Made by a program: the position numbers and the translations under genes
The notes under the pieces: generated by a model
Told to the model about the DNA's origin: nothing
What the model saw: only the letters and a program-made list of their open reading frames with translations
The model's database searches: none
Source of the DNA: Bacteroidota bacterium
GTDB lineage: Bacteria > Bacteroidota > Ignavibacteria > Palsa-1295
Direction: 5' to 3'
Length of the DNA stretch: 45,353 nt
Assembly: GCA_021324685.1 (NCBI GenBank)
Contig: JAJPIQ010000018.1
Location: forward strand, 1-45,353
Shown: piece by piece, positions 1 through 45,353 of the stretch
Numbering within the stretch: the first letter of the stretch is position 1
Layout of the letters: each line of letters begins with the position of its first letter

Positions 1-2871
1 CGCCTGATGAGCGGGCAGTCGATGATCGTGGCCTCGGGCGCGATCGAATACCCCGCAGAATATCAGGCCATGTCTCCGGAAGCCTTGTCGCAGCTTGGGG
101 TAAGCAAGGTCGTCCAAATTTCGAATACGTATGACCACCGGCTCATCCAGGGCGCCGAGTCCGGGGCGATGCTCGCGCGCATGCATGCATTGCTCTTAGG
201 CGCAGATGGATTTTACGAAGGAATTTTTGCAGATCTCGAGATCCCGGTGCGGCCTTTTCATTGGTCGCTCGATTCGAACCCGGCGCTGCTGCCGGGCCCG
301 GCAAGAGAACGGCTGCAGATGAAAAAGCAGGCCGGCGTGCTCGATATGATCAATGCGTACCGGGTGCGCGGCCATTTGATCGCCGATCTCGATCCTCTGC
401 ATGCGGTGAAAGTAAGCTACAATGCGGAGCTCGACATCGAGACGTATGGCCTCACGATCTGGGACCTGGACCGGGAGTTCGATGCGGGAACGCTTGCAGT
501 CCCTGGTCCGGTCACCCTTCGGAACATTATTGCGGCGCTGCGGCGCGCCTATTGCGGGACCGTCGGCGTTGAATATCGCCATATCCAAAGCCGCGAAGAA
601 AAGCTCTGGATCCAGTCGCAGGTCGAAGGGCTACCGCAGGCCGTTCCGGCCGAAATTCGGAAGCACATTCTCTGGAAGCTAATTTCCGCGGAGCAATTCG
701 AAAAGTTCCTGCATACGAATTACCTGGGCCAGAAACGTTTTTCGGTCGAAGGCTCGGAGACGCTGGTGCCGCTGCTCGATCAGTTGATCGAACATGCTGT
801 CCGGCAAGGCACGGACGAGATCGTCTTCGGCATGACGCACCGTGGCCGCCTGAACGTGATCGCAAACGTCCTCGGCCATTTTTGCGAGCGCATTTTTACG
901 GCCTTCGAAGGTTCCGTCCATCCGAATTTCCCTGCCGATGAAGGCGATGTGAAGTATCATCAGGGCGCTCAGGGCACGCGGGAGACGCAGGGCAAAACGG
1001 TCCCTCTTACGCTCGCCAATAATCCGAGCCATCTCGAGTCTGTCGATCCGGTGATCGAAGGCATGGTGCGGGCAAAACAGGATGAATTAGGTTCCAACGG
1101 CGTGCCGCGGGAAGAACGCTGGCAAAAGATCCTTCCCGTACTCGTCCATGGCGATGCGGCCTTTGCGGGCCAGGGGATCGTCATGGAAACGCTCAATCTT
1201 TCCAATCTCCACGGCTATCGGGTTGGCGGGACCGTCCATATTGTCGTCAATAATCAGATCGGATTTACGACCAGCCCCGAATTCGGACGCTCGACCGTGT
1301 ATTCGACGGACGTTGCGCGACTGACCCAGTCGCCGATCTTTCATATCAATGGGGACGACCCCGACGCGGCGTACCGAATGCTTTTGCTCGCGCTCGAGTA
1401 CCGAAAAACATTCCACAAAGACGTCGTCATCGATTTGATCGGGTTCCGCCGTTTGGGACATAACGAGACGGATGAGCCCTCGTACACGCAGCCGCTCATG
1501 TATTCTCGCGTGAAGCGGCATCCCGGCGTTCGCGAGTTGTACGCCAATCAGCTCGTACGCGAAGGAGTTCTTTCGCAGGAGGAAGTCGAACGTTTGATCG
1601 AGGAGCGAAAACGGCGATACACCGAAGCGATGGCTCGCGCGAAAGCCGTGGCCGCGAAACAGGCAAAGCCCGAAACGCCGCCGTTGCCACGGCCGGAAAA
1701 AGACGGTTCCGAGATCGTAGAGACCGGTATCGACCGCGCCCGGATCGAGTCGATCGCACGCCAGATTACCATCGTTCCGGCCGGCTTTCATCTCAATCCT
1801 AAAATGGTAAGCCAGCTCGCGCGTCGTACCAAAATGGGTGAGGGAACGGTTCCGGCCGACTGGGCCTTCGGGGAGGCGATCGCTTTCGGGTCGCTGGTGA
1901 TCGAAGGGACGCATGTGCGCCTCAGCGGACAGGACTCGGGGCGTGGGACCTTCAGTCAGCGCCACGCCGTACGGTACGATATTGAAACCGGAGAAGCGTG
2001 GGCACCACTGGCCCATTTGGACGGCGCGAAGGGAAGATTCGACGTCTATGATAGTTCCCTTTCCGAGGCCGGCGTTCTGGGATTCGAATATGGGTATTCC
2101 ATTATTGCAGGACATGATCTTGTCCTGTGGGAAGCTCAGTTTGGGGACTTTGCGAACGGTGCGCAGGTGATGATCGACCAGTTCATTGCTGCCGGCGAAG
2201 AAAAATGGGGACAACGATCGCGCCTGGTATTGCTGCTGCCGCATGGGTACGAAGGGCAGGGCCCCGAGCACTCCAGCGGCCGCCTGGAACGGTTCCTGCA
2301 GCTCTGTGCGGAGAATAATCTGCAGGTCGCGAACCCGACCACCCCGGCGCAATACTTCCACCTGCTGCGCCGCCAGGTGACACAGAACAATCCCACCCCC
2401 CTTATCATGATGACGCCCAAGAGCCTGCTCCGGCTTCATGCCGCGTCCTCTTCGTTGGAAGATTTCACGCACCGTGGGTTCCAACCTGTTATAGGAGACT
2501 CCATCGCCGACGCACAACGCACCAGGCGCATCGTGTTCTCATCTGGGAAGGTTTTCTACGATCTCCTCGACGCTCGCGGCGAAAATACGCAGGTCGCGCT
2601 TGTCCGAGTGGAACAACTGTATCCGTTCCCTGCCGAAGCACTGAAACGGACGATTGCGGCATTTCCTAATGCGAGCGAGATCGTCTGGGCGCAGGAGGAA
2701 CCGAAAAATATGGGCGCGTGGACGTTCGTCCGCCCTCGGCTTGAGGCCCTTTCTAAACTTCCGGTGCATTATGTCGGCCGCGCCGCGAGCGCCAGTCCCG
2801 CGACCGGTTTTTACGCCGTACATGAATTGGAGCAACACGCGCTCGTTTCCGAGGCATTGACGATGGAATGA
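1..2871 (+). CDS. kgd: Multifunctional 2-oxoglutarate decarboxylase/dehydrogenase E1 with fused E2 acyltransferase domain, 5' partial
   Basis: Thiamine-diphosphate enzyme of the TCA cycle that decarboxylates 2-oxoglutarate. Counting from the ATG at position 7, residues 1-75 are the end of an E2-type acyltransferase domain, with the catalytic-type motif TYDHRLIQG (DHR at 43-45). The E1 part follows: GMTHRGR at 275-281, the ThDP/Mg motif GDAA at 382-385 with NNQ at 415-417, and a transketolase-like pyrimidine domain containing SGQDSGRGTFSQRH. Frame is open to base 1 and an E2 domain cannot begin here, so the ATG at 7 is internal and the real start, probably with lipoyl or linker sequence, lies upstream of the window. 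The E2-before-E1 order in one chain is the architecture of mycobacterial KGD, not of separate SucA and SucB proteins. The gene ends before a short gap and an unrelated TonB receptor. Product class is certain; whether it works as decarboxylase or within an E1-E2-E3 complex cannot be read from sequence. Confidence 0.95.
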   Translation, partial: RLMSGQSMIVASGAIEYPAEYQAMSPEALSQLGVSKVVQISNTYDHRLIQGAESGAMLARMHALLLGADGFYEGIFADLEIPVRPFHWSLDSNPALLPGPARERLQMKKQAGVLDMINAYRVRGHLIADLDPLHAVKVSYNAELDIETYGLTIWDLDREFDAGTLAVPGPVTLRNIIAALRRAYCGTVGVEYRHIQSREEKLWIQSQVEGLPQAVPAEIRKHILWKLISAEQFEKFLHTNYLGQKRFSVEGSETLVPLLDQLIEHAVRQGTDEIVFGMTHRGRLNVIANVLGHFCERIFTAFEGSVHPNFPADEGDVKYHQGAQGTRETQGKTVPLTLANNPSHLESVDPVIEGMVRAKQDELGSNGVPREERWQKILPVLVHGDAAFAGQGIVMETLNLSNLHGYRVGGTVHIVVNNQIGFTTSPEFGRSTVYSTDVARLTQSPIFHINGDDPDAAYRMLLLALEYRKTFHKDVVIDLIGFRRLGHNETDEPSYTQPLMYSRVKRHPGVRELYANQLVREGVLSQEEVERLIEERKRRYTEAMARAKAVAAKQAKPETPPLPRPEKDGSEIVETGIDRARIESIARQITIVPAGFHLNPKMVSQLARRTKMGEGTVPADWAFGEAIAFGSLVIEGTHVRLSGQDSGRGTFSQRHAVRYDIETGEAWAPLAHLDGAKGRFDVYDSSLSEAGVLGFEYGYSIIAGHDLVLWEAQFGDFANGAQVMIDQFIAAGEEKWGQRSRLVLLLPHGYEGQGPEHSSGRLERFLQLCAENNLQVANPTTPAQYFHLLRRQVTQNNPTPLIMMTPKSLLRLHAASSSLEDFTHRGFQPVIGDSIADAQRTRRIVFSSGKVFYDLLDARGENTQVALVRVEQLYPFPAEALKRTIAAFPNASEIVWAQEEPKNMGAWTFVRPRLEALSKLPVHYVGRAASASPATGFYAVHELEQHALVSEALTME

Positions 2872-2900
2872 TTTTTCCCCATCGCATTGCAAGTTAGCGG

Positions 2901-2916
2901 CCACTTTTTTAAGTGG
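2901..2916 (+). terminator. Weak hairpin after kgd
   Basis: CCACTT-TTTT-AAGTGG forms a 6-bp stem 30 nt after the kgd stop. There is no T-tract after the stem, so termination here is doubtful; it could be part of the leader of the next gene. Confidence 0.25.
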
Positions 2917-2960
2917 GAAGGCGGTTCTTAAAGCGAACATTATCGCCTTTGAAGGAGTCT

Positions 2961-5306
2961 GTGAAAGCGGTCTTTTTTCTGTTCTTTTTTCTGGCCTTCG
3001 CTTCGGAAGCGATATCGCAGTCCGTCGCAAGGATTTCCGTCGCCGGGGTTGTCACCGATAAAACGTCAGGCGAAATCATCATTGGGGCAGCGGCAACGCT
3101 TTTTAAAGACAGCACTCTGAGCGGGCATCCATTTCGAGGTGCCCTTACCAATAAGTTCGGATTTTTTTCCTTAGCAAAAATTCCCTCAGGCGACTATTGG
3201 CTCGCCGTAAGATCGCTTGGATACAAGCCGGAAATCGAGCGGATCACGATCGGCGAGCGCTCGCTCCGGCTCGATATCGCGCTCGCACCGGAGTCCGAGC
3301 AAAAGGAGGTGACGGTGTTGGGCGAAAGAACCCCGGCCCCGACGCGTTCGATCAGCTCCGTCGATGTGAAACCGGAAATGCTGCAACACCTGCCGTCGCT
3401 GGGCGGCGAGACCGATATTTTTCGCGCGCTGCAGCTCTTGCCAGGAATTAAATCGTCGAGTGAAATTTCGAGCGGGCTCTATGTGCGAGGCGGTTCCCCG
3501 GACCAAAATCTTACGTTGCTCGATGGCGTCATCGTCTATAATCCAACGCACCTTGCGGGGTTTATGAGCACGTTCAACTCCGATGCGATCCAGGATATTC
3601 ACCTCGTGAAAGGCGCGTTCCCGGCGGAATATGGCGGGCGCCTCTCGAGCGTTCTCGACCTGACGATGAAGGAGGGAACGAAAGAAAAGATCGAAGGAAC
3701 GGCGGGAATCAGCATGATCGATTCGCGGCTGACGCTCGAAGGACCGCTGTCGGACAATTCGACCTTCATGATCTCCGGACGCCGGATGTATCTCGATCTG
3801 CTGCTTGCCCTTGCCCCGAAGGATACCAACAATATCACGCCCGATTACTATTTTTACGATTTGAACGGCAAAGTCAATTTCAAACTTGGCGAGAACGACC
3901 GTCTGTTCCTCAGCGGCTATTTCGGGCGCGATGTGTTCGGCATTCCGGCTTCCACCGACTCGAATACCGCCAATATTTTCTGGGGCAATGCGACCGCCAA
4001 TATTCGGTGGTCGCACATTGTTTCGCCTTCGCTCTTTACGAATTTCAGTGCGATCTATACGAATTACGTTTCGAGCACCGATTTCGAAGATACGCATGCG
4101 GATGCAGCCAGCAATAATAATTTCAAGTCGGTGTCGGGCGTGACCGATTATATGGTGCGCGGAGAAGCACAATATTTTCCGAACGATGCCAATACGTTTA
4201 AATTCGGCTTCGAAGCGACCAATCATCGGTTCCGAGCCGATGCTTCCGCGAACATCGCACAGTTTGCAACGATCGACGAAAGTCCCACGATCTTTCGTTC
4301 GATCGATGCCGCGATCTACGGGCAGGACGAATGGAAGATTTCGCCGCAGCTTTCGAGTAATCTGGGAACCCGATTGTATTATTTTCAGGACGGCGGGTAC
4401 TTTCGCGTGGAGCCCCGGCTGGCGTTCGCCTATAATGTAACGGAGGACGTCCAGCTTACGACCGCATTCTCGGTCGGTAACCAGTTCTTACATCTCATCA
4501 CGCGCAACGACATCGCGCTGCCGACCGACGTGTGGTTCCCATCGACGGCAACCGTCAAGCCGGAAGAAGCCGTTCAGGGGGTGGTGGGGATGCAGACGCA
4601 CCTGTTCGATAACCAGTATTTCTTTTCGGTCGAGGCGTATTATAAGTCGATGTGGAACCTCTATGAGTATAAAGACACCGCCTCGTTCTCGCTCAATGTG
4701 CCGCTCGAATCGTCATTTACCAGCGGGACCGGGAAGGCCTACGGGATCGAATTTTTTCTCAATAAACAAGTCGGTAATTTTACCGGCTGGCTCGGGTATA
4801 CCCTTTCGTGGGTGATCGAAACGTTTCCGGAGCTTAATAATGGCCAGCCGTTTTATCCTCGGTATGACGAGCGGCACGATATTCAGGCGGTCCTGACCTA
4901 CCGACTGGGCGAGACGTGGGAACTTGGTGCCACCTGGACGTATGCCACCGGACAGGCGTATACGATGCCGACCGGGCAGTTCTCGCTCAGCCCGCCTCCG
5001 CAGGGACAAAATGGATATTCCTATTCCGACGACCAACTCGAATATACCGATCGAAACGCCTATCGGCTGCCGGCATTCCATAAACTCGATCTCAATTTTT
5101 CGCATTCGTTTTCATGGTTCCGGCTGCCATGGGAGGTGTCGATCAATATTTATAATGCGTACAACCATTTGAATACATTCGGCCAGTTCGTCGAACGGGG
5201 CGAGATCATCGACTCCCAGGGAAACTATACGCTGGGGCCGTATCAGGTGCATCGGATCACTTTGTTTCCCATTATTCCGACGTTTGGATTAAGCTGCAAG
5301 TTTTAA
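2961..5306 (+). CDS. TonB-dependent outer-membrane receptor with carboxypeptidase-like N-terminal domain
   Basis: Outer-membrane beta-barrel that would import a ligand using TonB energy. I chose the GTG at 2961 because it follows a GAAGGAG ribosome-binding site at 2951-2957 and gives an immediate Sec signal peptide (KAVFFLFFFLAFASEAISQS). An upstream in-frame GTG at 2913 would put 16 charged residues ahead of it. Residues ~23-113 are a carboxypeptidase regulatory-like beta-sandwich (GVVTDKTSGEIIIGA), ~150-236 the plug (LYVRGGSPDQNLTLLDGV, PAEYGGRLSSVLDL), and the rest a barrel of alternating aromatic strands ending FGLSCKF, with the usual terminal aromatic. At 781 aa it is typical for the family. 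A DUF4249 lipoprotein begins one base after the stop, the standard Bacteroidota pairing of receptor and surface lipoprotein. The ligand is unknown. Confidence 0.93.
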   Translation: MKAVFFLFFFLAFASEAISQSVARISVAGVVTDKTSGEIIIGAAATLFKDSTLSGHPFRGALTNKFGFFSLAKIPSGDYWLAVRSLGYKPEIERITIGERSLRLDIALAPESEQKEVTVLGERTPAPTRSISSVDVKPEMLQHLPSLGGETDIFRALQLLPGIKSSSEISSGLYVRGGSPDQNLTLLDGVIVYNPTHLAGFMSTFNSDAIQDIHLVKGAFPAEYGGRLSSVLDLTMKEGTKEKIEGTAGISMIDSRLTLEGPLSDNSTFMISGRRMYLDLLLALAPKDTNNITPDYYFYDLNGKVNFKLGENDRLFLSGYFGRDVFGIPASTDSNTANIFWGNATANIRWSHIVSPSLFTNFSAIYTNYVSSTDFEDTHADAASNNNFKSVSGVTDYMVRGEAQYFPNDANTFKFGFEATNHRFRADASANIAQFATIDESPTIFRSIDAAIYGQDEWKISPQLSSNLGTRLYYFQDGGYFRVEPRLAFAYNVTEDVQLTTAFSVGNQFLHLITRNDIALPTDVWFPSTATVKPEEAVQGVVGMQTHLFDNQYFFSVEAYYKSMWNLYEYKDTASFSLNVPLESSFTSGTGKAYGIEFFLNKQVGNFTGWLGYTLSWVIETFPELNNGQPFYPRYDERHDIQAVLTYRLGETWELGATWTYATGQAYTMPTGQFSLSPPPQGQNGYSYSDDQLEYTDRNAYRLPAFHKLDLNFSHSFSWFRLPWEVSINIYNAYNHLNTFGQFVERGEIIDSQGNYTLGPYQVHRITLFPIIPTFGLSCKF

Positions 5307-5307
5307 C

Positions 5308-6189
5308 ATGAAATTACGAGCCTGTCTTTTCCTTGGCGTGCTTGCGTGTTCGGGCTGTGAGCAGATCGTCGATTCTTCCGATTTGCCGTATAAAGACGAA
5401 CTCGTGATCAACGCGACACTCGAGGCCGGGAAACCGATCGCCGTAAAAATTTCCCATATGCTCCCGCTTACTTCTTCGAACAGCGATACGATTATTTCCG
5501 ACGTTCAGGCGACGATCTCGACGAACGGAATAACGGTCCCGCTCTATTTCAATTCGTCGTATGGTTTCACCCCTTTGTATAGTCCGAAGGACTCGCTGGT
5601 CGCAGTGAGCGGCCAGCGTTACGCCCTTGACGTCCAATGGCATGGACTGCACGCGTTTGCCACAACGACGGTCCCGTTCGCGGTCCCGATCGATAGCGTG
5701 CAACTCCTGAATTATTCGATCGGCGAGTATGGGAATTATTATGTAACGGCGGCGCTCGGAGTCCATCCTCCTGCCAATCTTAGTTTCCTGGCCTCCTATG
5801 CGATGAAATCCAGGCAGCTTACCTGGCATGACTCGGTCGTGTATAAGGGGGATTCCGCAATTTTCATTGGAGACACGATTTGGGATACCGCGTGGATGTT
5901 CCAGCCCGTACAATATTGGCAAGCCGAACGGTCCGAAGATGCCGGGACCGACGGGGAGTTGTGGGTGCAGTATACCAACGACGTCAATTACGATCCCGCA
6001 AACGAATATTATGACGCCGTGCTCTATACATTCGATCGCCCATTTTACGATTTTGCCATTTCGTACGACCGCTCACAGGGCAACGATATTTTCGCTTCCG
6101 GTGGCGCCAATCCCAGGTGGAATATTCAGGGAGATGGTATTGGTATTTTTATCGGTATGGCACGAAGCACGAAAGCAATAAATTTTTGA
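5308..6189 (+). CDS. DUF4249-family lipoprotein, partner of the TonB receptor
   Basis: Probable lipid-anchored partner of the upstream receptor. The N-terminus MKLRACLFLGVLACSGCEQ has a lipobox ending at Cys17. The body is beta-rich, with the typical DUF4249 opening (ELVINATLEAGKPIAVKISH) followed by an Ig-like run in which ligand-side loops would lie. The ATG is one base after the receptor stop, so the two are almost certainly cotranscribed and translationally coupled. Length (293 aa) is within the family range though on the short side. DUF4249 proteins accompany TonB receptors in Bacteroidota, but no substrate is established that I can apply here. Confidence 0.8.
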   Translation: MKLRACLFLGVLACSGCEQIVDSSDLPYKDELVINATLEAGKPIAVKISHMLPLTSSNSDTIISDVQATISTNGITVPLYFNSSYGFTPLYSPKDSLVAVSGQRYALDVQWHGLHAFATTTVPFAVPIDSVQLLNYSIGEYGNYYVTAALGVHPPANLSFLASYAMKSRQLTWHDSVVYKGDSAIFIGDTIWDTAWMFQPVQYWQAERSEDAGTDGELWVQYTNDVNYDPANEYYDAVLYTFDRPFYDFAISYDRSQGNDIFASGGANPRWNIQGDGIGIFIGMARSTKAINF

Positions 6190-6420
6190 TCGATTGCCGC
6201 TTAGTTCGATCGATTGCGGGTTGCGATGAAGCACTATTAATCGGAATTTTTCCGGGACCGTGTTACGCCGGGAGCATTTCGGCGTTATATTTCTGAGGTC
6301 GATGGTCCGCCCGGCAGCGTGAGATCCTCTGGTGCCTGGTCCGTTCACCGCCAGCCTGTGTTCAGCAATGGGCCTGGTCCGTAACTAAAACTTTATTCAC
6401 TTTTTTATTCGAGGTCTGAA

Positions 6421-7206
6421 ATGAAACGACTCATCGGAAGGTATTCGCTCGCACTTTTTGCACTCTTCGCCTTTCTGCCGCTCGCCTTAAATAGTTGTTC
6501 GAATCCTAATGCTGCCCCTTCGACGACGATCACGCCAGCAGATTATTCGGCCAGCGCATTTTTCGGTACCGAGGCATTGGGCGATACCTCGGCAACACCA
6601 TTTCCATTTTGCTTCCCCGTTCCATATTTGCAGCAGAAACTCGGGCTGACCGATACCCAGGTCACGGCACTCCAAAACCTGCAAGACTCGTTGCGACTCA
6701 AGTTTCAGGCACAACTCGACTCGTTGCGTACCGCGGGAACGCTTAATCTCGATTCCATTCGCGCCTTACGACTGGACTACCAAACGGAACTTTATACGGG
6801 CGTTGCCGCCATTCTGACCCCGGCTCAATTCGCGGAACTGCAATCGCTGACTCCACCGATCGGGTCCGATAATCGATTCGGGCACGGGCCGGCGTTCCGC
6901 CGTCGCGGCTATCGTAACGATCACGATGCGGACGATACGGGACGAGTCCAGCTTACTCCGGCACAGCGCGATAGCCTGACACTCGCTCACCTCGAATCGG
7001 TGCTTGCTCGAGCCGGAGATACTTTGAGCACGAACCAGATCACGCTCATTGAAAATATACAGGCCTCCGTCGATGCGGACACCACACTCACTCCGGGGGG
7101 CCGTCTGGCGGAGTTCGAGGCGCAGCTTCAGACGATCCTTACCGCAAAACAGGTTGCCGATCTCAGAGCTGCGGGGGATGCCGATCGCCGCTGGCATCAT
7201 CGGTGA
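6421..7206 (+). CDS. Exported LTPAQ-motif (Spy/CpxP-like) lipoprotein
   Basis: A 261-aa exported protein. The signal region ends LALNSCSNPN, a lipobox with Cys at about 26. The mature part is alpha-helical with repeated LT-x-x-Q elements (GLTDTQVTAL, ILTPAQFAEL, QLTPAQRDSL, ILTAKQVADL), the hallmark of the Spy/CpxP periplasmic chaperone and sensor fold, here apparently two such helical hairpins joined by a charged linker rich in His, Arg and Asp (RRRGYRNDHDADD). It ends DRRWHHR. The ATG follows a GAGGT ribosome-binding site. A strong terminator lies downstream, and the 231-nt gap upstream suggests it is monocistronic. A stress chaperone or metal-responsive role is an inference from fold only. 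Confidence 0.6.
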   Translation: MKRLIGRYSLALFALFAFLPLALNSCSNPNAAPSTTITPADYSASAFFGTEALGDTSATPFPFCFPVPYLQQKLGLTDTQVTALQNLQDSLRLKFQAQLDSLRTAGTLNLDSIRALRLDYQTELYTGVAAILTPAQFAELQSLTPPIGSDNRFGHGPAFRRRGYRNDHDADDTGRVQLTPAQRDSLTLAHLESVLARAGDTLSTNQITLIENIQASVDADTTLTPGGRLAEFEAQLQTILTAKQVADLRAAGDADRRWHHR

Positions 7207-7305
7207 TCGCTACGGGCATCGCCGGCGATCGCTCCTCATATCATCTCTGATAGCTTCTGGCGCCAGTGCAGAGACGTTTTTAGACACAATTCCTCTCTAC
7301 CTCGG

Positions 7306-7346
7306 AAGGGCCGTGAATCGTAATGATTCACGGCCCTTGCATTTTT
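7306..7346 (+). terminator. Strong intrinsic terminator
   Basis: A perfect 14-bp inverted repeat (AAGGGCCGTGAATC paired with GATTCACGGCCCTT, loop GTAAT) followed by GCATTTTT. It separates the LTPAQ lipoprotein from the aminopeptidase transcription unit. Confidence 0.9.
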
Positions 7347-7384
7347 CGTAAATTTGTACACCCGTGTTCATTTTCAGGGCTATT

Positions 7385-9859
7385 ATGACTGCTTTTTATC
7401 GTCTTTCGCTTGTCATTATCGTTCTTTCGTTCTCTGCTTCGCTTCGTGCGCAGGGCTTTGGCTGGGACTACCAGGAGCAGGCTCGAACCCATACGACGGA
7501 TCTTCAGCATATCGAAATGCACATCTCCTTCGATGAGCCAGCGAAGAAGGTGATGGGAACGGTGCTGACGACACTCGCTATTCTTCCGCAAAAAGATCCG
7601 GTGACGGAGATCGTCTTCGATGCCCTGAATTTGAACGTCCAGCACGTTTGGCTCGAGGAGCGCGGTAAAAAGCTTCCGCTCACCTACAATACGAGCGATT
7701 CCGCGAAACTGCACATTACGCTGGACCGCGTTCATCCCAATAACGTACCGTTCACCATTGGGATCGAATATTGGGCGCAGCCGAAAAAAGGAATGTGGTT
7801 CATCGAACCCGACACGTTTTATACCGAACGCCCTCAGCAAATCTGGACGCAAGGGGAAGGCGAGGAAAACCGGAATTGGCTGCCGACCTACGATTATCCC
7901 AACGATAAGACCACGACGGACATGTATGTCACGGTCCGAGCCGACCAGCAGGCGCTCTCGAACGGACGCCTCATGGGAAAAGAAAAGAATAAGGATGGAA
8001 CAGTAACCTGGCATTGGAACGAATCGCATCCCTATTCCACGTACCTTATCATGCTCGGGGTGGGGCACTATGAAACGCCGACCGATACGTGGCGCGGCAA
8101 GAATGTCGAATATTGGGTATACCCAGGCTGGAGCAAAGACGCGCACCGGATTTTCGGACTAACGCCGGACATGCTCGAGTTCTATTCCACTCGCACAGGG
8201 TTCCCATATGCGTGGGAGAAATATGCGCAGATCGCTATTGCCGACTTCATGTATGGCGGCATGGAGAACGTTTCGGCGACGACGCTGAACGATTATGTGC
8301 TGTTCGATAAACGTTCCGGCATCGACTTTTCGAGCGAGGGCCTCATTGCGCACGAACTCGCGCACCAGTGGTTTGGCGATCTCGTGACCTGCCGCTCCTG
8401 GATCGAAATGTGGCTGAACGAGTCCTTTGCCACCTACTTCGAAGCGATGTACCGGCAGTATCACGATGGGCAGGACGAATTTGGCGAGGAAATGCAGGGC
8501 GATCAGAATGCCGGCCTCGAAACAGAAAGATCTCAGGGTAAAAAGCCGATCATTGCGACCAATGGTTACACCGCGAACACCTATTCTCGAGGCGCCGCAA
8601 CGCTGAATATGATGCGCCACGTGCTTGGCGATACCGGATGGTGGCATTCGATCCATCATTATCTCGAAGTCCACCAGTACCAGCCCGTGGACCACCACGA
8701 TCTTAAAATTGCGATCGAAGAAGCGACCGGGCAAAATTTAGAGTGGTTCTTCGACGAATGGCTCCTCAAGAGCGGACACCCCGTCTATGATGTCAGTTAT
8801 CACTATGACGATGCTGCCAAATCCGTCCGCATGAGCATTATCCAAACGCAAGTCCGGGACTCGCTGACCGGGACGTTTAAGATGCCGATCGACGTGGAAC
8901 TAACATTTCCTAACGGGGAAACCCACGTCACGACCATTCTCGATGAGGATTCGACCCAAACCTTTTCGATCCCGTCGCCCGAAAAACCTTCGATGGTCAT
9001 TTTCGACAAGGGCAATTCGATCATTAAAGAAGTTTACATTCATAAACCGCCCGAGGAATGGGTCTATCAGCTAACCCACGCAAAAGAAGCGATCGAGCGT
9101 TCGCGGGCGGCGCTTGCCATGCACCCGGATTCCATGGGTCATTCGGATGCGGCGTTCGCTGCTTTAAAGCAGACTGCGTCCACCGATCCGTTCTGGGCGG
9201 TTCGGGAGCATGCGCTCTTTACCTTAGGCTATTGGGGCGATCCTACGCATTCGATCCTCGACCTTTTGGTCGATCGGGTCGAGCACGATCCGAAACCGGA
9301 CGTTCGCGCGCAAGCCGTAGAATTATTTGTTCAACTGCGTTATCCCAAAGCGACAGTCGAGCCCGTGCTGGTCCACACGATCGAAACGGATTCGAGCTAT
9401 AATGTGGTCGGTACAGCACTCAATGCGCTTCGCAGCTACAATCCGGACCTTGCGTATGAATATGCGTTGAAATATCTTAAAACAAGTTCCCCCCGCGACC
9501 GGATGCGGCAAAATGCGATCGGAATTTTTCAGCTCACGAAAACGCATGCGTCGCTCGAGGAACAGATCGCGCTCTTAAATCAGCATAACATTCCCAAGTG
9601 GACGAGAAACGGCCTCTTAGGATCGATCAGTACCTTTGTTTCGGTCGATTCAGGACTCGTCTATCGCACGCTGTGGAATGTCGAGAAGAACAATGGCGAT
9701 CCTGAAATTCGCGCCACCGCGGCAAATCGGCTTGCCGATATCGGAAATGCCGAGACGTTGCGTGAACTTCAGGCCGATGCATGGGCGCATCCCGAAATGA
9801 AAGGGACCTACGATGCGCTCTTAAAACGGATGCGTAAGCGGCTGGGTGTGACCCAATGA
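7385..9859 (+). CDS. Exported M1-family zinc aminopeptidase
   Basis: Metallo-aminopeptidase that trims N-terminal residues from peptides, probably in the periplasm. The ATG at 7385 gives a clean signal peptide (TAFYRLSLVIIVLSFSASLRAQ); a GTG seven codons upstream is the alternative. The N-terminal beta domain is followed by the exopeptidase motif GGMEN (Gly in place of Ala in GAMEN), the zinc site HELAH at 323-327 with the third ligand Glu346 in WLNES (HEXXH-X18-E), and the transition-state Tyr400 in YSRGAATL. From about residue 575 the C-terminus consists of HEAT-like helical repeats with phrases such as FWAVREHALFTLGYWGD and KPDVRAQAVELFV. All catalytic residues are present. The stop overlaps the start of the following hydrolase (ATGA), so the two probably form a peptide-processing operon. 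Confidence 0.92.
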   Translation: MTAFYRLSLVIIVLSFSASLRAQGFGWDYQEQARTHTTDLQHIEMHISFDEPAKKVMGTVLTTLAILPQKDPVTEIVFDALNLNVQHVWLEERGKKLPLTYNTSDSAKLHITLDRVHPNNVPFTIGIEYWAQPKKGMWFIEPDTFYTERPQQIWTQGEGEENRNWLPTYDYPNDKTTTDMYVTVRADQQALSNGRLMGKEKNKDGTVTWHWNESHPYSTYLIMLGVGHYETPTDTWRGKNVEYWVYPGWSKDAHRIFGLTPDMLEFYSTRTGFPYAWEKYAQIAIADFMYGGMENVSATTLNDYVLFDKRSGIDFSSEGLIAHELAHQWFGDLVTCRSWIEMWLNESFATYFEAMYRQYHDGQDEFGEEMQGDQNAGLETERSQGKKPIIATNGYTANTYSRGAATLNMMRHVLGDTGWWHSIHHYLEVHQYQPVDHHDLKIAIEEATGQNLEWFFDEWLLKSGHPVYDVSYHYDDAAKSVRMSIIQTQVRDSLTGTFKMPIDVELTFPNGETHVTTILDEDSTQTFSIPSPEKPSMVIFDKGNSIIKEVYIHKPPEEWVYQLTHAKEAIERSRAALAMHPDSMGHSDAAFAALKQTASTDPFWAVREHALFTLGYWGDPTHSILDLLVDRVEHDPKPDVRAQAVELFVQLRYPKATVEPVLVHTIETDSSYNVVGTALNALRSYNPDLAYEYALKYLKTSSPRDRMRQNAIGIFQLTKTHASLEEQIALLNQHNIPKWTRNGLLGSISTFVSVDSGLVYRTLWNVEKNNGDPEIRATAANRLADIGNAETLRELQADAWAHPEMKGTYDALLKRMRKRLGVTQ

Positions 9860-10818
9860 GCCGGTGGCTTTTTATAGCAATCTATGCGCTTGCGCTCTGC
9901 TCGACCGGCTGCCGTGCCCAGGCGGTCGATTCGACGCTCTACACGGAGCAGCCCTTCCTCCTTCGGACGCCGACCGGAACGATATCTGGAACGCTGTGCC
10001 TTCCGGCGCATGGGACGAGGGTTCCCGTCGCACTGATCGTTGCCGGGTCCGGCCCCACCGATCGAGACGGGAACAATATTTTAGGCGTCTACTGCGATTG
10101 CTATAAGATCCTTGCGCATCGGCTTGCCGCCGCAGATATTGCGACGCTTCGATTCGATAAGCGGGGTGTCGGTGGAAGCCGCGCCGCAATGTCCACCGAG
10201 TCGGAATTGCGCTTTACGACCTATATCGACGATGCCCGCGCCTGGGTGGATACGCTGAAACGTTCTGGCCGTTTTACGCAAGTGGTGGTGATCGGTCATA
10301 GTGAAGGATCGCTCGTCGGAATGGTGGCCGCGCAAGAGGCGGATAAATACGTTTCCATTGCCGGCCTCGGAAACCGCATCGATGTCGTGCTGAAGCACCA
10401 GATGGCGCCGATGCCCGAGCCTCGGCGTGACACGGCGTATCGGATTATCGATTCTCTGGTCGCGGGCGACAGCGTCCGGTATGTGCCGGGGAAATTGCGT
10501 TCCCTGTTCCGGGCATCCGTCCAGCCATACATGAAGTCCTGGCTGCAATACAATCCGCAGACGGAAATCGCGAAGCTTCGCATTCCCGTTCTTCTGCTCC
10601 AGGGAACGAATGATATGCAGGTCGATACGAATGAAGCCCGTTTGCTTGCCGTTGCCGATCCGAAAGCAACGCTTATCTTCATTCCAAACATGAATCATAT
10701 TTTTCGCATTGTTCCGAGCGAGGACCGTGCGGAAAATTCGAAGACCTACACGGATCCGTCCCTGCCAGTTTCTGACGATTTAGTCTCTTCGATCGTCCGA
10801 TTTATGAAATCGGAGTAA
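9856..10818 (+). CDS. Exported alpha/beta hydrolase (serine aminopeptidase S33-like)
   Basis: A 320-aa alpha/beta-hydrolase with an N-terminal signal ending at a lipobox-like LCSTGC (Cys19). The oxyanion region reads VAGSGPTDRDGN, the nucleophile elbow is GHSEG with Ser149, and the acid and base are probably Asp253 (QGTNDMQVD) and His281 (NMNHIF), so a full triad is visible. The family (S33-like/dienelactone-hydrolase-like) covers esterases and peptidases; the substrate is not predictable. The start codon overlaps the aminopeptidase stop by 4 nt, which argues for coupled translation and perhaps a shared role in peptide or ester turnover outside the cytoplasm. Confidence 0.85.
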   Translation: MSRWLFIAIYALALCSTGCRAQAVDSTLYTEQPFLLRTPTGTISGTLCLPAHGTRVPVALIVAGSGPTDRDGNNILGVYCDCYKILAHRLAAADIATLRFDKRGVGGSRAAMSTESELRFTTYIDDARAWVDTLKRSGRFTQVVVIGHSEGSLVGMVAAQEADKYVSIAGLGNRIDVVLKHQMAPMPEPRRDTAYRIIDSLVAGDSVRYVPGKLRSLFRASVQPYMKSWLQYNPQTEIAKLRIPVLLLQGTNDMQVDTNEARLLAVADPKATLIFIPNMNHIFRIVPSEDRAENSKTYTDPSLPVSDDLVSSIVRFMKSE

Positions 10819-10932
10819 TGAGGTTTGGTTTTTCTTTTTCTGAGAAATAAGAATTTATACTCGGGCAGGTTTCTTGCACCGTACTACTCCGTTCTATTTA
10901 GCAAATAGGACTTTAGAAAAGAGGGTATTACT

Positions 10933-11277
10933 ATGCGTAAACTTCTTGCAACGCTGGCGATAGGAGCCATGCTTGCTTTCACAGCGCCGGCGTATTCTCA
11001 GGTCCATCTACGCGTGCATTTCGGTCCTCCGTCATTGCGGGTAGAAACCGTAGCGCCGGCTCCTGCACCGAATATGTCCTGGGTACCAGGTTATTACCGT
11101 TTCGACGCCCTGACGAATGATTACGTTTGGGTACCGGGTTCCTGGCAATACCGCCCCTCGCAGAACGTGGTTTGGATTCCGCCGGAATACATTCAGCGTG
11201 GTGATCATTATGATTACATTGCGGGACACTGGGGCACGCGTGGCGAACTTCGTGCACACCTGGAACGTGAGCGATAA
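10933..11277 (+). CDS. Small exported WVPG/YXWGXW-like protein
   Basis: A 114-aa secreted protein with signal peptide MRKLLATLAIGAMLAFTAPAYSQ. The mature part has aromatic repeats of the W-V-P-G-Y/S-W type (MSWVPGYYRF, YVWVPGSWQY, VVWIPPEYIQ, AGHWG), as in the short YXWGXW-repeat envelope proteins found across Gram-negatives. A GAGGG sequence lies about ten bases before the ATG. It is flanked by a 114-nt upstream gap and a strong terminator, so it is probably monocistronic. The function is unknown; these proteins are usually small periplasmic or outer-membrane-associated proteins. Confidence 0.75.
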   Translation: MRKLLATLAIGAMLAFTAPAYSQVHLRVHFGPPSLRVETVAPAPAPNMSWVPGYYRFDALTNDYVWVPGSWQYRPSQNVVWIPPEYIQRGDHYDYIAGHWGTRGELRAHLERER

Positions 11278-11310
11278 GCCTACGGGCTCAATCGTACAAG
11301 TAGTACTGTG

Positions 11311-11345
11311 ACACCCCGCCAGCATGGCGGGGTGTTCTGTTTTTA
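11311..11345 (+). terminator. Intrinsic terminator between convergent genes
   Basis: ACACCCCGCC / GGCGGGGTGT, a perfect 10-bp stem with loop AGCAT followed by TCTGTTTTT. It lies between the convergent WVPG protein gene and the minus-strand 788-aa gene. Confidence 0.9.
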
Positions 11346-11380
11346 AATTCGGGAGATGCGTCTTAAGCGCTTTGTTTTGG

Positions 11381-13747
11381 TCAGCGGGCAATAACGACCC
11401 GCTGGATATATCGCTCGCCCGCGTCCGATGTAATATCCAAAAGATAGACACCCTCGGCGACGGAACTAAAATCGAGCGGTTCTTCGCTTATTCCATCGAA
11501 ACGGGCTTGGACGGGCGGTGCAGCTTGCTGGCCGAGGAGATTTCGGAGGGTAATCGTTAGCTCGCGCACCTCGCTGGTGTGAAGCCGGAGCGAAAAACGT
11601 CCGGGAGAAGGATTCGGGTACACTTGAGCCTCCTCGATCGCACCGTGCACCTCCGCGACCGAAGCTGGACGGTTTGAAGTGCTATTTATCATTTGTTCGA
11701 CCACGGCTCGCACCGAATCGGGCAATGCAGCCAGGAATTCCGGCGTCGGCTTGTACCAGAAAATGAGATCGCGGGAACCCACGGAGTCGTTCGAATGATC
11801 GGTTCGGAGAAGAATGGGAATTAATTGATCGATTTTTTCTAACTGGCTGTCAATACTTCGAATGTGTTGAAGATGAATAGTGCTGTTTTCAAGGGAAGGA
11901 ATAAAAATCGAATCGTTATTATACACTCGTTTTCGTCCTATTCCATCGGTCACGCATAGTGGTTGGAAGTGCGGGGTGGTGAATCCATTGACCGAGTTTT
12001 GTTTTACAAACTTCATGTGAACCCCATCGTTCCGCGAGATGGTCATCTCTTCGACATCGCCCGGTCGTATCATCGCTCTGAAAAACGACGCAGCCGAGTC
12101 CTCATTTTTAATTCCAAGTGTTGCAAGTGCTTGCATGGAAAGTTCAAGATGGGTGAGATTCAGGATACCTCTTCCGATCTCTGAATCATCGTCAAAGGTA
12201 GTGTATTGAACAACTGAATGTTGAGAATCGGACGGGACGTCCATCAGCCAAAGTGGGTTTTTAGGATTCGCATTTTCCACCCAAATACGACGGGTACGTT
12301 CATTCCCGTCCGCGTCGCGAACCGTAACCAGATACATTCCCGATGGAAGTTCTTCAGTGGAAAATGTTGAGACATTGTCACCGGCTACTGCTTTTTCGTC
12401 CCGATAAATTCGCTGCTTTCCAGTAAGATCATGGATCGTAATACGAACGGTTTGAGGACGATCGACGCAGTATGTGATTTCGGCGCTTGTTAATACGCCG
12501 TTCGGGGCGGTTAGGCAATGTGGCGGCTCGGCTAGTTTTTCCCGGAAAGCGGAGGCCTGTGCTTGCGGTAACGCCTGGAATAGTTCATCGCTCGGCTCAT
12601 ACCAAAAGATGAAGTCGGAACTATCCGGAGCACCCGAGCCGGGTTTCATACGGACGATGACGGGAACCAAGTCATTGAGGTGGTCCATGATCGAGTGTAT
12701 TCTCTTCATGCCCTCGGTATTCTGCTCTTCGTCCATCTGATGGAGCAGGTCTTGTGCGGTTTCCGTATCGACCTTGACCATGAGCGTCGCCGGTAACGAA
12801 AGGTGCGGGTTTGGAGCCATGCCATCATAATAATGAGCGAGCTTCGTTAATAACTGATTCACGCTATCAGAATATCCTTCGATGTGCGCCGGCTGAAAGG
12901 GAATGAGCGCAGGCTGAGGAAGGTCTTTTCCAATCACGAGTGTAACGATGTCCGTTCGGACTCCATTTGAATCGTTCCTGAACAGTTTTAAAAACCCAAG
13001 TGCGGCGTACCCTGGTGTGGCAGGCTTTTGAAGCCACTCTCGAAAGACCTTCTCTTCGTCTTTCATAAAATATCCTATTTCCACATGCCCGTCATGCTCG
13101 ATATGATAGGCGGCGCCATGTCCATTGCTAAAGGTCATAAGCACGGGGTAAAAATGATGTGCATGGACTGCTGAAGGAAGCGTGCTTACAATATCGCCGC
13201 TCGAAATCGACCGTCGGGTTAATGGCATCGCAAGGATATGCCCCTTCTCATCGAATTTATAGGTGAAGATGGTGTCGTTCCTTACAGCGATCCCCAGCTG
13301 TGCCAATTCCTGCGGCGTAAGGTCGGCGTAGATCTGGTCGCCGGGCGCACTCCAGGGGCCGCGGGTGTCGCCCGGCTTGAACGAAGCACGTGCAGTCTTT
13401 TTGGTAATGATCGTTGATTGAGTAGTCGAGTCGTCCGGGGTCGTTCGAGGTACGAAAGACTCCTTTTGAGTTTTTAATGGCTTAACGGCATTTTGCGGAG
13501 CGGTGCCGGTAGTAAGAAATGCGACGTAAGAAACTACGGCAAGTGCTGCGATGGAGCTGAGTGTCATGATGGTTCTCCTGCGGGTGAAAAAGTTACCTTT
13601 TTTTGGAACGGTGCGTGTGGTTGTTTGCAGCATGTCATGACGCGCAAGGAGCTTCTCGATTTCCCCAGTCGAAACAAGGGGCGCTTCTTCACGGCGGGCC
13701 GCGAAGTATCGTTCTAATTGTTCCGAATGTTGAAGTTCGTGCTTCAT
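11381..13747 (-). CDS. Single-pass membrane protein: putative anti-sigma factor with Por-type C-terminal domain
   Basis: A 788-aa protein whose ATG overlaps the ECF sigma stop by 4 nt (ATGA), the usual place for an anti-sigma factor. Residues 1-58 are polar and helical, and one transmembrane segment spans ~60-79 (IMTLSSIAALAVVSYVAFLTTG), so the remaining ~700 residues should be periplasmic. That part has two similar halves, each with an LxxLG(I) helix (ELAQLGIAV; ALATLGIKN) and a 'SRDLIFWYKP/SSDFIFWYEP' block. Each half ends in a Por/T9SS sorting-like beta-sandwich: the first around VRITIHDLTGKQRIYRDE...SGMYLVTVRD, the second terminal (NPSPGRFSLRL...AEGVYLLDITSDAGERYIQRVVIAR). The role as anti-sigma is inferred from position and topology; no ZAS zinc motif (HXXXCXXC) is visible. 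It could instead be a sensor or peptidase-like effector of the same regulon. Confidence 0.7.
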   Translation of the reverse strand: MKHELQHSEQLERYFAARREEAPLVSTGEIEKLLARHDMLQTTTRTVPKKGNFFTRRRTIMTLSSIAALAVVSYVAFLTTGTAPQNAVKPLKTQKESFVPRTTPDDSTTQSTIITKKTARASFKPGDTRGPWSAPGDQIYADLTPQELAQLGIAVRNDTIFTYKFDEKGHILAMPLTRRSISSGDIVSTLPSAVHAHHFYPVLMTFSNGHGAAYHIEHDGHVEIGYFMKDEEKVFREWLQKPATPGYAALGFLKLFRNDSNGVRTDIVTLVIGKDLPQPALIPFQPAHIEGYSDSVNQLLTKLAHYYDGMAPNPHLSLPATLMVKVDTETAQDLLHQMDEEQNTEGMKRIHSIMDHLNDLVPVIVRMKPGSGAPDSSDFIFWYEPSDELFQALPQAQASAFREKLAEPPHCLTAPNGVLTSAEITYCVDRPQTVRITIHDLTGKQRIYRDEKAVAGDNVSTFSTEELPSGMYLVTVRDADGNERTRRIWVENANPKNPLWLMDVPSDSQHSVVQYTTFDDDSEIGRGILNLTHLELSMQALATLGIKNEDSAASFFRAMIRPGDVEEMTISRNDGVHMKFVKQNSVNGFTTPHFQPLCVTDGIGRKRVYNNDSIFIPSLENSTIHLQHIRSIDSQLEKIDQLIPILLRTDHSNDSVGSRDLIFWYKPTPEFLAALPDSVRAVVEQMINSTSNRPASVAEVHGAIEEAQVYPNPSPGRFSLRLHTSEVRELTITLRNLLGQQAAPPVQARFDGISEEPLDFSSVAEGVYLLDITSDAGERYIQRVVIAR

Positions 13748-14394
13748 AGGTTCTCCTTCATAAGGTAAGCGACCTGCGTTCGTTCAAAGGATGTTTCGCG
13801 TGGTCTCGCGGAGAGCGGTGTAGAGGCTATCGAAGCGCTCTGTTGCTGTGCTCGCTCGCCCAGCAACTCCGCAAGCCGCTCACGTCCGCGAACGATCCGC
13901 GATTTCACTCCGGAAAGCGACCCTCCCTGAATGTCCCGGATCTCTTTTAGAGAAAGCTCCGAGATCTCGAAGAGGATCACGGCCTCGCGCTGCTTGTCCG
14001 GCAGCTTTTTGAGCGCTGCGTCCAGCACATCGAGATCGAGGACCGTCTCCGGCGATGGCGTCCGTTCATCGGCGATCTCGTTCGTTTCGGTCCCGAAGGC
14101 GGCCCAGAATTTTTTTCTTCGCTGCGAGCGCCAGTAGATCCGGCGTGCCGTCGTGAAGATATAGCTGGTGAAGGCTTCCGGCGAACGGAGTTCGTCAAAA
14201 TGTTCGTACGCCGCGAGGATCGCGTCCGATAAAAGATCGCGACCGTGTTCCCGAGAGGAACGATCATTCCCATCCTTTGCGATCGCATGGCAATAGCGCG
14301 AAAGCCTCGCGAGACATGGCGTAAGGCACGTCATGAACCGCTCCTGCTTATCGCCTGTGATGCGAGCTGCTTCGCCCGCCGCGTGTACTGTCAT
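13744..14394 (-). CDS. ECF-type RNA polymerase sigma factor
   Basis: A 216-aa alternative sigma factor. Region 2 is visible at ~50-100 (RDLLSDAILAAYEHFDEL ... FTSYIFTTARRIYWRSQRRKK), and region 4 at ~140-195 (LKKLPDKQREAVILFEISELSLKEI, then SGVKSRIVRGRERLAELLGE), a helix-turn-helix for the -35 element. It overlaps the downstream membrane protein by 4 nt on the same strand, the classical sigma/anti-sigma operon. The N-terminal ~30 residues are longer than usual and a Met at about 21 is a possible alternative start. The target promoters are unknown; the palindrome upstream of recA, in the shared divergent region, is not obviously an ECF promoter. Confidence 0.88.
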   Translation of the reverse strand: MTVHAAGEAARITGDKQERFMTCLTPCLARLSRYCHAIAKDGNDRSSREHGRDLLSDAILAAYEHFDELRSPEAFTSYIFTTARRIYWRSQRRKKFWAAFGTETNEIADERTPSPETVLDLDVLDAALKKLPDKQREAVILFEISELSLKEIRDIQGGSLSGVKSRIVRGRERLAELLGERAQQQSASIASTPLSARPRETSFERTQVAYLMKENL

Positions 14395-14696
14395 GCTGTG
14401 TTATAGAGCCCAACGGCCCCAGATTCCGAAGTAAGGATGACCGGTCACCGCCGTTCGGATACGGGATAAGAGACATTCATCGGCGAAAAGTCGCATCGTA
14501 TTATAAATTAGCAAAAATTCTGGGGCCCGGATAAATTTTTCGCTTCTTATTTTGCCATCGGAGCATGATTTTCCCGTGCCACTTCGGGCACCAATTGGAA
14601 GTGGGATTTTGTTCGTTCGTTTTCTGTGTTGGACTTCGAACGTGGTCAGTTCAACCACTACGATCGTAACAATAAAAATCGGAAAGCAAGCATACT
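14395..14696. other. Divergent intergenic region between the ECF sigma factor and recA
   Basis: About 300 nt with no credible gene. It must carry promoters for the sigma operon (leftward) and recA (rightward). Apart from the palindrome listed separately at 14642-14658, I see AT-rich blocks around 14490-14550 but no confident -35/-10 pair. Confidence 0.6.
14642..14658 (+). promoter_or_regulatory. Palindrome upstream of recA, possible operator
   Basis: GTGGT-CAGTTCA-ACCAC is a perfect 5-bp inverted repeat with a 7-nt centre, 38 nt before the recA ATG. Overlapping it is GAAC-N7-GTTC. Its place suits a LexA-type or other repressor site, but it matches neither the Bacillus (GAAC-N4-GTTC) nor the alphaproteobacterial (GTTC-N7-GTTC) SOS box. 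Confidence 0.35.
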
Positions 14697-15773
14697 ATGA
14701 CGGCAGATCTCGCAGTAAAAGAGGCGCGAAAAAAAGCATTGGCGATCGCGATGGACGCGATCGAAAAGAACCATGGCAAGGGCTCGGTCATGCGGCTCGG
14801 CGATCAGCCGCATGTGAAAGTGGATGTCATTCCGACCGGATCGCTTTCGGTCGATGCCGCGATCGGCATCGGCGGTGTCCCGCGCGGCCGCATTATCGAA
14901 ATTTTCGGTCCGGAATCGTCCGGTAAAACAACGCTCTGCCTCCACATTATCGCCGAAGCACAGAAACGCGGCGGCAATGCGGCCTTCATCGACGCGGAGC
15001 ACGCGCTCGACGTAAGCTATTCGAAACGGCTCGGCGTGAATGCCGATGAACTGATCCTTTCACAGCCGGAGTTCGGCGAGCAAGCGCTCGATATTCTCGA
15101 ACAACTGGTGCGCAGCGCCGCCTTAGATGTGATCGTCGTCGACTCCGTCGCAGCGCTGACGCCCCGGGCGGAGATCGAAGGCGAAATGGGCGATGCACAA
15201 ATGGGTTCCCATGCGCGCCTCATGTCGCAGGCCATGCGCAAGGTTACGGCAGTCATCGGGAAATCGGGAACGACGGTCATTTTTACGAATCAACTCCGTT
15301 CGAAGATCGGCGTTCTCTATGGGAACCCCGAAACCACGACGGGCGGCAATGCGCTTAAGTTTTATGCTTCGGTCCGCCTCGACATCCGACGGCGCGACGT
15401 GATCAAAGAGGGGCAAGAGATCATTGGGAACCGCGTGCGTGTGAAGGTGGTGAAAAATAAGCTTGCCCCTCCCTTCCGCGAAGTTGAGTTCGACGTCCTT
15501 TATAACGAAGGTATTTCGCGTATGGGCGATATGATCGACGTCGGCATCGAGAACGATATTATTCAAAAGTCGGGCTCGTGGTTCTCCTTCGAAGGCGAGC
15601 GGATCGGCCAGGGCCGCGATTCGGTCAAGGCCTATCTCAAAGAAAACCCTACGGCATTTGCGAAAGTTGAAACCGCTGTCCGTGCAAAGCTTGGAATTTC
15701 GATCGATGCGAATCCGATGACGAATGGCGCCGTCGCGGCGGGTGGGGTGATCGAGGAGAAGCGAAAGAAGTAA
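14697..15773 (+). CDS. recA: Recombinase RecA
   Basis: Cytoplasmic ATP-dependent DNA strand-exchange protein that also triggers LexA-type self-cleavage. At 358 aa it has normal length. The Walker A motif GPESSGKTT is at 71-79 and Walker B-type [11 protein letters not shown] follows near 145; the DNA-binding loops are represented by [21 protein letters not shown] and [30 protein letters not shown]. The core is fully conserved, and the C-terminal tail is basic (EEKRKK) rather than acidic as in E. coli. No strong Shine-Dalgarno is seen before the ATG. Two small lipoproteins and recX follow on the same strand, so RecA and its modulator are probably coexpressed. Confidence 0.98.
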
Positions 15774-15818
15774 GCCTTACAATAGCGAGAAGTCATACAA
15801 TATTGCGGAGGAAGCACA

Positions 15819-16343
15819 ATGAAAAAATGTGCCGTGTTGATTGTTTTCGGTCTGTTCATCGCAGGATGTGGCCTCTGGTCCCCATCGAAGTATGCACCGT
15901 ATTCTTCGTGGGGCCAGCAGGGGTATCGGGAGACGCCGCTCGATTCGAGCACGTATCAGGTGACTTTCAGCGGCAACGCTGCTACGGCAGCAGATGTCGT
16001 CGATCGATACGCGCTTTATAGGGCAGCCGAACTTACGGTCGAGCACGGCTTCGATTATTTTGTGGTCGTTGACGCCCAGCACAATGAAGCTCATAATTCG
16101 ACGACGACTGCTATGCCCACCGGCAATAACACCGAAATTCAACATACCATCGATCCGCAAACCGGACAATGGGTTCCCGTTGCGGTGACCACGACGAACT
16201 ATCAGACGATGACAACCACGACCACTTCGCACACCGTGACGAAGACCGTGCGTATGTTCAAAGGGGAGCGGCCAGCGGATAACCTCGAAGCTTACGATGC
16301 GAAGTCCATGATCCAGGTCATGGGTCCGACGATCGATCGATAA
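15819..16343 (+). CDS. CC0125/CC1285-like lipoprotein with Thr-rich insert
   Basis: A 174-aa lipoprotein with lipobox LFIAGCG (Cys17) and GGAGG shortly before the ATG. The core YQVTFSGNAATAADVVDRYA followed by LYRAAELTVEHGFDYFVVV is the signature of the CC0125/CC1285-type lipoproteins, which have no known function. An unusual insert (~90-145) is rich in Thr and Asn (TTTAMPTGNNTEI, NYQTMTTTTTSHTVTKT). The following gene is a shorter paralogue lacking this insert, so the pair looks like a tandem duplication followed by divergence. It lies between recA and recX, with no visible functional link to either. Confidence 0.75.
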   Translation: MKKCAVLIVFGLFIAGCGLWSPSKYAPYSSWGQQGYRETPLDSSTYQVTFSGNAATAADVVDRYALYRAAELTVEHGFDYFVVVDAQHNEAHNSTTTAMPTGNNTEIQHTIDPQTGQWVPVAVTTTNYQTMTTTTTSHTVTKTVRMFKGERPADNLEAYDAKSMIQVMGPTIDR

Positions 16344-16386
16344 CGATCGGACGGCTTGCGATGGTATCGTTTCGATATACGGCATC

Positions 16387-16803
16387 ATGAAAAATAAAAT
16401 TTCGATAGGGTTCACAGCCGGCCTTCTGTTTCTCGCCGCATGCTCGAGTCCCACGCGATATGTCGCCGATCCCGAACCGGGTCTCGGGCATTTTGGGTAT
16501 AGTGAAGTGCGTATCGACTCGGTCTCCTACGAAGTGACCTTTTCCGGGAATTATGAGACGGCACCGCAAACTGTAGAACAATACACACTGTACCGTGCGG
16601 CAGAACTCACGGTCGGAAGTGGCTTCGATTATTTTGTCGTCGTCCACACGCAAACCGCAACGATGCATGAACGCCGCCACCGGGACTTAACCATGACGAA
16701 AACAATTCGAATGCTCCATGGACAAGCCCCGAAAAATAAAGCGAATGTGTACGACGCTCACGATATGTTGCAAGCGATGACTCCGAGCATTCAGCGAGAC
16801 TGA
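16387..16803 (+). CDS. CC0125/CC1285-like lipoprotein, paralogue of the preceding gene
   Basis: A 138-aa lipoprotein; lipobox LFLAACSS with Cys19. It shares the diagnostic core with its upstream neighbour (YEVTFSGNYETAPQTVEQYT, then LYRAAELTVGSGFDYFVVV) and the C-terminal pattern (TKTIRML...AYDA/VYDAHDMLQAMTPSI), but not the Thr-rich insert. It starts 43 nt after the first copy and stops 2 nt before recX, so all are likely in one transcript. The function is unknown. Confidence 0.75.
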   Translation: MKNKISIGFTAGLLFLAACSSPTRYVADPEPGLGHFGYSEVRIDSVSYEVTFSGNYETAPQTVEQYTLYRAAELTVGSGFDYFVVVHTQTATMHERRHRDLTMTKTIRMLHGQAPKNKANVYDAHDMLQAMTPSIQRD

Positions 16804-16805
16804 GC

Positions 16806-17462
16806 ATGGAAGGCAGGATTTCCTCGATCGTCCGGCAAAAAAAGGATGCTCGCCGCGCCTCCATTTTTCTGAATGAAGAGTTCGCCTTTGGCGTCTGCGA
16901 TGAGACTGTAGAACAATTCCGTTTGCGCAAGGGCGATTACATTGACAAGGAATTATTCGAAAAACTCTCGGACTTCGACTATTTTATAAGTGCCAAACGG
17001 ATCGCGCTTTCCTATCTGAATTATCGCGCCCGGAGCGAAAAGGAAATTCGAGAGCGTCTGGAAAAAGAAGATATTCCACCGCCCATTATTCTGGGGATTA
17101 TCGAATTCCTGAAAGATCAGAGGCTGATTGACGATGCCGCGTGGTCCCAGGCATTCGTGAATGATAACCTCGTCCGGAGGCCGGTCTCTTCGCGACAACT
17201 TGCGATCGGTCTTGCACAAAAAGGCGTTCCGAAAAATGTGATCGAAGAGACCATCGCGAGACTCAATGAGGTGGAGAGTGATGACGTCCGTGCGTTACGA
17301 GCCGCCGAAAAACGGTGGTCACGGATTATAAAATCAGAACACGATCCGAAAAAGCAAAAACAAAAGCTCTACACTTTTCTTGCCGGCCGCGGGTTTGGGT
17401 TTGGTATCATCGATGAAGTGTTTCGTAAAGTTGCAGGAGATAAAGGGTTCGATGAAGACTAA
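16806..17462 (+). CDS. recX: Regulatory protein RecX
   Basis: RecX binds RecA filaments and limits their growth and activity. The 218-aa chain shows the three tandem three-helix repeats: AKRIALSYLNYRARSEKEIRERL, then IIEFLKDQRLIDDAAWSQAFVNDNL, then SSRQLAIGLAQKGVPKNVIEETIA, with the family motif LxxxxYRxRSExELRxxL in its first repeat. An N-terminal ~60-residue extension (ISSIVRQKKDARRASIFLNEE...) is typical for Bacteroidota and Gram-positive RecX. The ATG is 2 nt after the upstream stop, and recA lies about 1 kb upstream on the same strand, the usual association with two lipoprotein genes intervening. Confidence 0.9.
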   Translation: MEGRISSIVRQKKDARRASIFLNEEFAFGVCDETVEQFRLRKGDYIDKELFEKLSDFDYFISAKRIALSYLNYRARSEKEIRERLEKEDIPPPIILGIIEFLKDQRLIDDAAWSQAFVNDNLVRRPVSSRQLAIGLAQKGVPKNVIEETIARLNEVESDDVRALRAAEKRWSRIIKSEHDPKKQKQKLYTFLAGRGFGFGIIDEVFRKVAGDKGFDED

Positions 17463-17513
17463 ACCCTTCGAGATAAACTTCGCCCTTCATTTTTCATCTC
17501 TTTTTATTGCCGA

Positions 17514-18497
17514 TTGACGCTCGCACGTTCGATCCTCGTCTTTTTAGGAGCACTGATTTTTTCTGTGCTGTTGTGGGCGTATGTTCGGCTTTCGGCCCTG
17601 AATGAAACGGACGTCGATCTACCGATCAAACTGACCCCGCCAAAAGGTTATGCGCTGGCTTCGGGATTGCCGGAACGATTGCATACACGCGTGCGCGGTG
17701 CAGGATGGCAAATCCTTCTGATGAACTTCACAAAGAACGCCGATTTTCGATTCGATCTTACCGATCGAGTGGTTCCTGCGGGTGAGCGGCTGGTTATCCA
17801 TAGCGACGAATTGGCAAACTCCGCGTCGCTTCCAAGTGAAGTCCATGTGATGAAAGTCGATCCGGACTCGCTCCTGCTCGATTTTGGCAAAGCGGTCGAA
17901 AAACGGGTCCCGATCGTGCCGGAACTCGATATCGAGCCCGCGCGCGGATACATGATCGTTAATCCACCGGATCTCAGCCCTCGCGAGATCACGATTGTAG
18001 GCGCTGCGAGCGTGCTCGACTCCCTTCGGTCGATGCCCACCCAGCGTATTAGTGTCCGAAATGCACGGGAAGACGTGGAGCGGGTAGTACCTCTGACAGA
18101 TTCCCTTGCCAATTTTGTTTCTGTTCCCAATCCCCCAAAAATCGACGTGCGGGTCGATGTCGAAGCACTGGGGGAACGAAAAATTGCGAATATTCCGATT
18201 GTGGTCGAGGCGCTGCCCCCGCAATTCGAGTTGGTACTCATTCCGGGATCGATCGCGGTGACGGTCCGTGGCGGCGTGGACCAACTGGCGAAACTCGTGC
18301 CGTCCGTCGTCCATGCGCATGTCATGTATAATCCGATAACGTTCGATACGGCAAGCGCTATCGTTCCCGAGGTCGAGGTCCCACGGGAAATGACGTTTCT
18401 AATGAGCGATCCGCCCAGCGTCCGGTTCATTCTTCGTAAGAAAACGGAATCGGCAGCCGCATCGGACCATCCAGGAGGCCGCCGTGGAACTCCATAA
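17514..18497 (+). CDS. YbbR-like domain protein (CdaR-type), membrane-anchored
   Basis: A 327-aa protein with one N-terminal membrane helix (LARSILVFLGALIFSVLLWAYVRL) followed by repeated YbbR-type beta domains, e.g. DVDLPIKLTPPKGYALASGL and KRVPIVPELDIEPARGYMIV with SPREITIVGAASVLDSL. In Firmicutes such proteins (CdaR) modulate the c-di-AMP cyclase; in this lineage the partner is not visible and no cyclase gene is in the window. The start is a TTG at 17514, chosen because it precedes the membrane helix directly; there is no clear Shine-Dalgarno. The 3' end overlaps the GTG of the next gene by 14 nt. Confidence 0.78.
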   Translation: MTLARSILVFLGALIFSVLLWAYVRLSALNETDVDLPIKLTPPKGYALASGLPERLHTRVRGAGWQILLMNFTKNADFRFDLTDRVVPAGERLVIHSDELANSASLPSEVHVMKVDPDSLLLDFGKAVEKRVPIVPELDIEPARGYMIVNPPDLSPREITIVGAASVLDSLRSMPTQRISVRNAREDVERVVPLTDSLANFVSVPNPPKIDVRVDVEALGERKIANIPIVVEALPPQFELVLIPGSIAVTVRGGVDQLAKLVPSVVHAHVMYNPITFDTASAIVPEVEVPREMTFLMSDPPSVRFILRKKTESAAASDHPGGRRGTP

Positions 18498-20280
18498 CGC
18501 ATCGTTTGTCGTCGTCGATGTTGAGACCACGGGTCTTTCCGCGGCGCATCATCGGATGACGGAAATTGCACTGGTGCAATTATTACCCGCTCCTGCCGGC
18601 GGATGGCGGGTCGCCGAAACATTCCAAACGCTGCTGAATCCGGAGCAATATATTCCACCGTTCATTACGCGTCACACCGGCATTACGAACGCTATGGTGT
18701 ATGGCCAGCCAAAGTTTGGGGAGATCGCGACGACGGTCAAAGATTTTTTTTCAAAAACTTCCGGTGCCGTACTTTCGGGGCATAATGTCCGCTTCGATCA
18801 CGGCTTTCTTTCGCATTCGTTCCATAGTACAGGCGATCCTTTTGATCCGGGGGAATGTGGTCTCGTCTGCACCTGCCGCCTTGCGCGACGGCTGCTCCCG
18901 CAGTTGCGAAGCAAATCGCTGGCAAGCGTCCAGGCCTATTTTGGTATTCGGAACGTCCGGCAGCACCGCGCTTTAAACGATGCCGAAGCGACGGCGCAGG
19001 TCCTCCTTCGTTTTCTGGAAATGGCGGGCTCGCTCGAGATCGATACCCTCGACGCGTTCCTTCGGCTGCAATATACGCGCCCCAATTATGCGCGCCGCAC
19101 GACCCGGCGTCAGAAGTCTCTCCGCGAGATCGTGCGAGAGTTCCCAGAGCGTGCCGGGGTTTACACGATGAAGGGAACGTATGGTGAAGTGCTGTACGTC
19201 GGCAAGGCCAAAAACCTTAAGAGTCGCGTTGGGAGCTATTTTAGCGAATCGCATACCCAGGGGACAAAATTAGCGACGCTCATGAAGACCGTTCGCGATA
19301 TTTCGTATGAAGAGACGGGGAGCGAGCTTTCGGCGCTGCTCCTCGAAAGCCGAAAGATCAAGGAGTATCGCCCCCGGTTCAATGCCATGGAGCGCTGGTA
19401 TCGCCCGCAAAGTTTTCTTCGGCTCGACGTGCAGAACGATTTTCCGGAACTGACCTTTAGTCGCGAACCGGCGGAAGATGGCGCCGAATACTTCGGCCCC
19501 TTTAAATCCCGGGAGGCGGCGGAAGCGCTCATCGAAATCCTGAATCGGGCCTTTAAACTGAGGGAATGCGGCGATAAATTTCGAGTTGGTGCGGAAGAAA
19601 AGCCGTGTCTGTATTATGAGATCAAACGTTGCGGAGGGCCTTGCGCTTTGCTGCAAACAAAAAGTGAGTATCGGGAGGAAGTGGTACGCCTGCAAGAGTT
19701 TCTCGCGGCAGGCGACGATGGGATTTTAGCGCACGTCGAACAACTTATGCGCACCGCAGCGGACCGGCTTGAATTCGAGACCGCCAATTTCTATAAGTTT
19801 CGGTGGTTGGAGCTTCGTCGCGTGCTTGGATCCGGCGATCGCGAGGACGCCAGTATCAGTGGGAATGATTTTATTGTGCTGAACCCGCTGGAGACGGACC
19901 GAAGTGGCGTGAGCTCCTGCGAAGTTTTGTTCGTCCGCTTCGGGCGCTTGGTCAAACAGGTGATACTCAACCAAGAATACCTGCAGGCCCTTCCCGCCTG
20001 GACCGAGCGGCAACTTCGCCATTATTACGGTGCGACCTCTTCCATTCCACCGACCGCCGGCAAACCGGAGATCGATGAAATGCGGATCCTTATGAAGTGG
20101 GTGGAAGAAAGCCGAAAAAAGGGAACTCAATTGATTTACATCGAGCAGAACTGGGAAGCCTCGGCACAAAAGTTGGTCCAGGCAGTGCGGGAATTGGTGC
20201 AACCGGCGAAGGCGTCCATTCCCGTTGCAACTCTGACCCGAGAGCGAAAGCTGAGGCTCACGCCGATGAAAAAAGGTTGA
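18484..20280 (+). CDS. DEDDh exonuclease / GIY-YIG endonuclease fusion with UvrC-like region
   Basis: A 598-aa two-nuclease protein. Residues 1-180 are a DnaQ-like 3'-5' exonuclease with all DEDDh residues visible: Asp12/Glu14 (VDVETTG), Asp105 (NVRFDHGFL), His161 and Asp166 (HRALNDAEAT). Residues ~215-300 are a GIY-YIG domain of UvrC/Cho type (GVYTMKG at 225, YVGKAKNLKSR at 238-247, with a Glu in SELSALLLESRKIKEYRP). Further on is UvrC-like sequence with the cysteine cluster REC...KPCLYYEIKRCGGPC. It lacks the UvrC C-terminal RNase H and HhH domains. The architecture matches the DnaQ-Cho type fusions known in actinobacteria and others, which incise damaged DNA. Start is GTG, overlapping the YbbR gene by 14 nt. 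Sharing a strand cluster with recA and recX supports a repair role. Confidence 0.9.
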   Translation: MELHNASFVVVDVETTGLSAAHHRMTEIALVQLLPAPAGGWRVAETFQTLLNPEQYIPPFITRHTGITNAMVYGQPKFGEIATTVKDFFSKTSGAVLSGHNVRFDHGFLSHSFHSTGDPFDPGECGLVCTCRLARRLLPQLRSKSLASVQAYFGIRNVRQHRALNDAEATAQVLLRFLEMAGSLEIDTLDAFLRLQYTRPNYARRTTRRQKSLREIVREFPERAGVYTMKGTYGEVLYVGKAKNLKSRVGSYFSESHTQGTKLATLMKTVRDISYEETGSELSALLLESRKIKEYRPRFNAMERWYRPQSFLRLDVQNDFPELTFSREPAEDGAEYFGPFKSREAAEALIEILNRAFKLRECGDKFRVGAEEKPCLYYEIKRCGGPCALLQTKSEYREEVVRLQEFLAAGDDGILAHVEQLMRTAADRLEFETANFYKFRWLELRRVLGSGDREDASISGNDFIVLNPLETDRSGVSSCEVLFVRFGRLVKQVILNQEYLQALPAWTERQLRHYYGATSSIPPTAGKPEIDEMRILMKWVEESRKKGTQLIYIEQNWEASAQKLVQAVRELVQPAKASIPVATLTRERKLRLTPMKKG

Positions 20281-20358
20281 AGTTCGAGTGTGTTCGCGCC
20301 TTCCGAAAAGGAACGAAGACCCACAAATCCGGCTTTTTAGCGCATTCCGAAAACATCG

Positions 20359-21105
20359 TTGATTACGGACCGCAGTTTCGATTTTACCTCCCGCGAAGAA
20401 AAAAAGAACTATGTCGAGCGGATGTTTTCCGAGATCGCTCGTCGCTACGATTTTTTCAATCATCTTCTTTCGCTCGGTTTCGATTACTCCTGGCGTCGAA
20501 GGGCAATTCAGGTGTTGCAGGAACGCTGGGCGCCTCGCGTGCCGGCGGAGCGACCGTGTATTCTGGACCTCGCCTGCGGAACGGGCGATCTTTCCTTCGA
20601 AGCGCTTCGTCAGGTAGCGAATGCAGATGTCACCGGAGTGGATCTCGCAGAGCCGATGCTGGAACTATTTAAAAAGAAGGCTGCCCGAAACGGTGTACGC
20701 CTCACGATTGAAAAAGGCGATGTCGAAGCGCTCCGGTTTGCCGATAACTCCTTCCATGGAGCGACCATCGGCTTTGGTACGCGCAATTTTACCGACCTGC
20801 TCACGGCCTTTCGGGAGATCCACCGTGTGCTTCGGCCTGGCGGAGCGTTTGTAAACCTGGAACTTGCCCGACCACGTGCGTTTCCAATGAAGCAACTCTA
20901 CCGTTTTTATTTCGACCTATTGTTGCCAAGGGTGGCGCGCTTATTTTCCGGCGACCGGTCGGCCTATCGGTATCTGCCCGATTCATTACGGCGCTTCCCG
21001 GATTTGGAACGATTGGCGGCGATCATGGAAGAGGCCGGATTCCGCGAAGTAAAATGGGAAACGCGCACGGCCGGAATTGTCGCGATTCATTCGGCGATTA
21101 AATGA
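20359..21105 (+). CDS. ubiE/menG: Demethylmenaquinone/ubiquinone C-methyltransferase
   Basis: SAM-dependent methyltransferase catalysing the last step of menaquinone synthesis. The 248-aa chain has the UbiE signature YDFFNHLLSLGFDYSWRRRA, SAM-binding motif I ILDLACGTGDLSFEAL at ~68-83, the post-I acidic residue in VTGVDLAEPML, and FGTRNFTDLLTAFREIHRVLRPGG characteristic of the family. The start is a TTG at 20359, selected because it precedes the conserved N-terminus by a sensible distance; an ATG start is not available there. Bacteroidota and relatives use menaquinone, so MenG is the likely activity. It lies 78 nt after the nuclease gene and 16 nt before the flippase. Confidence 0.92.
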   Translation: MITDRSFDFTSREEKKNYVERMFSEIARRYDFFNHLLSLGFDYSWRRRAIQVLQERWAPRVPAERPCILDLACGTGDLSFEALRQVANADVTGVDLAEPMLELFKKKAARNGVRLTIEKGDVEALRFADNSFHGATIGFGTRNFTDLLTAFREIHRVLRPGGAFVNLELARPRAFPMKQLYRFYFDLLLPRVARLFSGDRSAYRYLPDSLRRFPDLERLAAIMEEAGFREVKWETRTAGIVAIHSAIK

Positions 21106-21121
21106 GCCTCGAATCGGCCCC

Positions 21122-22717
21122 ATGAAAGAGCAGATCAAAGCCCTGTCGAAGGAAACGCTGATCTACGGTGCCAGCACCGTGATCGGGCGGTTCCTCAACT
21201 TTTTGCTCGTTCCGTTTTACGTTAATGTCCTCGATCCGACGATGTACGGTGTCTCGGCCTCGATGTACACCTACATGAGCTTCCTCGGAATTATTTATAC
21301 CCTGGGACTCGAAGCGGCTTATTTTCGGTATGCTTCGCGCGGCGAGCAGGAAACACGGAGCGATCGCGAAGAGCGCGAGCTTTTTAGCGGCCCGTTCCTT
21401 TTTGTGGTGGTGTTCGGCGGCCTGTTAAGCGCGCTCATTATCATTTTTGCTCCGCAGCTTGCGTGGCCCGTCTTCCACGATCCGAAACGGAATATTACGC
21501 CCTTATTGCCAGGACTTATTCTCATTCTTCGCTTGAGCGGGATCATTATTTTGCTCGACAGCCTGAATGTGATCCCGTTCGCCGCACTCAGGATCGACCG
21601 GCGTGCAAAGTGGTTCGGCGTGATCCGGCTTACGGGCATCGTCATGACCCTCATTCTGAATTTTATTCTCATTCTCGGTTTGCACCTGGGGGTCGAGGGA
21701 ATTTTTATTGCCAATCTTATCGCCTCGGTCACGATGCTTGTTATGCTGGTGCCGACCGTCAAGCGCCGCTTCGAGTTTTCGATTTCAAAGCCCGTCATGC
21801 GAAAGCTGATGCTCTTTGGGCTCACGAATGTCCCGGCCTATCTCAGTTCCATGATGGTGCAGGTGATCGACCGGCCGATCGTGCAGGCGTTTCTTGGGCT
21901 TGCGATCCTTGGGGTCTATCAGGCAAACTATCGGATGGGGATTATCATGATGGTCTTTGTGAGCTTGTTCGAATACGCCTGGCGGCCGTTCTTCCTGCGC
22001 GAGGCTCGTACGGACGATGCGCGTGCGCGCCAGATTTTTTCGCGGGTCTTTACCTATTTCATGGTCGTGGCGTGCGTTGGATTTTTACTCCTGGCGATCT
22101 TCCTTCCTGAATTTTTAACGGTACGATTGCCGCTTATTCATCACGCGATCCTTCGAAAAGAGTATAGCATTGGGATCAATATTATTCCCGTCGTTCTTGG
22201 GGCGTATATCTTTCAGGGAATGTATACCAATTTTATTGCGGGAATTTATATTCAGGAGCACAATAAAGTGCTGCCATTCGTTACCGGGCTCGGAGCCGCC
22301 GTGAATATCGTGACGAATATCCTGCTCATACCGGTCATGGGAATTATGGGCGCCGCGCTCGCAACGCTGTTCGCATACGTGGCGATGGCCGCATCGCTCT
22401 ATTGGCAAGCCCAGAAAGTGTACTTTATCAAATATGACTGGCGGCGTGTAGGAATAGTCTCGCTGTATGTCCTTATTGCATTTCTAATCGATTATTTCTG
22501 GGTCGGACCGAATCTTCATGGCAGCGAAAAAGTACTTGTAAAACTCGCGTTGTTCGCGCTCGTTATTGCGCTTTTGTTTATCACGGGGTTTTTCTCGCGT
22601 GGCGAACGTGCGGCGCTGAAGTCGATGTTGCAGGCACCGCAATCGCTTCTTTTGGCGATGACACGCGGAAACGTGCCGGAACCGCTGGAAGAAACAAGCG
22701 AGCGAAGGCAGGGTTGA
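21122..22717 (+). CDS. Polysaccharide/lipid-linked oligosaccharide flippase (MOP superfamily)
   Basis: A 531-aa inner-membrane protein with about 14 hydrophobic segments, starting KEQIKALSKETLIYGASTVI and GRFLNFLLVPFYVNVLDPTMYG, a typical Wzx/RfbX opening, and a C-terminal polysaccharide-synthesis half (GAYIFQGMYTNFIAGIYIQEHNK, MGIMGAALATLFAYV). It would flip undecaprenyl-linked glycans across the inner membrane. I use the ATG at 21122 just downstream of the menG stop; the frame extends 15 codons upstream into menG but without the family N-terminus. No glycosyltransferase genes are adjacent, so the glycan is unknown. Confidence 0.88.
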   Translation: MKEQIKALSKETLIYGASTVIGRFLNFLLVPFYVNVLDPTMYGVSASMYTYMSFLGIIYTLGLEAAYFRYASRGEQETRSDREERELFSGPFLFVVVFGGLLSALIIIFAPQLAWPVFHDPKRNITPLLPGLILILRLSGIIILLDSLNVIPFAALRIDRRAKWFGVIRLTGIVMTLILNFILILGLHLGVEGIFIANLIASVTMLVMLVPTVKRRFEFSISKPVMRKLMLFGLTNVPAYLSSMMVQVIDRPIVQAFLGLAILGVYQANYRMGIIMMVFVSLFEYAWRPFFLREARTDDARARQIFSRVFTYFMVVACVGFLLLAIFLPEFLTVRLPLIHHAILRKEYSIGINIIPVVLGAYIFQGMYTNFIAGIYIQEHNKVLPFVTGLGAAVNIVTNILLIPVMGIMGAALATLFAYVAMAASLYWQAQKVYFIKYDWRRVGIVSLYVLIAFLIDYFWVGPNLHGSEKVLVKLALFALVIALLFITGFFSRGERAALKSMLQAPQSLLLAMTRGNVPEPLEETSERRQG

Positions 22718-23039
22718 GGGATTATTTGGTTAAAAAAAGAGAAGAGAACAAAAGCGTCGGATTCGAAGGCACTTTCCGGGGGTTCCGAGTAAAGACTTCG
22801 ATAGAATCGAAGGACTGGAGAACTCCTCGAATAGTACCTCTCCGGGCTGTTCAGGAACATTCCTTTGCTATCGGGGGTTACTTCGCCCGCGCTAAAAAGG
22901 GCAGCGCGAGCAAAATGGCCTAAAATTGGCTTCCTCGCGTTTTCTCTCGGAATTCCGGTGCCTGAAATCCATTAATTTAATCGATTTTCAAGGGTGTACC
23001 GTCATTTCGAGTTGCGCAATGAGGGATAATACGGAGTAG
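22718..23039. other. Gene-free interval before the ribosomal operon
   Basis: 322 nt between the flippase stop and infA. Short frames here have no start signal and no recognisable product. An AT-rich stretch (ATTAATTTAATCGATTTTC, near 22971-22989) and GATAATACGGAG just before infA may belong to the promoter and leader of the operon, but I cannot define a -35/-10 pair. Confidence 0.5.
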
Positions 23040-23258
23040 ATGGCCAAACAGGGGGCGATTAAAGTCGATGGCGTGATCGAAGAGGCGTTGCCTAATGCAT
23101 CGTTTCGCGTGAAACTCGAAAACGGCCACGAAATCCTCGCCCATGTTTCCGGAAAGATGCGGATGAACTATATCAAGATCCTGCAAGGGGATCGGGTCAC
23201 CGTCGAACTTTCTCCGTATGACCTCAGCAAGGGGCGTATCACGTACCGCTATAAATAG
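23040..23258 (+). CDS. infA: Translation initiation factor IF-1
   Basis: A 72-aa S1/OB-fold protein that binds the ribosomal A site during initiation. The conserved phrases are [55 protein letters not shown] and GRITYRYK. Length and sequence are typical. CGGAG lies 6 nt upstream of the ATG. It heads the rpmJ-rpsM-rpsK-rpsD-rpoA-rplQ group, but the usual upstream neighbours (secY, adk, map) are absent; a flippase gene is there instead. Confidence 0.97.
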
Positions 23259-23308
23259 CCAACCACCCCAAGCCTCCCTGAAACGGAGGAGAATAATAGA
23301 ACACGACA

Positions 23309-23425
23309 ATGAAAGTACAGGCATCGGTAAAAAAGCGCTGCGAGAATTGTAAGGTGATCACCCGAAAGGGCGTCGTGCGGGTAATCTGCAAGACGAATCC
23401 GAAACACAAGCAGCGTCAGGGTTAA
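23309..23425 (+). CDS. rpmJ: 50S ribosomal protein L36 (bL36)
   Basis: A 38-residue gene between infA and rpsM. The peptide begins [20 protein letters not shown] and ends [12 protein letters not shown]. The zinc-ribbon ligands Cys11, Cys14, Cys27 and His33 are all present, so this is the zinc-binding (C+) form. A GGAGGAGAA purine run lies about 17 nt before the ATG. Position and sequence are unambiguous. Confidence 0.97.
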
Positions 23426-23464
23426 GATAACTCTTCCATCAGCAATTAAATATTCAGCAAGTAA

Positions 23465-23842
23465 ATGGCTCGTATAGCCGGCATCGACCTTCCGAAAAAT
23501 AAGCGTTCTGTCATCGGCCTTACCTATATCTATGGGATCGGCCGGACGAGCGCACACAAGATCTTAACCGCCGCAGGCATTTCCGACGATAAGAAGATCG
23601 CCGATCTGACCGAAGATGAAATAACCAACATTCGCCAGGTCCTGACCGACGATTATAAGGTCGAAGGTACGGCCCGCAGCGAAATGCAGCTTGCGATCAA
23701 GCGACTGATGGACATCGGTTCGTACCGTGGTCTTCGGCACCGCAAGGGCCTTCCGGTCCGCGGCCAGCGCACCCGAACGAACGCCCGTACGCGTAAAGGT
23801 CGTCGTAAAACGGTCGCCGGAAAGAAGAAAGCAACGAAGTAA
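23465..23842 (+). CDS. rpsM: 30S ribosomal protein S13 (uS13)
   Basis: A 125-aa head protein of the small subunit. It starts [20 protein letters not shown], contains the H2TH-like middle ([16 protein letters not shown]) and the family signature [23 protein letters not shown], and ends in the basic tail contacting P-site tRNA ([26 protein letters not shown]). Starts 40 nt after rpmJ and precedes rpsK by 19 nt. Confidence 0.98.
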
Positions 23843-23860
23843 CACTGTAGTACTGATAGA

Positions 23861-24253
23861 ATGGCAAAAGCAGCAGCAGGCACAAAGAAGAAGAAAAAGA
23901 TCCAGGCGGAGTCGCAGGGCGTGGCGCACGTTAAGGCGACGTTCAATAATGTGATGGTCACGCTGACGGACCGTTCCGGCAATACGTTGTCATGGGCAAC
24001 GGCCGGCAAAATGGGCTTTAAGGGATCGCGCAAGAACACACCGTTCGCCGCGCAGGTCTCGGCCGAAAATGCTGCGAAGGAAGCCTTCGATATGGGACTT
24101 CGAAAAGTCGATGTTCTCATCAAGGGCCCCGGCTCTGGACGCGAAGCGGCGGTCCGAGCGTTGCAGACCGCCGGCATTGAAGTCCTGACGATCAAGGACA
24201 TTACTCCGATGCCGCACAATGGCTGTCGGCCGCCCAAAAAGCGCCGCGTATAA
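23861..24253 (+). CDS. rpsK: 30S ribosomal protein S11 (uS11)
   Basis: A 130-aa platform protein. After a basic N-terminus ([17 protein letters not shown]) the conserved sequence follows: [38 protein letters not shown], and the C-terminal [17 protein letters not shown]. Normal length. It is followed by an unusually long gap of about 200 nt before rpsD. Confidence 0.98.
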
Positions 24254-24454
24254 AAGTTAGAAGTCCTGAGCGCTGGGTCCTGACTAAAAATCAGGAAGCA
24301 GAATTCAGGCAGCCCGAATCCCCGAGCGTGAACGCTCGGACCGAGGGCGTAACATTCAGACAGGCCGTAAACTTCAGCCGAACCATCATGAAGGACGAAG
24401 GCCGCGAAGTGCGAATGTGAGCATTCATACTTCATTATTCATTATTGATATCGC
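24254..24454 (+). other. 201-nt spacer with hairpin inside the alpha operon
   Basis: Between rpsK and rpsD, normally close together. It contains a perfect 7-bp hairpin CCGAGCG-TGAA-CGCTCGG (24322-24339) and, near rpsD, an AT-rich run (TACTTCATTATTCATTATTG) that looks like an intergenic repeat remnant or promoter region. No coding potential seen. Confidence 0.55.
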
Positions 24455-25087
24455 ATGGCTCGTTATACAGATGCATCGTGTAAGCTATGCCGCCGCGAGC
24501 GGCAGAAGCTGTTTTTAAAAGGGGCAAAGTGTTATTCGGAAAAATGCCCCGTCGAAAAGCGGCAATATCCTCCGGGGCAGCACGGCCTTAGCCGCCGGCA
24601 AAAAGTTTCCGAATACGGCATCCAGCTCCGCGAGAAGCAAAAGATCCGCCGCCTGTACGGGATGCTCGAAACGCAGTTCCGCAATACGTTCGAGAAAGCA
24701 GCGCGCCTCCGTGGCGTCACCGGTGAGAACCTGGTCAAACTGCTCGAACGCCGTTTGGACAACGTCGTGTATCGCCTGAACTTCGCGCCGTCGCGTAAGG
24801 CGGCCCGTCAGCTTATCCTGCACCGTCACATTACGGTTGGCGGCAAGATCGTCAACATCCCATCGTACCTCGTATCGCCGGGCGATTCCATCCAGGTGAA
24901 GGAATCGAGCCGCCGCCTTTCGGTCGTCCATGAATCGCTCCAGCGGACCCGCGGCGACAGCGCGGTTCCGAATTGGCTTTCGCTCGACAAGGCGAACCTT
25001 TCGGGCGTGTTCCTGGCCGTTCCGGAACGATCCGATATTCAACTCAACGCGAACGAGCAGCTCATCGTCGAGCTCTATTCGAAGTAA
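24455..25087 (+). CDS. rpsD: 30S ribosomal protein S4 (uS4)
   Basis: A 210-aa primary 16S rRNA-binding protein; in many bacteria it also represses its own operon. The N-terminus has the zinc-finger spacing Cys9-X2-Cys12-X13-Cys26-X4-Cys31 (CKLCRRE...[11 protein letters not shown]), the C+ form. The S4 RNA-binding domain is clear ([39 protein letters not shown]). Ends QLIVELYSK, as expected. Confidence 0.98.
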
Positions 25088-25138
25088 GACGTTCACAATA
25101 GTTTTTTTCATACATACACAAAGGAGCCCGAATAGACT

Positions 25139-26128
25139 ATGACAAACCTACACATGCCGGATCGGATCGAACTCGAAGCGTCCTCCTCGACGAATACGTT
25201 CGGCCGGTTCATCGCCTCGCCGCTCGAAGAAGGCTATGGGACGACGCTTGGGAACTCCATGCGCCGCGTGCTGCTCTCGTCCATTCCGGGCACGGCGTTC
25301 ACGAGCGTTCGGTTCGAAGGCGTGCTCCATGAATTTTCCACGATCAAAGGCGTTGTCGAAGATGTCGCCGAGATCGTGCTGAACTTAAAAGGCGTCCGGC
25401 TCCGCGCGGAGCAGGCGAATTCCACGCGCGTCCTCATCGATACCAAGGGACCCAAGGAGTTCAAGGCCGGCGACCTTCAGGAACTCTCTCCGGAGATCGA
25501 GATCCTGAACCCCGAGCACCACCTCTTCACCATGTCGAATGGGGCGCACGTGCAAATGGAGCTTCGCGCCGGCCACGGTCGGGGATACGTTCCCGCTGAA
25601 GAGAACAAATCGCTCGATGCTCCCATCGGAACGATCGCGATCGACTCGATCTATACGCCGATCGTGAACGTCCGGTATGTGATCGAGCCGACCCGTGTCG
25701 GGCAGAAGACCGACTACGAGCGGCTGATCCTCGAAGTCGAAACCGATGGGTCCGTAACGCCGGAAGAAGCGGTGACGATCGCCGGACGCATCATGCGCGA
25801 CCATGTGAACCTTTTCGTTCGGTTTGGCGGCGAAGAGGAAGAAGAAGAGCGCCGCCCGATCGCGGACAGCGAGACCGAGCGCATTCGCCAGGTCCTGCTG
25901 ACCCCGGTCGATACGCTCCATCTTTCGGTCCGCTCGCAAAACTGCCTGCGCGCCGCGAACATCAAAAACATTGCGGAACTCGTTCGGAAGGACGAGCGCG
26001 ATCTGCTCACGTTCCGTAACTTCGGCCGCAAGTCGCTCGATGAACTCGGAAAGATCGTCGATTCGCTCGGACTGACGTTCGGTATGGACGTCGACCGTTA
26101 TTTGGAACCGCAGGCCGCTGAGCACTAA
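25139..26128 (+). CDS. rpoA: DNA-directed RNA polymerase subunit alpha
   Basis: A 329-aa subunit that dimerises to nucleate RNA polymerase and contacts UP elements through its C-terminal domain. N-terminal domain: GRFIASPLEEGYGTTLGNSM, RRVLLSSIPGTAFTSVRFEG. Acidic linker EEEEEERRPIADSE near 235. Alpha-CTD: LHLSVRSQNCLRAANIKNIA, ELVRKDERDLLTFRNFGRKS. AAGGAG lies about 15 nt before the ATG. It sits in the standard rpsD-rpoA-rplQ order. Confidence 0.98.
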   Translation: MTNLHMPDRIELEASSSTNTFGRFIASPLEEGYGTTLGNSMRRVLLSSIPGTAFTSVRFEGVLHEFSTIKGVVEDVAEIVLNLKGVRLRAEQANSTRVLIDTKGPKEFKAGDLQELSPEIEILNPEHHLFTMSNGAHVQMELRAGHGRGYVPAEENKSLDAPIGTIAIDSIYTPIVNVRYVIEPTRVGQKTDYERLILEVETDGSVTPEEAVTIAGRIMRDHVNLFVRFGGEEEEEERRPIADSETERIRQVLLTPVDTLHLSVRSQNCLRAANIKNIAELVRKDERDLLTFRNFGRKSLDELGKIVDSLGLTFGMDVDRYLEPQAAEH

Positions 26129-26184
26129 GGCCATAGCACCGAGGGCAAGCACTAAGGGCAGAGACTAAGGAAGGATTTTGAACC

Positions 26185-26739
26185 ATGAGACACGGAGTTA
26201 AAGGTAGGAAATTAAAGCGCACCGCCAGCCACCGGGCTTCGACCCTGAGCGGCCTGGCCACGTCGCTTTTGCTGCACAAACGGATCAAAACGACCGAAGC
26301 GAAAGCGAAGGAAATGCGCCGGTTCGTCGAACCGATCATTACCCGAGCGAAACGTTCGCTCGCCACGACCGGGGACGACTCGAGCATCGTGCGCCTGCAC
26401 GCCCGGCGTGAAATTGGACGCGTCATTCGGGACGATAATGCCGTCAAAGCGCTGTTCAATGAAATTGCTCCGAAAGTGGAGAACCGCGCCGGCGGATATA
26501 CGCGCGTCGTGAAGCTCGGCTATCGGCATGGCGATAATGCCGAAATGGCGATTATCGAGCTGGTCGACTGGAACGGTGCCGAAGCCGTGGCCGCTCCGGC
26601 TGCGAAGGCTGCCAAACCGCGACCGACCCGCAACAAGGCAAAGACCGCCGAAGCCAAGCTCGCCGAAACCGAGGCCAACGCCGAAGGCCCGAAAAAACCG
26701 CGAGCGACACGCAAGAAAAAAGCAGAAGCGGCCGCATAA
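26185..26739 (+). CDS. rplQ: 50S ribosomal protein L17 (bL17) with extended Ala/Lys tail
   Basis: The L17 core (residues 1-~125) is plain: MRHGVKGRKLKRTASHRAST, LLLHKRIKTTEAKAKEMRRF, GGYTRVVKLGYRHGDNAEMA. A further ~60 residues form a low-complexity tail rich in Ala, Lys, Pro and Glu (AAPAAKAAKPRPTRNKAKTA...TRKKKAEAAA), as in several Bacteroidota L17 proteins. Last gene of the operon; a strong terminator follows. Confidence 0.97.
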   Translation: MRHGVKGRKLKRTASHRASTLSGLATSLLLHKRIKTTEAKAKEMRRFVEPIITRAKRSLATTGDDSSIVRLHARREIGRVIRDDNAVKALFNEIAPKVENRAGGYTRVVKLGYRHGDNAEMAIIELVDWNGAEAVAAPAAKAAKPRPTRNKAKTAEAKLAETEANAEGPKKPRATRKKKAEAAA

Positions 26740-26761
26740 AATCGGCAAACGAAATCACCCT

Positions 26762-26792
26762 ACGGCCCCGAATTCCGGGGCCGTTTTATTTT
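26762..26792 (+). terminator. Intrinsic terminator of the ribosomal operon
   Basis: ACGGCCCCG / CGGGGCCGT, a 9-bp GC-rich stem with loop AATTC followed by TTTATTTT, 22 nt after the rplQ stop. Confidence 0.93.
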
Positions 26793-26834
26793 AAAAGCAA
26801 AAAATCTGGGTTAGCGTAATTTTTTAATTCCCAA

Positions 26835-26946
26835 AGTCCCGAAGGTACGATAGCAAAGTGCCGGAGGCACGATATAATAGTAGCCGGTGACGTCCGTTAC
26901 CGGTAAAGGGGAACCACCACGATTTTGAGTCCCGAAGGGACAGCAG
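26835..26946 (+). repeat. Palindromic repeat block, left border of the CRISPR-Cas locus
   Basis: Contains AGTCCCGAAGG(T)AC, GTGCCGGAGGCAC, TAATAGTAGCCGGTG...CCGGT, and AGTCCCGAAGGGACAGCAG in that order. The same modules in the same order occur on the opposite strand at 36411-36540, beyond the CRISPR array. Each module is a small hairpin. It is a dispersed intergenic repeat by appearance; no transposase is present. Confidence 0.7.
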
Positions 26947-27070
26947 AAAAACACTATCAGAAAATAAAAAGCTCCGGACGAACCGGGGCCAAGGCCGCAT
27001 GATCGCTCATGCTACGCCTGTAGAATCATCTTTACTATGATAAGACGAAAATTTCGTAATTTGCAAACTG

Positions 27071-27100
27071 AAATAAAAATGCCCCGTTAAGGACGAGGCA
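27071..27100 (-). terminator. Terminator of the tracrRNA
   Basis: 8-bp stem (one G-T pair) at 27080-27100, followed on the minus strand by TTTTTATTT (27079-27071). Confidence 0.85.
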
Positions 27101-27160
27101 ACCTGCTGTGCAAAGCACTCTACGGAATGAATCCTTAATGTGATCTGCTTCAGATAACTA
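27071..27160 (-). ncRNA. tracrRNA: Predicted tracrRNA of the type II-C system
   Basis: On the minus strand, ATCTGAAGCAGATCACA (27155-27139) is complementary to the first part of the CRISPR repeat as read on the minus strand (TGTGATCTGCTTTCAGAT), with one bulged base in the crRNA. Downstream are GGA-TTCAT-TCC, a small hairpin GTGC-TTT-GCAC (27118-27108), then a terminator stem TGCCTCGT-CCTTA-ACGGGGCA (27100-27080) and TTTTTATTT. Anti-repeat, nexus-like stems and terminator in this order are what Cas9 requires of a tracrRNA. Length about 90 nt. It is transcribed away from cas9, its 5' end close to the cas9 start codon, so its promoter should lie at or within the first bases of cas9. The exact 5' end is not known. 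Confidence 0.82.
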
Positions 27161-27177
27161 ATACAACCAGACCTCCT

Positions 27178-30100
27178 ATGAAAAAGATTCTCGGCCTCGA
27201 CATCGGCACAAATTCGATTGGCGGCGCACTGATCGAACTCGATGATAAAAATTATGGCGAAGCAGGAAAGATTCTCTGGATGGGCAGCCGGATCATTCCC
27301 ACCGATACGAATTTGCTTCGGCAGTTCGAGACCGGCCAAAAGCTAAATTCCGGCACAACTTCAACTCCTGCTGCGGAACGAAGGGCGAAGCGAATGGCGC
27401 GCCGGATTAAAGAACGCTATGTTCTTCGACGCACACGACTTATACGCGCAATGAAGGTACTGGGCTGGCTCGATACCGAGTTCCCGGAAGATTTTAAGAA
27501 ATATTTCGACTCATTGGGCGAACAAACACACGAAGGAAAAACCTATCGAATCAGCGATGCGCTTTCTTTTTCAGAAGCTACCGTTCGAGAGGCAACAAAG
27601 TTACTCGGCGTTCCCTACCGAGAAAATAAGAAACGAACGTCATCGCAAAAGGCGCGAGTCAAAGTTTACGATAAACTTGTCGTACCAGAGGACTGGATTG
27701 TTTGGTATCTTCGAAAAAAGGCGCTTTCCGAACGAGTTACTAAATCCGAATTTGCGCGCATTCTTTATATGATGAACCAGCGGCGCGGGTTCAAGAGCGG
27801 CAGGAAGGATTTTAAAGAGCAGGGCGAAGAAAACGTGCTGCGGCAGTGGGTCGAGTTAGTCACGATTCAATCGGTCACAGAAGATAGCGATTACAAACCT
27901 GGAAAGGACGGAAAAAAACGATACCTCCTTATGGGGCACGGCGAAGAGAAGAATCGTGATTATACATGGGACGCAAAGCGATACAAAATGCCGGATTGGC
28001 AGGGCAAGTCGTACACACTTTTGCTTAGCGAGAAATTTGATGGGAAGAAATGGAAGTTCCTTACACCGCAAAACCCTACAGCGGATAACTGGAGCTTACA
28101 GATGGTATCGCTGGATAACCAACTCGACAAATCCGGGGATCATCCAGGGGAATTTTTCTTCCACCATTTAGCGACCGATAAAAACTACAAAATTCGCCAG
28201 CAGGTCGTTAAGAGGAAGAGGTATCAGGATGAACTGCGGACCATTTGGACCAAACAGCAAGAGTTGTGGGACGACGATCCCTCACCGGATAACCCACAAC
28301 TCGGAGACGCTTCGAAGCTGGAAGAACTTGCACGGACTCTTTATCCGGCGCAAAGCAAATTCGGCGGCCCGAAGTACAAAGAAATTGTCGCGAACGATTT
28401 GTTTCACGCAATTGCGGACGATATTATTTATTATCAGCGGGATTTGAAGTCCCAGAAAGATTCCGTTTCCGGTTGCCGGTACGAGAAACTATACTTTATT
28501 AAAAAAGGAGATACGCGATCTGTCGGGCGCAAGGCGGCGCCGATTTCTTCTCCGGAATACCAGGAGTTCCGAATCTGGCAGGACATTCATAATATCCGTG
28601 CGATCGAGAAAGAAGCGGTACGCACGAACGAAATTTTACCTGACAACGGCCAAAAGCAAGCACTTTTCCAATTTTTCGAAACACATGAATCGGTCTCTGA
28701 AAACGACATCCTGAAAATAATGGGATTGTTGCAGGAGAAGAAAAAAGGCGCTGAATCGAATTATAAAATCAACCTTTTTGCAAACCGCACTTCCCTTAAA
28801 GGGAATGAAACAAAAGACCGCTTTCGAAAACTGTTCCAGAAGCATAGCTGGAGCGACGGATTATCGCTTCTCGATAACCGAGACATCCTTAACCATTTTT
28901 GGCATATCGCTTACTCCATACCGCAGTACGACACAGATTCCAATACTGCAAATGGTCGTGCGAACGCTTTGAAAAAATGGGCAAAGCAAAACGTAAAGAA
29001 CTCTGATCGGAAGGAAATTGCTTCGATTGGTGAAGTTCCGGTACCGGTCGTCAAAGCAATATCCATCATGCCGGATTTCCCGGATGGATATGCGGCTCTC
29101 AGTCTCAAAGCGATCCGAAAGCTTCTCCCGCTAATGAGGATTGGGGATTGGGAATGGAAGAATATAGATGAAAGTACGCAAAAGCGAATCGACCATGTGC
29201 TCTCGATTGCTTCGGACCGTACAAAGATTAAGCATGAGACCGATACCGATACGTATGTCGATACCACGACCGGCGAAATTCTCGAAAAACAGGTCTATCA
29301 GTATATTCGTAAGCACGGCTTTACCGACCGTAACCAATTTCAGGGATTGCCGATGTATATGGCTGCTTATGTTGTCTATGGCCGTCACTCGGAACAGGAA
29401 GAAGTTCCAAAGTACAACACGCCAGATGACATCGACGTGATGAAGCTCGTTCCCAACCGCGCATTCAATAATCCCATCGTCGAGAAGGTCATCCGTGAAA
29501 CGCTTTGCATCGTGCGCGATCTCTGGAAATCGAATTCGGACTGGAGGCCGGACGAAATTCATATCGAACTGGCGCGGGAACTCAAGAAGAATGCCAAAGA
29601 GCGCGAAGAAATTACAAGAAGAAATAAATCGGACCGCGAAGAAAAAGAACGAATTCGTGTTATTTTGCGAGAGCTATTGAACGATCCCCATGCCTTCGCC
29701 GGAAACACAAGACCCAATCCCGATGCTCCTAAAGACGTTGAGAAATTCCGCCTTTGGATGCAGCAGGCTGAAAATAAACCGGAAGAATTGTACGAGCCGT
29801 CTGGGAATCAAGTCCAGCGATATCGCTTATGGCTTGAACAAGAATGTTTCTCTCCATACACAGGCAAACCAATTCCTCTTAGCAGACTTTTTACAGAAGA
29901 GTATGATGTTGACCATATTTTGCCCCGTTCCCGCATCAAAATGGATGGTATGGATAATCTCGTCGTTGTCGAGCATGACGTAAACCGGCCTGGAGATGGA
30001 GACGGAAAGGGAAATGATACGGCAGCGCAATATATTAAGCGTATGGCTGGAAGGAAAGTTAAAGGCCATAGTATTCTTACTTGGGATGACTATGAGGCGC

Positions 30101-31920
30101 GCTGTAGGCGTACTTACAAGGGATCGAAACTAAAAAATCTTTTACGCGAAGATGTTCCAGATGATTTTATTCTGCGCCAATTAAATGATACTCGCCACAT
30201 CACCCGCAAAGTGTCGCAAATGCTCAAACCTATTGCAAAAGCGCAGGAAGGTCTTGTCTGTACCACTGGTTCAATTACGAGCGATCTCAAAAATCTTTGG
30301 GGTTTGAACGATGTCTGGAAGGATATTCTCAAACCACGATTCGAGCGTCTGGAACGACTCGGGATGGGTCAGTTCATTTTCCCGGATGACGAACATCCCG
30401 GGCGTTATCATTTCCGGGTTCCCGATCAGCCGGACTTTGAGTCTAAAAGGATCGACCATCGTCATCACGCACTCGATGCGCTCATTATCGCAGCCACGAC
30501 GAGAGGTCACGTTAAATATTTGAACACGCTAAATGCCGAAGAATCAGATACAGAATTAAGACAGCTTCGAACATCGCTCGTTGTCGATGGAGCGACGCCA
30601 CGAAGTCGCAAATTCAAGACGCCCTGGAAACAAGAGGATTTTTGCAGAGAAGCGAAAAAAAATCTAGAGGGAATCATCGTAAGCTTCAAACAGCAGAAGC
30701 CGCCAATCTCTAAACCTTCGAATAAGCGGCAGAAGTGGATCGAAAAAAATGGAAAATGGCAGAAAGAGCTTATCGAGCAGAAGCCAAACTCACGCTGGAT
30801 TGCGGTGCGCCGTTCCATGTTTAAGCAGCCGCAAGGCGTGATACTTCTAAAAATGAAGCGCATTTTAAACGAGAAGCAATTTCTTAGTGCATTTGAAATC
30901 GAACTTGCCTACATGAAGGCCCAGGACACACCCAATCAGCGGACTGCATCGTATATTTACGATAAGAGCGCTCGGCAAACCGTTCGAGATATTATCTTTA
31001 AAACGAATGGCGATCTTGCCGCAATCAAAAAACATCTGAGAACCAATGGCTTGACTAACTTATCGGGTGAAAAAATTACTCAAGTTCGAATCGCGGAATT
31101 CGAGGAATATGCCGCAAAACGCGTGGCTGTCGATGGTTCGTTTACTGAGGATAAAATCGATAAGATTCCATACGCTGCGGCTGCGCGCATAAATACAGAT
31201 AAAAAGTTTACGGAAAAAGAAATGGAAAAGTATGCAACTCGAGCATTAGAGAACCCTTATGCGCCAAGAGAAAATGTGCGAACTTTATCAACTAAATTAC
31301 GTGCTCACTTACTGGCTTTTGGTGGAGATCCCAAGCAAGCTTTTGCTTCTCCTGAAGGGTCCGAAGCTCTGACAAAGAGTATAGGGCAACCAATCCATAA
31401 GATCACTACGTTCGAGAATTCCTCAAGCCCTAAGTATGGCAACGCGTTCATTGAATCCGATAATAACCCTTACTTTATTATTTTCGAAAACCGCGAGACC
31501 AAGAGCCGTTCGGATAAGGGTTATAAAATGCATTCGATGTCCATCGTTGAGGTAGTGAATCGGAAGCTTCAGGGTCTTCCAATTGTCGAAGAACCCGAGG
31601 CGTATAGGGTCATTCTCCTCAAAAATGATGATTTTGTGTACGTTCCTACGACTGACGAGATTGTTAACCCGGCATTAATTCCCTGGTCAAATGCCAACAA
31701 ACTGGCACCTCGATTATATCAGGTATCGAAATTCACTGGCACCGACTGTTATTTTATTCGCCACGACATCTCAAAGTTAATTACACAAGGGGAGCTAGGA
31801 ACTCAAAATTGTCTTCAAACCACAATGAACGAAGGAGAAGAGAAAGTGTACATCAAGAATGTATGCATTAAAATTACAATTGATCGGCTCGGTAATATAG
31901 CACCTGTTCTAGAACGATGA
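27178..31920 (+). CDS. cas9: CRISPR-associated endonuclease Cas9, type II-C
   Basis: RNA-guided double-strand DNA nuclease. At 1580 aa it is much longer than compact II-C enzymes (about 1000-1100 aa) but close to large Cas9s known from Bacteroidota/Ignavibacteria. RuvC-I: LGLDIGTNSIG with Asp8. Arginine-rich bridge helix at ~60-90 (AERRAKRMARRIKERYVLRR). RuvC-II: IHIELARELKKN with Glu797. HNH: YDVDHILPRS with His913 and Asn in the NLVVVEHDVNR region. RuvC-III: DHRHHALDAL with His1097 and Asp1100. All catalytic residues are present. About 480 residues follow RuvC-III and should hold the wedge and PAM-interacting domains. Starts about 17 nt from the divergent tracrRNA. Its TGA overlaps the cas1 ATG (ATGA). 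No cas4 or csn2 is present, hence II-C. No frameshift or missing motif seen; it looks functional. Confidence 0.97.
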   Translation: MKKILGLDIGTNSIGGALIELDDKNYGEAGKILWMGSRIIPTDTNLLRQFETGQKLNSGTTSTPAAERRAKRMARRIKERYVLRRTRLIRAMKVLGWLDTEFPEDFKKYFDSLGEQTHEGKTYRISDALSFSEATVREATKLLGVPYRENKKRTSSQKARVKVYDKLVVPEDWIVWYLRKKALSERVTKSEFARILYMMNQRRGFKSGRKDFKEQGEENVLRQWVELVTIQSVTEDSDYKPGKDGKKRYLLMGHGEEKNRDYTWDAKRYKMPDWQGKSYTLLLSEKFDGKKWKFLTPQNPTADNWSLQMVSLDNQLDKSGDHPGEFFFHHLATDKNYKIRQQVVKRKRYQDELRTIWTKQQELWDDDPSPDNPQLGDASKLEELARTLYPAQSKFGGPKYKEIVANDLFHAIADDIIYYQRDLKSQKDSVSGCRYEKLYFIKKGDTRSVGRKAAPISSPEYQEFRIWQDIHNIRAIEKEAVRTNEILPDNGQKQALFQFFETHESVSENDILKIMGLLQEKKKGAESNYKINLFANRTSLKGNETKDRFRKLFQKHSWSDGLSLLDNRDILNHFWHIAYSIPQYDTDSNTANGRANALKKWAKQNVKNSDRKEIASIGEVPVPVVKAISIMPDFPDGYAALSLKAIRKLLPLMRIGDWEWKNIDESTQKRIDHVLSIASDRTKIKHETDTDTYVDTTTGEILEKQVYQYIRKHGFTDRNQFQGLPMYMAAYVVYGRHSEQEEVPKYNTPDDIDVMKLVPNRAFNNPIVEKVIRETLCIVRDLWKSNSDWRPDEIHIELARELKKNAKEREEITRRNKSDREEKERIRVILRELLNDPHAFAGNTRPNPDAPKDVEKFRLWMQQAENKPEELYEPSGNQVQRYRLWLEQECFSPYTGKPIPLSRLFTEEYDVDHILPRSRIKMDGMDNLVVVEHDVNRPGDGDGKGNDTAAQYIKRMAGRKVKGHSILTWDDYEARCRRTYKGSKLKNLLREDVPDDFILRQLNDTRHITRKVSQMLKPIAKAQEGLVCTTGSITSDLKNLWGLNDVWKDILKPRFERLERLGMGQFIFPDDEHPGRYHFRVPDQPDFESKRIDHRHHALDALIIAATTRGHVKYLNTLNAEESDTELRQLRTSLVVDGATPRSRKFKTPWKQEDFCREAKKNLEGIIVSFKQQKPPISKPSNKRQKWIEKNGKWQKELIEQKPNSRWIAVRRSMFKQPQGVILLKMKRILNEKQFLSAFEIELAYMKAQDTPNQRTASYIYDKSARQTVRDIIFKTNGDLAAIKKHLRTNGLTNLSGEKITQVRIAEFEEYAAKRVAVDGSFTEDKIDKIPYAAAARINTDKKFTEKEMEKYATRALENPYAPRENVRTLSTKLRAHLLAFGGDPKQAFASPEGSEALTKSIGQPIHKITTFENSSSPKYGNAFIESDNNPYFIIFENRETKSRSDKGYKMHSMSIVEVVNRKLQGLPIVEEPEAYRVILLKNDDFVYVPTTDEIVNPALIPWSNANKLAPRLYQVSKFTGTDCYFIRHDISKLITQGELGTQNCLQTTMNEGEEKVYIKNVCIKITIDRLGNIAPVLER

Positions 31921-32978
31921 TCCGCCGCACGCTCTATTTCGGGAACCCTGCGTATCTTTCGACGAAAGACAATCAGCTTGTCATCGAGCGCGATACCCCC
32001 TCCTCTGGAAGAGGAGGGGGAAGGGGGTGGAGTTATGGAGAGGATGTCGAGGACACCACCCCCCGGCCCCCTCCTCTTCCAGAGGAGGGGGAGAGTGTGA
32101 TGCGCGTTCCTATCGAAGACATCGGCTGCATCCTGCTCGATCACTGGCAAATCACAATTACGCAGCCGCTTTTGTATGCTCTGCTGGCAAAGAATATCGC
32201 GGTCGTAAGCTGCGATGAGCGGCACATGCCCGCGGGTTTGTTTTTACCGCTGGCCGCAAGTGGTGTACAGCCCGAACGATTCAAATACCAGCTTCGGTCT
32301 TCCAAGCCGATGCGAAAAAACCTATGGGCGCAAACTATTGAATATAAAGTAAAAAATCAGGCGTCGCTCCTTGCCCTTGCCGGAAAACCATCGTCCAATA
32401 TGGTGAAGTGGTCGGCAGAAGTTCGTTCCGGAGACGCTCGGAACCTCGAAGGGCGCGCGGCGGTCTATTATTGGGCCAATATTTTCCCCGAAGCGCTGAA
32501 TTTTCGGCGCGACCGGTACGGCGAACCGCCCAATAATCTTCTAAATTATGGCTATGCGATCTTACGGGCGTTGACGGCACAGGCGCTCGTCGCCAGTGGA
32601 ATGCTTCCCACGCTCGGAATTCACCATCGTAACAAATACAATGCGTACCCCTTGGCCGATGATATTATGGAACCCTATCGCCCGTTCTTAGATGCAATTG
32701 TACTGGAAATCGTCCGGAACGGTGAGGACTTTACGGAACTATCGAAATCGATCAAGCAACAACTTCTTTCGCTGGCAACAGTGGACGTTATGATGAGAGG
32801 TAAACGGCGGCCGTTACACGTCGCATTACAATACACGGCTGCTTCCCTCGCCTTTTGTTTTTTGGGTGAGCGCCGCAGAATTTTATATCCCGAGTTCCCA
32901 TTCGGAACGGAAACCAATTCCCCTACACTTTTACGGGATTGGAGAAATACCCCCTCCTCTGGAAGAGGAGGGGGTTAG
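31917..32978 (+). CDS. cas1: Cas1 integrase with in-frame repeat insertion and repeat-derived C-terminus
   Basis: Metal-dependent spacer integrase. It overlaps cas9 by 4 nt. Conserved type II Cas1 sequence: RRTLYFGNPAYLSTKDNQLV, VPIEDIGCILLDHWQITITQ, catalytic Glu178 (NLEGRAAVYYW), His236/237 and Asp248/249 (GIHHRNKYNAYPLADDIMEP). Two oddities. Residues ~27-58 (TPSSGRGGGRGWSYGEDVED, then TTPRPPPLPEEG) come from a 96-bp inverted-repeat element lying in the loop between two N-terminal beta-strands; as 32 codons it keeps frame. The C-terminal residues (NTPSSGRGGG) and the TAG stop come from the left arm of the DUF559 element, so the native end has been replaced. The catalytic domain is intact, so activity is plausible but unproven. 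Confidence 0.94.
   Translation: MIRRTLYFGNPAYLSTKDNQLVIERDTPSSGRGGGRGWSYGEDVEDTTPRPPPLPEEGESVMRVPIEDIGCILLDHWQITITQPLLYALLAKNIAVVSCDERHMPAGLFLPLAASGVQPERFKYQLRSSKPMRKNLWAQTIEYKVKNQASLLALAGKPSSNMVKWSAEVRSGDARNLEGRAAVYYWANIFPEALNFRRDRYGEPPNNLLNYGYAILRALTAQALVASGMLPTLGIHHRNKYNAYPLADDIMEPYRPFLDAIVLEIVRNGEDFTELSKSIKQQLLSLATVDVMMRGKRRPLHVALQYTAASLAFCFLGERRRILYPEFPFGTETNSPTLLRDWRNTPSSGRGGG
31996..32091 (+). repeat. 96-bp inverted-repeat (MITE-like) element inside cas1
   Basis: Two 25-nt arms, exact reverse complements of each other (31996-32020 and 32067-32091), each itself a hairpin (CCCCCTCCTCT, GGA, then AGAGGAGGGGG). Inward of each arm is a GGGGGTGG-type extension (32021-32032; 32055-32066), leaving a 21-nt centre. 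The arms match those of the DUF559 element between cas1 and cas2. No clear target-site duplication. Length divisible by three, no stop codon in the cas1 frame. Confidence 0.9.
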
Positions 32979-33441
32979 GGGGTGGAGCGCTTCAGGAATG
33001 AAAAAAGATCGCACACGGACCGCAATCCGAAGGAAACTCCGCAACAGCGCGACGTTTGCGGAACGCATTTTATGGTACTCGCTCCGCGGAAGCCAACTCG
33101 ACGGACGAAAATTTACGCGGCAAAAAGGAATCGGCCCATACATTGTGGATTTCTACTGTGCCGAGGAGAAGCTTGCGATCGAACTGGACGGATCGGTCCA
33201 TGACGAGCCCGAGGTGCAGCGTTACGACCAGGCCCGCGAAGAATTTCTATGCCGCGAAGGCGTGAAGGTCTTGCGGTTCAAGAACGATGAGTTTCTTGAG
33301 AATGGAGATCGCGTGATCGCCGCGATTCGGAAGATATGGTCGGGCCGCGAACGCCCGGTTACCGTGCGGCCGGAACGATCGCGGAAACATCGTTCCCAGA
33401 AGACTCCACCCCCTAACCCCCTCCTCTTACAGAGGAGGGGG
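32950..33441 (+). mobile_element. DUF559 endonuclease element bounded by 38-bp inverted repeats
   Basis: The left arm is 32950-32987 and the right arm 33404-33441. As inverted repeats they match at 37 of 38 bases. Each begins with a palindromic CCCCCTCCTCT...AGAGGAGGGGG hairpin and continues TTAGGGGGTGGAG. The 416 nt between them is almost entirely the DUF559 gene. A partial extra copy of the right hairpin (33457-33476) joins it to cas2. I call it mobile because of the gene-plus-terminal-repeats layout and the related copies nearby; the mechanism of movement is not known and no transposase is present. Confidence 0.7.
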
Positions 33442-33480
33442 AACAGTAGTCGCAATCCTGTTACAGAGGAGGGGGAATAA
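32998..33480 (+). CDS. DUF559 (Vsr-like PD-(D/E)XK) endonuclease inserted between cas1 and cas2
   Basis: A 160-aa protein of the DUF559 family, related to very-short-patch-repair endonucleases. Core: RRKLRNSATFAERILWYSLR, GSQLDGRKFTRQKGIGPYIV, DFYCAEEKLAIELDGSVHDE, VKVLRFKNDEFLENGDRVIA. The candidate nuclease residues are the Asp of IVDFYC and Glu/Asp of IELDG. The ATG at 32998 was chosen because it sits just inside the left repeat arm and begins the conserved MKKDRTRTAIRRKLR; the frame extends upstream into cas1 only through repeat sequence. The last ~25 residues (TPPPNPLLLQRRGNSSRNPV...) are a translation of the right repeat and likely not functional. Its TAA overlaps the cas2 ATG by one base (TAATG), so it is translated within the cas operon. 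Not a recognised cas gene. Confidence 0.9.
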   Translation: MKKDRTRTAIRRKLRNSATFAERILWYSLRGSQLDGRKFTRQKGIGPYIVDFYCAEEKLAIELDGSVHDEPEVQRYDQAREEFLCREGVKVLRFKNDEFLENGDRVIAAIRKIWSGRERPVTVRPERSRKHRSQKTPPPNPLLLQRRGNSSRNPVTEEGE

Positions 33481-33818
33481 TGCAGAATTCACGATTTAAC
33501 GAATACCGAACATTGTGGACCATGGTGCTCTTCGATCTTCCCGTCAAAACGAAGAAAGACCGGAAGGAATACGCAAAGTTCCGAAAGTCGCTTCAGAAAG
33601 ACGGCTTCGAACTCTTTCAATTTTCGACCTACGTGCGACACTCCTTTAGCCGGGAGAATGCTGACGTGCATAAAAGGCGTGTAAAGTACGCTCTGCCTCC
33701 GAAAGGCAAAGTCGGGATTCTGACGATCACCGATAAGCAATTCGGCTTAATGGAGCTATTCAACGGTCAATCTCAGATGGAAGCCGAACGACCGCCTCAG
33801 CAATTAGATATGTTCTAA
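33480..33818 (+). CDS. cas2: Cas2, type II-C
   Basis: Small ferredoxin-fold partner of Cas1 in the adaptation complex. The 112-aa chain is typical of type II-C Cas2: RFNEYRTLWTMVLFDLPVKT with the conserved Asp19, KKDRKEYAKFRKSLQKDGFE, STYVRHSFSRENADVHKRRV, GILTITDKQFGLMELF, and the terminal PPQQLDMF. The start ATG overlaps the stop of the inserted DUF559 gene. The chain itself is undisturbed by repeats; a decayed repeat copy starts 3 nt after its stop. Confidence 0.95.
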   Translation: MQNSRFNEYRTLWTMVLFDLPVKTKKDRKEYAKFRKSLQKDGFELFQFSTYVRHSFSRENADVHKRRVKYALPPKGKVGILTITDKQFGLMELFNGQSQMEAERPPQQLDMF

Positions 33819-33820
33819 CT

Positions 33821-33866
33821 CCCCCTCCTCAGTAGCGAAGCGCAAGAAGAGGGGGCTCGGGATGGA
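33821..33866 (+). repeat. Decayed solo copy of the DUF559-element terminal repeat
   Basis: Begins CCCCCTCCTC and ends GAGGGGG followed by CTCGGGATGGAG, the same outline as the element arms, but the hairpin centre is expanded by AGTAGCGAAGCGCAAGA. It lies immediately after cas2. Confidence 0.7.
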
Positions 33867-33894
33867 GTGCACGTGCCCCCGCTCCAATTTTTTT
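33851..33894 (+). terminator. Possible terminator of the cas operon
   Basis: GGGGGC (33851-33856) can pair with GCCCCC (33875-33880), with GTGCAC nested inside, and a run of seven T follows at about 33888. The stem overlaps the decayed repeat. The 6-nt gap to the T-run makes it uncertain. Confidence 0.4.
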
Positions 33895-33945
33895 ATCGTG
33901 TTTGTGCCTCTAACTCCTTTATTTTCAATAACTTAGCGTGATCGC
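33886..33945. promoter_or_regulatory. AT-rich leader-like region at the cas2 end of the array
   Basis: About 60 nt, T-rich (ATTTTTTTATCGTGTTTG, CCTTTATTTTCAATAACTTA), directly before the first repeat. This end has only canonical repeats, while the far end has the mutated one, so it is the likely site of new-spacer integration. Confidence 0.5.
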
Positions 33946-36347
33946 ACTGTAACCATAAAACTCGAAAAACAATCTGAAAGCAGATCACAGCTCAGTTCGG
34001 GTTGTCACTCCCGGACATCATACTGTAACCATAAAACTCGAAAAACAATCTGAAAGCAGATCACAGCGGACAATGGCGTCCGTGCCATAGGCGGCCGACT
34101 GTAACCATAAAACTCGAAAAACAATCTGAAAGCAGATCACAGCTCCGTTCGGGTTGTCACTCCCGGACATCATACTGTAACCATAAAACTCGAAAAACAA
34201 TCTGAAAGCAGATCACAGCGATCTTCGGCCAATACTCGCGGAGTCGATGACTGTAACCATAAAACTCGAAAAACAATCTGAAAGCAGATCACAGCCGACA
34301 ACTCTATATGCCTTGTCAATCATTTACTGTAACCATAAAACTCGAAAAACAATCTGAAAGCAGATCACAGCGCCTTCGAGTGCGTCGTGTGACTTCGGTC
34401 TACTGTAACCATAAAACTCGAAAAACAATCTGAAAGCAGATCACAGCCCGTGGGCCGGGGTGCCGCTCGCGGTAACGACTGTAACCATAAAACTCGAAAA
34501 ACAATCTGAAAGCAGATCACAGCGGGAACTCCGGCCTGTTCCATCGCGAGGCCACTGTAACCATAAAACTCGAAAAACAATCTGAAAGCAGATCACAGCT
34601 CCAGCCTTTCAGGACCGGCAGATAATCGGACTGTAACCATAAAACTCGAAAAACAATCTGAAAGCAGATCACAGCTATTCTCGACGCTTGCGCTTGCGGC
34701 ATACGACTGTAACCATAAAACTCGAAAAACAATCTGAAAGCAGATCACAGCCAAATCGCAATAACCCGATGATCTGGCCTTACTGTAACCATAAAACTCG
34801 AAAAACAATCTGAAAGCAGATCACAGCGACGTATTGACGTAGTATTAAGCGGATGTAACTGTAACCATAAAACTCGAAAAACAATCTGAAAGCAGATCAC
34901 AGCCCTTTCGCCTTAGAGTGATTCCGAGAAAATACTGTAACCATAAAACTCGAAAAACAATCTGAAAGCAGATCACAGCCGGATCGTGCGGATATTTATT
35001 TGGCATCTTACTGTAACCATAAAACTCGAAAAACAATCTGAAAGCAGATCACAGCTGGCATGCACAAATCCCCGTCCGGGTCGTGACTGTAACCATAAAA
35101 CTCGAAAAACAATCTGAAAGCAGATCACAGCGGTAAATGGCGTAATGACACATTCACATATACTGTAACCATAAAACTCGAAAAACAATCTGAAAGCAGA
35201 TCACAGCGCCCCGCATCGCTGGCGCGGCTCGTTCCTTACTGTAACCATAAAACTCGAAAAACAATCTGAAAGCAGATCACAGCCATCGGTCGCACCCACA
35301 GCGACTCCTTCTCACTGTAACCATAAAACTCGAAAAACAATCTGAAAGCAGATCACAGCTTAACATGTTGGTAGTGTTTTGATTTTAAGACTGTAACCAT
35401 AAAACTCGAAAAACAATCTGAAAGCAGATCACAGCGCGGAGGTCGGACATTAATGCAGAGTAGAGACTGTAACCATAAAACTCGAAAAACAATCTGAAAG
35501 CAGATCACAGCGAGTTTTCCGTCCGCTGTCGTATATGCTTCACTGTAACCATAAAACTCGAAAAACAATCTGAAAGCAGATCACAGCTTGTCGGTGAGAG
35601 TTCCCAGCCTTTTGCGTACTGTAACCATAAAACTCGAAAAACAATCTGAAAGCAGATCACAGCCCATAGTTCCCGGGCTTCTGGCGACATTCCACTGTAA
35701 CCATAAAACTCGAAAAACAATCTGAAAGCAGATCACAGCATTCGTCGCGCGTTGCATCGGCGACCATGAACTGTAACCATAAAACTCGAAAAACAATCTG
35801 AAAGCAGATCACAGCGTCCGAAGTGTCCTGATAATGTCCGCCAAGACTGTAACCATAAAACTCGAAAAACAATCTGAAAGCAGATCACAGCATAAAATTG
35901 GTCGGAGCGCGATGTGGTCACACTGTAACCATAAAACTCGAAAAACAATCTGAAAGCAGATCACAGCTTCTTCGTCTGTCGTGGCGGCAGTTCCGATACT
36001 GTAACCATAAAACTCGAAAAACAATCTGAAAGCAGATCACAGCTCGCGTCGACCGGCAGATAGGTGAGATTATACTGTAACCATAAAACTCGAAAAACAA
36101 TCTGAAAGCAGATCACAGCCGAGCGTGGCGCGCGGCACAAGTACCTGGAACTGTAACCATAAAACTCGAAAAACAATCTGAAAGCAGATCACAGCGGATA
36201 GCTCTTCGCGCGTGATGGTACCCGAACTGTAACCATAAAACTCGAAAAACAATCTGAAAGCAGATCACAGCGCCGGGGCCAGCATCCGAGGATCGGATTA
36301 GACTATAACCATAAAACTCGAAAAACAATCTGAAAGCAGATCACAGC
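33946..36347 (-). CRISPR. CRISPR array, 32 repeats of 46 nt and 31 spacers of 30 nt
   Basis: The unit recurs every 76 nt without exception: (36302-33946)/76 = 31. On the plus strand the repeat begins ACTGTAACCATAAAACTCG and ends GAAAGCAGATCACAGC; on the minus strand it begins GCTGTGATCTGCTTTCAGAT. Pairing with the tracrRNA implies crRNAs are read from the minus strand (guide followed by GCTGTGATC...). All repeats I read are identical except the last (36302), which has ACTATAACC for ACTGTAACC, marking the old end. Spacers 1 (33992-34021) and 3 (34144-34173) differ at one base. At the minus-strand 3' end of each repeat, TTGTTT-N15-TACAGT could act as a per-repeat promoter, as in some II-C arrays; this is inference. 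Spacer targets cannot be identified without a database search. Confidence 0.98.
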
Positions 36348-36410
36348 GATGATGGCGGAGTCTCTAAATAGTTCACGGGTGTAACAACAAGCAATTTGAA
36401 AGGTCGTTTC

Positions 36411-36540
36411 TAAGCCATCGGGGGCTTACGCCCCCCCTACTATTATGCCGTCCCTTCGGGACTCGGGGCCAGCGTTCGGTCTTGCGACCGGTGCTTGAAA
36501 CCACCGGCTACTCTTTTGTCGTCCCTTCGGGACTTAGCGG
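36411..36540 (-). repeat. Palindromic repeat block, right border of the CRISPR-Cas locus
   Basis: On the minus strand: AGTCCCGAAGGGACGAC, GAGTAGCCGGTGG...CACCGGT, CCCCGAGTCCCGAAGGGAC, GGCATAATAGTAGGGGGG, and the hairpin GGGGGC-GTAA-GCCCCC. This is the order found on the plus strand at 26835-26946, so the two blocks are inverted relative to each other. The 3' end of the neighbouring membrane-protein gene runs into it and takes its TAG stop from it. Confidence 0.7.
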
Positions 36541-38202
36541 CGCTTTACGCCGATAGAACCAGGCAGTGAGGAGGATTAGGATGGTGAGCGCGCTTAGCCA
36601 GGTACCGGCGATTTGCGGGGCGCCGGGTTGCATTGTGAGCGCAAGAGTATAATTCCCGGCGGGAAGCGATGCTTCCACGCGACCCATTGCGTTCATGCGG
36701 AGTGGGATATTCGTTCCCGAGGATGTCGCGGCCTTCCAGGTGGGCCAATAGGTGCGGTCGAACGGGAAAGAGCGTGGTGCGGTAAGGGAAACCGCATACT
36801 GGGAACCGAGCGGCTCATGACGGATTTCCTGGATCGGCTCATGACGGATTTCCTGGATCGGCTCATGACGGATTTCCTGGATCGGCTCATGACGGATTTC
36901 CTGGATCGGCTCATGACGGATTTCCGCGACCCGCTCCCCTGGAGATAACGGCTCCGTTTTTTCGTCCACAGTTTTTGGGAGCGAAAGTGTATATTCGCCC
37001 GGAGTGTCCCATTCCGCGTTCTGAACTTCTATCGCCGGCGTCGAACGATGGTGTACCGACCATTTTACTTCGTAGTAACCCGAAACGATCACGAGCGCCC
37101 CGACCGCTATTATGAGATATGTTCGTTCCCGTGCGCCCAGCGTAAGATAAGCAAGCGGAAATGCAAGGCAGAAGAGTGCCGTAAAGCGGACCGGATATAC
37201 GATCGCATCGAGGACATGCCCGTTCCACAGCGGATCGGCAATCCACGGAAGTTGGAAGACCGCGGCGAGCGCCAGCAGTCCGGGAACCGCTTTGTTGGCG
37301 GACTTGCGCGCGACCGCAATCGAAGCAATTCCGACGATAAGAATGATCGAGGGAAGCAAAATGCTTTCGGTACGGCTCTGCGTGAGGAAATATAAGGGGT
37401 ACCGGAATTCATTCGGGTACCGAAAAACATTTCCGTGCTGAATAAGGGGTAGATAGGCAAATAACGGCACGAGATAAAACGACGTGGCGAGCGCTCCCAA
37501 TACGCTCGCAAGTGCGATGCGTGAAATCGTTCCGGTTGTTAACGGGACCCTGAGCAATACATAGGGAACGAACGCGATCGCGACAATCGCTGTCATCGGG
37601 ATGCTCGTGACGATTAACGCGGCCCAGGAAACGGCGAGCAGCACGAGCGGCCTGGTGCTCGTCCGGTTATTTACGGCGTCGCTTCGGATCTTTTCGACGG
37701 CAAGAAAGATGAGCGGGATCCAAATAAACGAAACGTGCTCGCTGAATGCCGAGCGCAAATACGCGTCCACGAATCGGTATGGGAACCCCGCATACAGCAG
37801 GGCAGCGGACCATCGCTCCAGTTTCGATTCGCTGAACACTTCGCTGTACCCATAAAACGATAGCGCGCTCGCCACGGTCGCAAAAAATGTGACCGACTGA
37901 AGAAGCCCGTTCGGAGAAAGGGAATGAAAATAAAAGTGGACCGTCCATGCGGCAAAGTAAGCGAACGGAGGGTAAAAGTAAAAGATCGGAGCGCCGAAGC
38001 CGTGCTGAAAATCGCTGAAAAAGCGAGGATAAAAAATTCCGGCGTCCTTGAGCTTATTGAATTCCGCAATCCATTGCAGGTGCAGGACCGCATCGTCGCC
38101 GATCACCGGCATCCCAGCCAGCGAGGGAACGATCATCAGCAGAAACAAGGCCAGGGCAAGGACAAAAAACAAGGTCTCTGCAAACCGGTTCTTATCGATC
38201 AT
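36508..38202 (-). CDS. Multi-pass membrane protein, PTPS-related (PF10131-like)
   Basis: A 564-aa inner-membrane protein with about ten to twelve hydrophobic segments. The N-terminal part HLQWIAEFNKLKDAGIFYPR and FSDFQHGFGAPIFYFYPPFA matches the pattern of the '6-pyruvoyl-tetrahydropterin synthase-related' membrane family, structurally akin to GT-C glycosyltransferases; the short acidic motif GDDAVLH early in the chain would be the catalytic-type loop. Residues ~450-490 hold a tandem octapeptide EIRHEPIQ (four times plus EIRHEPLG). One C-terminal helix (LSALTILILLTAWFY) ends the protein. The last eight residues (SPEGTTKE) and the stop are encoded by the adjacent palindromic repeat, so the original C-terminus may be altered. 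Ten nt separate it from the upstream mtgA stop, suggesting an operon. Substrate unknown. Confidence 0.75.
   Translation of the reverse strand: MIDKNRFAETLFFVLALALFLLMIVPSLAGMPVIGDDAVLHLQWIAEFNKLKDAGIFYPRFFSDFQHGFGAPIFYFYPPFAYFAAWTVHFYFHSLSPNGLLQSVTFFATVASALSFYGYSEVFSESKLERWSAALLYAGFPYRFVDAYLRSAFSEHVSFIWIPLIFLAVEKIRSDAVNNRTSTRPLVLLAVSWAALIVTSIPMTAIVAIAFVPYVLLRVPLTTGTISRIALASVLGALATSFYLVPLFAYLPLIQHGNVFRYPNEFRYPLYFLTQSRTESILLPSIILIVGIASIAVARKSANKAVPGLLALAAVFQLPWIADPLWNGHVLDAIVYPVRFTALFCLAFPLAYLTLGARERTYLIIAVGALVIVSGYYEVKWSVHHRSTPAIEVQNAEWDTPGEYTLSLPKTVDEKTEPLSPGERVAEIRHEPIQEIRHEPIQEIRHEPIQEIRHEPIQEIRHEPLGSQYAVSLTAPRSFPFDRTYWPTWKAATSSGTNIPLRMNAMGRVEASLPAGNYTLALTMQPGAPQIAGTWLSALTILILLTAWFYRRKAPLSPEGTTKE
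36812..36930 (-). repeat. 24-bp in-frame tandem repeat, four full copies plus one partial
   Basis: The unit GGCTCATGACGGATTTCCTG GATC (plus strand) starts at 36812, 36836, 36860 and 36884, followed by a partial copy at 36908. It encodes EIRHEPIQ on the minus strand. Copies are identical, so the expansion is recent or kept uniform. Confidence 0.95.
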
Positions 38203-38211
38203 ACACGTTCT

Positions 38212-39036
38212 TCAATCGGGCTCCCCGTCATCCTCTTCATCGGCAGGAAGGCCGTGCATTTGGCGAAGGATGCGCGCGGCACGCCGCTCGATATACGCGG
38301 AGGGATGCGAAGCGCTCCAGCGCACCGGGTTCGGCAGCACCGCGGCCAGGTGCGCCGCTTCCGCAGGCGTGAGCTGCCAGGCATGCCGCTTGAAATGGAA
38401 CTCCGCCCCAGCCTCCGCGCCATAGACATTCGGCGCGAACTCCACAATGTTCGCATACATCTGCAGAATTCGTTCCTTCGGCCATAGCATCTCGATGAGC
38501 ACGGTATAGTAGGCCTCGACGCCTTTGCGGACCATCCAGTGCCACGGCGGCAGGAACAGGTTTTTTGCGACCTGCTGCGAGATCGTGCTCGCTCCGCGCA
38601 TCGGGCGGTTCGGGTGCCGGGCGTGGGAACGAATCGCGTTCCCGATCTCCGTGGTATCGAAGCCATGGTGCAGAAAGAACCGCTGGTCTTCTCCGGCAAT
38701 GACGGCCGAATAGAGGGAGGGTGAAATATCTTTCGCTCCAAGATTGGTATGGGACCAAAGGACCGGCTCCCCGGCCGTCGCATGGTCGAGCATGCGAAAG
38801 AGCATCATGGCCGTGACCGGAGGATTGACAAAGCGCAGAATCGCAACCTGAAGAATCGGGACCGCACATACAAGGACTGCGATCCGCCAGAGCCACGTCC
38901 ACCAACGGCGCCGGATCTTGGGGGCAGGCCCGGAAGCCGATGTTACGGAAACGGGCCCGGAAGCCGATGTTACGCTACGGGCTTCCGCTTCAATCGGCGA
39001 TCGTACCTGGGCTTCCGGCATCGAATGACTAACCAT
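38212..39036 (-). CDS. mtgA: Monofunctional peptidoglycan glycosyltransferase
   Basis: Polymerises lipid II into glycan strands at the inner membrane. The 274-aa chain has one membrane helix (~48-70, WLWRIAVLVCAVPILQVAIL) and a GT51 domain: AVIAGEDQRFFLHHGFD with catalytic Glu116, RGASTISQQVAKNLFLPPWH around 147-166, and EMLWPKERILQMYANIVEFA, YGAEAGAEFHF. The transpeptidase domain of class A PBPs is absent, and length fits MtgA. The cytoplasmic N-terminus contains a short direct repeat (SVTSASGPVSVTSASGPAP), also visible in DNA near 38925-38975. Upstream of the PTPS-related gene in the same direction. Confidence 0.92.
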   Translation of the reverse strand: MVSHSMPEAQVRSPIEAEARSVTSASGPVSVTSASGPAPKIRRRWWTWLWRIAVLVCAVPILQVAILRFVNPPVTAMMLFRMLDHATAGEPVLWSHTNLGAKDISPSLYSAVIAGEDQRFFLHHGFDTTEIGNAIRSHARHPNRPMRGASTISQQVAKNLFLPPWHWMVRKGVEAYYTVLIEMLWPKERILQMYANIVEFAPNVYGAEAGAEFHFKRHAWQLTPAEAAHLAAVLPNPVRWSASHPSAYIERRAARILRQMHGLPADEEDDGEPD

Positions 39037-39049
39037 GCCGGAACCAAGT

Positions 39050-39583
39050 TCATTCTCCTTTATCCGCGCGCTTATAATAATAGATCAGGACAAAGAAATC
39101 GAGTGGATTATATCCTTTCGACTCGAGGGTAAGTTTCGTACTGCCAAAGAGCCAGACGTCCTGGCGGGCTTCGTTCTGCGCCGCGTCCTGGTTCGCCTCC
39201 CCGAACGTATCCTTGAGCCACCGGTATGCGCAGAGCCGATCGTCTTCCACAAGTTCGGGTGCCGTTTTGTAGGTCAGGCCGATCGCGAGCAGGGCGCCGC
39301 TGGAGTCGAACCCGAACGACCGCCGCATCGCCATCTTGCAATCGCCAACGACCACCGTGTCCGAGATGATGCGCTGGCCGTCATGCAGCTTGACGCGGTC
39401 GAGCGCATTGCGGGGCTTGCCGAGGATCTCGAGCACTTGCGGAGCTTTCATTCCGAGCGTCAGGCCGAAGAGCGCCGGCGCATGCGCACCGACAGAGGCC
39501 GGGCCGCCTTCGGCCATTTGGGAATGCGCCGAAGCCGCCAGGAATCCAAATAAAACAACGAGCATGGCACGTTTCATAGCCAT
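39050..39583 (-). CDS. Exported hypothetical protein, possibly BamE/SmpA-like fold
   Basis: A 177-aa protein with a signal peptide (MKRAMLVVLFGFLAASAHSQ). I do not recognise a named family. The segment LFGLTLGMKAPQVLEILGKP resembles the helix-turn opening of SmpA/BamE-type domains ('G-T/M-x-x-x-V-x-x-x-L-G-x-P'), followed by alternating strands (KMAMRRSFGFDSSGALLAIG) and ending with an aromatic strand (FFVLIYYYKRADKGE). Two cysteines (CKM, LCAY) could form a disulphide. It lies 13 nt upstream of mtgA on the same strand, hinting at an envelope function. Confidence 0.6.
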   Translation of the reverse strand: MAMKRAMLVVLFGFLAASAHSQMAEGGPASVGAHAPALFGLTLGMKAPQVLEILGKPRNALDRVKLHDGQRIISDTVVVGDCKMAMRRSFGFDSSGALLAIGLTYKTAPELVEDDRLCAYRWLKDTFGEANQDAAQNEARQDVWLFGSTKLTLESKGYNPLDFFVLIYYYKRADKGE

Positions 39584-39665
39584 TTCTTTCTATTATTTCG
39601 CAACCAAATTCAGGACGGGTTCCCAACTCCCTGTCGTCCGAGCGATCGCACGCCCGCCACCGTCC

Positions 39666-40409
39666 TTATTCCACCAGCGCTGCTTCGTCGATGTCCGCGT
39701 TCGAAAAGACGTTTTGCACATCGTCATTTTCTTCGAGCGCTTCGATCAGCCGCAGGACCTTCGTCGCATCGTTGCCCGTCACGGCAACCATCGTCTGCGG
39801 GAGCATCGCAATATTCGCTTCTTCGATCGCAACACCGGCCGTTACCAGCGCATCGCGTACCGCCTCGAAATATTCGGGCGAGGTTCGGACTTCGAAAAAT
39901 TCCGGATCGTCCGTCCGAAGATCGTCCGCCCCGGCCTCGAGCGCTAACTCGAGGAGCCGTTCTTCGCCGATCGCACGGCTCGGAACGGTAATAGTACCGA
40001 TTTTGGTAAACATCCAGCTTACCGACCCGGATTCCGCTAAATTCCCCCCATATTTCCCCAAAATATGCCGGATCTCCCCGACCGTCCGGTTTTTGTTGTC
40101 GGTCGCCGTCTCGACGATGATCGCTACTCCGGCCGGTCCGTAGAGCTCGTAGCTCCCTTCGACGAGTGCCGCGCCGCCATCGGCCCCGCTGCCGCGGGCC
40201 ACCGCCCGCTTGATGTTATCGGCCGGCATCGAGTTCTTTTTTGCCTGCTCGATCGCAAATCGAAGCCGCGGGTTTCCGTCCGGGTCGCCGCCGCCGGTCC
40301 GGGCTGCAATTTGTATTTCGCGGATCAGCCGTGTAAAAAGCCGGCCCCGGTTCCGGTCCGTAACTGCCTTTTTGCGCTTAATTTGCGCCCATTTCGAATG
40401 TCCTGACAT
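39666..40409 (-). CDS. yebC: YebC/PmpR-family DNA-binding or translation regulator
   Basis: A 247-aa cytoplasmic protein of normal family length. It opens with the invariant MSGHSKWAQIKRKKAVTDRN followed by RGRLFTRLIREIQIAARTGG, GGDPDGNPRLRFAIEQAKKN, MPADNIKRAVARGSG, and has the middle GPAGVAIIVETATDNKNRTV, VGEIRHILGKYGGNLAESGS. Family members act as transcription regulators (PmpR) or, as shown more recently, help ribosomes at proline stretches; which applies here cannot be read. Separate from the mtgA group by about 80 nt. Confidence 0.96.
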   Translation of the reverse strand: MSGHSKWAQIKRKKAVTDRNRGRLFTRLIREIQIAARTGGGDPDGNPRLRFAIEQAKKNSMPADNIKRAVARGSGADGGAALVEGSYELYGPAGVAIIVETATDNKNRTVGEIRHILGKYGGNLAESGSVSWMFTKIGTITVPSRAIGEERLLELALEAGADDLRTDDPEFFEVRTSPEYFEAVRDALVTAGVAIEEANIAMLPQTMVAVTGNDATKVLRLIEALEENDDVQNVFSNADIDEAALVE

Positions 40410-41017
40410 TGCGGACTATCAAAATTTCCGGCGGACGATTAGTTCAAAGCCCGGAGAAGATTCGTCAACGCTTCCATTATATTTTTTTTCTTCCATAATA
40501 TCTTTTGGATGCGCGTTCATGAACCGACTTTTTTCTGGATGGGAATTCAAATTCATGAACTGTGCCTCAAATCGCGCGTTTTCGCCACTTTTTAAAAATG
40601 GCCCTCCCAATGGGACTGACATCGATCGGAAATAAGTACTCAAAGATCGAAAAAATTTTTCGGAAAAAGGAAAACGAATATAAATCCATAAAAAGTTTCA
40701 ATAAAATTGATTTTTCTCAGGTAAATCCTGATTTCTCAAAATTGAGGGGGATGCGGAGGGTATTGTCGCATCCTCACACCCTACGAGGACCCGCATGCCC
40801 TCCGTTAACCGCACCCCAGGCGGCTTGGGAATTATCTTTGATTTGTTTTTTCCTTCCCAGGCACTTCTCACTCATCGTACGGGCTGAAATCCGGGCCACA
40901 CGTTTCACTTGAATCCGGGCCGTCATATCAGCTCTGCCTGAAGGCTTCAGCGGTCAGCGATCTTTTATTGCACCCGACTCAGGCCCTCGAATTCAATCTA
41001 AAATAATTCGATTTTCC

Positions 41018-41046
41018 TTGACTTTCGGGAAAATATTTTGTATATT
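41018..41046 (+). promoter_or_regulatory. Sigma-70-type promoter of the large secreted protein
   Basis: TTGACT (41018-41023), 17 nt, TATATT (41041-41046): a near-consensus pair. The start codon lies about 140 nt downstream, giving a long leader. Confidence 0.75.
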
Positions 41047-41052
41047 GATTTT

Positions 41053-41099
41053 TTGAAAATCGCTTTTGCCCATTTGTGTAGAGAAACTGCGATTTTCAA
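41053..41099 (+). promoter_or_regulatory. Inverted repeat in the 5' leader
   Basis: TTGAAAATCGC (41053-41063) and GCGATTTTCAA (41089-41099) form a perfect 11-bp inverted repeat with a 25-nt loop just after the predicted transcription start. It could be an RNA stem in the leader or an operator. Confidence 0.6.
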
Positions 41100-41184
41100 G
41101 TTCGTCCATTTAAACCAAGACCTGCTCGGAAGGATGAGGAATCATTTGGTGACATCCGCTCTGGCCCATTACTAAATTACGATT

Positions 41185-44100
41185 ATGAAAAATCTCATTC
41201 AAAAGCGAGTGTTATTTACAAAGCACTTTCTGTTTGCATGGCCCTCTAGCATTGCGCAATTCTTGCTCTGGCTTACTTCTGTCCAATTCCTATTGAGTGC
41301 CCCTGCACGTTCGCAGGTCGCCTATCAATTTCAGGCGCCAAACGTTATCACTTTGTCTACTGCGCCCGTTACGCTTACGATGGACTGCCTGTCGGCAAAT
41401 GGCTACGGCCAATGGACCTCGTCAACTTCTACCGACGATGCACACTTGCTCGCTAACTTTTTATCAAGTTCCACGACTTCGAATCCTCAAGCAGGTATCG
41501 TAGGGAGCGCTCCGTTTACTTTTACGAGTCCAGATGTATACCCGACTACGGAAGTTATGAAAACCGCAGCCAATCTAAAAGGAAATGTTCGATATGTCTG
41601 GATGCAACGAAGGACCGGAATGGGGAGTACGGACCAATTTTACGTCGAAGGATTCGATCCGGGTTCTTCGGGCATCGATATCAGTTTCAGTTCTTTGCCA
41701 GGGAATACCAGCTCATACAAGGTCTTAAATGCTGTAAATTCCACCAGTGGTTTGGTATCAATTGCAACAGGCCATCATTTTGTCAACACATCCGACGAAG
41801 CAAACGCTTTAGACCGCTTTGACATTGCGATTGATGCAAATTTTCTTTACATCGTCTGGGAAGAGAAAGTCAGCGGCTCGTTTCAAATTTGGTCGATGAT
41901 TCTGAATCTTTCAACGGGAGCAACAGTGTTGGCGCCGACTCAGGTAACTCCGTCCACTGGCGGCGGCAGTACGGGTGTGCGTCCAACTGTTGCCGTCGAT
42001 ATTCGGAACCACGGTACTACCGTAGCTCCATTCGATGTCGCTTACATTTCGGCTGTTCCTAGCGGAACTGTTTATTGGACTCAATGGCAGCCATCGTCAT
42101 CAACCTTCACCTCACCGACGGCTATTCCAAACTCTTTTGTTGACCCACAGAATAGTACGAGTTTAACATGGTCGAATCCGCAGCATGCCAGAGTTTTAGC
42201 TGCAAGCGAAGCAGTGGTTTCGCCATTGGCAACCAATCAGCGAGCAGTGTATGTCATCGCCGATAATGGCGGCCTTAGTCTGTTTTTGGACCGCATTATC
42301 GCAGGAGTGCCACAAAGCACTAATGAATATGGCGATGGCGTTTATAATTGCTCTCGTCCTTCCAACTGTCCCATGGAAAAATGTTCTTCGACACCACCAA
42401 ATTTGTTTCCCGTCCTGAACAATCCAATCTGGGCATTTTCAAATCCTTATCAGGGCGAAAATGCAAGCAGTTCACTCACGACTTCGACCTTCACCGAATT
42501 TCATTGTCTCTATCAACTCGATCGAAGTTCCGTTTTTACAGGTTCGGCGGGCGAGTATCCGCTGATGATTATTCCCGGAAGCGCTGCCAGTAGCGGCTAC
42601 TGCGTGAGTGAAGCGTCAAGCACAACATTCGAGGAAGATCCGATCACAAATGGCAATAGCATTATGCAATATTGCGCTGCCGTGAACCAGATGGGCATTC
42701 ACGTCCATTGGATTAGTTCCAATCATCATTTTTATTGCCGCGATAATCGGAATATCGATCAGAATATCGAAGAGAACACACTTGTGACCGATATCTGCAA
42801 CGTCGATGACGGCACCGGCCACGGTGGAAGTTTGACACCGACACTTCTTTCGGGACTCACAATGGCGGTATATTCCGATCCTGCGAATCAAGGCGCATAC
42901 ACTGGCACCGGAAATTTGACGATTAAGGCTGGATCGTCGAGCGCTATCAAGCTTAAGATTGGGAACGCGAGTAACACCGGCGCCGACTTTATTGAAGTTG
43001 GCGACCGTTCGGAGATAAATCTGAGTAGCAATACGCTTTCAGAATTCGATGTCGCCCCGGATAATACCGTTGAGTGCTATAGCCTTTTTTCGAATAGTAA
43101 CGCGGGCTCCGGCGATTATGCGGCATGGAATGGCGGAACGATAGTATTCTCTGGCTCCGGAGAGACGGAACTCACGAACCTGGCAGGTTATAACTATGTA
43201 GAGGACAACATCACGCACCCCGCTCACTTGATTGTACATGGAAATGCGCTCATGAAGTTCAACGCGTATAACGTGAGCATGACCGACACGAGAATTACTT
43301 ATCCGTATGAGTCGAGCGTCGTAAGTGGATTTTCCGGTAATTGGACGGGAATTATATGGTCCTACGGGAATGCGACCTTTACCGATTGCGTATTTAATTC
43401 CTCGGACAATACGAACGACCGCCCGATTTATAATGCTCGCGGCGGCTATAGCGGCCAGACAGCAACCTCTGAGTTCGACCAGTGCAATTTTTCGGTGGGT
43501 AGCCATACCGAGATCGAAGCGAAAGCCGATGCACACCCCTCGGCCCCAGGTGGAATCATAATTTCCGGCGGACTTTCGAATCGGGTCGAGATCAATGTTG
43601 CAATTTCGCCGTTCGATCAGCAAGGCGTCTCAATCGATGGAATGGAATTCGATAATATTCGGACCGTCGCCATCATTTATCAGCAGGACCCGGCGAACAC
43701 GACCTATTCGTTCACTGCTTCCGACTGCTATTTTAAGAGCTACGCCGATCTGACTAGTTTCTCAAATCCTACCGGGATCGAAGTGATCGATGCCGCCGAT
43801 ACCGCGAACCGGACGAACGTCGTCGTCGAGAACAACACGTTTCCCGAGGGATCGAACAGCGAGCCGAGCGGCTCCATCGCTGCCGCGATTCATTTCAGCG
43901 ATGCTACGGGAAACATTGGTTACAATCAGATCGGATCGGCTATGACATCTGCTCCAATGTATCAGATTGGGATTTGGAACGAAAGCAGCACCGGAGGGAG
44001 TCATAACAATTCGAATTCGCTCATTTGCAGTAATTCGATCTACGGGTTATCCTCATCAGGTGGAACAGGTCTCTCGACAGATTTTTACGTCGGATATGCA

Positions 44101-45353
44101 AAACTTAATACCGTCTCGGGTTGCGCGGTTGGACACTCCAGTGGCTCGAACGATCAAGGCCATGTTGTTTTCTCAAGTTATAAGAATTCAGCAGGTGCCG
44201 GATTTTCGGCAACATCGTCTAGTTCGGCCGTGGATATGACTGGCGTTCATCATAATACCGATGGCACCCCTAACGTCGACGACCTTCCCGCGATGAATCT
44301 TTTCAAAAGCAATAGCGGGTCACAAATATCTTTATCGAACGGTGCCATTGTTTTTTTGGGAAAAGCTTGGTCTCTTAGCGGCGCTCCGACATGGACCGCC
44401 TTTGGAGAAAATAATCTCGAGCAGGGAACAGCGCCCAGCGTTACGTTACTGACCTCGTCATCCTCCCCGGCTATAAACATCAAGAACGTCGATAATAACT
44501 GGTGGGGTAACTCGAATATCGATCCCGGTTGGGACCCATCAGGTGGTCACTGGGATCATTCGAATTCTTCGAATGTAATTGCGAACAACGTTCCAGTTGA
44601 TGCGGCAACCGTTACAGGGAACACGGCCTCAGTTGAAAACTTGCCATCGGGAATCGAGTGTTCTGATGGTTTAATAGCAGACGGTAGTAAAGATAGGCCT
44701 CTCGCGATTCAGCTTCAAGATAGCTCCCTGTGCTATCGTCTTGGTGCTGCAGGCTATGGGCATATGAGCAACGGTGAATGGGAAGAAGCGTATGATACCT
44801 TGCGGCTATACATGGAGCATTGCTATGACGAAACCAACGCCTGGCGCGAATTTACCGACGTCGATGGTGCAGTTTCCCAATGGGCTGGCGGTGGTCCGGG
44901 ACGGTGGCCAGATTTTCTCGTGTGGTTAAAGAAAGTTCTCTACCTCAATCCAGATTCGTTCTGGTATTGCGGAGACGCTTTAGATATGATCACCGCAGAA
45001 CAGCAAAATGAGAATGCTCAACTTGCGGAGCTTCGATATATTCTTGATAATCATAAATGTTCGGGTTTCGCGGATTGGCAAACAATTTGGCATGGTGATT
45101 CAACTGCCCGTTATCAGCATTGGCTCGATTCGTTGAAATCCTTATATGGAAGCTTTTATGGCCCCGATTATCAGGACTGGTCGGACTCTACTAAAAAAGC
45201 GTTCACCGCCGATACGAGTGCGCATCCCTTCGATACGACGATCCCATCGCTCTTCGATGTGGACCTTCAGATTCTGATGGGTTCGCAATATGCCTCCGCG
45301 CCGGAGCCGGCAGCGATCGGTTCCCAGGCACTTGTGGGAGCGAAACTGCTGGA
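41185..45353 (+). CDS. Very large secreted protein, probably beta-helical, 3' partial
   Basis: Open from ATG 41185 to the window end: more than 1389 codons with no stop. I read every line in this frame. A long hydrophobic N-terminus (~44 residues, ending SVQFLLSAPARSQ) acts as signal peptide. Residues ~50-400 are beta-propeller or adhesin-like (NVRYVWMQRRTG, FLYIVWEEKVSGSFQIWSMI). From ~550 to ~1130 the sequence has the Asn/Gly/Ser-rich rungs of a right-handed parallel beta-helix (GTIVFSGSGETELTNLAGYN, NVVVENNTFPEGSNSEPSG, SNSLICSNSIYGLSSSGGTG) and the capping phrase DNNWWGNSNIDPGW. After ~1150 comes a helical, TPR-like part (HMSNGEWEEAYDTLRLYMEH). No transmembrane segment. In this lineage such proteins usually end in a T9SS sorting domain, which would lie outside the window. 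No named family is recognised; surface adhesin or carbohydrate-binding role is a guess. Confidence 0.85.
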   Translation, partial: MKNLIQKRVLFTKHFLFAWPSSIAQFLLWLTSVQFLLSAPARSQVAYQFQAPNVITLSTAPVTLTMDCLSANGYGQWTSSTSTDDAHLLANFLSSSTTSNPQAGIVGSAPFTFTSPDVYPTTEVMKTAANLKGNVRYVWMQRRTGMGSTDQFYVEGFDPGSSGIDISFSSLPGNTSSYKVLNAVNSTSGLVSIATGHHFVNTSDEANALDRFDIAIDANFLYIVWEEKVSGSFQIWSMILNLSTGATVLAPTQVTPSTGGGSTGVRPTVAVDIRNHGTTVAPFDVAYISAVPSGTVYWTQWQPSSSTFTSPTAIPNSFVDPQNSTSLTWSNPQHARVLAASEAVVSPLATNQRAVYVIADNGGLSLFLDRIIAGVPQSTNEYGDGVYNCSRPSNCPMEKCSSTPPNLFPVLNNPIWAFSNPYQGENASSSLTTSTFTEFHCLYQLDRSSVFTGSAGEYPLMIIPGSAASSGYCVSEASSTTFEEDPITNGNSIMQYCAAVNQMGIHVHWISSNHHFYCRDNRNIDQNIEENTLVTDICNVDDGTGHGGSLTPTLLSGLTMAVYSDPANQGAYTGTGNLTIKAGSSSAIKLKIGNASNTGADFIEVGDRSEINLSSNTLSEFDVAPDNTVECYSLFSNSNAGSGDYAAWNGGTIVFSGSGETELTNLAGYNYVEDNITHPAHLIVHGNALMKFNAYNVSMTDTRITYPYESSVVSGFSGNWTGIIWSYGNATFTDCVFNSSDNTNDRPIYNARGGYSGQTATSEFDQCNFSVGSHTEIEAKADAHPSAPGGIIISGGLSNRVEINVAISPFDQQGVSIDGMEFDNIRTVAIIYQQDPANTTYSFTASDCYFKSYADLTSFSNPTGIEVIDAADTANRTNVVVENNTFPEGSNSEPSGSIAAAIHFSDATGNIGYNQIGSAMTSAPMYQIGIWNESSTGGSHNNSNSLICSNSIYGLSSSGGTGLSTDFYVGYAKLNTVSGCAVGHSSGSNDQGHVVFSSYKNSAGAGFSATSSSSAVDMTGVHHNTDGTPNVDDLPAMNLFKSNSGSQISLSNGAIVFLGKAWSLSGAPTWTAFGENNLEQGTAPSVTLLTSSSSPAINIKNVDNNWWGNSNIDPGWDPSGGHWDHSNSSNVIANNVPVDAATVTGNTASVENLPSGIECSDGLIADGSKDRPLAIQLQDSSLCYRLGAAGYGHMSNGEWEEAYDTLRLYMEHCYDETNAWREFTDVDGAVSQWAGGGPGRWPDFLVWLKKVLYLNPDSFWYCGDALDMITAEQQNENAQLAELRYILDNHKCSGFADWQTIWHGDSTARYQHWLDSLKSLYGSFYGPDYQDWSDSTKKAFTADTSAHPFDTTIPSLFDVDLQILMGSQYASAPEPAAIGSQALVGAKLL

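Follow-up and report, generated by a model that had tools for sequence, protein, structure and literature searches.

Among described repeats, those closest in shape to the ones reported here are the intrastrand triplex motifs (TMs) of Holder et al. (2015; PMC4666352), represented in E. coli K-12 by 23 TMECO copies. The available part of that paper describes a C-rich stem, a short loop, a G-rich stem, a loop of ~3 nt (TTA/CCG types) and a mirror G-rich third strand, as well as inverted pairs; it demonstrates the triplex in vitro for TMECO, links TM repeats, those of E. coli included, to genome instability, and, as far as its text is available, reports that no mobility activity was found around the E. 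coli sites. Small tailed palindromes, their inverted pairs and a gene flanked by palindromes also characterize the REP/REPIN-RAYT systems, and small repeats lying in frame inside proteins are described as in-frame palindromic elements in Rickettsia (both in the available text of PMC3733652) and as RU repeats in enterobacteria (PMC2759123, likewise in part); unlike the units described below, neither the Rickettsia elements nor the RU repeats are accompanied by a nuclease gene in those portions of the two papers. DUF559 proteins, in turn, have been assigned to the EDxHD type in connection with an intein in Thermosynechococcus (PMC9403480), occur with a transposase in Legionella segments considered possible recombination hotspots (PMC12308824), include the Caulobacter protein VsrA, a proposed mismatch-repair enzyme for which links with both a cytosine methyltransferase and DNA damage are described (PMC12907096), and are mentioned in PMC8861277. 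Among the papers listed by our literature search, whose coverage includes few subscription journals, none tied DUF559 to TM repeats or to insertion in frame outside an intein.

In an Ignavibacteria genome (G000), a DUF559 gene enclosed by inverted TM-type arms lies within a type II CRISPR locus (cas9, cas1, cas2, array). The relevant features of the window, by which we mean the whole 45,353-nt stretch of DNA analysed, are as follows:

31917 to 32978, forward strand: cas1, host gene, type II (TIGR03639).
31996 to 32033, forward strand: left arm of a pair that encloses no gene (MITE-like), lying in frame within the N-terminal part of cas1; third-strand match 11/11.
32053 to 32092, reverse strand: right arm of that pair, also within cas1; third-strand match 11/12.
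32950 to 32988, forward strand: left arm of the DUF559 unit, a TM-type motif and the source of the cas1 stop codon; third-strand match 10/11.
32998 to 33480, forward strand: DUF559 (EDxHD-type) nuclease gene, 160 aa, PF04480 with E 7.7e-34 by profile search.
33403 to 33442, reverse strand: right arm, an inverted TM-type motif; third-strand match 11/12; in-frame reading ...TPPPNPLLLQRRG.
33456 to 33478, no strand assigned: extra, partial repeat copy directly before the cas2 start, from an inverted-repeat search.
33480 to 33818, forward strand: cas2, host gene (TIGR01573).
33820 to 33868, no strand assigned: degenerate palindrome of similar letters directly after cas2, from an inverted-repeat search (33820-33834 only) and by eye.

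A previous, sequence-only reading of this DNA had placed a nuclease gene between cas1 and cas2 within 38-nt arms, with the left arm supplying the cas1 stop codon, and these details hold: the arms at 32950-32987 and 33404-33441 are complementary at 37 of 38 positions (97%), each is itself a hairpin, and the DUF559 stop overlaps the cas2 start in the letters TAATG. Three features had escaped that reading: the second pair of arms inside cas1, the partial copy at 33456-33478, and the mirror-symmetric third strand. The right arm is translated by the last ~25 codons of the DUF559 gene, and the translated-repeat tails that the same reading had ascribed to DUF559 proteins are real, recurring in the fused frames described below. 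In each arm, a hairpin is followed by a short loop and then by purines in mirror order to the 3' strand of the stem; in the left arm these are the hairpin CCCCCTCCTCT-GGA-AGAGGAGGGGG, the loop TTA and the third strand GGGGGTGGAGC. With third-strand matches of 11/11, 10/11, 11/12 and 11/12 in the four window motifs, this is the TM geometry of Holder et al. (PMC4666352, in part), assigned here from the shape of the sequence. The window stem (CCCCCTCCTCT) differs from that of TMECO (CCCTCNCCC), and the TMECO consensus CCCTCNCCC...GGGNGAGGG is absent from the window motifs, which thus have the TM shape in another subtype; a nuclease gene also lies between one pair of them, whereas no mobility activity is reported around the TMECO sites. 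Mirror tails are common around this gene family: among 311 purine-type hairpins surrounding 101 DUF559 domains, 40.5% had one (a set-level figure), compared with 2.7% for shuffled tails.

No TM motif beyond the four arms of the two pairs reached the finder threshold in the 45-kb window. A search of G000 with the repeat core returned five exact copies, four of them in the cas1-cas2 locus, and one more with three mismatches, so that this genome is a poor place in which to see dispersal. Profile searches of the window detected no splicing (intein) domains around DUF559, and inspection by eye showed no obvious target-site duplication at either the cas1-cas2 or the rnhA junctions, whose flanks have diverged.

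Close relatives differ in whether and where they carry the gene. We compared G000 with six genomes treated as members of its genus (G001-G006) and with G008 of the same family, and surveyed 26 loci with cas1 and cas2, the window included. DUF559 separates the two genes in only two of the 26, the window and G006 of the same genus (identities of 87% for cas1, 74% for DUF559 and 93% for cas2), and the gene does not look like a cas component. The G001 assembly has no DUF559 match, and its cas1-cas2 spot retains a single solo TM that again supplies the cas1 stop; the repeat therefore either predated the gene or was left by it, and may represent a remnant, not a target. The gene-less pair in the cas1 N-terminus is likewise present in frame in G006 and absent from G001. 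At other sites, G004 and G005 carry DUF559 before rnhA, with arms of the same family as in the window and reading into rnhA in frame, and five sisters (G000, G001, G002, G003 and G006) lack it there; in G003 the gene forms a fusion with the end of recQ, with an inverted-arm score of 77, and no other genus member has DUF559 at recQ among the matches listed (two of five for G004). The arms thus flank DUF559 at unrelated loci within one genus, and sister sites without the gene exist both at cas1-cas2 and before rnhA, as the sequence-only reading had anticipated for a mobile element. In G008, a DUF559 match lies on the opposite strand just past the recQ match, and G042 holds two copies at different loci that are 91% identical and have near-identical arms. 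The second DUF559 gene of the window genome (contig C4) has no TM by our test; just upstream of it, at ~1253-1394, there is instead a hairpin pair of other sequence (CCCTCTCCCCAC...GTGGGGAGAGGG) with 35-nt arms that are 91% complementary. Two further observations concern this genus: G006 (contig C247) carries a PF05635 gene at the phosphatase-rnhA junction where G004 and G005 have DUF559, which makes this junction a hot spot for small elements of different kinds, and G002 has 13 TM-like repeats and no DUF559 match, for which gene loss, a missed relative or another mover are alternative explanations.

The association between DUF559 and TMs extends through the class. In a set of 60 class loci, drawn from the upper part of the match list with several contig-edge matches left out, 42 DUF559 domains had a TM within 350 bp (23 of them on both sides), compared with two of 600 control windows; 18 of the 60 had none by this test. 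The finder used for these association counts extends stems greedily and misses the left arm of the window, which was re-scored without greediness. Inverted arms scoring at least 30 flanked 33 of 59 class loci (one of the 60 was dropped at a contig edge, and the window is not among the 59); at 2360 control positions within these loci the rate was 0.55%. Arms scoring at least 44 were found at 14 of the 59 and at no control position; a further 21 DUF559 domains had arms of at least 30 in 11 cases and lacked them in ten. Among 40 loci from the phylum and the class, selected for long frames, TMs were near DUF559 in 27 (controls, 4/390) and arms of at least 36 were present in 18 (controls, 4/1560). 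Plasmids of proteobacteria, cyanobacteria and Deinococcus show the same pattern: in 14 loci chosen for variety out of 43 records, TMs lay near DUF559 in nine (controls, 3/140), a figure obtained with both TM finders, which may pick different loci, and arms of at least 36 in seven (controls, 0/560). Arm orientation, judged by eye, is variable. Position controls and shuffled tails rule out coincidental palindromes.

Set against two other small gene families, this proximity is specific to DUF559. In the same genomes, none of 20 Y1_Tnp loci (three with flanks shortened by contig ends) and none of 20 PF05635 loci had a TM nearby (Fisher, 42/60 vs 0/40, 4e-14), which rules out that any small mobile gene has one; both families often come with inverted arms too, though of different kinds, scoring at least 30 in 6/19 and 11/20 loci, respectively. 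Dispersed TM-like repeats are a different matter: a gapped hairpin-and-tail pattern matched 437 times in 47 of 149 genomes (the reversed pattern, 0), and DUF559 occurs in 40 of the 47 genomes with such repeats and 54 of the 102 without, compared with 43/47 and 76/102 for Y1_Tnp and 46/47 and 69/102 for PF05635. Since all three families track the repeats about equally well, co-occurrence at the genome level is unspecific and says little; we dropped it as evidence for the link, and the case rests on physical proximity. As an aside, the PF05635 genes (four-helix-bundle, 23S_rRNA_IVP; present in 115 of the 149 genomes) were often flanked, at the loci sampled from 20 genomes (L258-L277), by short tandem units of AGTAACGAGT-, GAGTATTG- and AACGGAGAACGG-like kinds arranged in inverted arrays, with arms of at least 30 in 11 of 20 compared with nine of 200 controls; here, it seems, another small gene family is associated with a kind of repeat specific to it.

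DUF559 frequently sits inside other genes. Fifteen of the 60 class loci lie within open frames of more than 300 aa, and of 20 fused frames prepared, 18 were scanned against Pfam, which recovered DUF559 in all 18 and a host family in 17. The hosts include UvrC, MetH, HsdR, HsdM, LeuRS (at two sites), RecG, HemF, HisF, RNase HI, RecQ, methylmalonyl-CoA mutase, type ISP and Eco57I-type enzymes, peptidase M23 and DNA methylases; fusion is at the host start for HemF, HisF and RNase HI, and at the host end for RecQ. The joints between host and nuclease are translated arms (e.g., PLTPLLEGEG, LSLGEGKGG), and no intein part was seen in most of the fused frames. By eye, some sites recur, for example LeuRS site 1 (L155, L156, L170 and L177) and RecG (L173-L176), through either shared descent or repeated entry. 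Two copies do reside in inteins (L121, within a DNA methylase, and L191; TIGR01443), where the usual role of a nuclease is homing. In two HsdR frames (L081 and L104), repeat-like peptide arrays (SSPALLPEGEG...PSPFGRGLGEGVEG) stand beside the insertion. Across 13 pairs of DUF559 sequences, pN/pS ranged from 0 to 0.43, with pS near saturation in many, and these sequence comparisons point to evolution under constraint.

As judged from sequence and predicted fold, the closest characterised relative of DUF559 is the homing endonuclease I-Bth0305I. Profile searches matched 3hrl (E 1.4e-33) and 3r3p ('mobile intron protein', I-Bth0305I; E 1.9e-6), and an AlphaFold model (pLDDT 73.6, from an alignment of five sequences) matched 3hrl and I-Bth0305I with TM-scores of 0.77-0.78 by target length and 0.49-0.50 by query. 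The Vsr-like nuclease proposed by the sequence-only reading stands at the superfamily level, but not more closely, Vsr itself giving only a weak fold match (E 1.6). In 33 DUF559 sequences, E55, H61, D70 and D44 are invariant and D57 is conserved in at least 90%; the window copy carries all four E-D-H-D residues, which we take to be the EDxHD motif. The units resemble EDxHD homing endonucleases in this homology, and differ from them in that the gene lies between TM palindromes and is often fused to a host in frame, with no intein part found.

The TMECO repeat of E. coli, presumably the one also named Box C, belongs to a species that has its own DUF559 gene: ycjD of K-12 has a TM-type motif ~165 bp away on the fabI side, with three mismatches to a TMECO-like pattern. 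The ycjD locus query was covered to at least 80% in 3362 of 5426 E. coli genomes, and the gene is present in only part of the species; no clean empty site was found, three strains without ycjD carrying a TetR-RND efflux operon beside fabI instead (L254-L257, fabI-sapF interval). Carriage by phages appears rare, in that the window protein as query matched two of 50,697 phage records, and scans of viral contigs, which reach only close relatives, found none.

TM-flanked DUF559 units are very probably mobile, in agreement with the sequence-only reading and on a broader scale than it suggested, with many hosts, plasmids and other phyla involved; their presence at so many places in bacterial genomes points to a type of mobile DNA that is widespread but has drawn little notice. 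As to mechanism, we favour, with moderate confidence, a mobile nuclease element with TM ends whose nuclease drives its spread by homing. Such an element would consist of an EDxHD/DUF559 gene between two inverted TM hairpins; the nuclease would cut a recipient site or the DNA next to it, a site that might be a solo TM already in place, and the break would be repaired from an element-bearing copy with the TM arms serving as homology, so that gene and arms are copied in, as in homing. The triplex or hairpin shape itself may matter in this process, and TMs found without the gene, singly or in pairs, would represent remains of the element or its non-autonomous derivatives. Free of stop codons in the frames used, the arms allow the element to fit into tight junctions (cas1/cas2, phosphatase/rnhA) or in frame into hosts, whose products would presumably stay unspliced. 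The physical association and the variable presence of the gene are shown here, whereas the cutting and the break-driven copying are inferred. We count in favour of this reading the TM proximity (42/60, and likewise in the long-frame and plasmid sets), the lack of TMs near Y1_Tnp and PF05635 loci, presence and absence among sisters, the solo TM of G001, the in-frame hosts, the G042 copies, pN/pS, the 3r3p match and I-Bth0305I fold, the intein-borne copies and the dispersed TM-like repeats; we count against it the 18 of 60 loci without a TM, the ten of 21 without arms, the variable arm orientation, the C4 copy without a TM, G002 with its lack of DUF559, the unspecific genome co-occurrence, the Y1_Tnp genes of G000 that could act in trans, the possibility that the G001 repeat is a remnant, and the repair function proposed in Caulobacter.

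Several of these points can be read differently. Hairpin-and-tail ends, inverted pairs, gene-less pairs and dispersed copies all resemble REP/REPIN sequences, and hairpin-directed transposition, in which DUF559 or a Y1 transposase acting in trans would nick single-stranded TM hairpins of a REP/RAYT-like unit, with TM solos and pairs corresponding to REPINs, would account for them; Y1_Tnp is available in 119 of 149 genomes, with six matches in G000, and tracks TM-like repeats among genomes about as well as DUF559 does. Yet the flanked gene here encodes an EDxHD-like protein rather than an HUH enzyme or Y1 transposase, and the palindromes at Y1_Tnp loci are of other kinds (arms of at least 30 in 6/19) with TMs near none of 20, and we consider transposition unlikely. 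Somewhat less likely again is that TMs multiply by recombination or slippage, DUF559 being either carried along or a repair nuclease acting on TM structures: the reported instability of TM sites, with no mobility activity found nearby in E. coli (PMC4666352), the repeats of G002 and the unspecific co-occurrence would all fit, but not a nuclease gene that varies in presence, lies in frame at many loci and is under apparent constraint.

Two further readings concern the function of the nuclease. The position of DUF559 and its translational coupling in two genomes had suggested to the sequence-only reading a nuclease recruited to spacer acquisition; with the gene at only two of 26 cas1-cas2 loci, and like units beside rnhA, beside recQ and inside unrelated genes, an accessory adaptation role is very improbable, and we reject it on distribution. 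A very-short-patch-type mismatch repair enzyme with coincidental repeats, for which the link of Caulobacter VsrA to a cytosine methyltransferase and DNA damage speaks (PMC12907096, in part), is scarcely credible as a full account given the proximity of TMs (42/60 vs 2/600), which is no coincidence, and the weak Vsr match; a domesticated branch of DUF559 could nonetheless perform mismatch repair.

A wider and more tentative proposal is also possible: DUF559 nucleases may be the missing mobiliser of G/C-rich TM repeats across bacteria, with autonomous TM-nuclease-TM units and non-autonomous TM progeny that cross phyla and live unspliced in host proteins. A nuclease gene between TM repeats makes the origin of such repeats directly testable in E. 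coli, since K-12 has both ycjD and TMECO copies. Provided that translation of the fused frames yields the proteins predicted, enzymes such as LeuRS and RecG would show that a nuclease element can be maintained in them without splicing, and some proteins annotated as 'DUF559-fused', together with proline/glycine-rich linkers, would be insertions and not functional domains.

Elsewhere in the window, the Cas9 gene (27178-31920) encodes 1580 aa, with the TIGR01865 match stopping at residue 1348 and the C-terminal remainder without an assignment, and an ORF on the reverse strand (36508-38202) contains several repeats of the tandem peptide EIRHEPIQ near its C-terminus. The CRISPR array (33946-34600 and on) has a period of 76 nt, and two stretches of it, one from 33946 and one from 34098, share 99% identity over 123 nt, which suggests that a spacer is repeated.

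What the first reader, a model, noticed from the sequence alone, without database searches (positions are those of the whole stretch)
33992..34173. Spacers 1 and 3 are the same 30-mer except one base, in the predicted seed
Spacers 1 (33992-34021) and 3 (34144-34173) match at 29 of 30 bases; the difference is the third base (A at 33994, C at 34146). Read as crRNA on the minus strand this is third from the repeat-proximal end, i.e. in the PAM-proximal seed of Cas9. Both lie at the leader end. This is what one expects if a phage escaped spacer 3 by a seed mutation and the cell then acquired the updated sequence as spacer 1, with spacer 2 in between.
Basis: partly seen in the sequence, partly recalled or inferred. 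Interest (0 to 1): 0.66.

Follow-up and report, generated by a model that had tools for sequence, protein, structure and literature searches.

The report
Type II-C array records seed update
Two of the newest memories in a bacterial CRISPR-Cas9 array are the same sequence except for one base where Cas9 is least forgiving, and a survey of related arrays shows that such near-twins tend to differ at that end, as expected if invaders escape by mutation and the cell then records the changed version.

Summary
In a 32-repeat type II-C array (33946-36347), spacers 1 and 3 match at 29/30 bases, differing at + base 3 (A33994/C34146). The orientation claim holds: a tracrRNA-like sequence lies on the minus strand at 27163-27058, upstream of an intact cas9, and its anti-repeat pairs with the repeat end next to that base. 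The difference is therefore third from the PAM side, in the seed. The cas2 side is the young end, since the only mutated full repeat is at the far end. No protospacer was found in any collection searched, so the escape story is not proven for this pair. A survey of 99 same-phylum Cas9-linked arrays (2,856 spacers) found 13 further near-identical pairs outside one aberrant array. Their mismatches are skewed to the PAM-proximal end (mean position 10.4; permutation p=0.002; p=0.018 with the aberrant array included). Multi-mismatch pairs show codon periodicity (p=0.008), and two pairs have shifted or different-length ends. This favours two captures of one protospacer from two variants, most simply a seed escape followed by an update. 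Duplication plus mutation, and sequence error, are less likely but not excluded. Mechanism known; within-array pattern possibly unreported.

The parts
33992..34021 (-). Spacer 1 (newest); crRNA sense ATGATGTCCGGGAGTGACAACCCGAACTGA
   Evidence: 29/30 identical to spacer 3
33994..33994 (-). Variable base, A on + (T in crRNA sense), third from the PAM-proximal end
34144..34173 (-). Spacer 3 (third newest); crRNA sense ATGATGTCCGGGAGTGACAACCCGAACGGA
34146..34146 (-). Variable base, C on + (G in crRNA sense)
34068..34097 (-). Spacer 2, unrelated, between the two
33946..36347 (-). CRISPR array: 32 repeats of 46 nt, 31 spacers of 30 nt; crRNA strand is minus
36302..36347 (-). Oldest full repeat, one substitution (ACTATAACC); followed by a further spacer-like stretch and a degenerate repeat remnant
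33819..33945 (.). Leader-side intergenic region between cas2 and the first repeat (acquisition end)
   Evidence: polarity from the mutated far end and PMC12080349
27058..27163 (-). tracrRNA-like sequence: anti-repeat, then stem-loops, GC-rich terminal hairpin and T-run; fold z-score -3.5
27139..27155 (-). Anti-repeat pairing with the 5' end of the crRNA repeat (UGUGAUCUGCUUUCAGAU)
27178..31920 (+). cas9, 1580 aa, intact; RuvC (GLDIG, HIELARELK, DHRHHALDA) and HNH (DVDHILP) motifs present
31917..32978 (+). cas1 (type II family TIGR03639)
33480..33818 (+). cas2

Best explanation
Spacers 1 and 3 are two separate captures, by a type II-C CRISPR-Cas9 system that looks intact, of the same 30-nt protospacer from two sequence variants of one invader lineage. 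The variants differ at the third base from the PAM, where Cas9 tolerates mismatches poorly. The simplest history is: capture as spacer 3; capture of an unrelated spacer 2; a variant that escapes spacer 3 by the seed change; capture of that variant at the same PAM as spacer 1. Shown: the sequences, the orientation, the seed position, the polarity, and that similar seed-skewed pairs occur in other arrays of the phylum. Inferred: that the source was a phage or other mobile element, that the change caused escape, and the order of the variants in the invader.
For: 29/30 identity with identical boundaries. The tracrRNA anti-repeat puts the difference at seed position 3. Cas9 motifs are intact. In II-C, new spacers join at the end where both lie (PMC12080349). 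Survey of 99 arrays, 2,856 spacers: the 13 other near-identical pairs outside L052 have mismatches skewed to the PAM-proximal end (mean position 10.4, permutation p about 0.002; 18 of 33 mismatches in the first 10 positions against 11.2 expected, p 0.01). The three other single-mismatch pairs lie at positions 1, 5 and 8. Pairs with several mismatches show codon-phase bias (p 0.008), as expected if the differences arose in coding DNA of the invader and not in the array. Two pairs share sequence but have different lengths or shifted ends (L031 83/111, L074 38/43), which duplication would not produce. In the window, none of 28 inner repeats (1,288 bases) is mutated.
Against: No protospacer for either version in IMG/VR exact scans, GTDB genome contigs, phage or plasmid records, 100 relatives or its own genome. 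With a single mismatch, this pair alone cannot show codon bias or shifted ends. The survey is small, was designed after seeing the first hits, and its strength depends on leaving out one aberrant array (L052) with mutated repeats (still p about 0.018 with it). The PAM is unknown.
Confidence: 0.6

Rival explanations
1. Two captures of the same protospacer from variants that merely co-circulated: the seed difference is neutral diversity and spacer 3 was never escaped.
For: Several survey pairs have multiple, codon-phased differences that look like ordinary divergence between related invaders. One base carries no history.
Against: The skew of mismatches to the PAM-proximal end in other arrays is not expected of neutral diversity; this difference lies at position 3.
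Confidence: 0.18
2. Array recombination duplicated one spacer-repeat unit, and one copy then took a point mutation in the host chromosome.
For: Exact duplicate spacers are common in the survey (49 pairs, often tandem or in blocks). Array L052 shows duplicates with scattered mutations.
Against: A simple tandem duplication does not put spacer 2 between the copies. The inner-repeat substitution rate in the arrays examined is 3.8e-4 per base (0 in 1,288 in this array), giving about 0.02 expected changes in 60 spacer bases (repeats may be under selection, so this is a guide). Mutated copies in L052 have an even mismatch distribution (p 0.46), unlike the other pairs.
Confidence: 0.13
3. Sequencing or assembly error in one copy of a truly duplicated spacer; a C-to-A/G-to-T change is also a common oxidation artefact (own knowledge).
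For: The genome is a draft of 89 contigs and reads are not available.
Against: The rest of the array is clean (31 identical repeats), and the error would have to hit one of 60 bases and fall in the seed. Similar pairs occur in independent assemblies.
Confidence: 0.07

Closest known systems
Type II-C CRISPR-Cas9 (cas9-cas1-cas2, repeat-internal transcription, e.g. Neisseria, Campylobacter, Riemerella)
   Same: Gene order, type II Cas1 family, minus-strand crRNA relative to cas genes, young end by cas2, mutated oldest repeat, tracrRNA next to cas9 (PMC12080349)
   Different: 46-nt repeats, a 1580-aa Cas9 and a DUF559 gene between cas1 and cas2; details, not a new subtype
Phage escape by seed or PAM mutation and host counter-acquisition (S. 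thermophilus, S. aureus type II-A experiments; PMC6452269, PMC7105378)
   Same: Escape changes fall in the 6-8 nt seed or the PAM, and hosts add spacers afterwards
   Different: In the S. aureus experiments second spacers come mostly from near the first target; here the same protospacer appears to be recorded again with the changed base
Seed-biased spacer-protospacer mismatches in natural Sulfolobus viruses (PMC6452263)
   Same: Mismatches are enriched near the PAM in natural populations
   Different: There host spacers are compared with virus genomes, in an archaeon with other CRISPR types; here two spacers of one array are compared, so no virus genome is needed

Membership tests
Type II-C CRISPR-Cas | Intact Cas9 with RuvC and HNH motifs | tested here: met
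   TIGR01865 404 bits; PF18541, PF13395; catalytic motifs read in the translation
Type II-C CRISPR-Cas | cas1 and cas2 present, no csn2 or cas4 in the operon | tested here: met
   TIGR03639 Cas1, TIGR01573 Cas2; only DUF559 in addition between cas9 and the array
Type II-C CRISPR-Cas | tracrRNA with anti-repeat to the repeat's 5' end | tested here: met
   27058-27163 minus; duplex about -25 kcal/mol with the repeat; fold z -3.5; no Rfam match
Type II-C CRISPR-Cas | Array transcribed towards the acquisition end, oldest repeat mutated | tested here: met
   Mutated repeat at 36302, crRNA strand minus, cas2 at the other end; transcription itself not measured
Seed escape followed by spacer update | Two spacers from one protospacer differing in the seed | tested here: met
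   Position 3 from the PAM side
Seed escape followed by spacer update | Two invader variants carrying the two alleles beside the same PAM | tested here: inconclusive
   No protospacer found in any collection
Seed escape followed by spacer update | Spacer 3 fails and spacer 1 works against the variant | not testable with these tools
   Needs an interference assay
Spacer duplication by array recombination | Exact, often tandem or block-wise copies | tested here: not met
   Copies differ, are not adjacent, and neighbours are not copied

The most novel reading that the evidence does not exclude
Type II-C arrays keep a genome-only record of escape and update: near-identical spacers in one array differ preferentially in the seed, so the immune history and the escape positions can be read from the host genome without any virus sequence.
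Probability: 0.5. Interest if true: 0.6.

Novelty: new member of a known kind. Interest (0 to 1): 0.45.

Why it matters
How often natural bacteria re-record a mutated target rather than capture a new one is an open question, usually blocked by missing virus genomes. Pairs such as this, with a seed-position bias across unrelated arrays, make it testable from host genomes alone, and would give natural seed maps for uncharacterised Cas9 proteins.

Tried and rejected
Protospacer searches all failed: viral contigs 22-mer and 20-mer, a codon-degenerate version of one reading frame, spacer 2, genome contigs, phages and plasmids with this spacer and the spacer set, and 100 relatives at up to 3 mismatches. 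Protospacers of four survey pairs were also not found in viral contigs, nor ten survey-pair spacers in phages (one weak 23-nt chance-level hit). Named Cas9 relatives were not found in genome contigs. An attempt to orient arrays by automatic anti-repeat search was confounded by palindromic repeats and second arrays, so a repeat 5'-end consensus was used; the mutated repeat lay at the predicted old end in 38 arrays and at the new end in 4. Near-copies in L040 at 4231-4588 were a tandem repeat, not an array, and dropped out. Transcription of crRNA on the + strand was considered and rejected: the anti-repeat would then pair with the repeat end far from the guide's 3' end, and the tracrRNA would run into cas9.

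Full report
OBSERVATION. The array runs from 33946 to 36347: 32 repeats of 46 nt and 31 spacers of exactly 30 nt. Spacers 1 and 3 differ only at the third + base, A33994 against C34146. No other spacer pair is closer than 14 mismatches, and a chance match of this kind has a probability of about 4e-14. All repeats are identical except the last full one (36302, one change); beyond it lie a spacer-like stretch and a degenerate repeat remnant.

SURROUNDINGS. Upstream, on the + strand, are cas9 (27178-31920, TIGR01865, 1580 aa, RuvC and HNH motifs present), cas1 (type II family TIGR03639), a DUF559 gene and cas2. This is a type II-C layout.

ORIENTATION. The + strand at 27139-27155 matches the reverse complement of the repeat. 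The minus strand from 27163 to 27058 therefore begins with an anti-repeat and continues with stem-loops, a GC-rich hairpin and a T-run; its fold energy is 3.5 standard deviations below shuffles. The anti-repeat pairs near the start of the repeat as read on the minus strand (about -25 kcal/mol). Pairing energy alone does not decide the strand, since the mirror duplex is equally stable. Two points do: Cas9 systems pair the repeat end next to the spacer's 3' end (established knowledge of type II systems), and the other reading would run the tracrRNA into cas9. crRNA is therefore the minus strand, the PAM lies on the + upstream side of each spacer, and the variable base is third from it. The seed of type II systems is the 6-8 nt next to the PAM (PMC7105378).

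POLARITY. In II-C systems new spacers enter through the last transcribed repeat, and the first, oldest repeat accumulates mutations (PMC12080349). Here the mutated repeat is at 36302 and the cas2 side is the last transcribed end, so spacer 1 is newest and spacer 3 third newest.

PROTOSPACERS. None was found for either version: IMG/VR, GTDB contigs, phages and plasmids, 100 relatives including its own genome with up to 3 mismatches. The two alleles are synonymous in one open frame (SVRVVTPGHH) and not in others, but the frame is unknown.

SURVEY. Because the single pair cannot prove the history, the question was asked of other arrays. Cas9-bearing loci of the same phylum were fetched; 99 arrays with 2,856 spacers, the window's included, were read and oriented by the repeat's 5' consensus. 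The orientation rule is supported by the position of mutated repeats (old end 38, new end 4, tie 57). Outside L052 there are 13 distinct pairs with 1-4 mismatches besides the window's own: for example L034 11/12 (positions 3, 6 from the PAM side), L063 14/30 (5), L069 38/41 (1), L074 41/48 (5, 6), L038 28/40 (6, 10, 17), L095 13/19 (3, 9, 21, 24).

With the window left out, the mean mismatch position is 10.4 of 30 (permutation p about 0.002), and 18 of 33 mismatches lie in the first ten positions against 11.2 expected (p 0.01). In the seven pairs with up to three mismatches, setting aside one low-complexity pair, 9 of 12 lie in the first eight (3.2 expected, p 0.0006). With L052 included, the mean-position p is 0.018; without both L052 and the repetitive L031 array it is about 0.0002. 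In L084 a distal length change was counted as an indel and only its position-8 substitution was scored. These tests were framed after the first hits were seen and should be repeated on a larger, pre-set sample.

CONTROLS. L052 is an array in which repeats and spacers are both mutated (20 substitutions in 1,656 inner repeat bases against 11 in 28,674 in the other arrays examined). Its near-copies differ evenly along the spacer (p 0.46). That is what mutated or mis-sequenced duplicates look like, and it is unlike the other pairs. Pairs with several mismatches are biased to one codon phase (29 of 42, 23.9 expected, p 0.008), pointing to change in coding DNA of the source. Two pairs have the same sequence with a different length or an end shifted by one base (L031 83/111, L074 38/43), which copying within the array would not produce.

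CONCLUSION. Two captures of one protospacer from two variants is best supported, with seed escape followed by update as the simplest cause. The capture part is more secure than the escape part. Mutated duplication and error remain possible for this one pair. The process is known in principle from experiments (PMC6452269, PMC7105378) and from virus-host comparison in Sulfolobus (PMC6452263). Text searches found no report of seed bias between spacers of one array, but that library lacks most subscription journals.

Noticed in passing
34600-34629 (spacer 9) and 36044-36073 (spacer 28): Both spacers match the organism's own chromosome at 30/30 bases: a PNGase-F-like secreted protein (C5:41759-41788) and a glycosyltransferase fusion (C13:35445-35474). 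The PAM-side flanks (AGCGGCTTA, CCTACGAGG) share no motif, perhaps why the cell tolerates them.
   Followed up: partly
34600-34629 and 36044-36073: The same two self-matching spacers share the 12-mer TATCTGCCGGTC at different offsets, encoding YLPV in two unrelated genes; possibly chance.
   Followed up: no
32866-33480: A DUF559 gene sits between cas1 and cas2, its open frame overlapping the end of cas1; unusual for II-C.
   Followed up: no
36784-36960: 24-base tandem repeat, about five copies, inside the minus-strand reading frame 36508-38202, which has no Pfam match.
   Followed up: no
L052:12800-15808: An II-C array in which repeats carry about 30 times more substitutions than in the other arrays examined and spacers exist as mutated copies; assembly error or a hypermutated array.
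   Followed up: partly
L043:12575-15204: A block of five spacers (9-13) recurs exactly as 18-22: clear array duplication.
   Followed up: no
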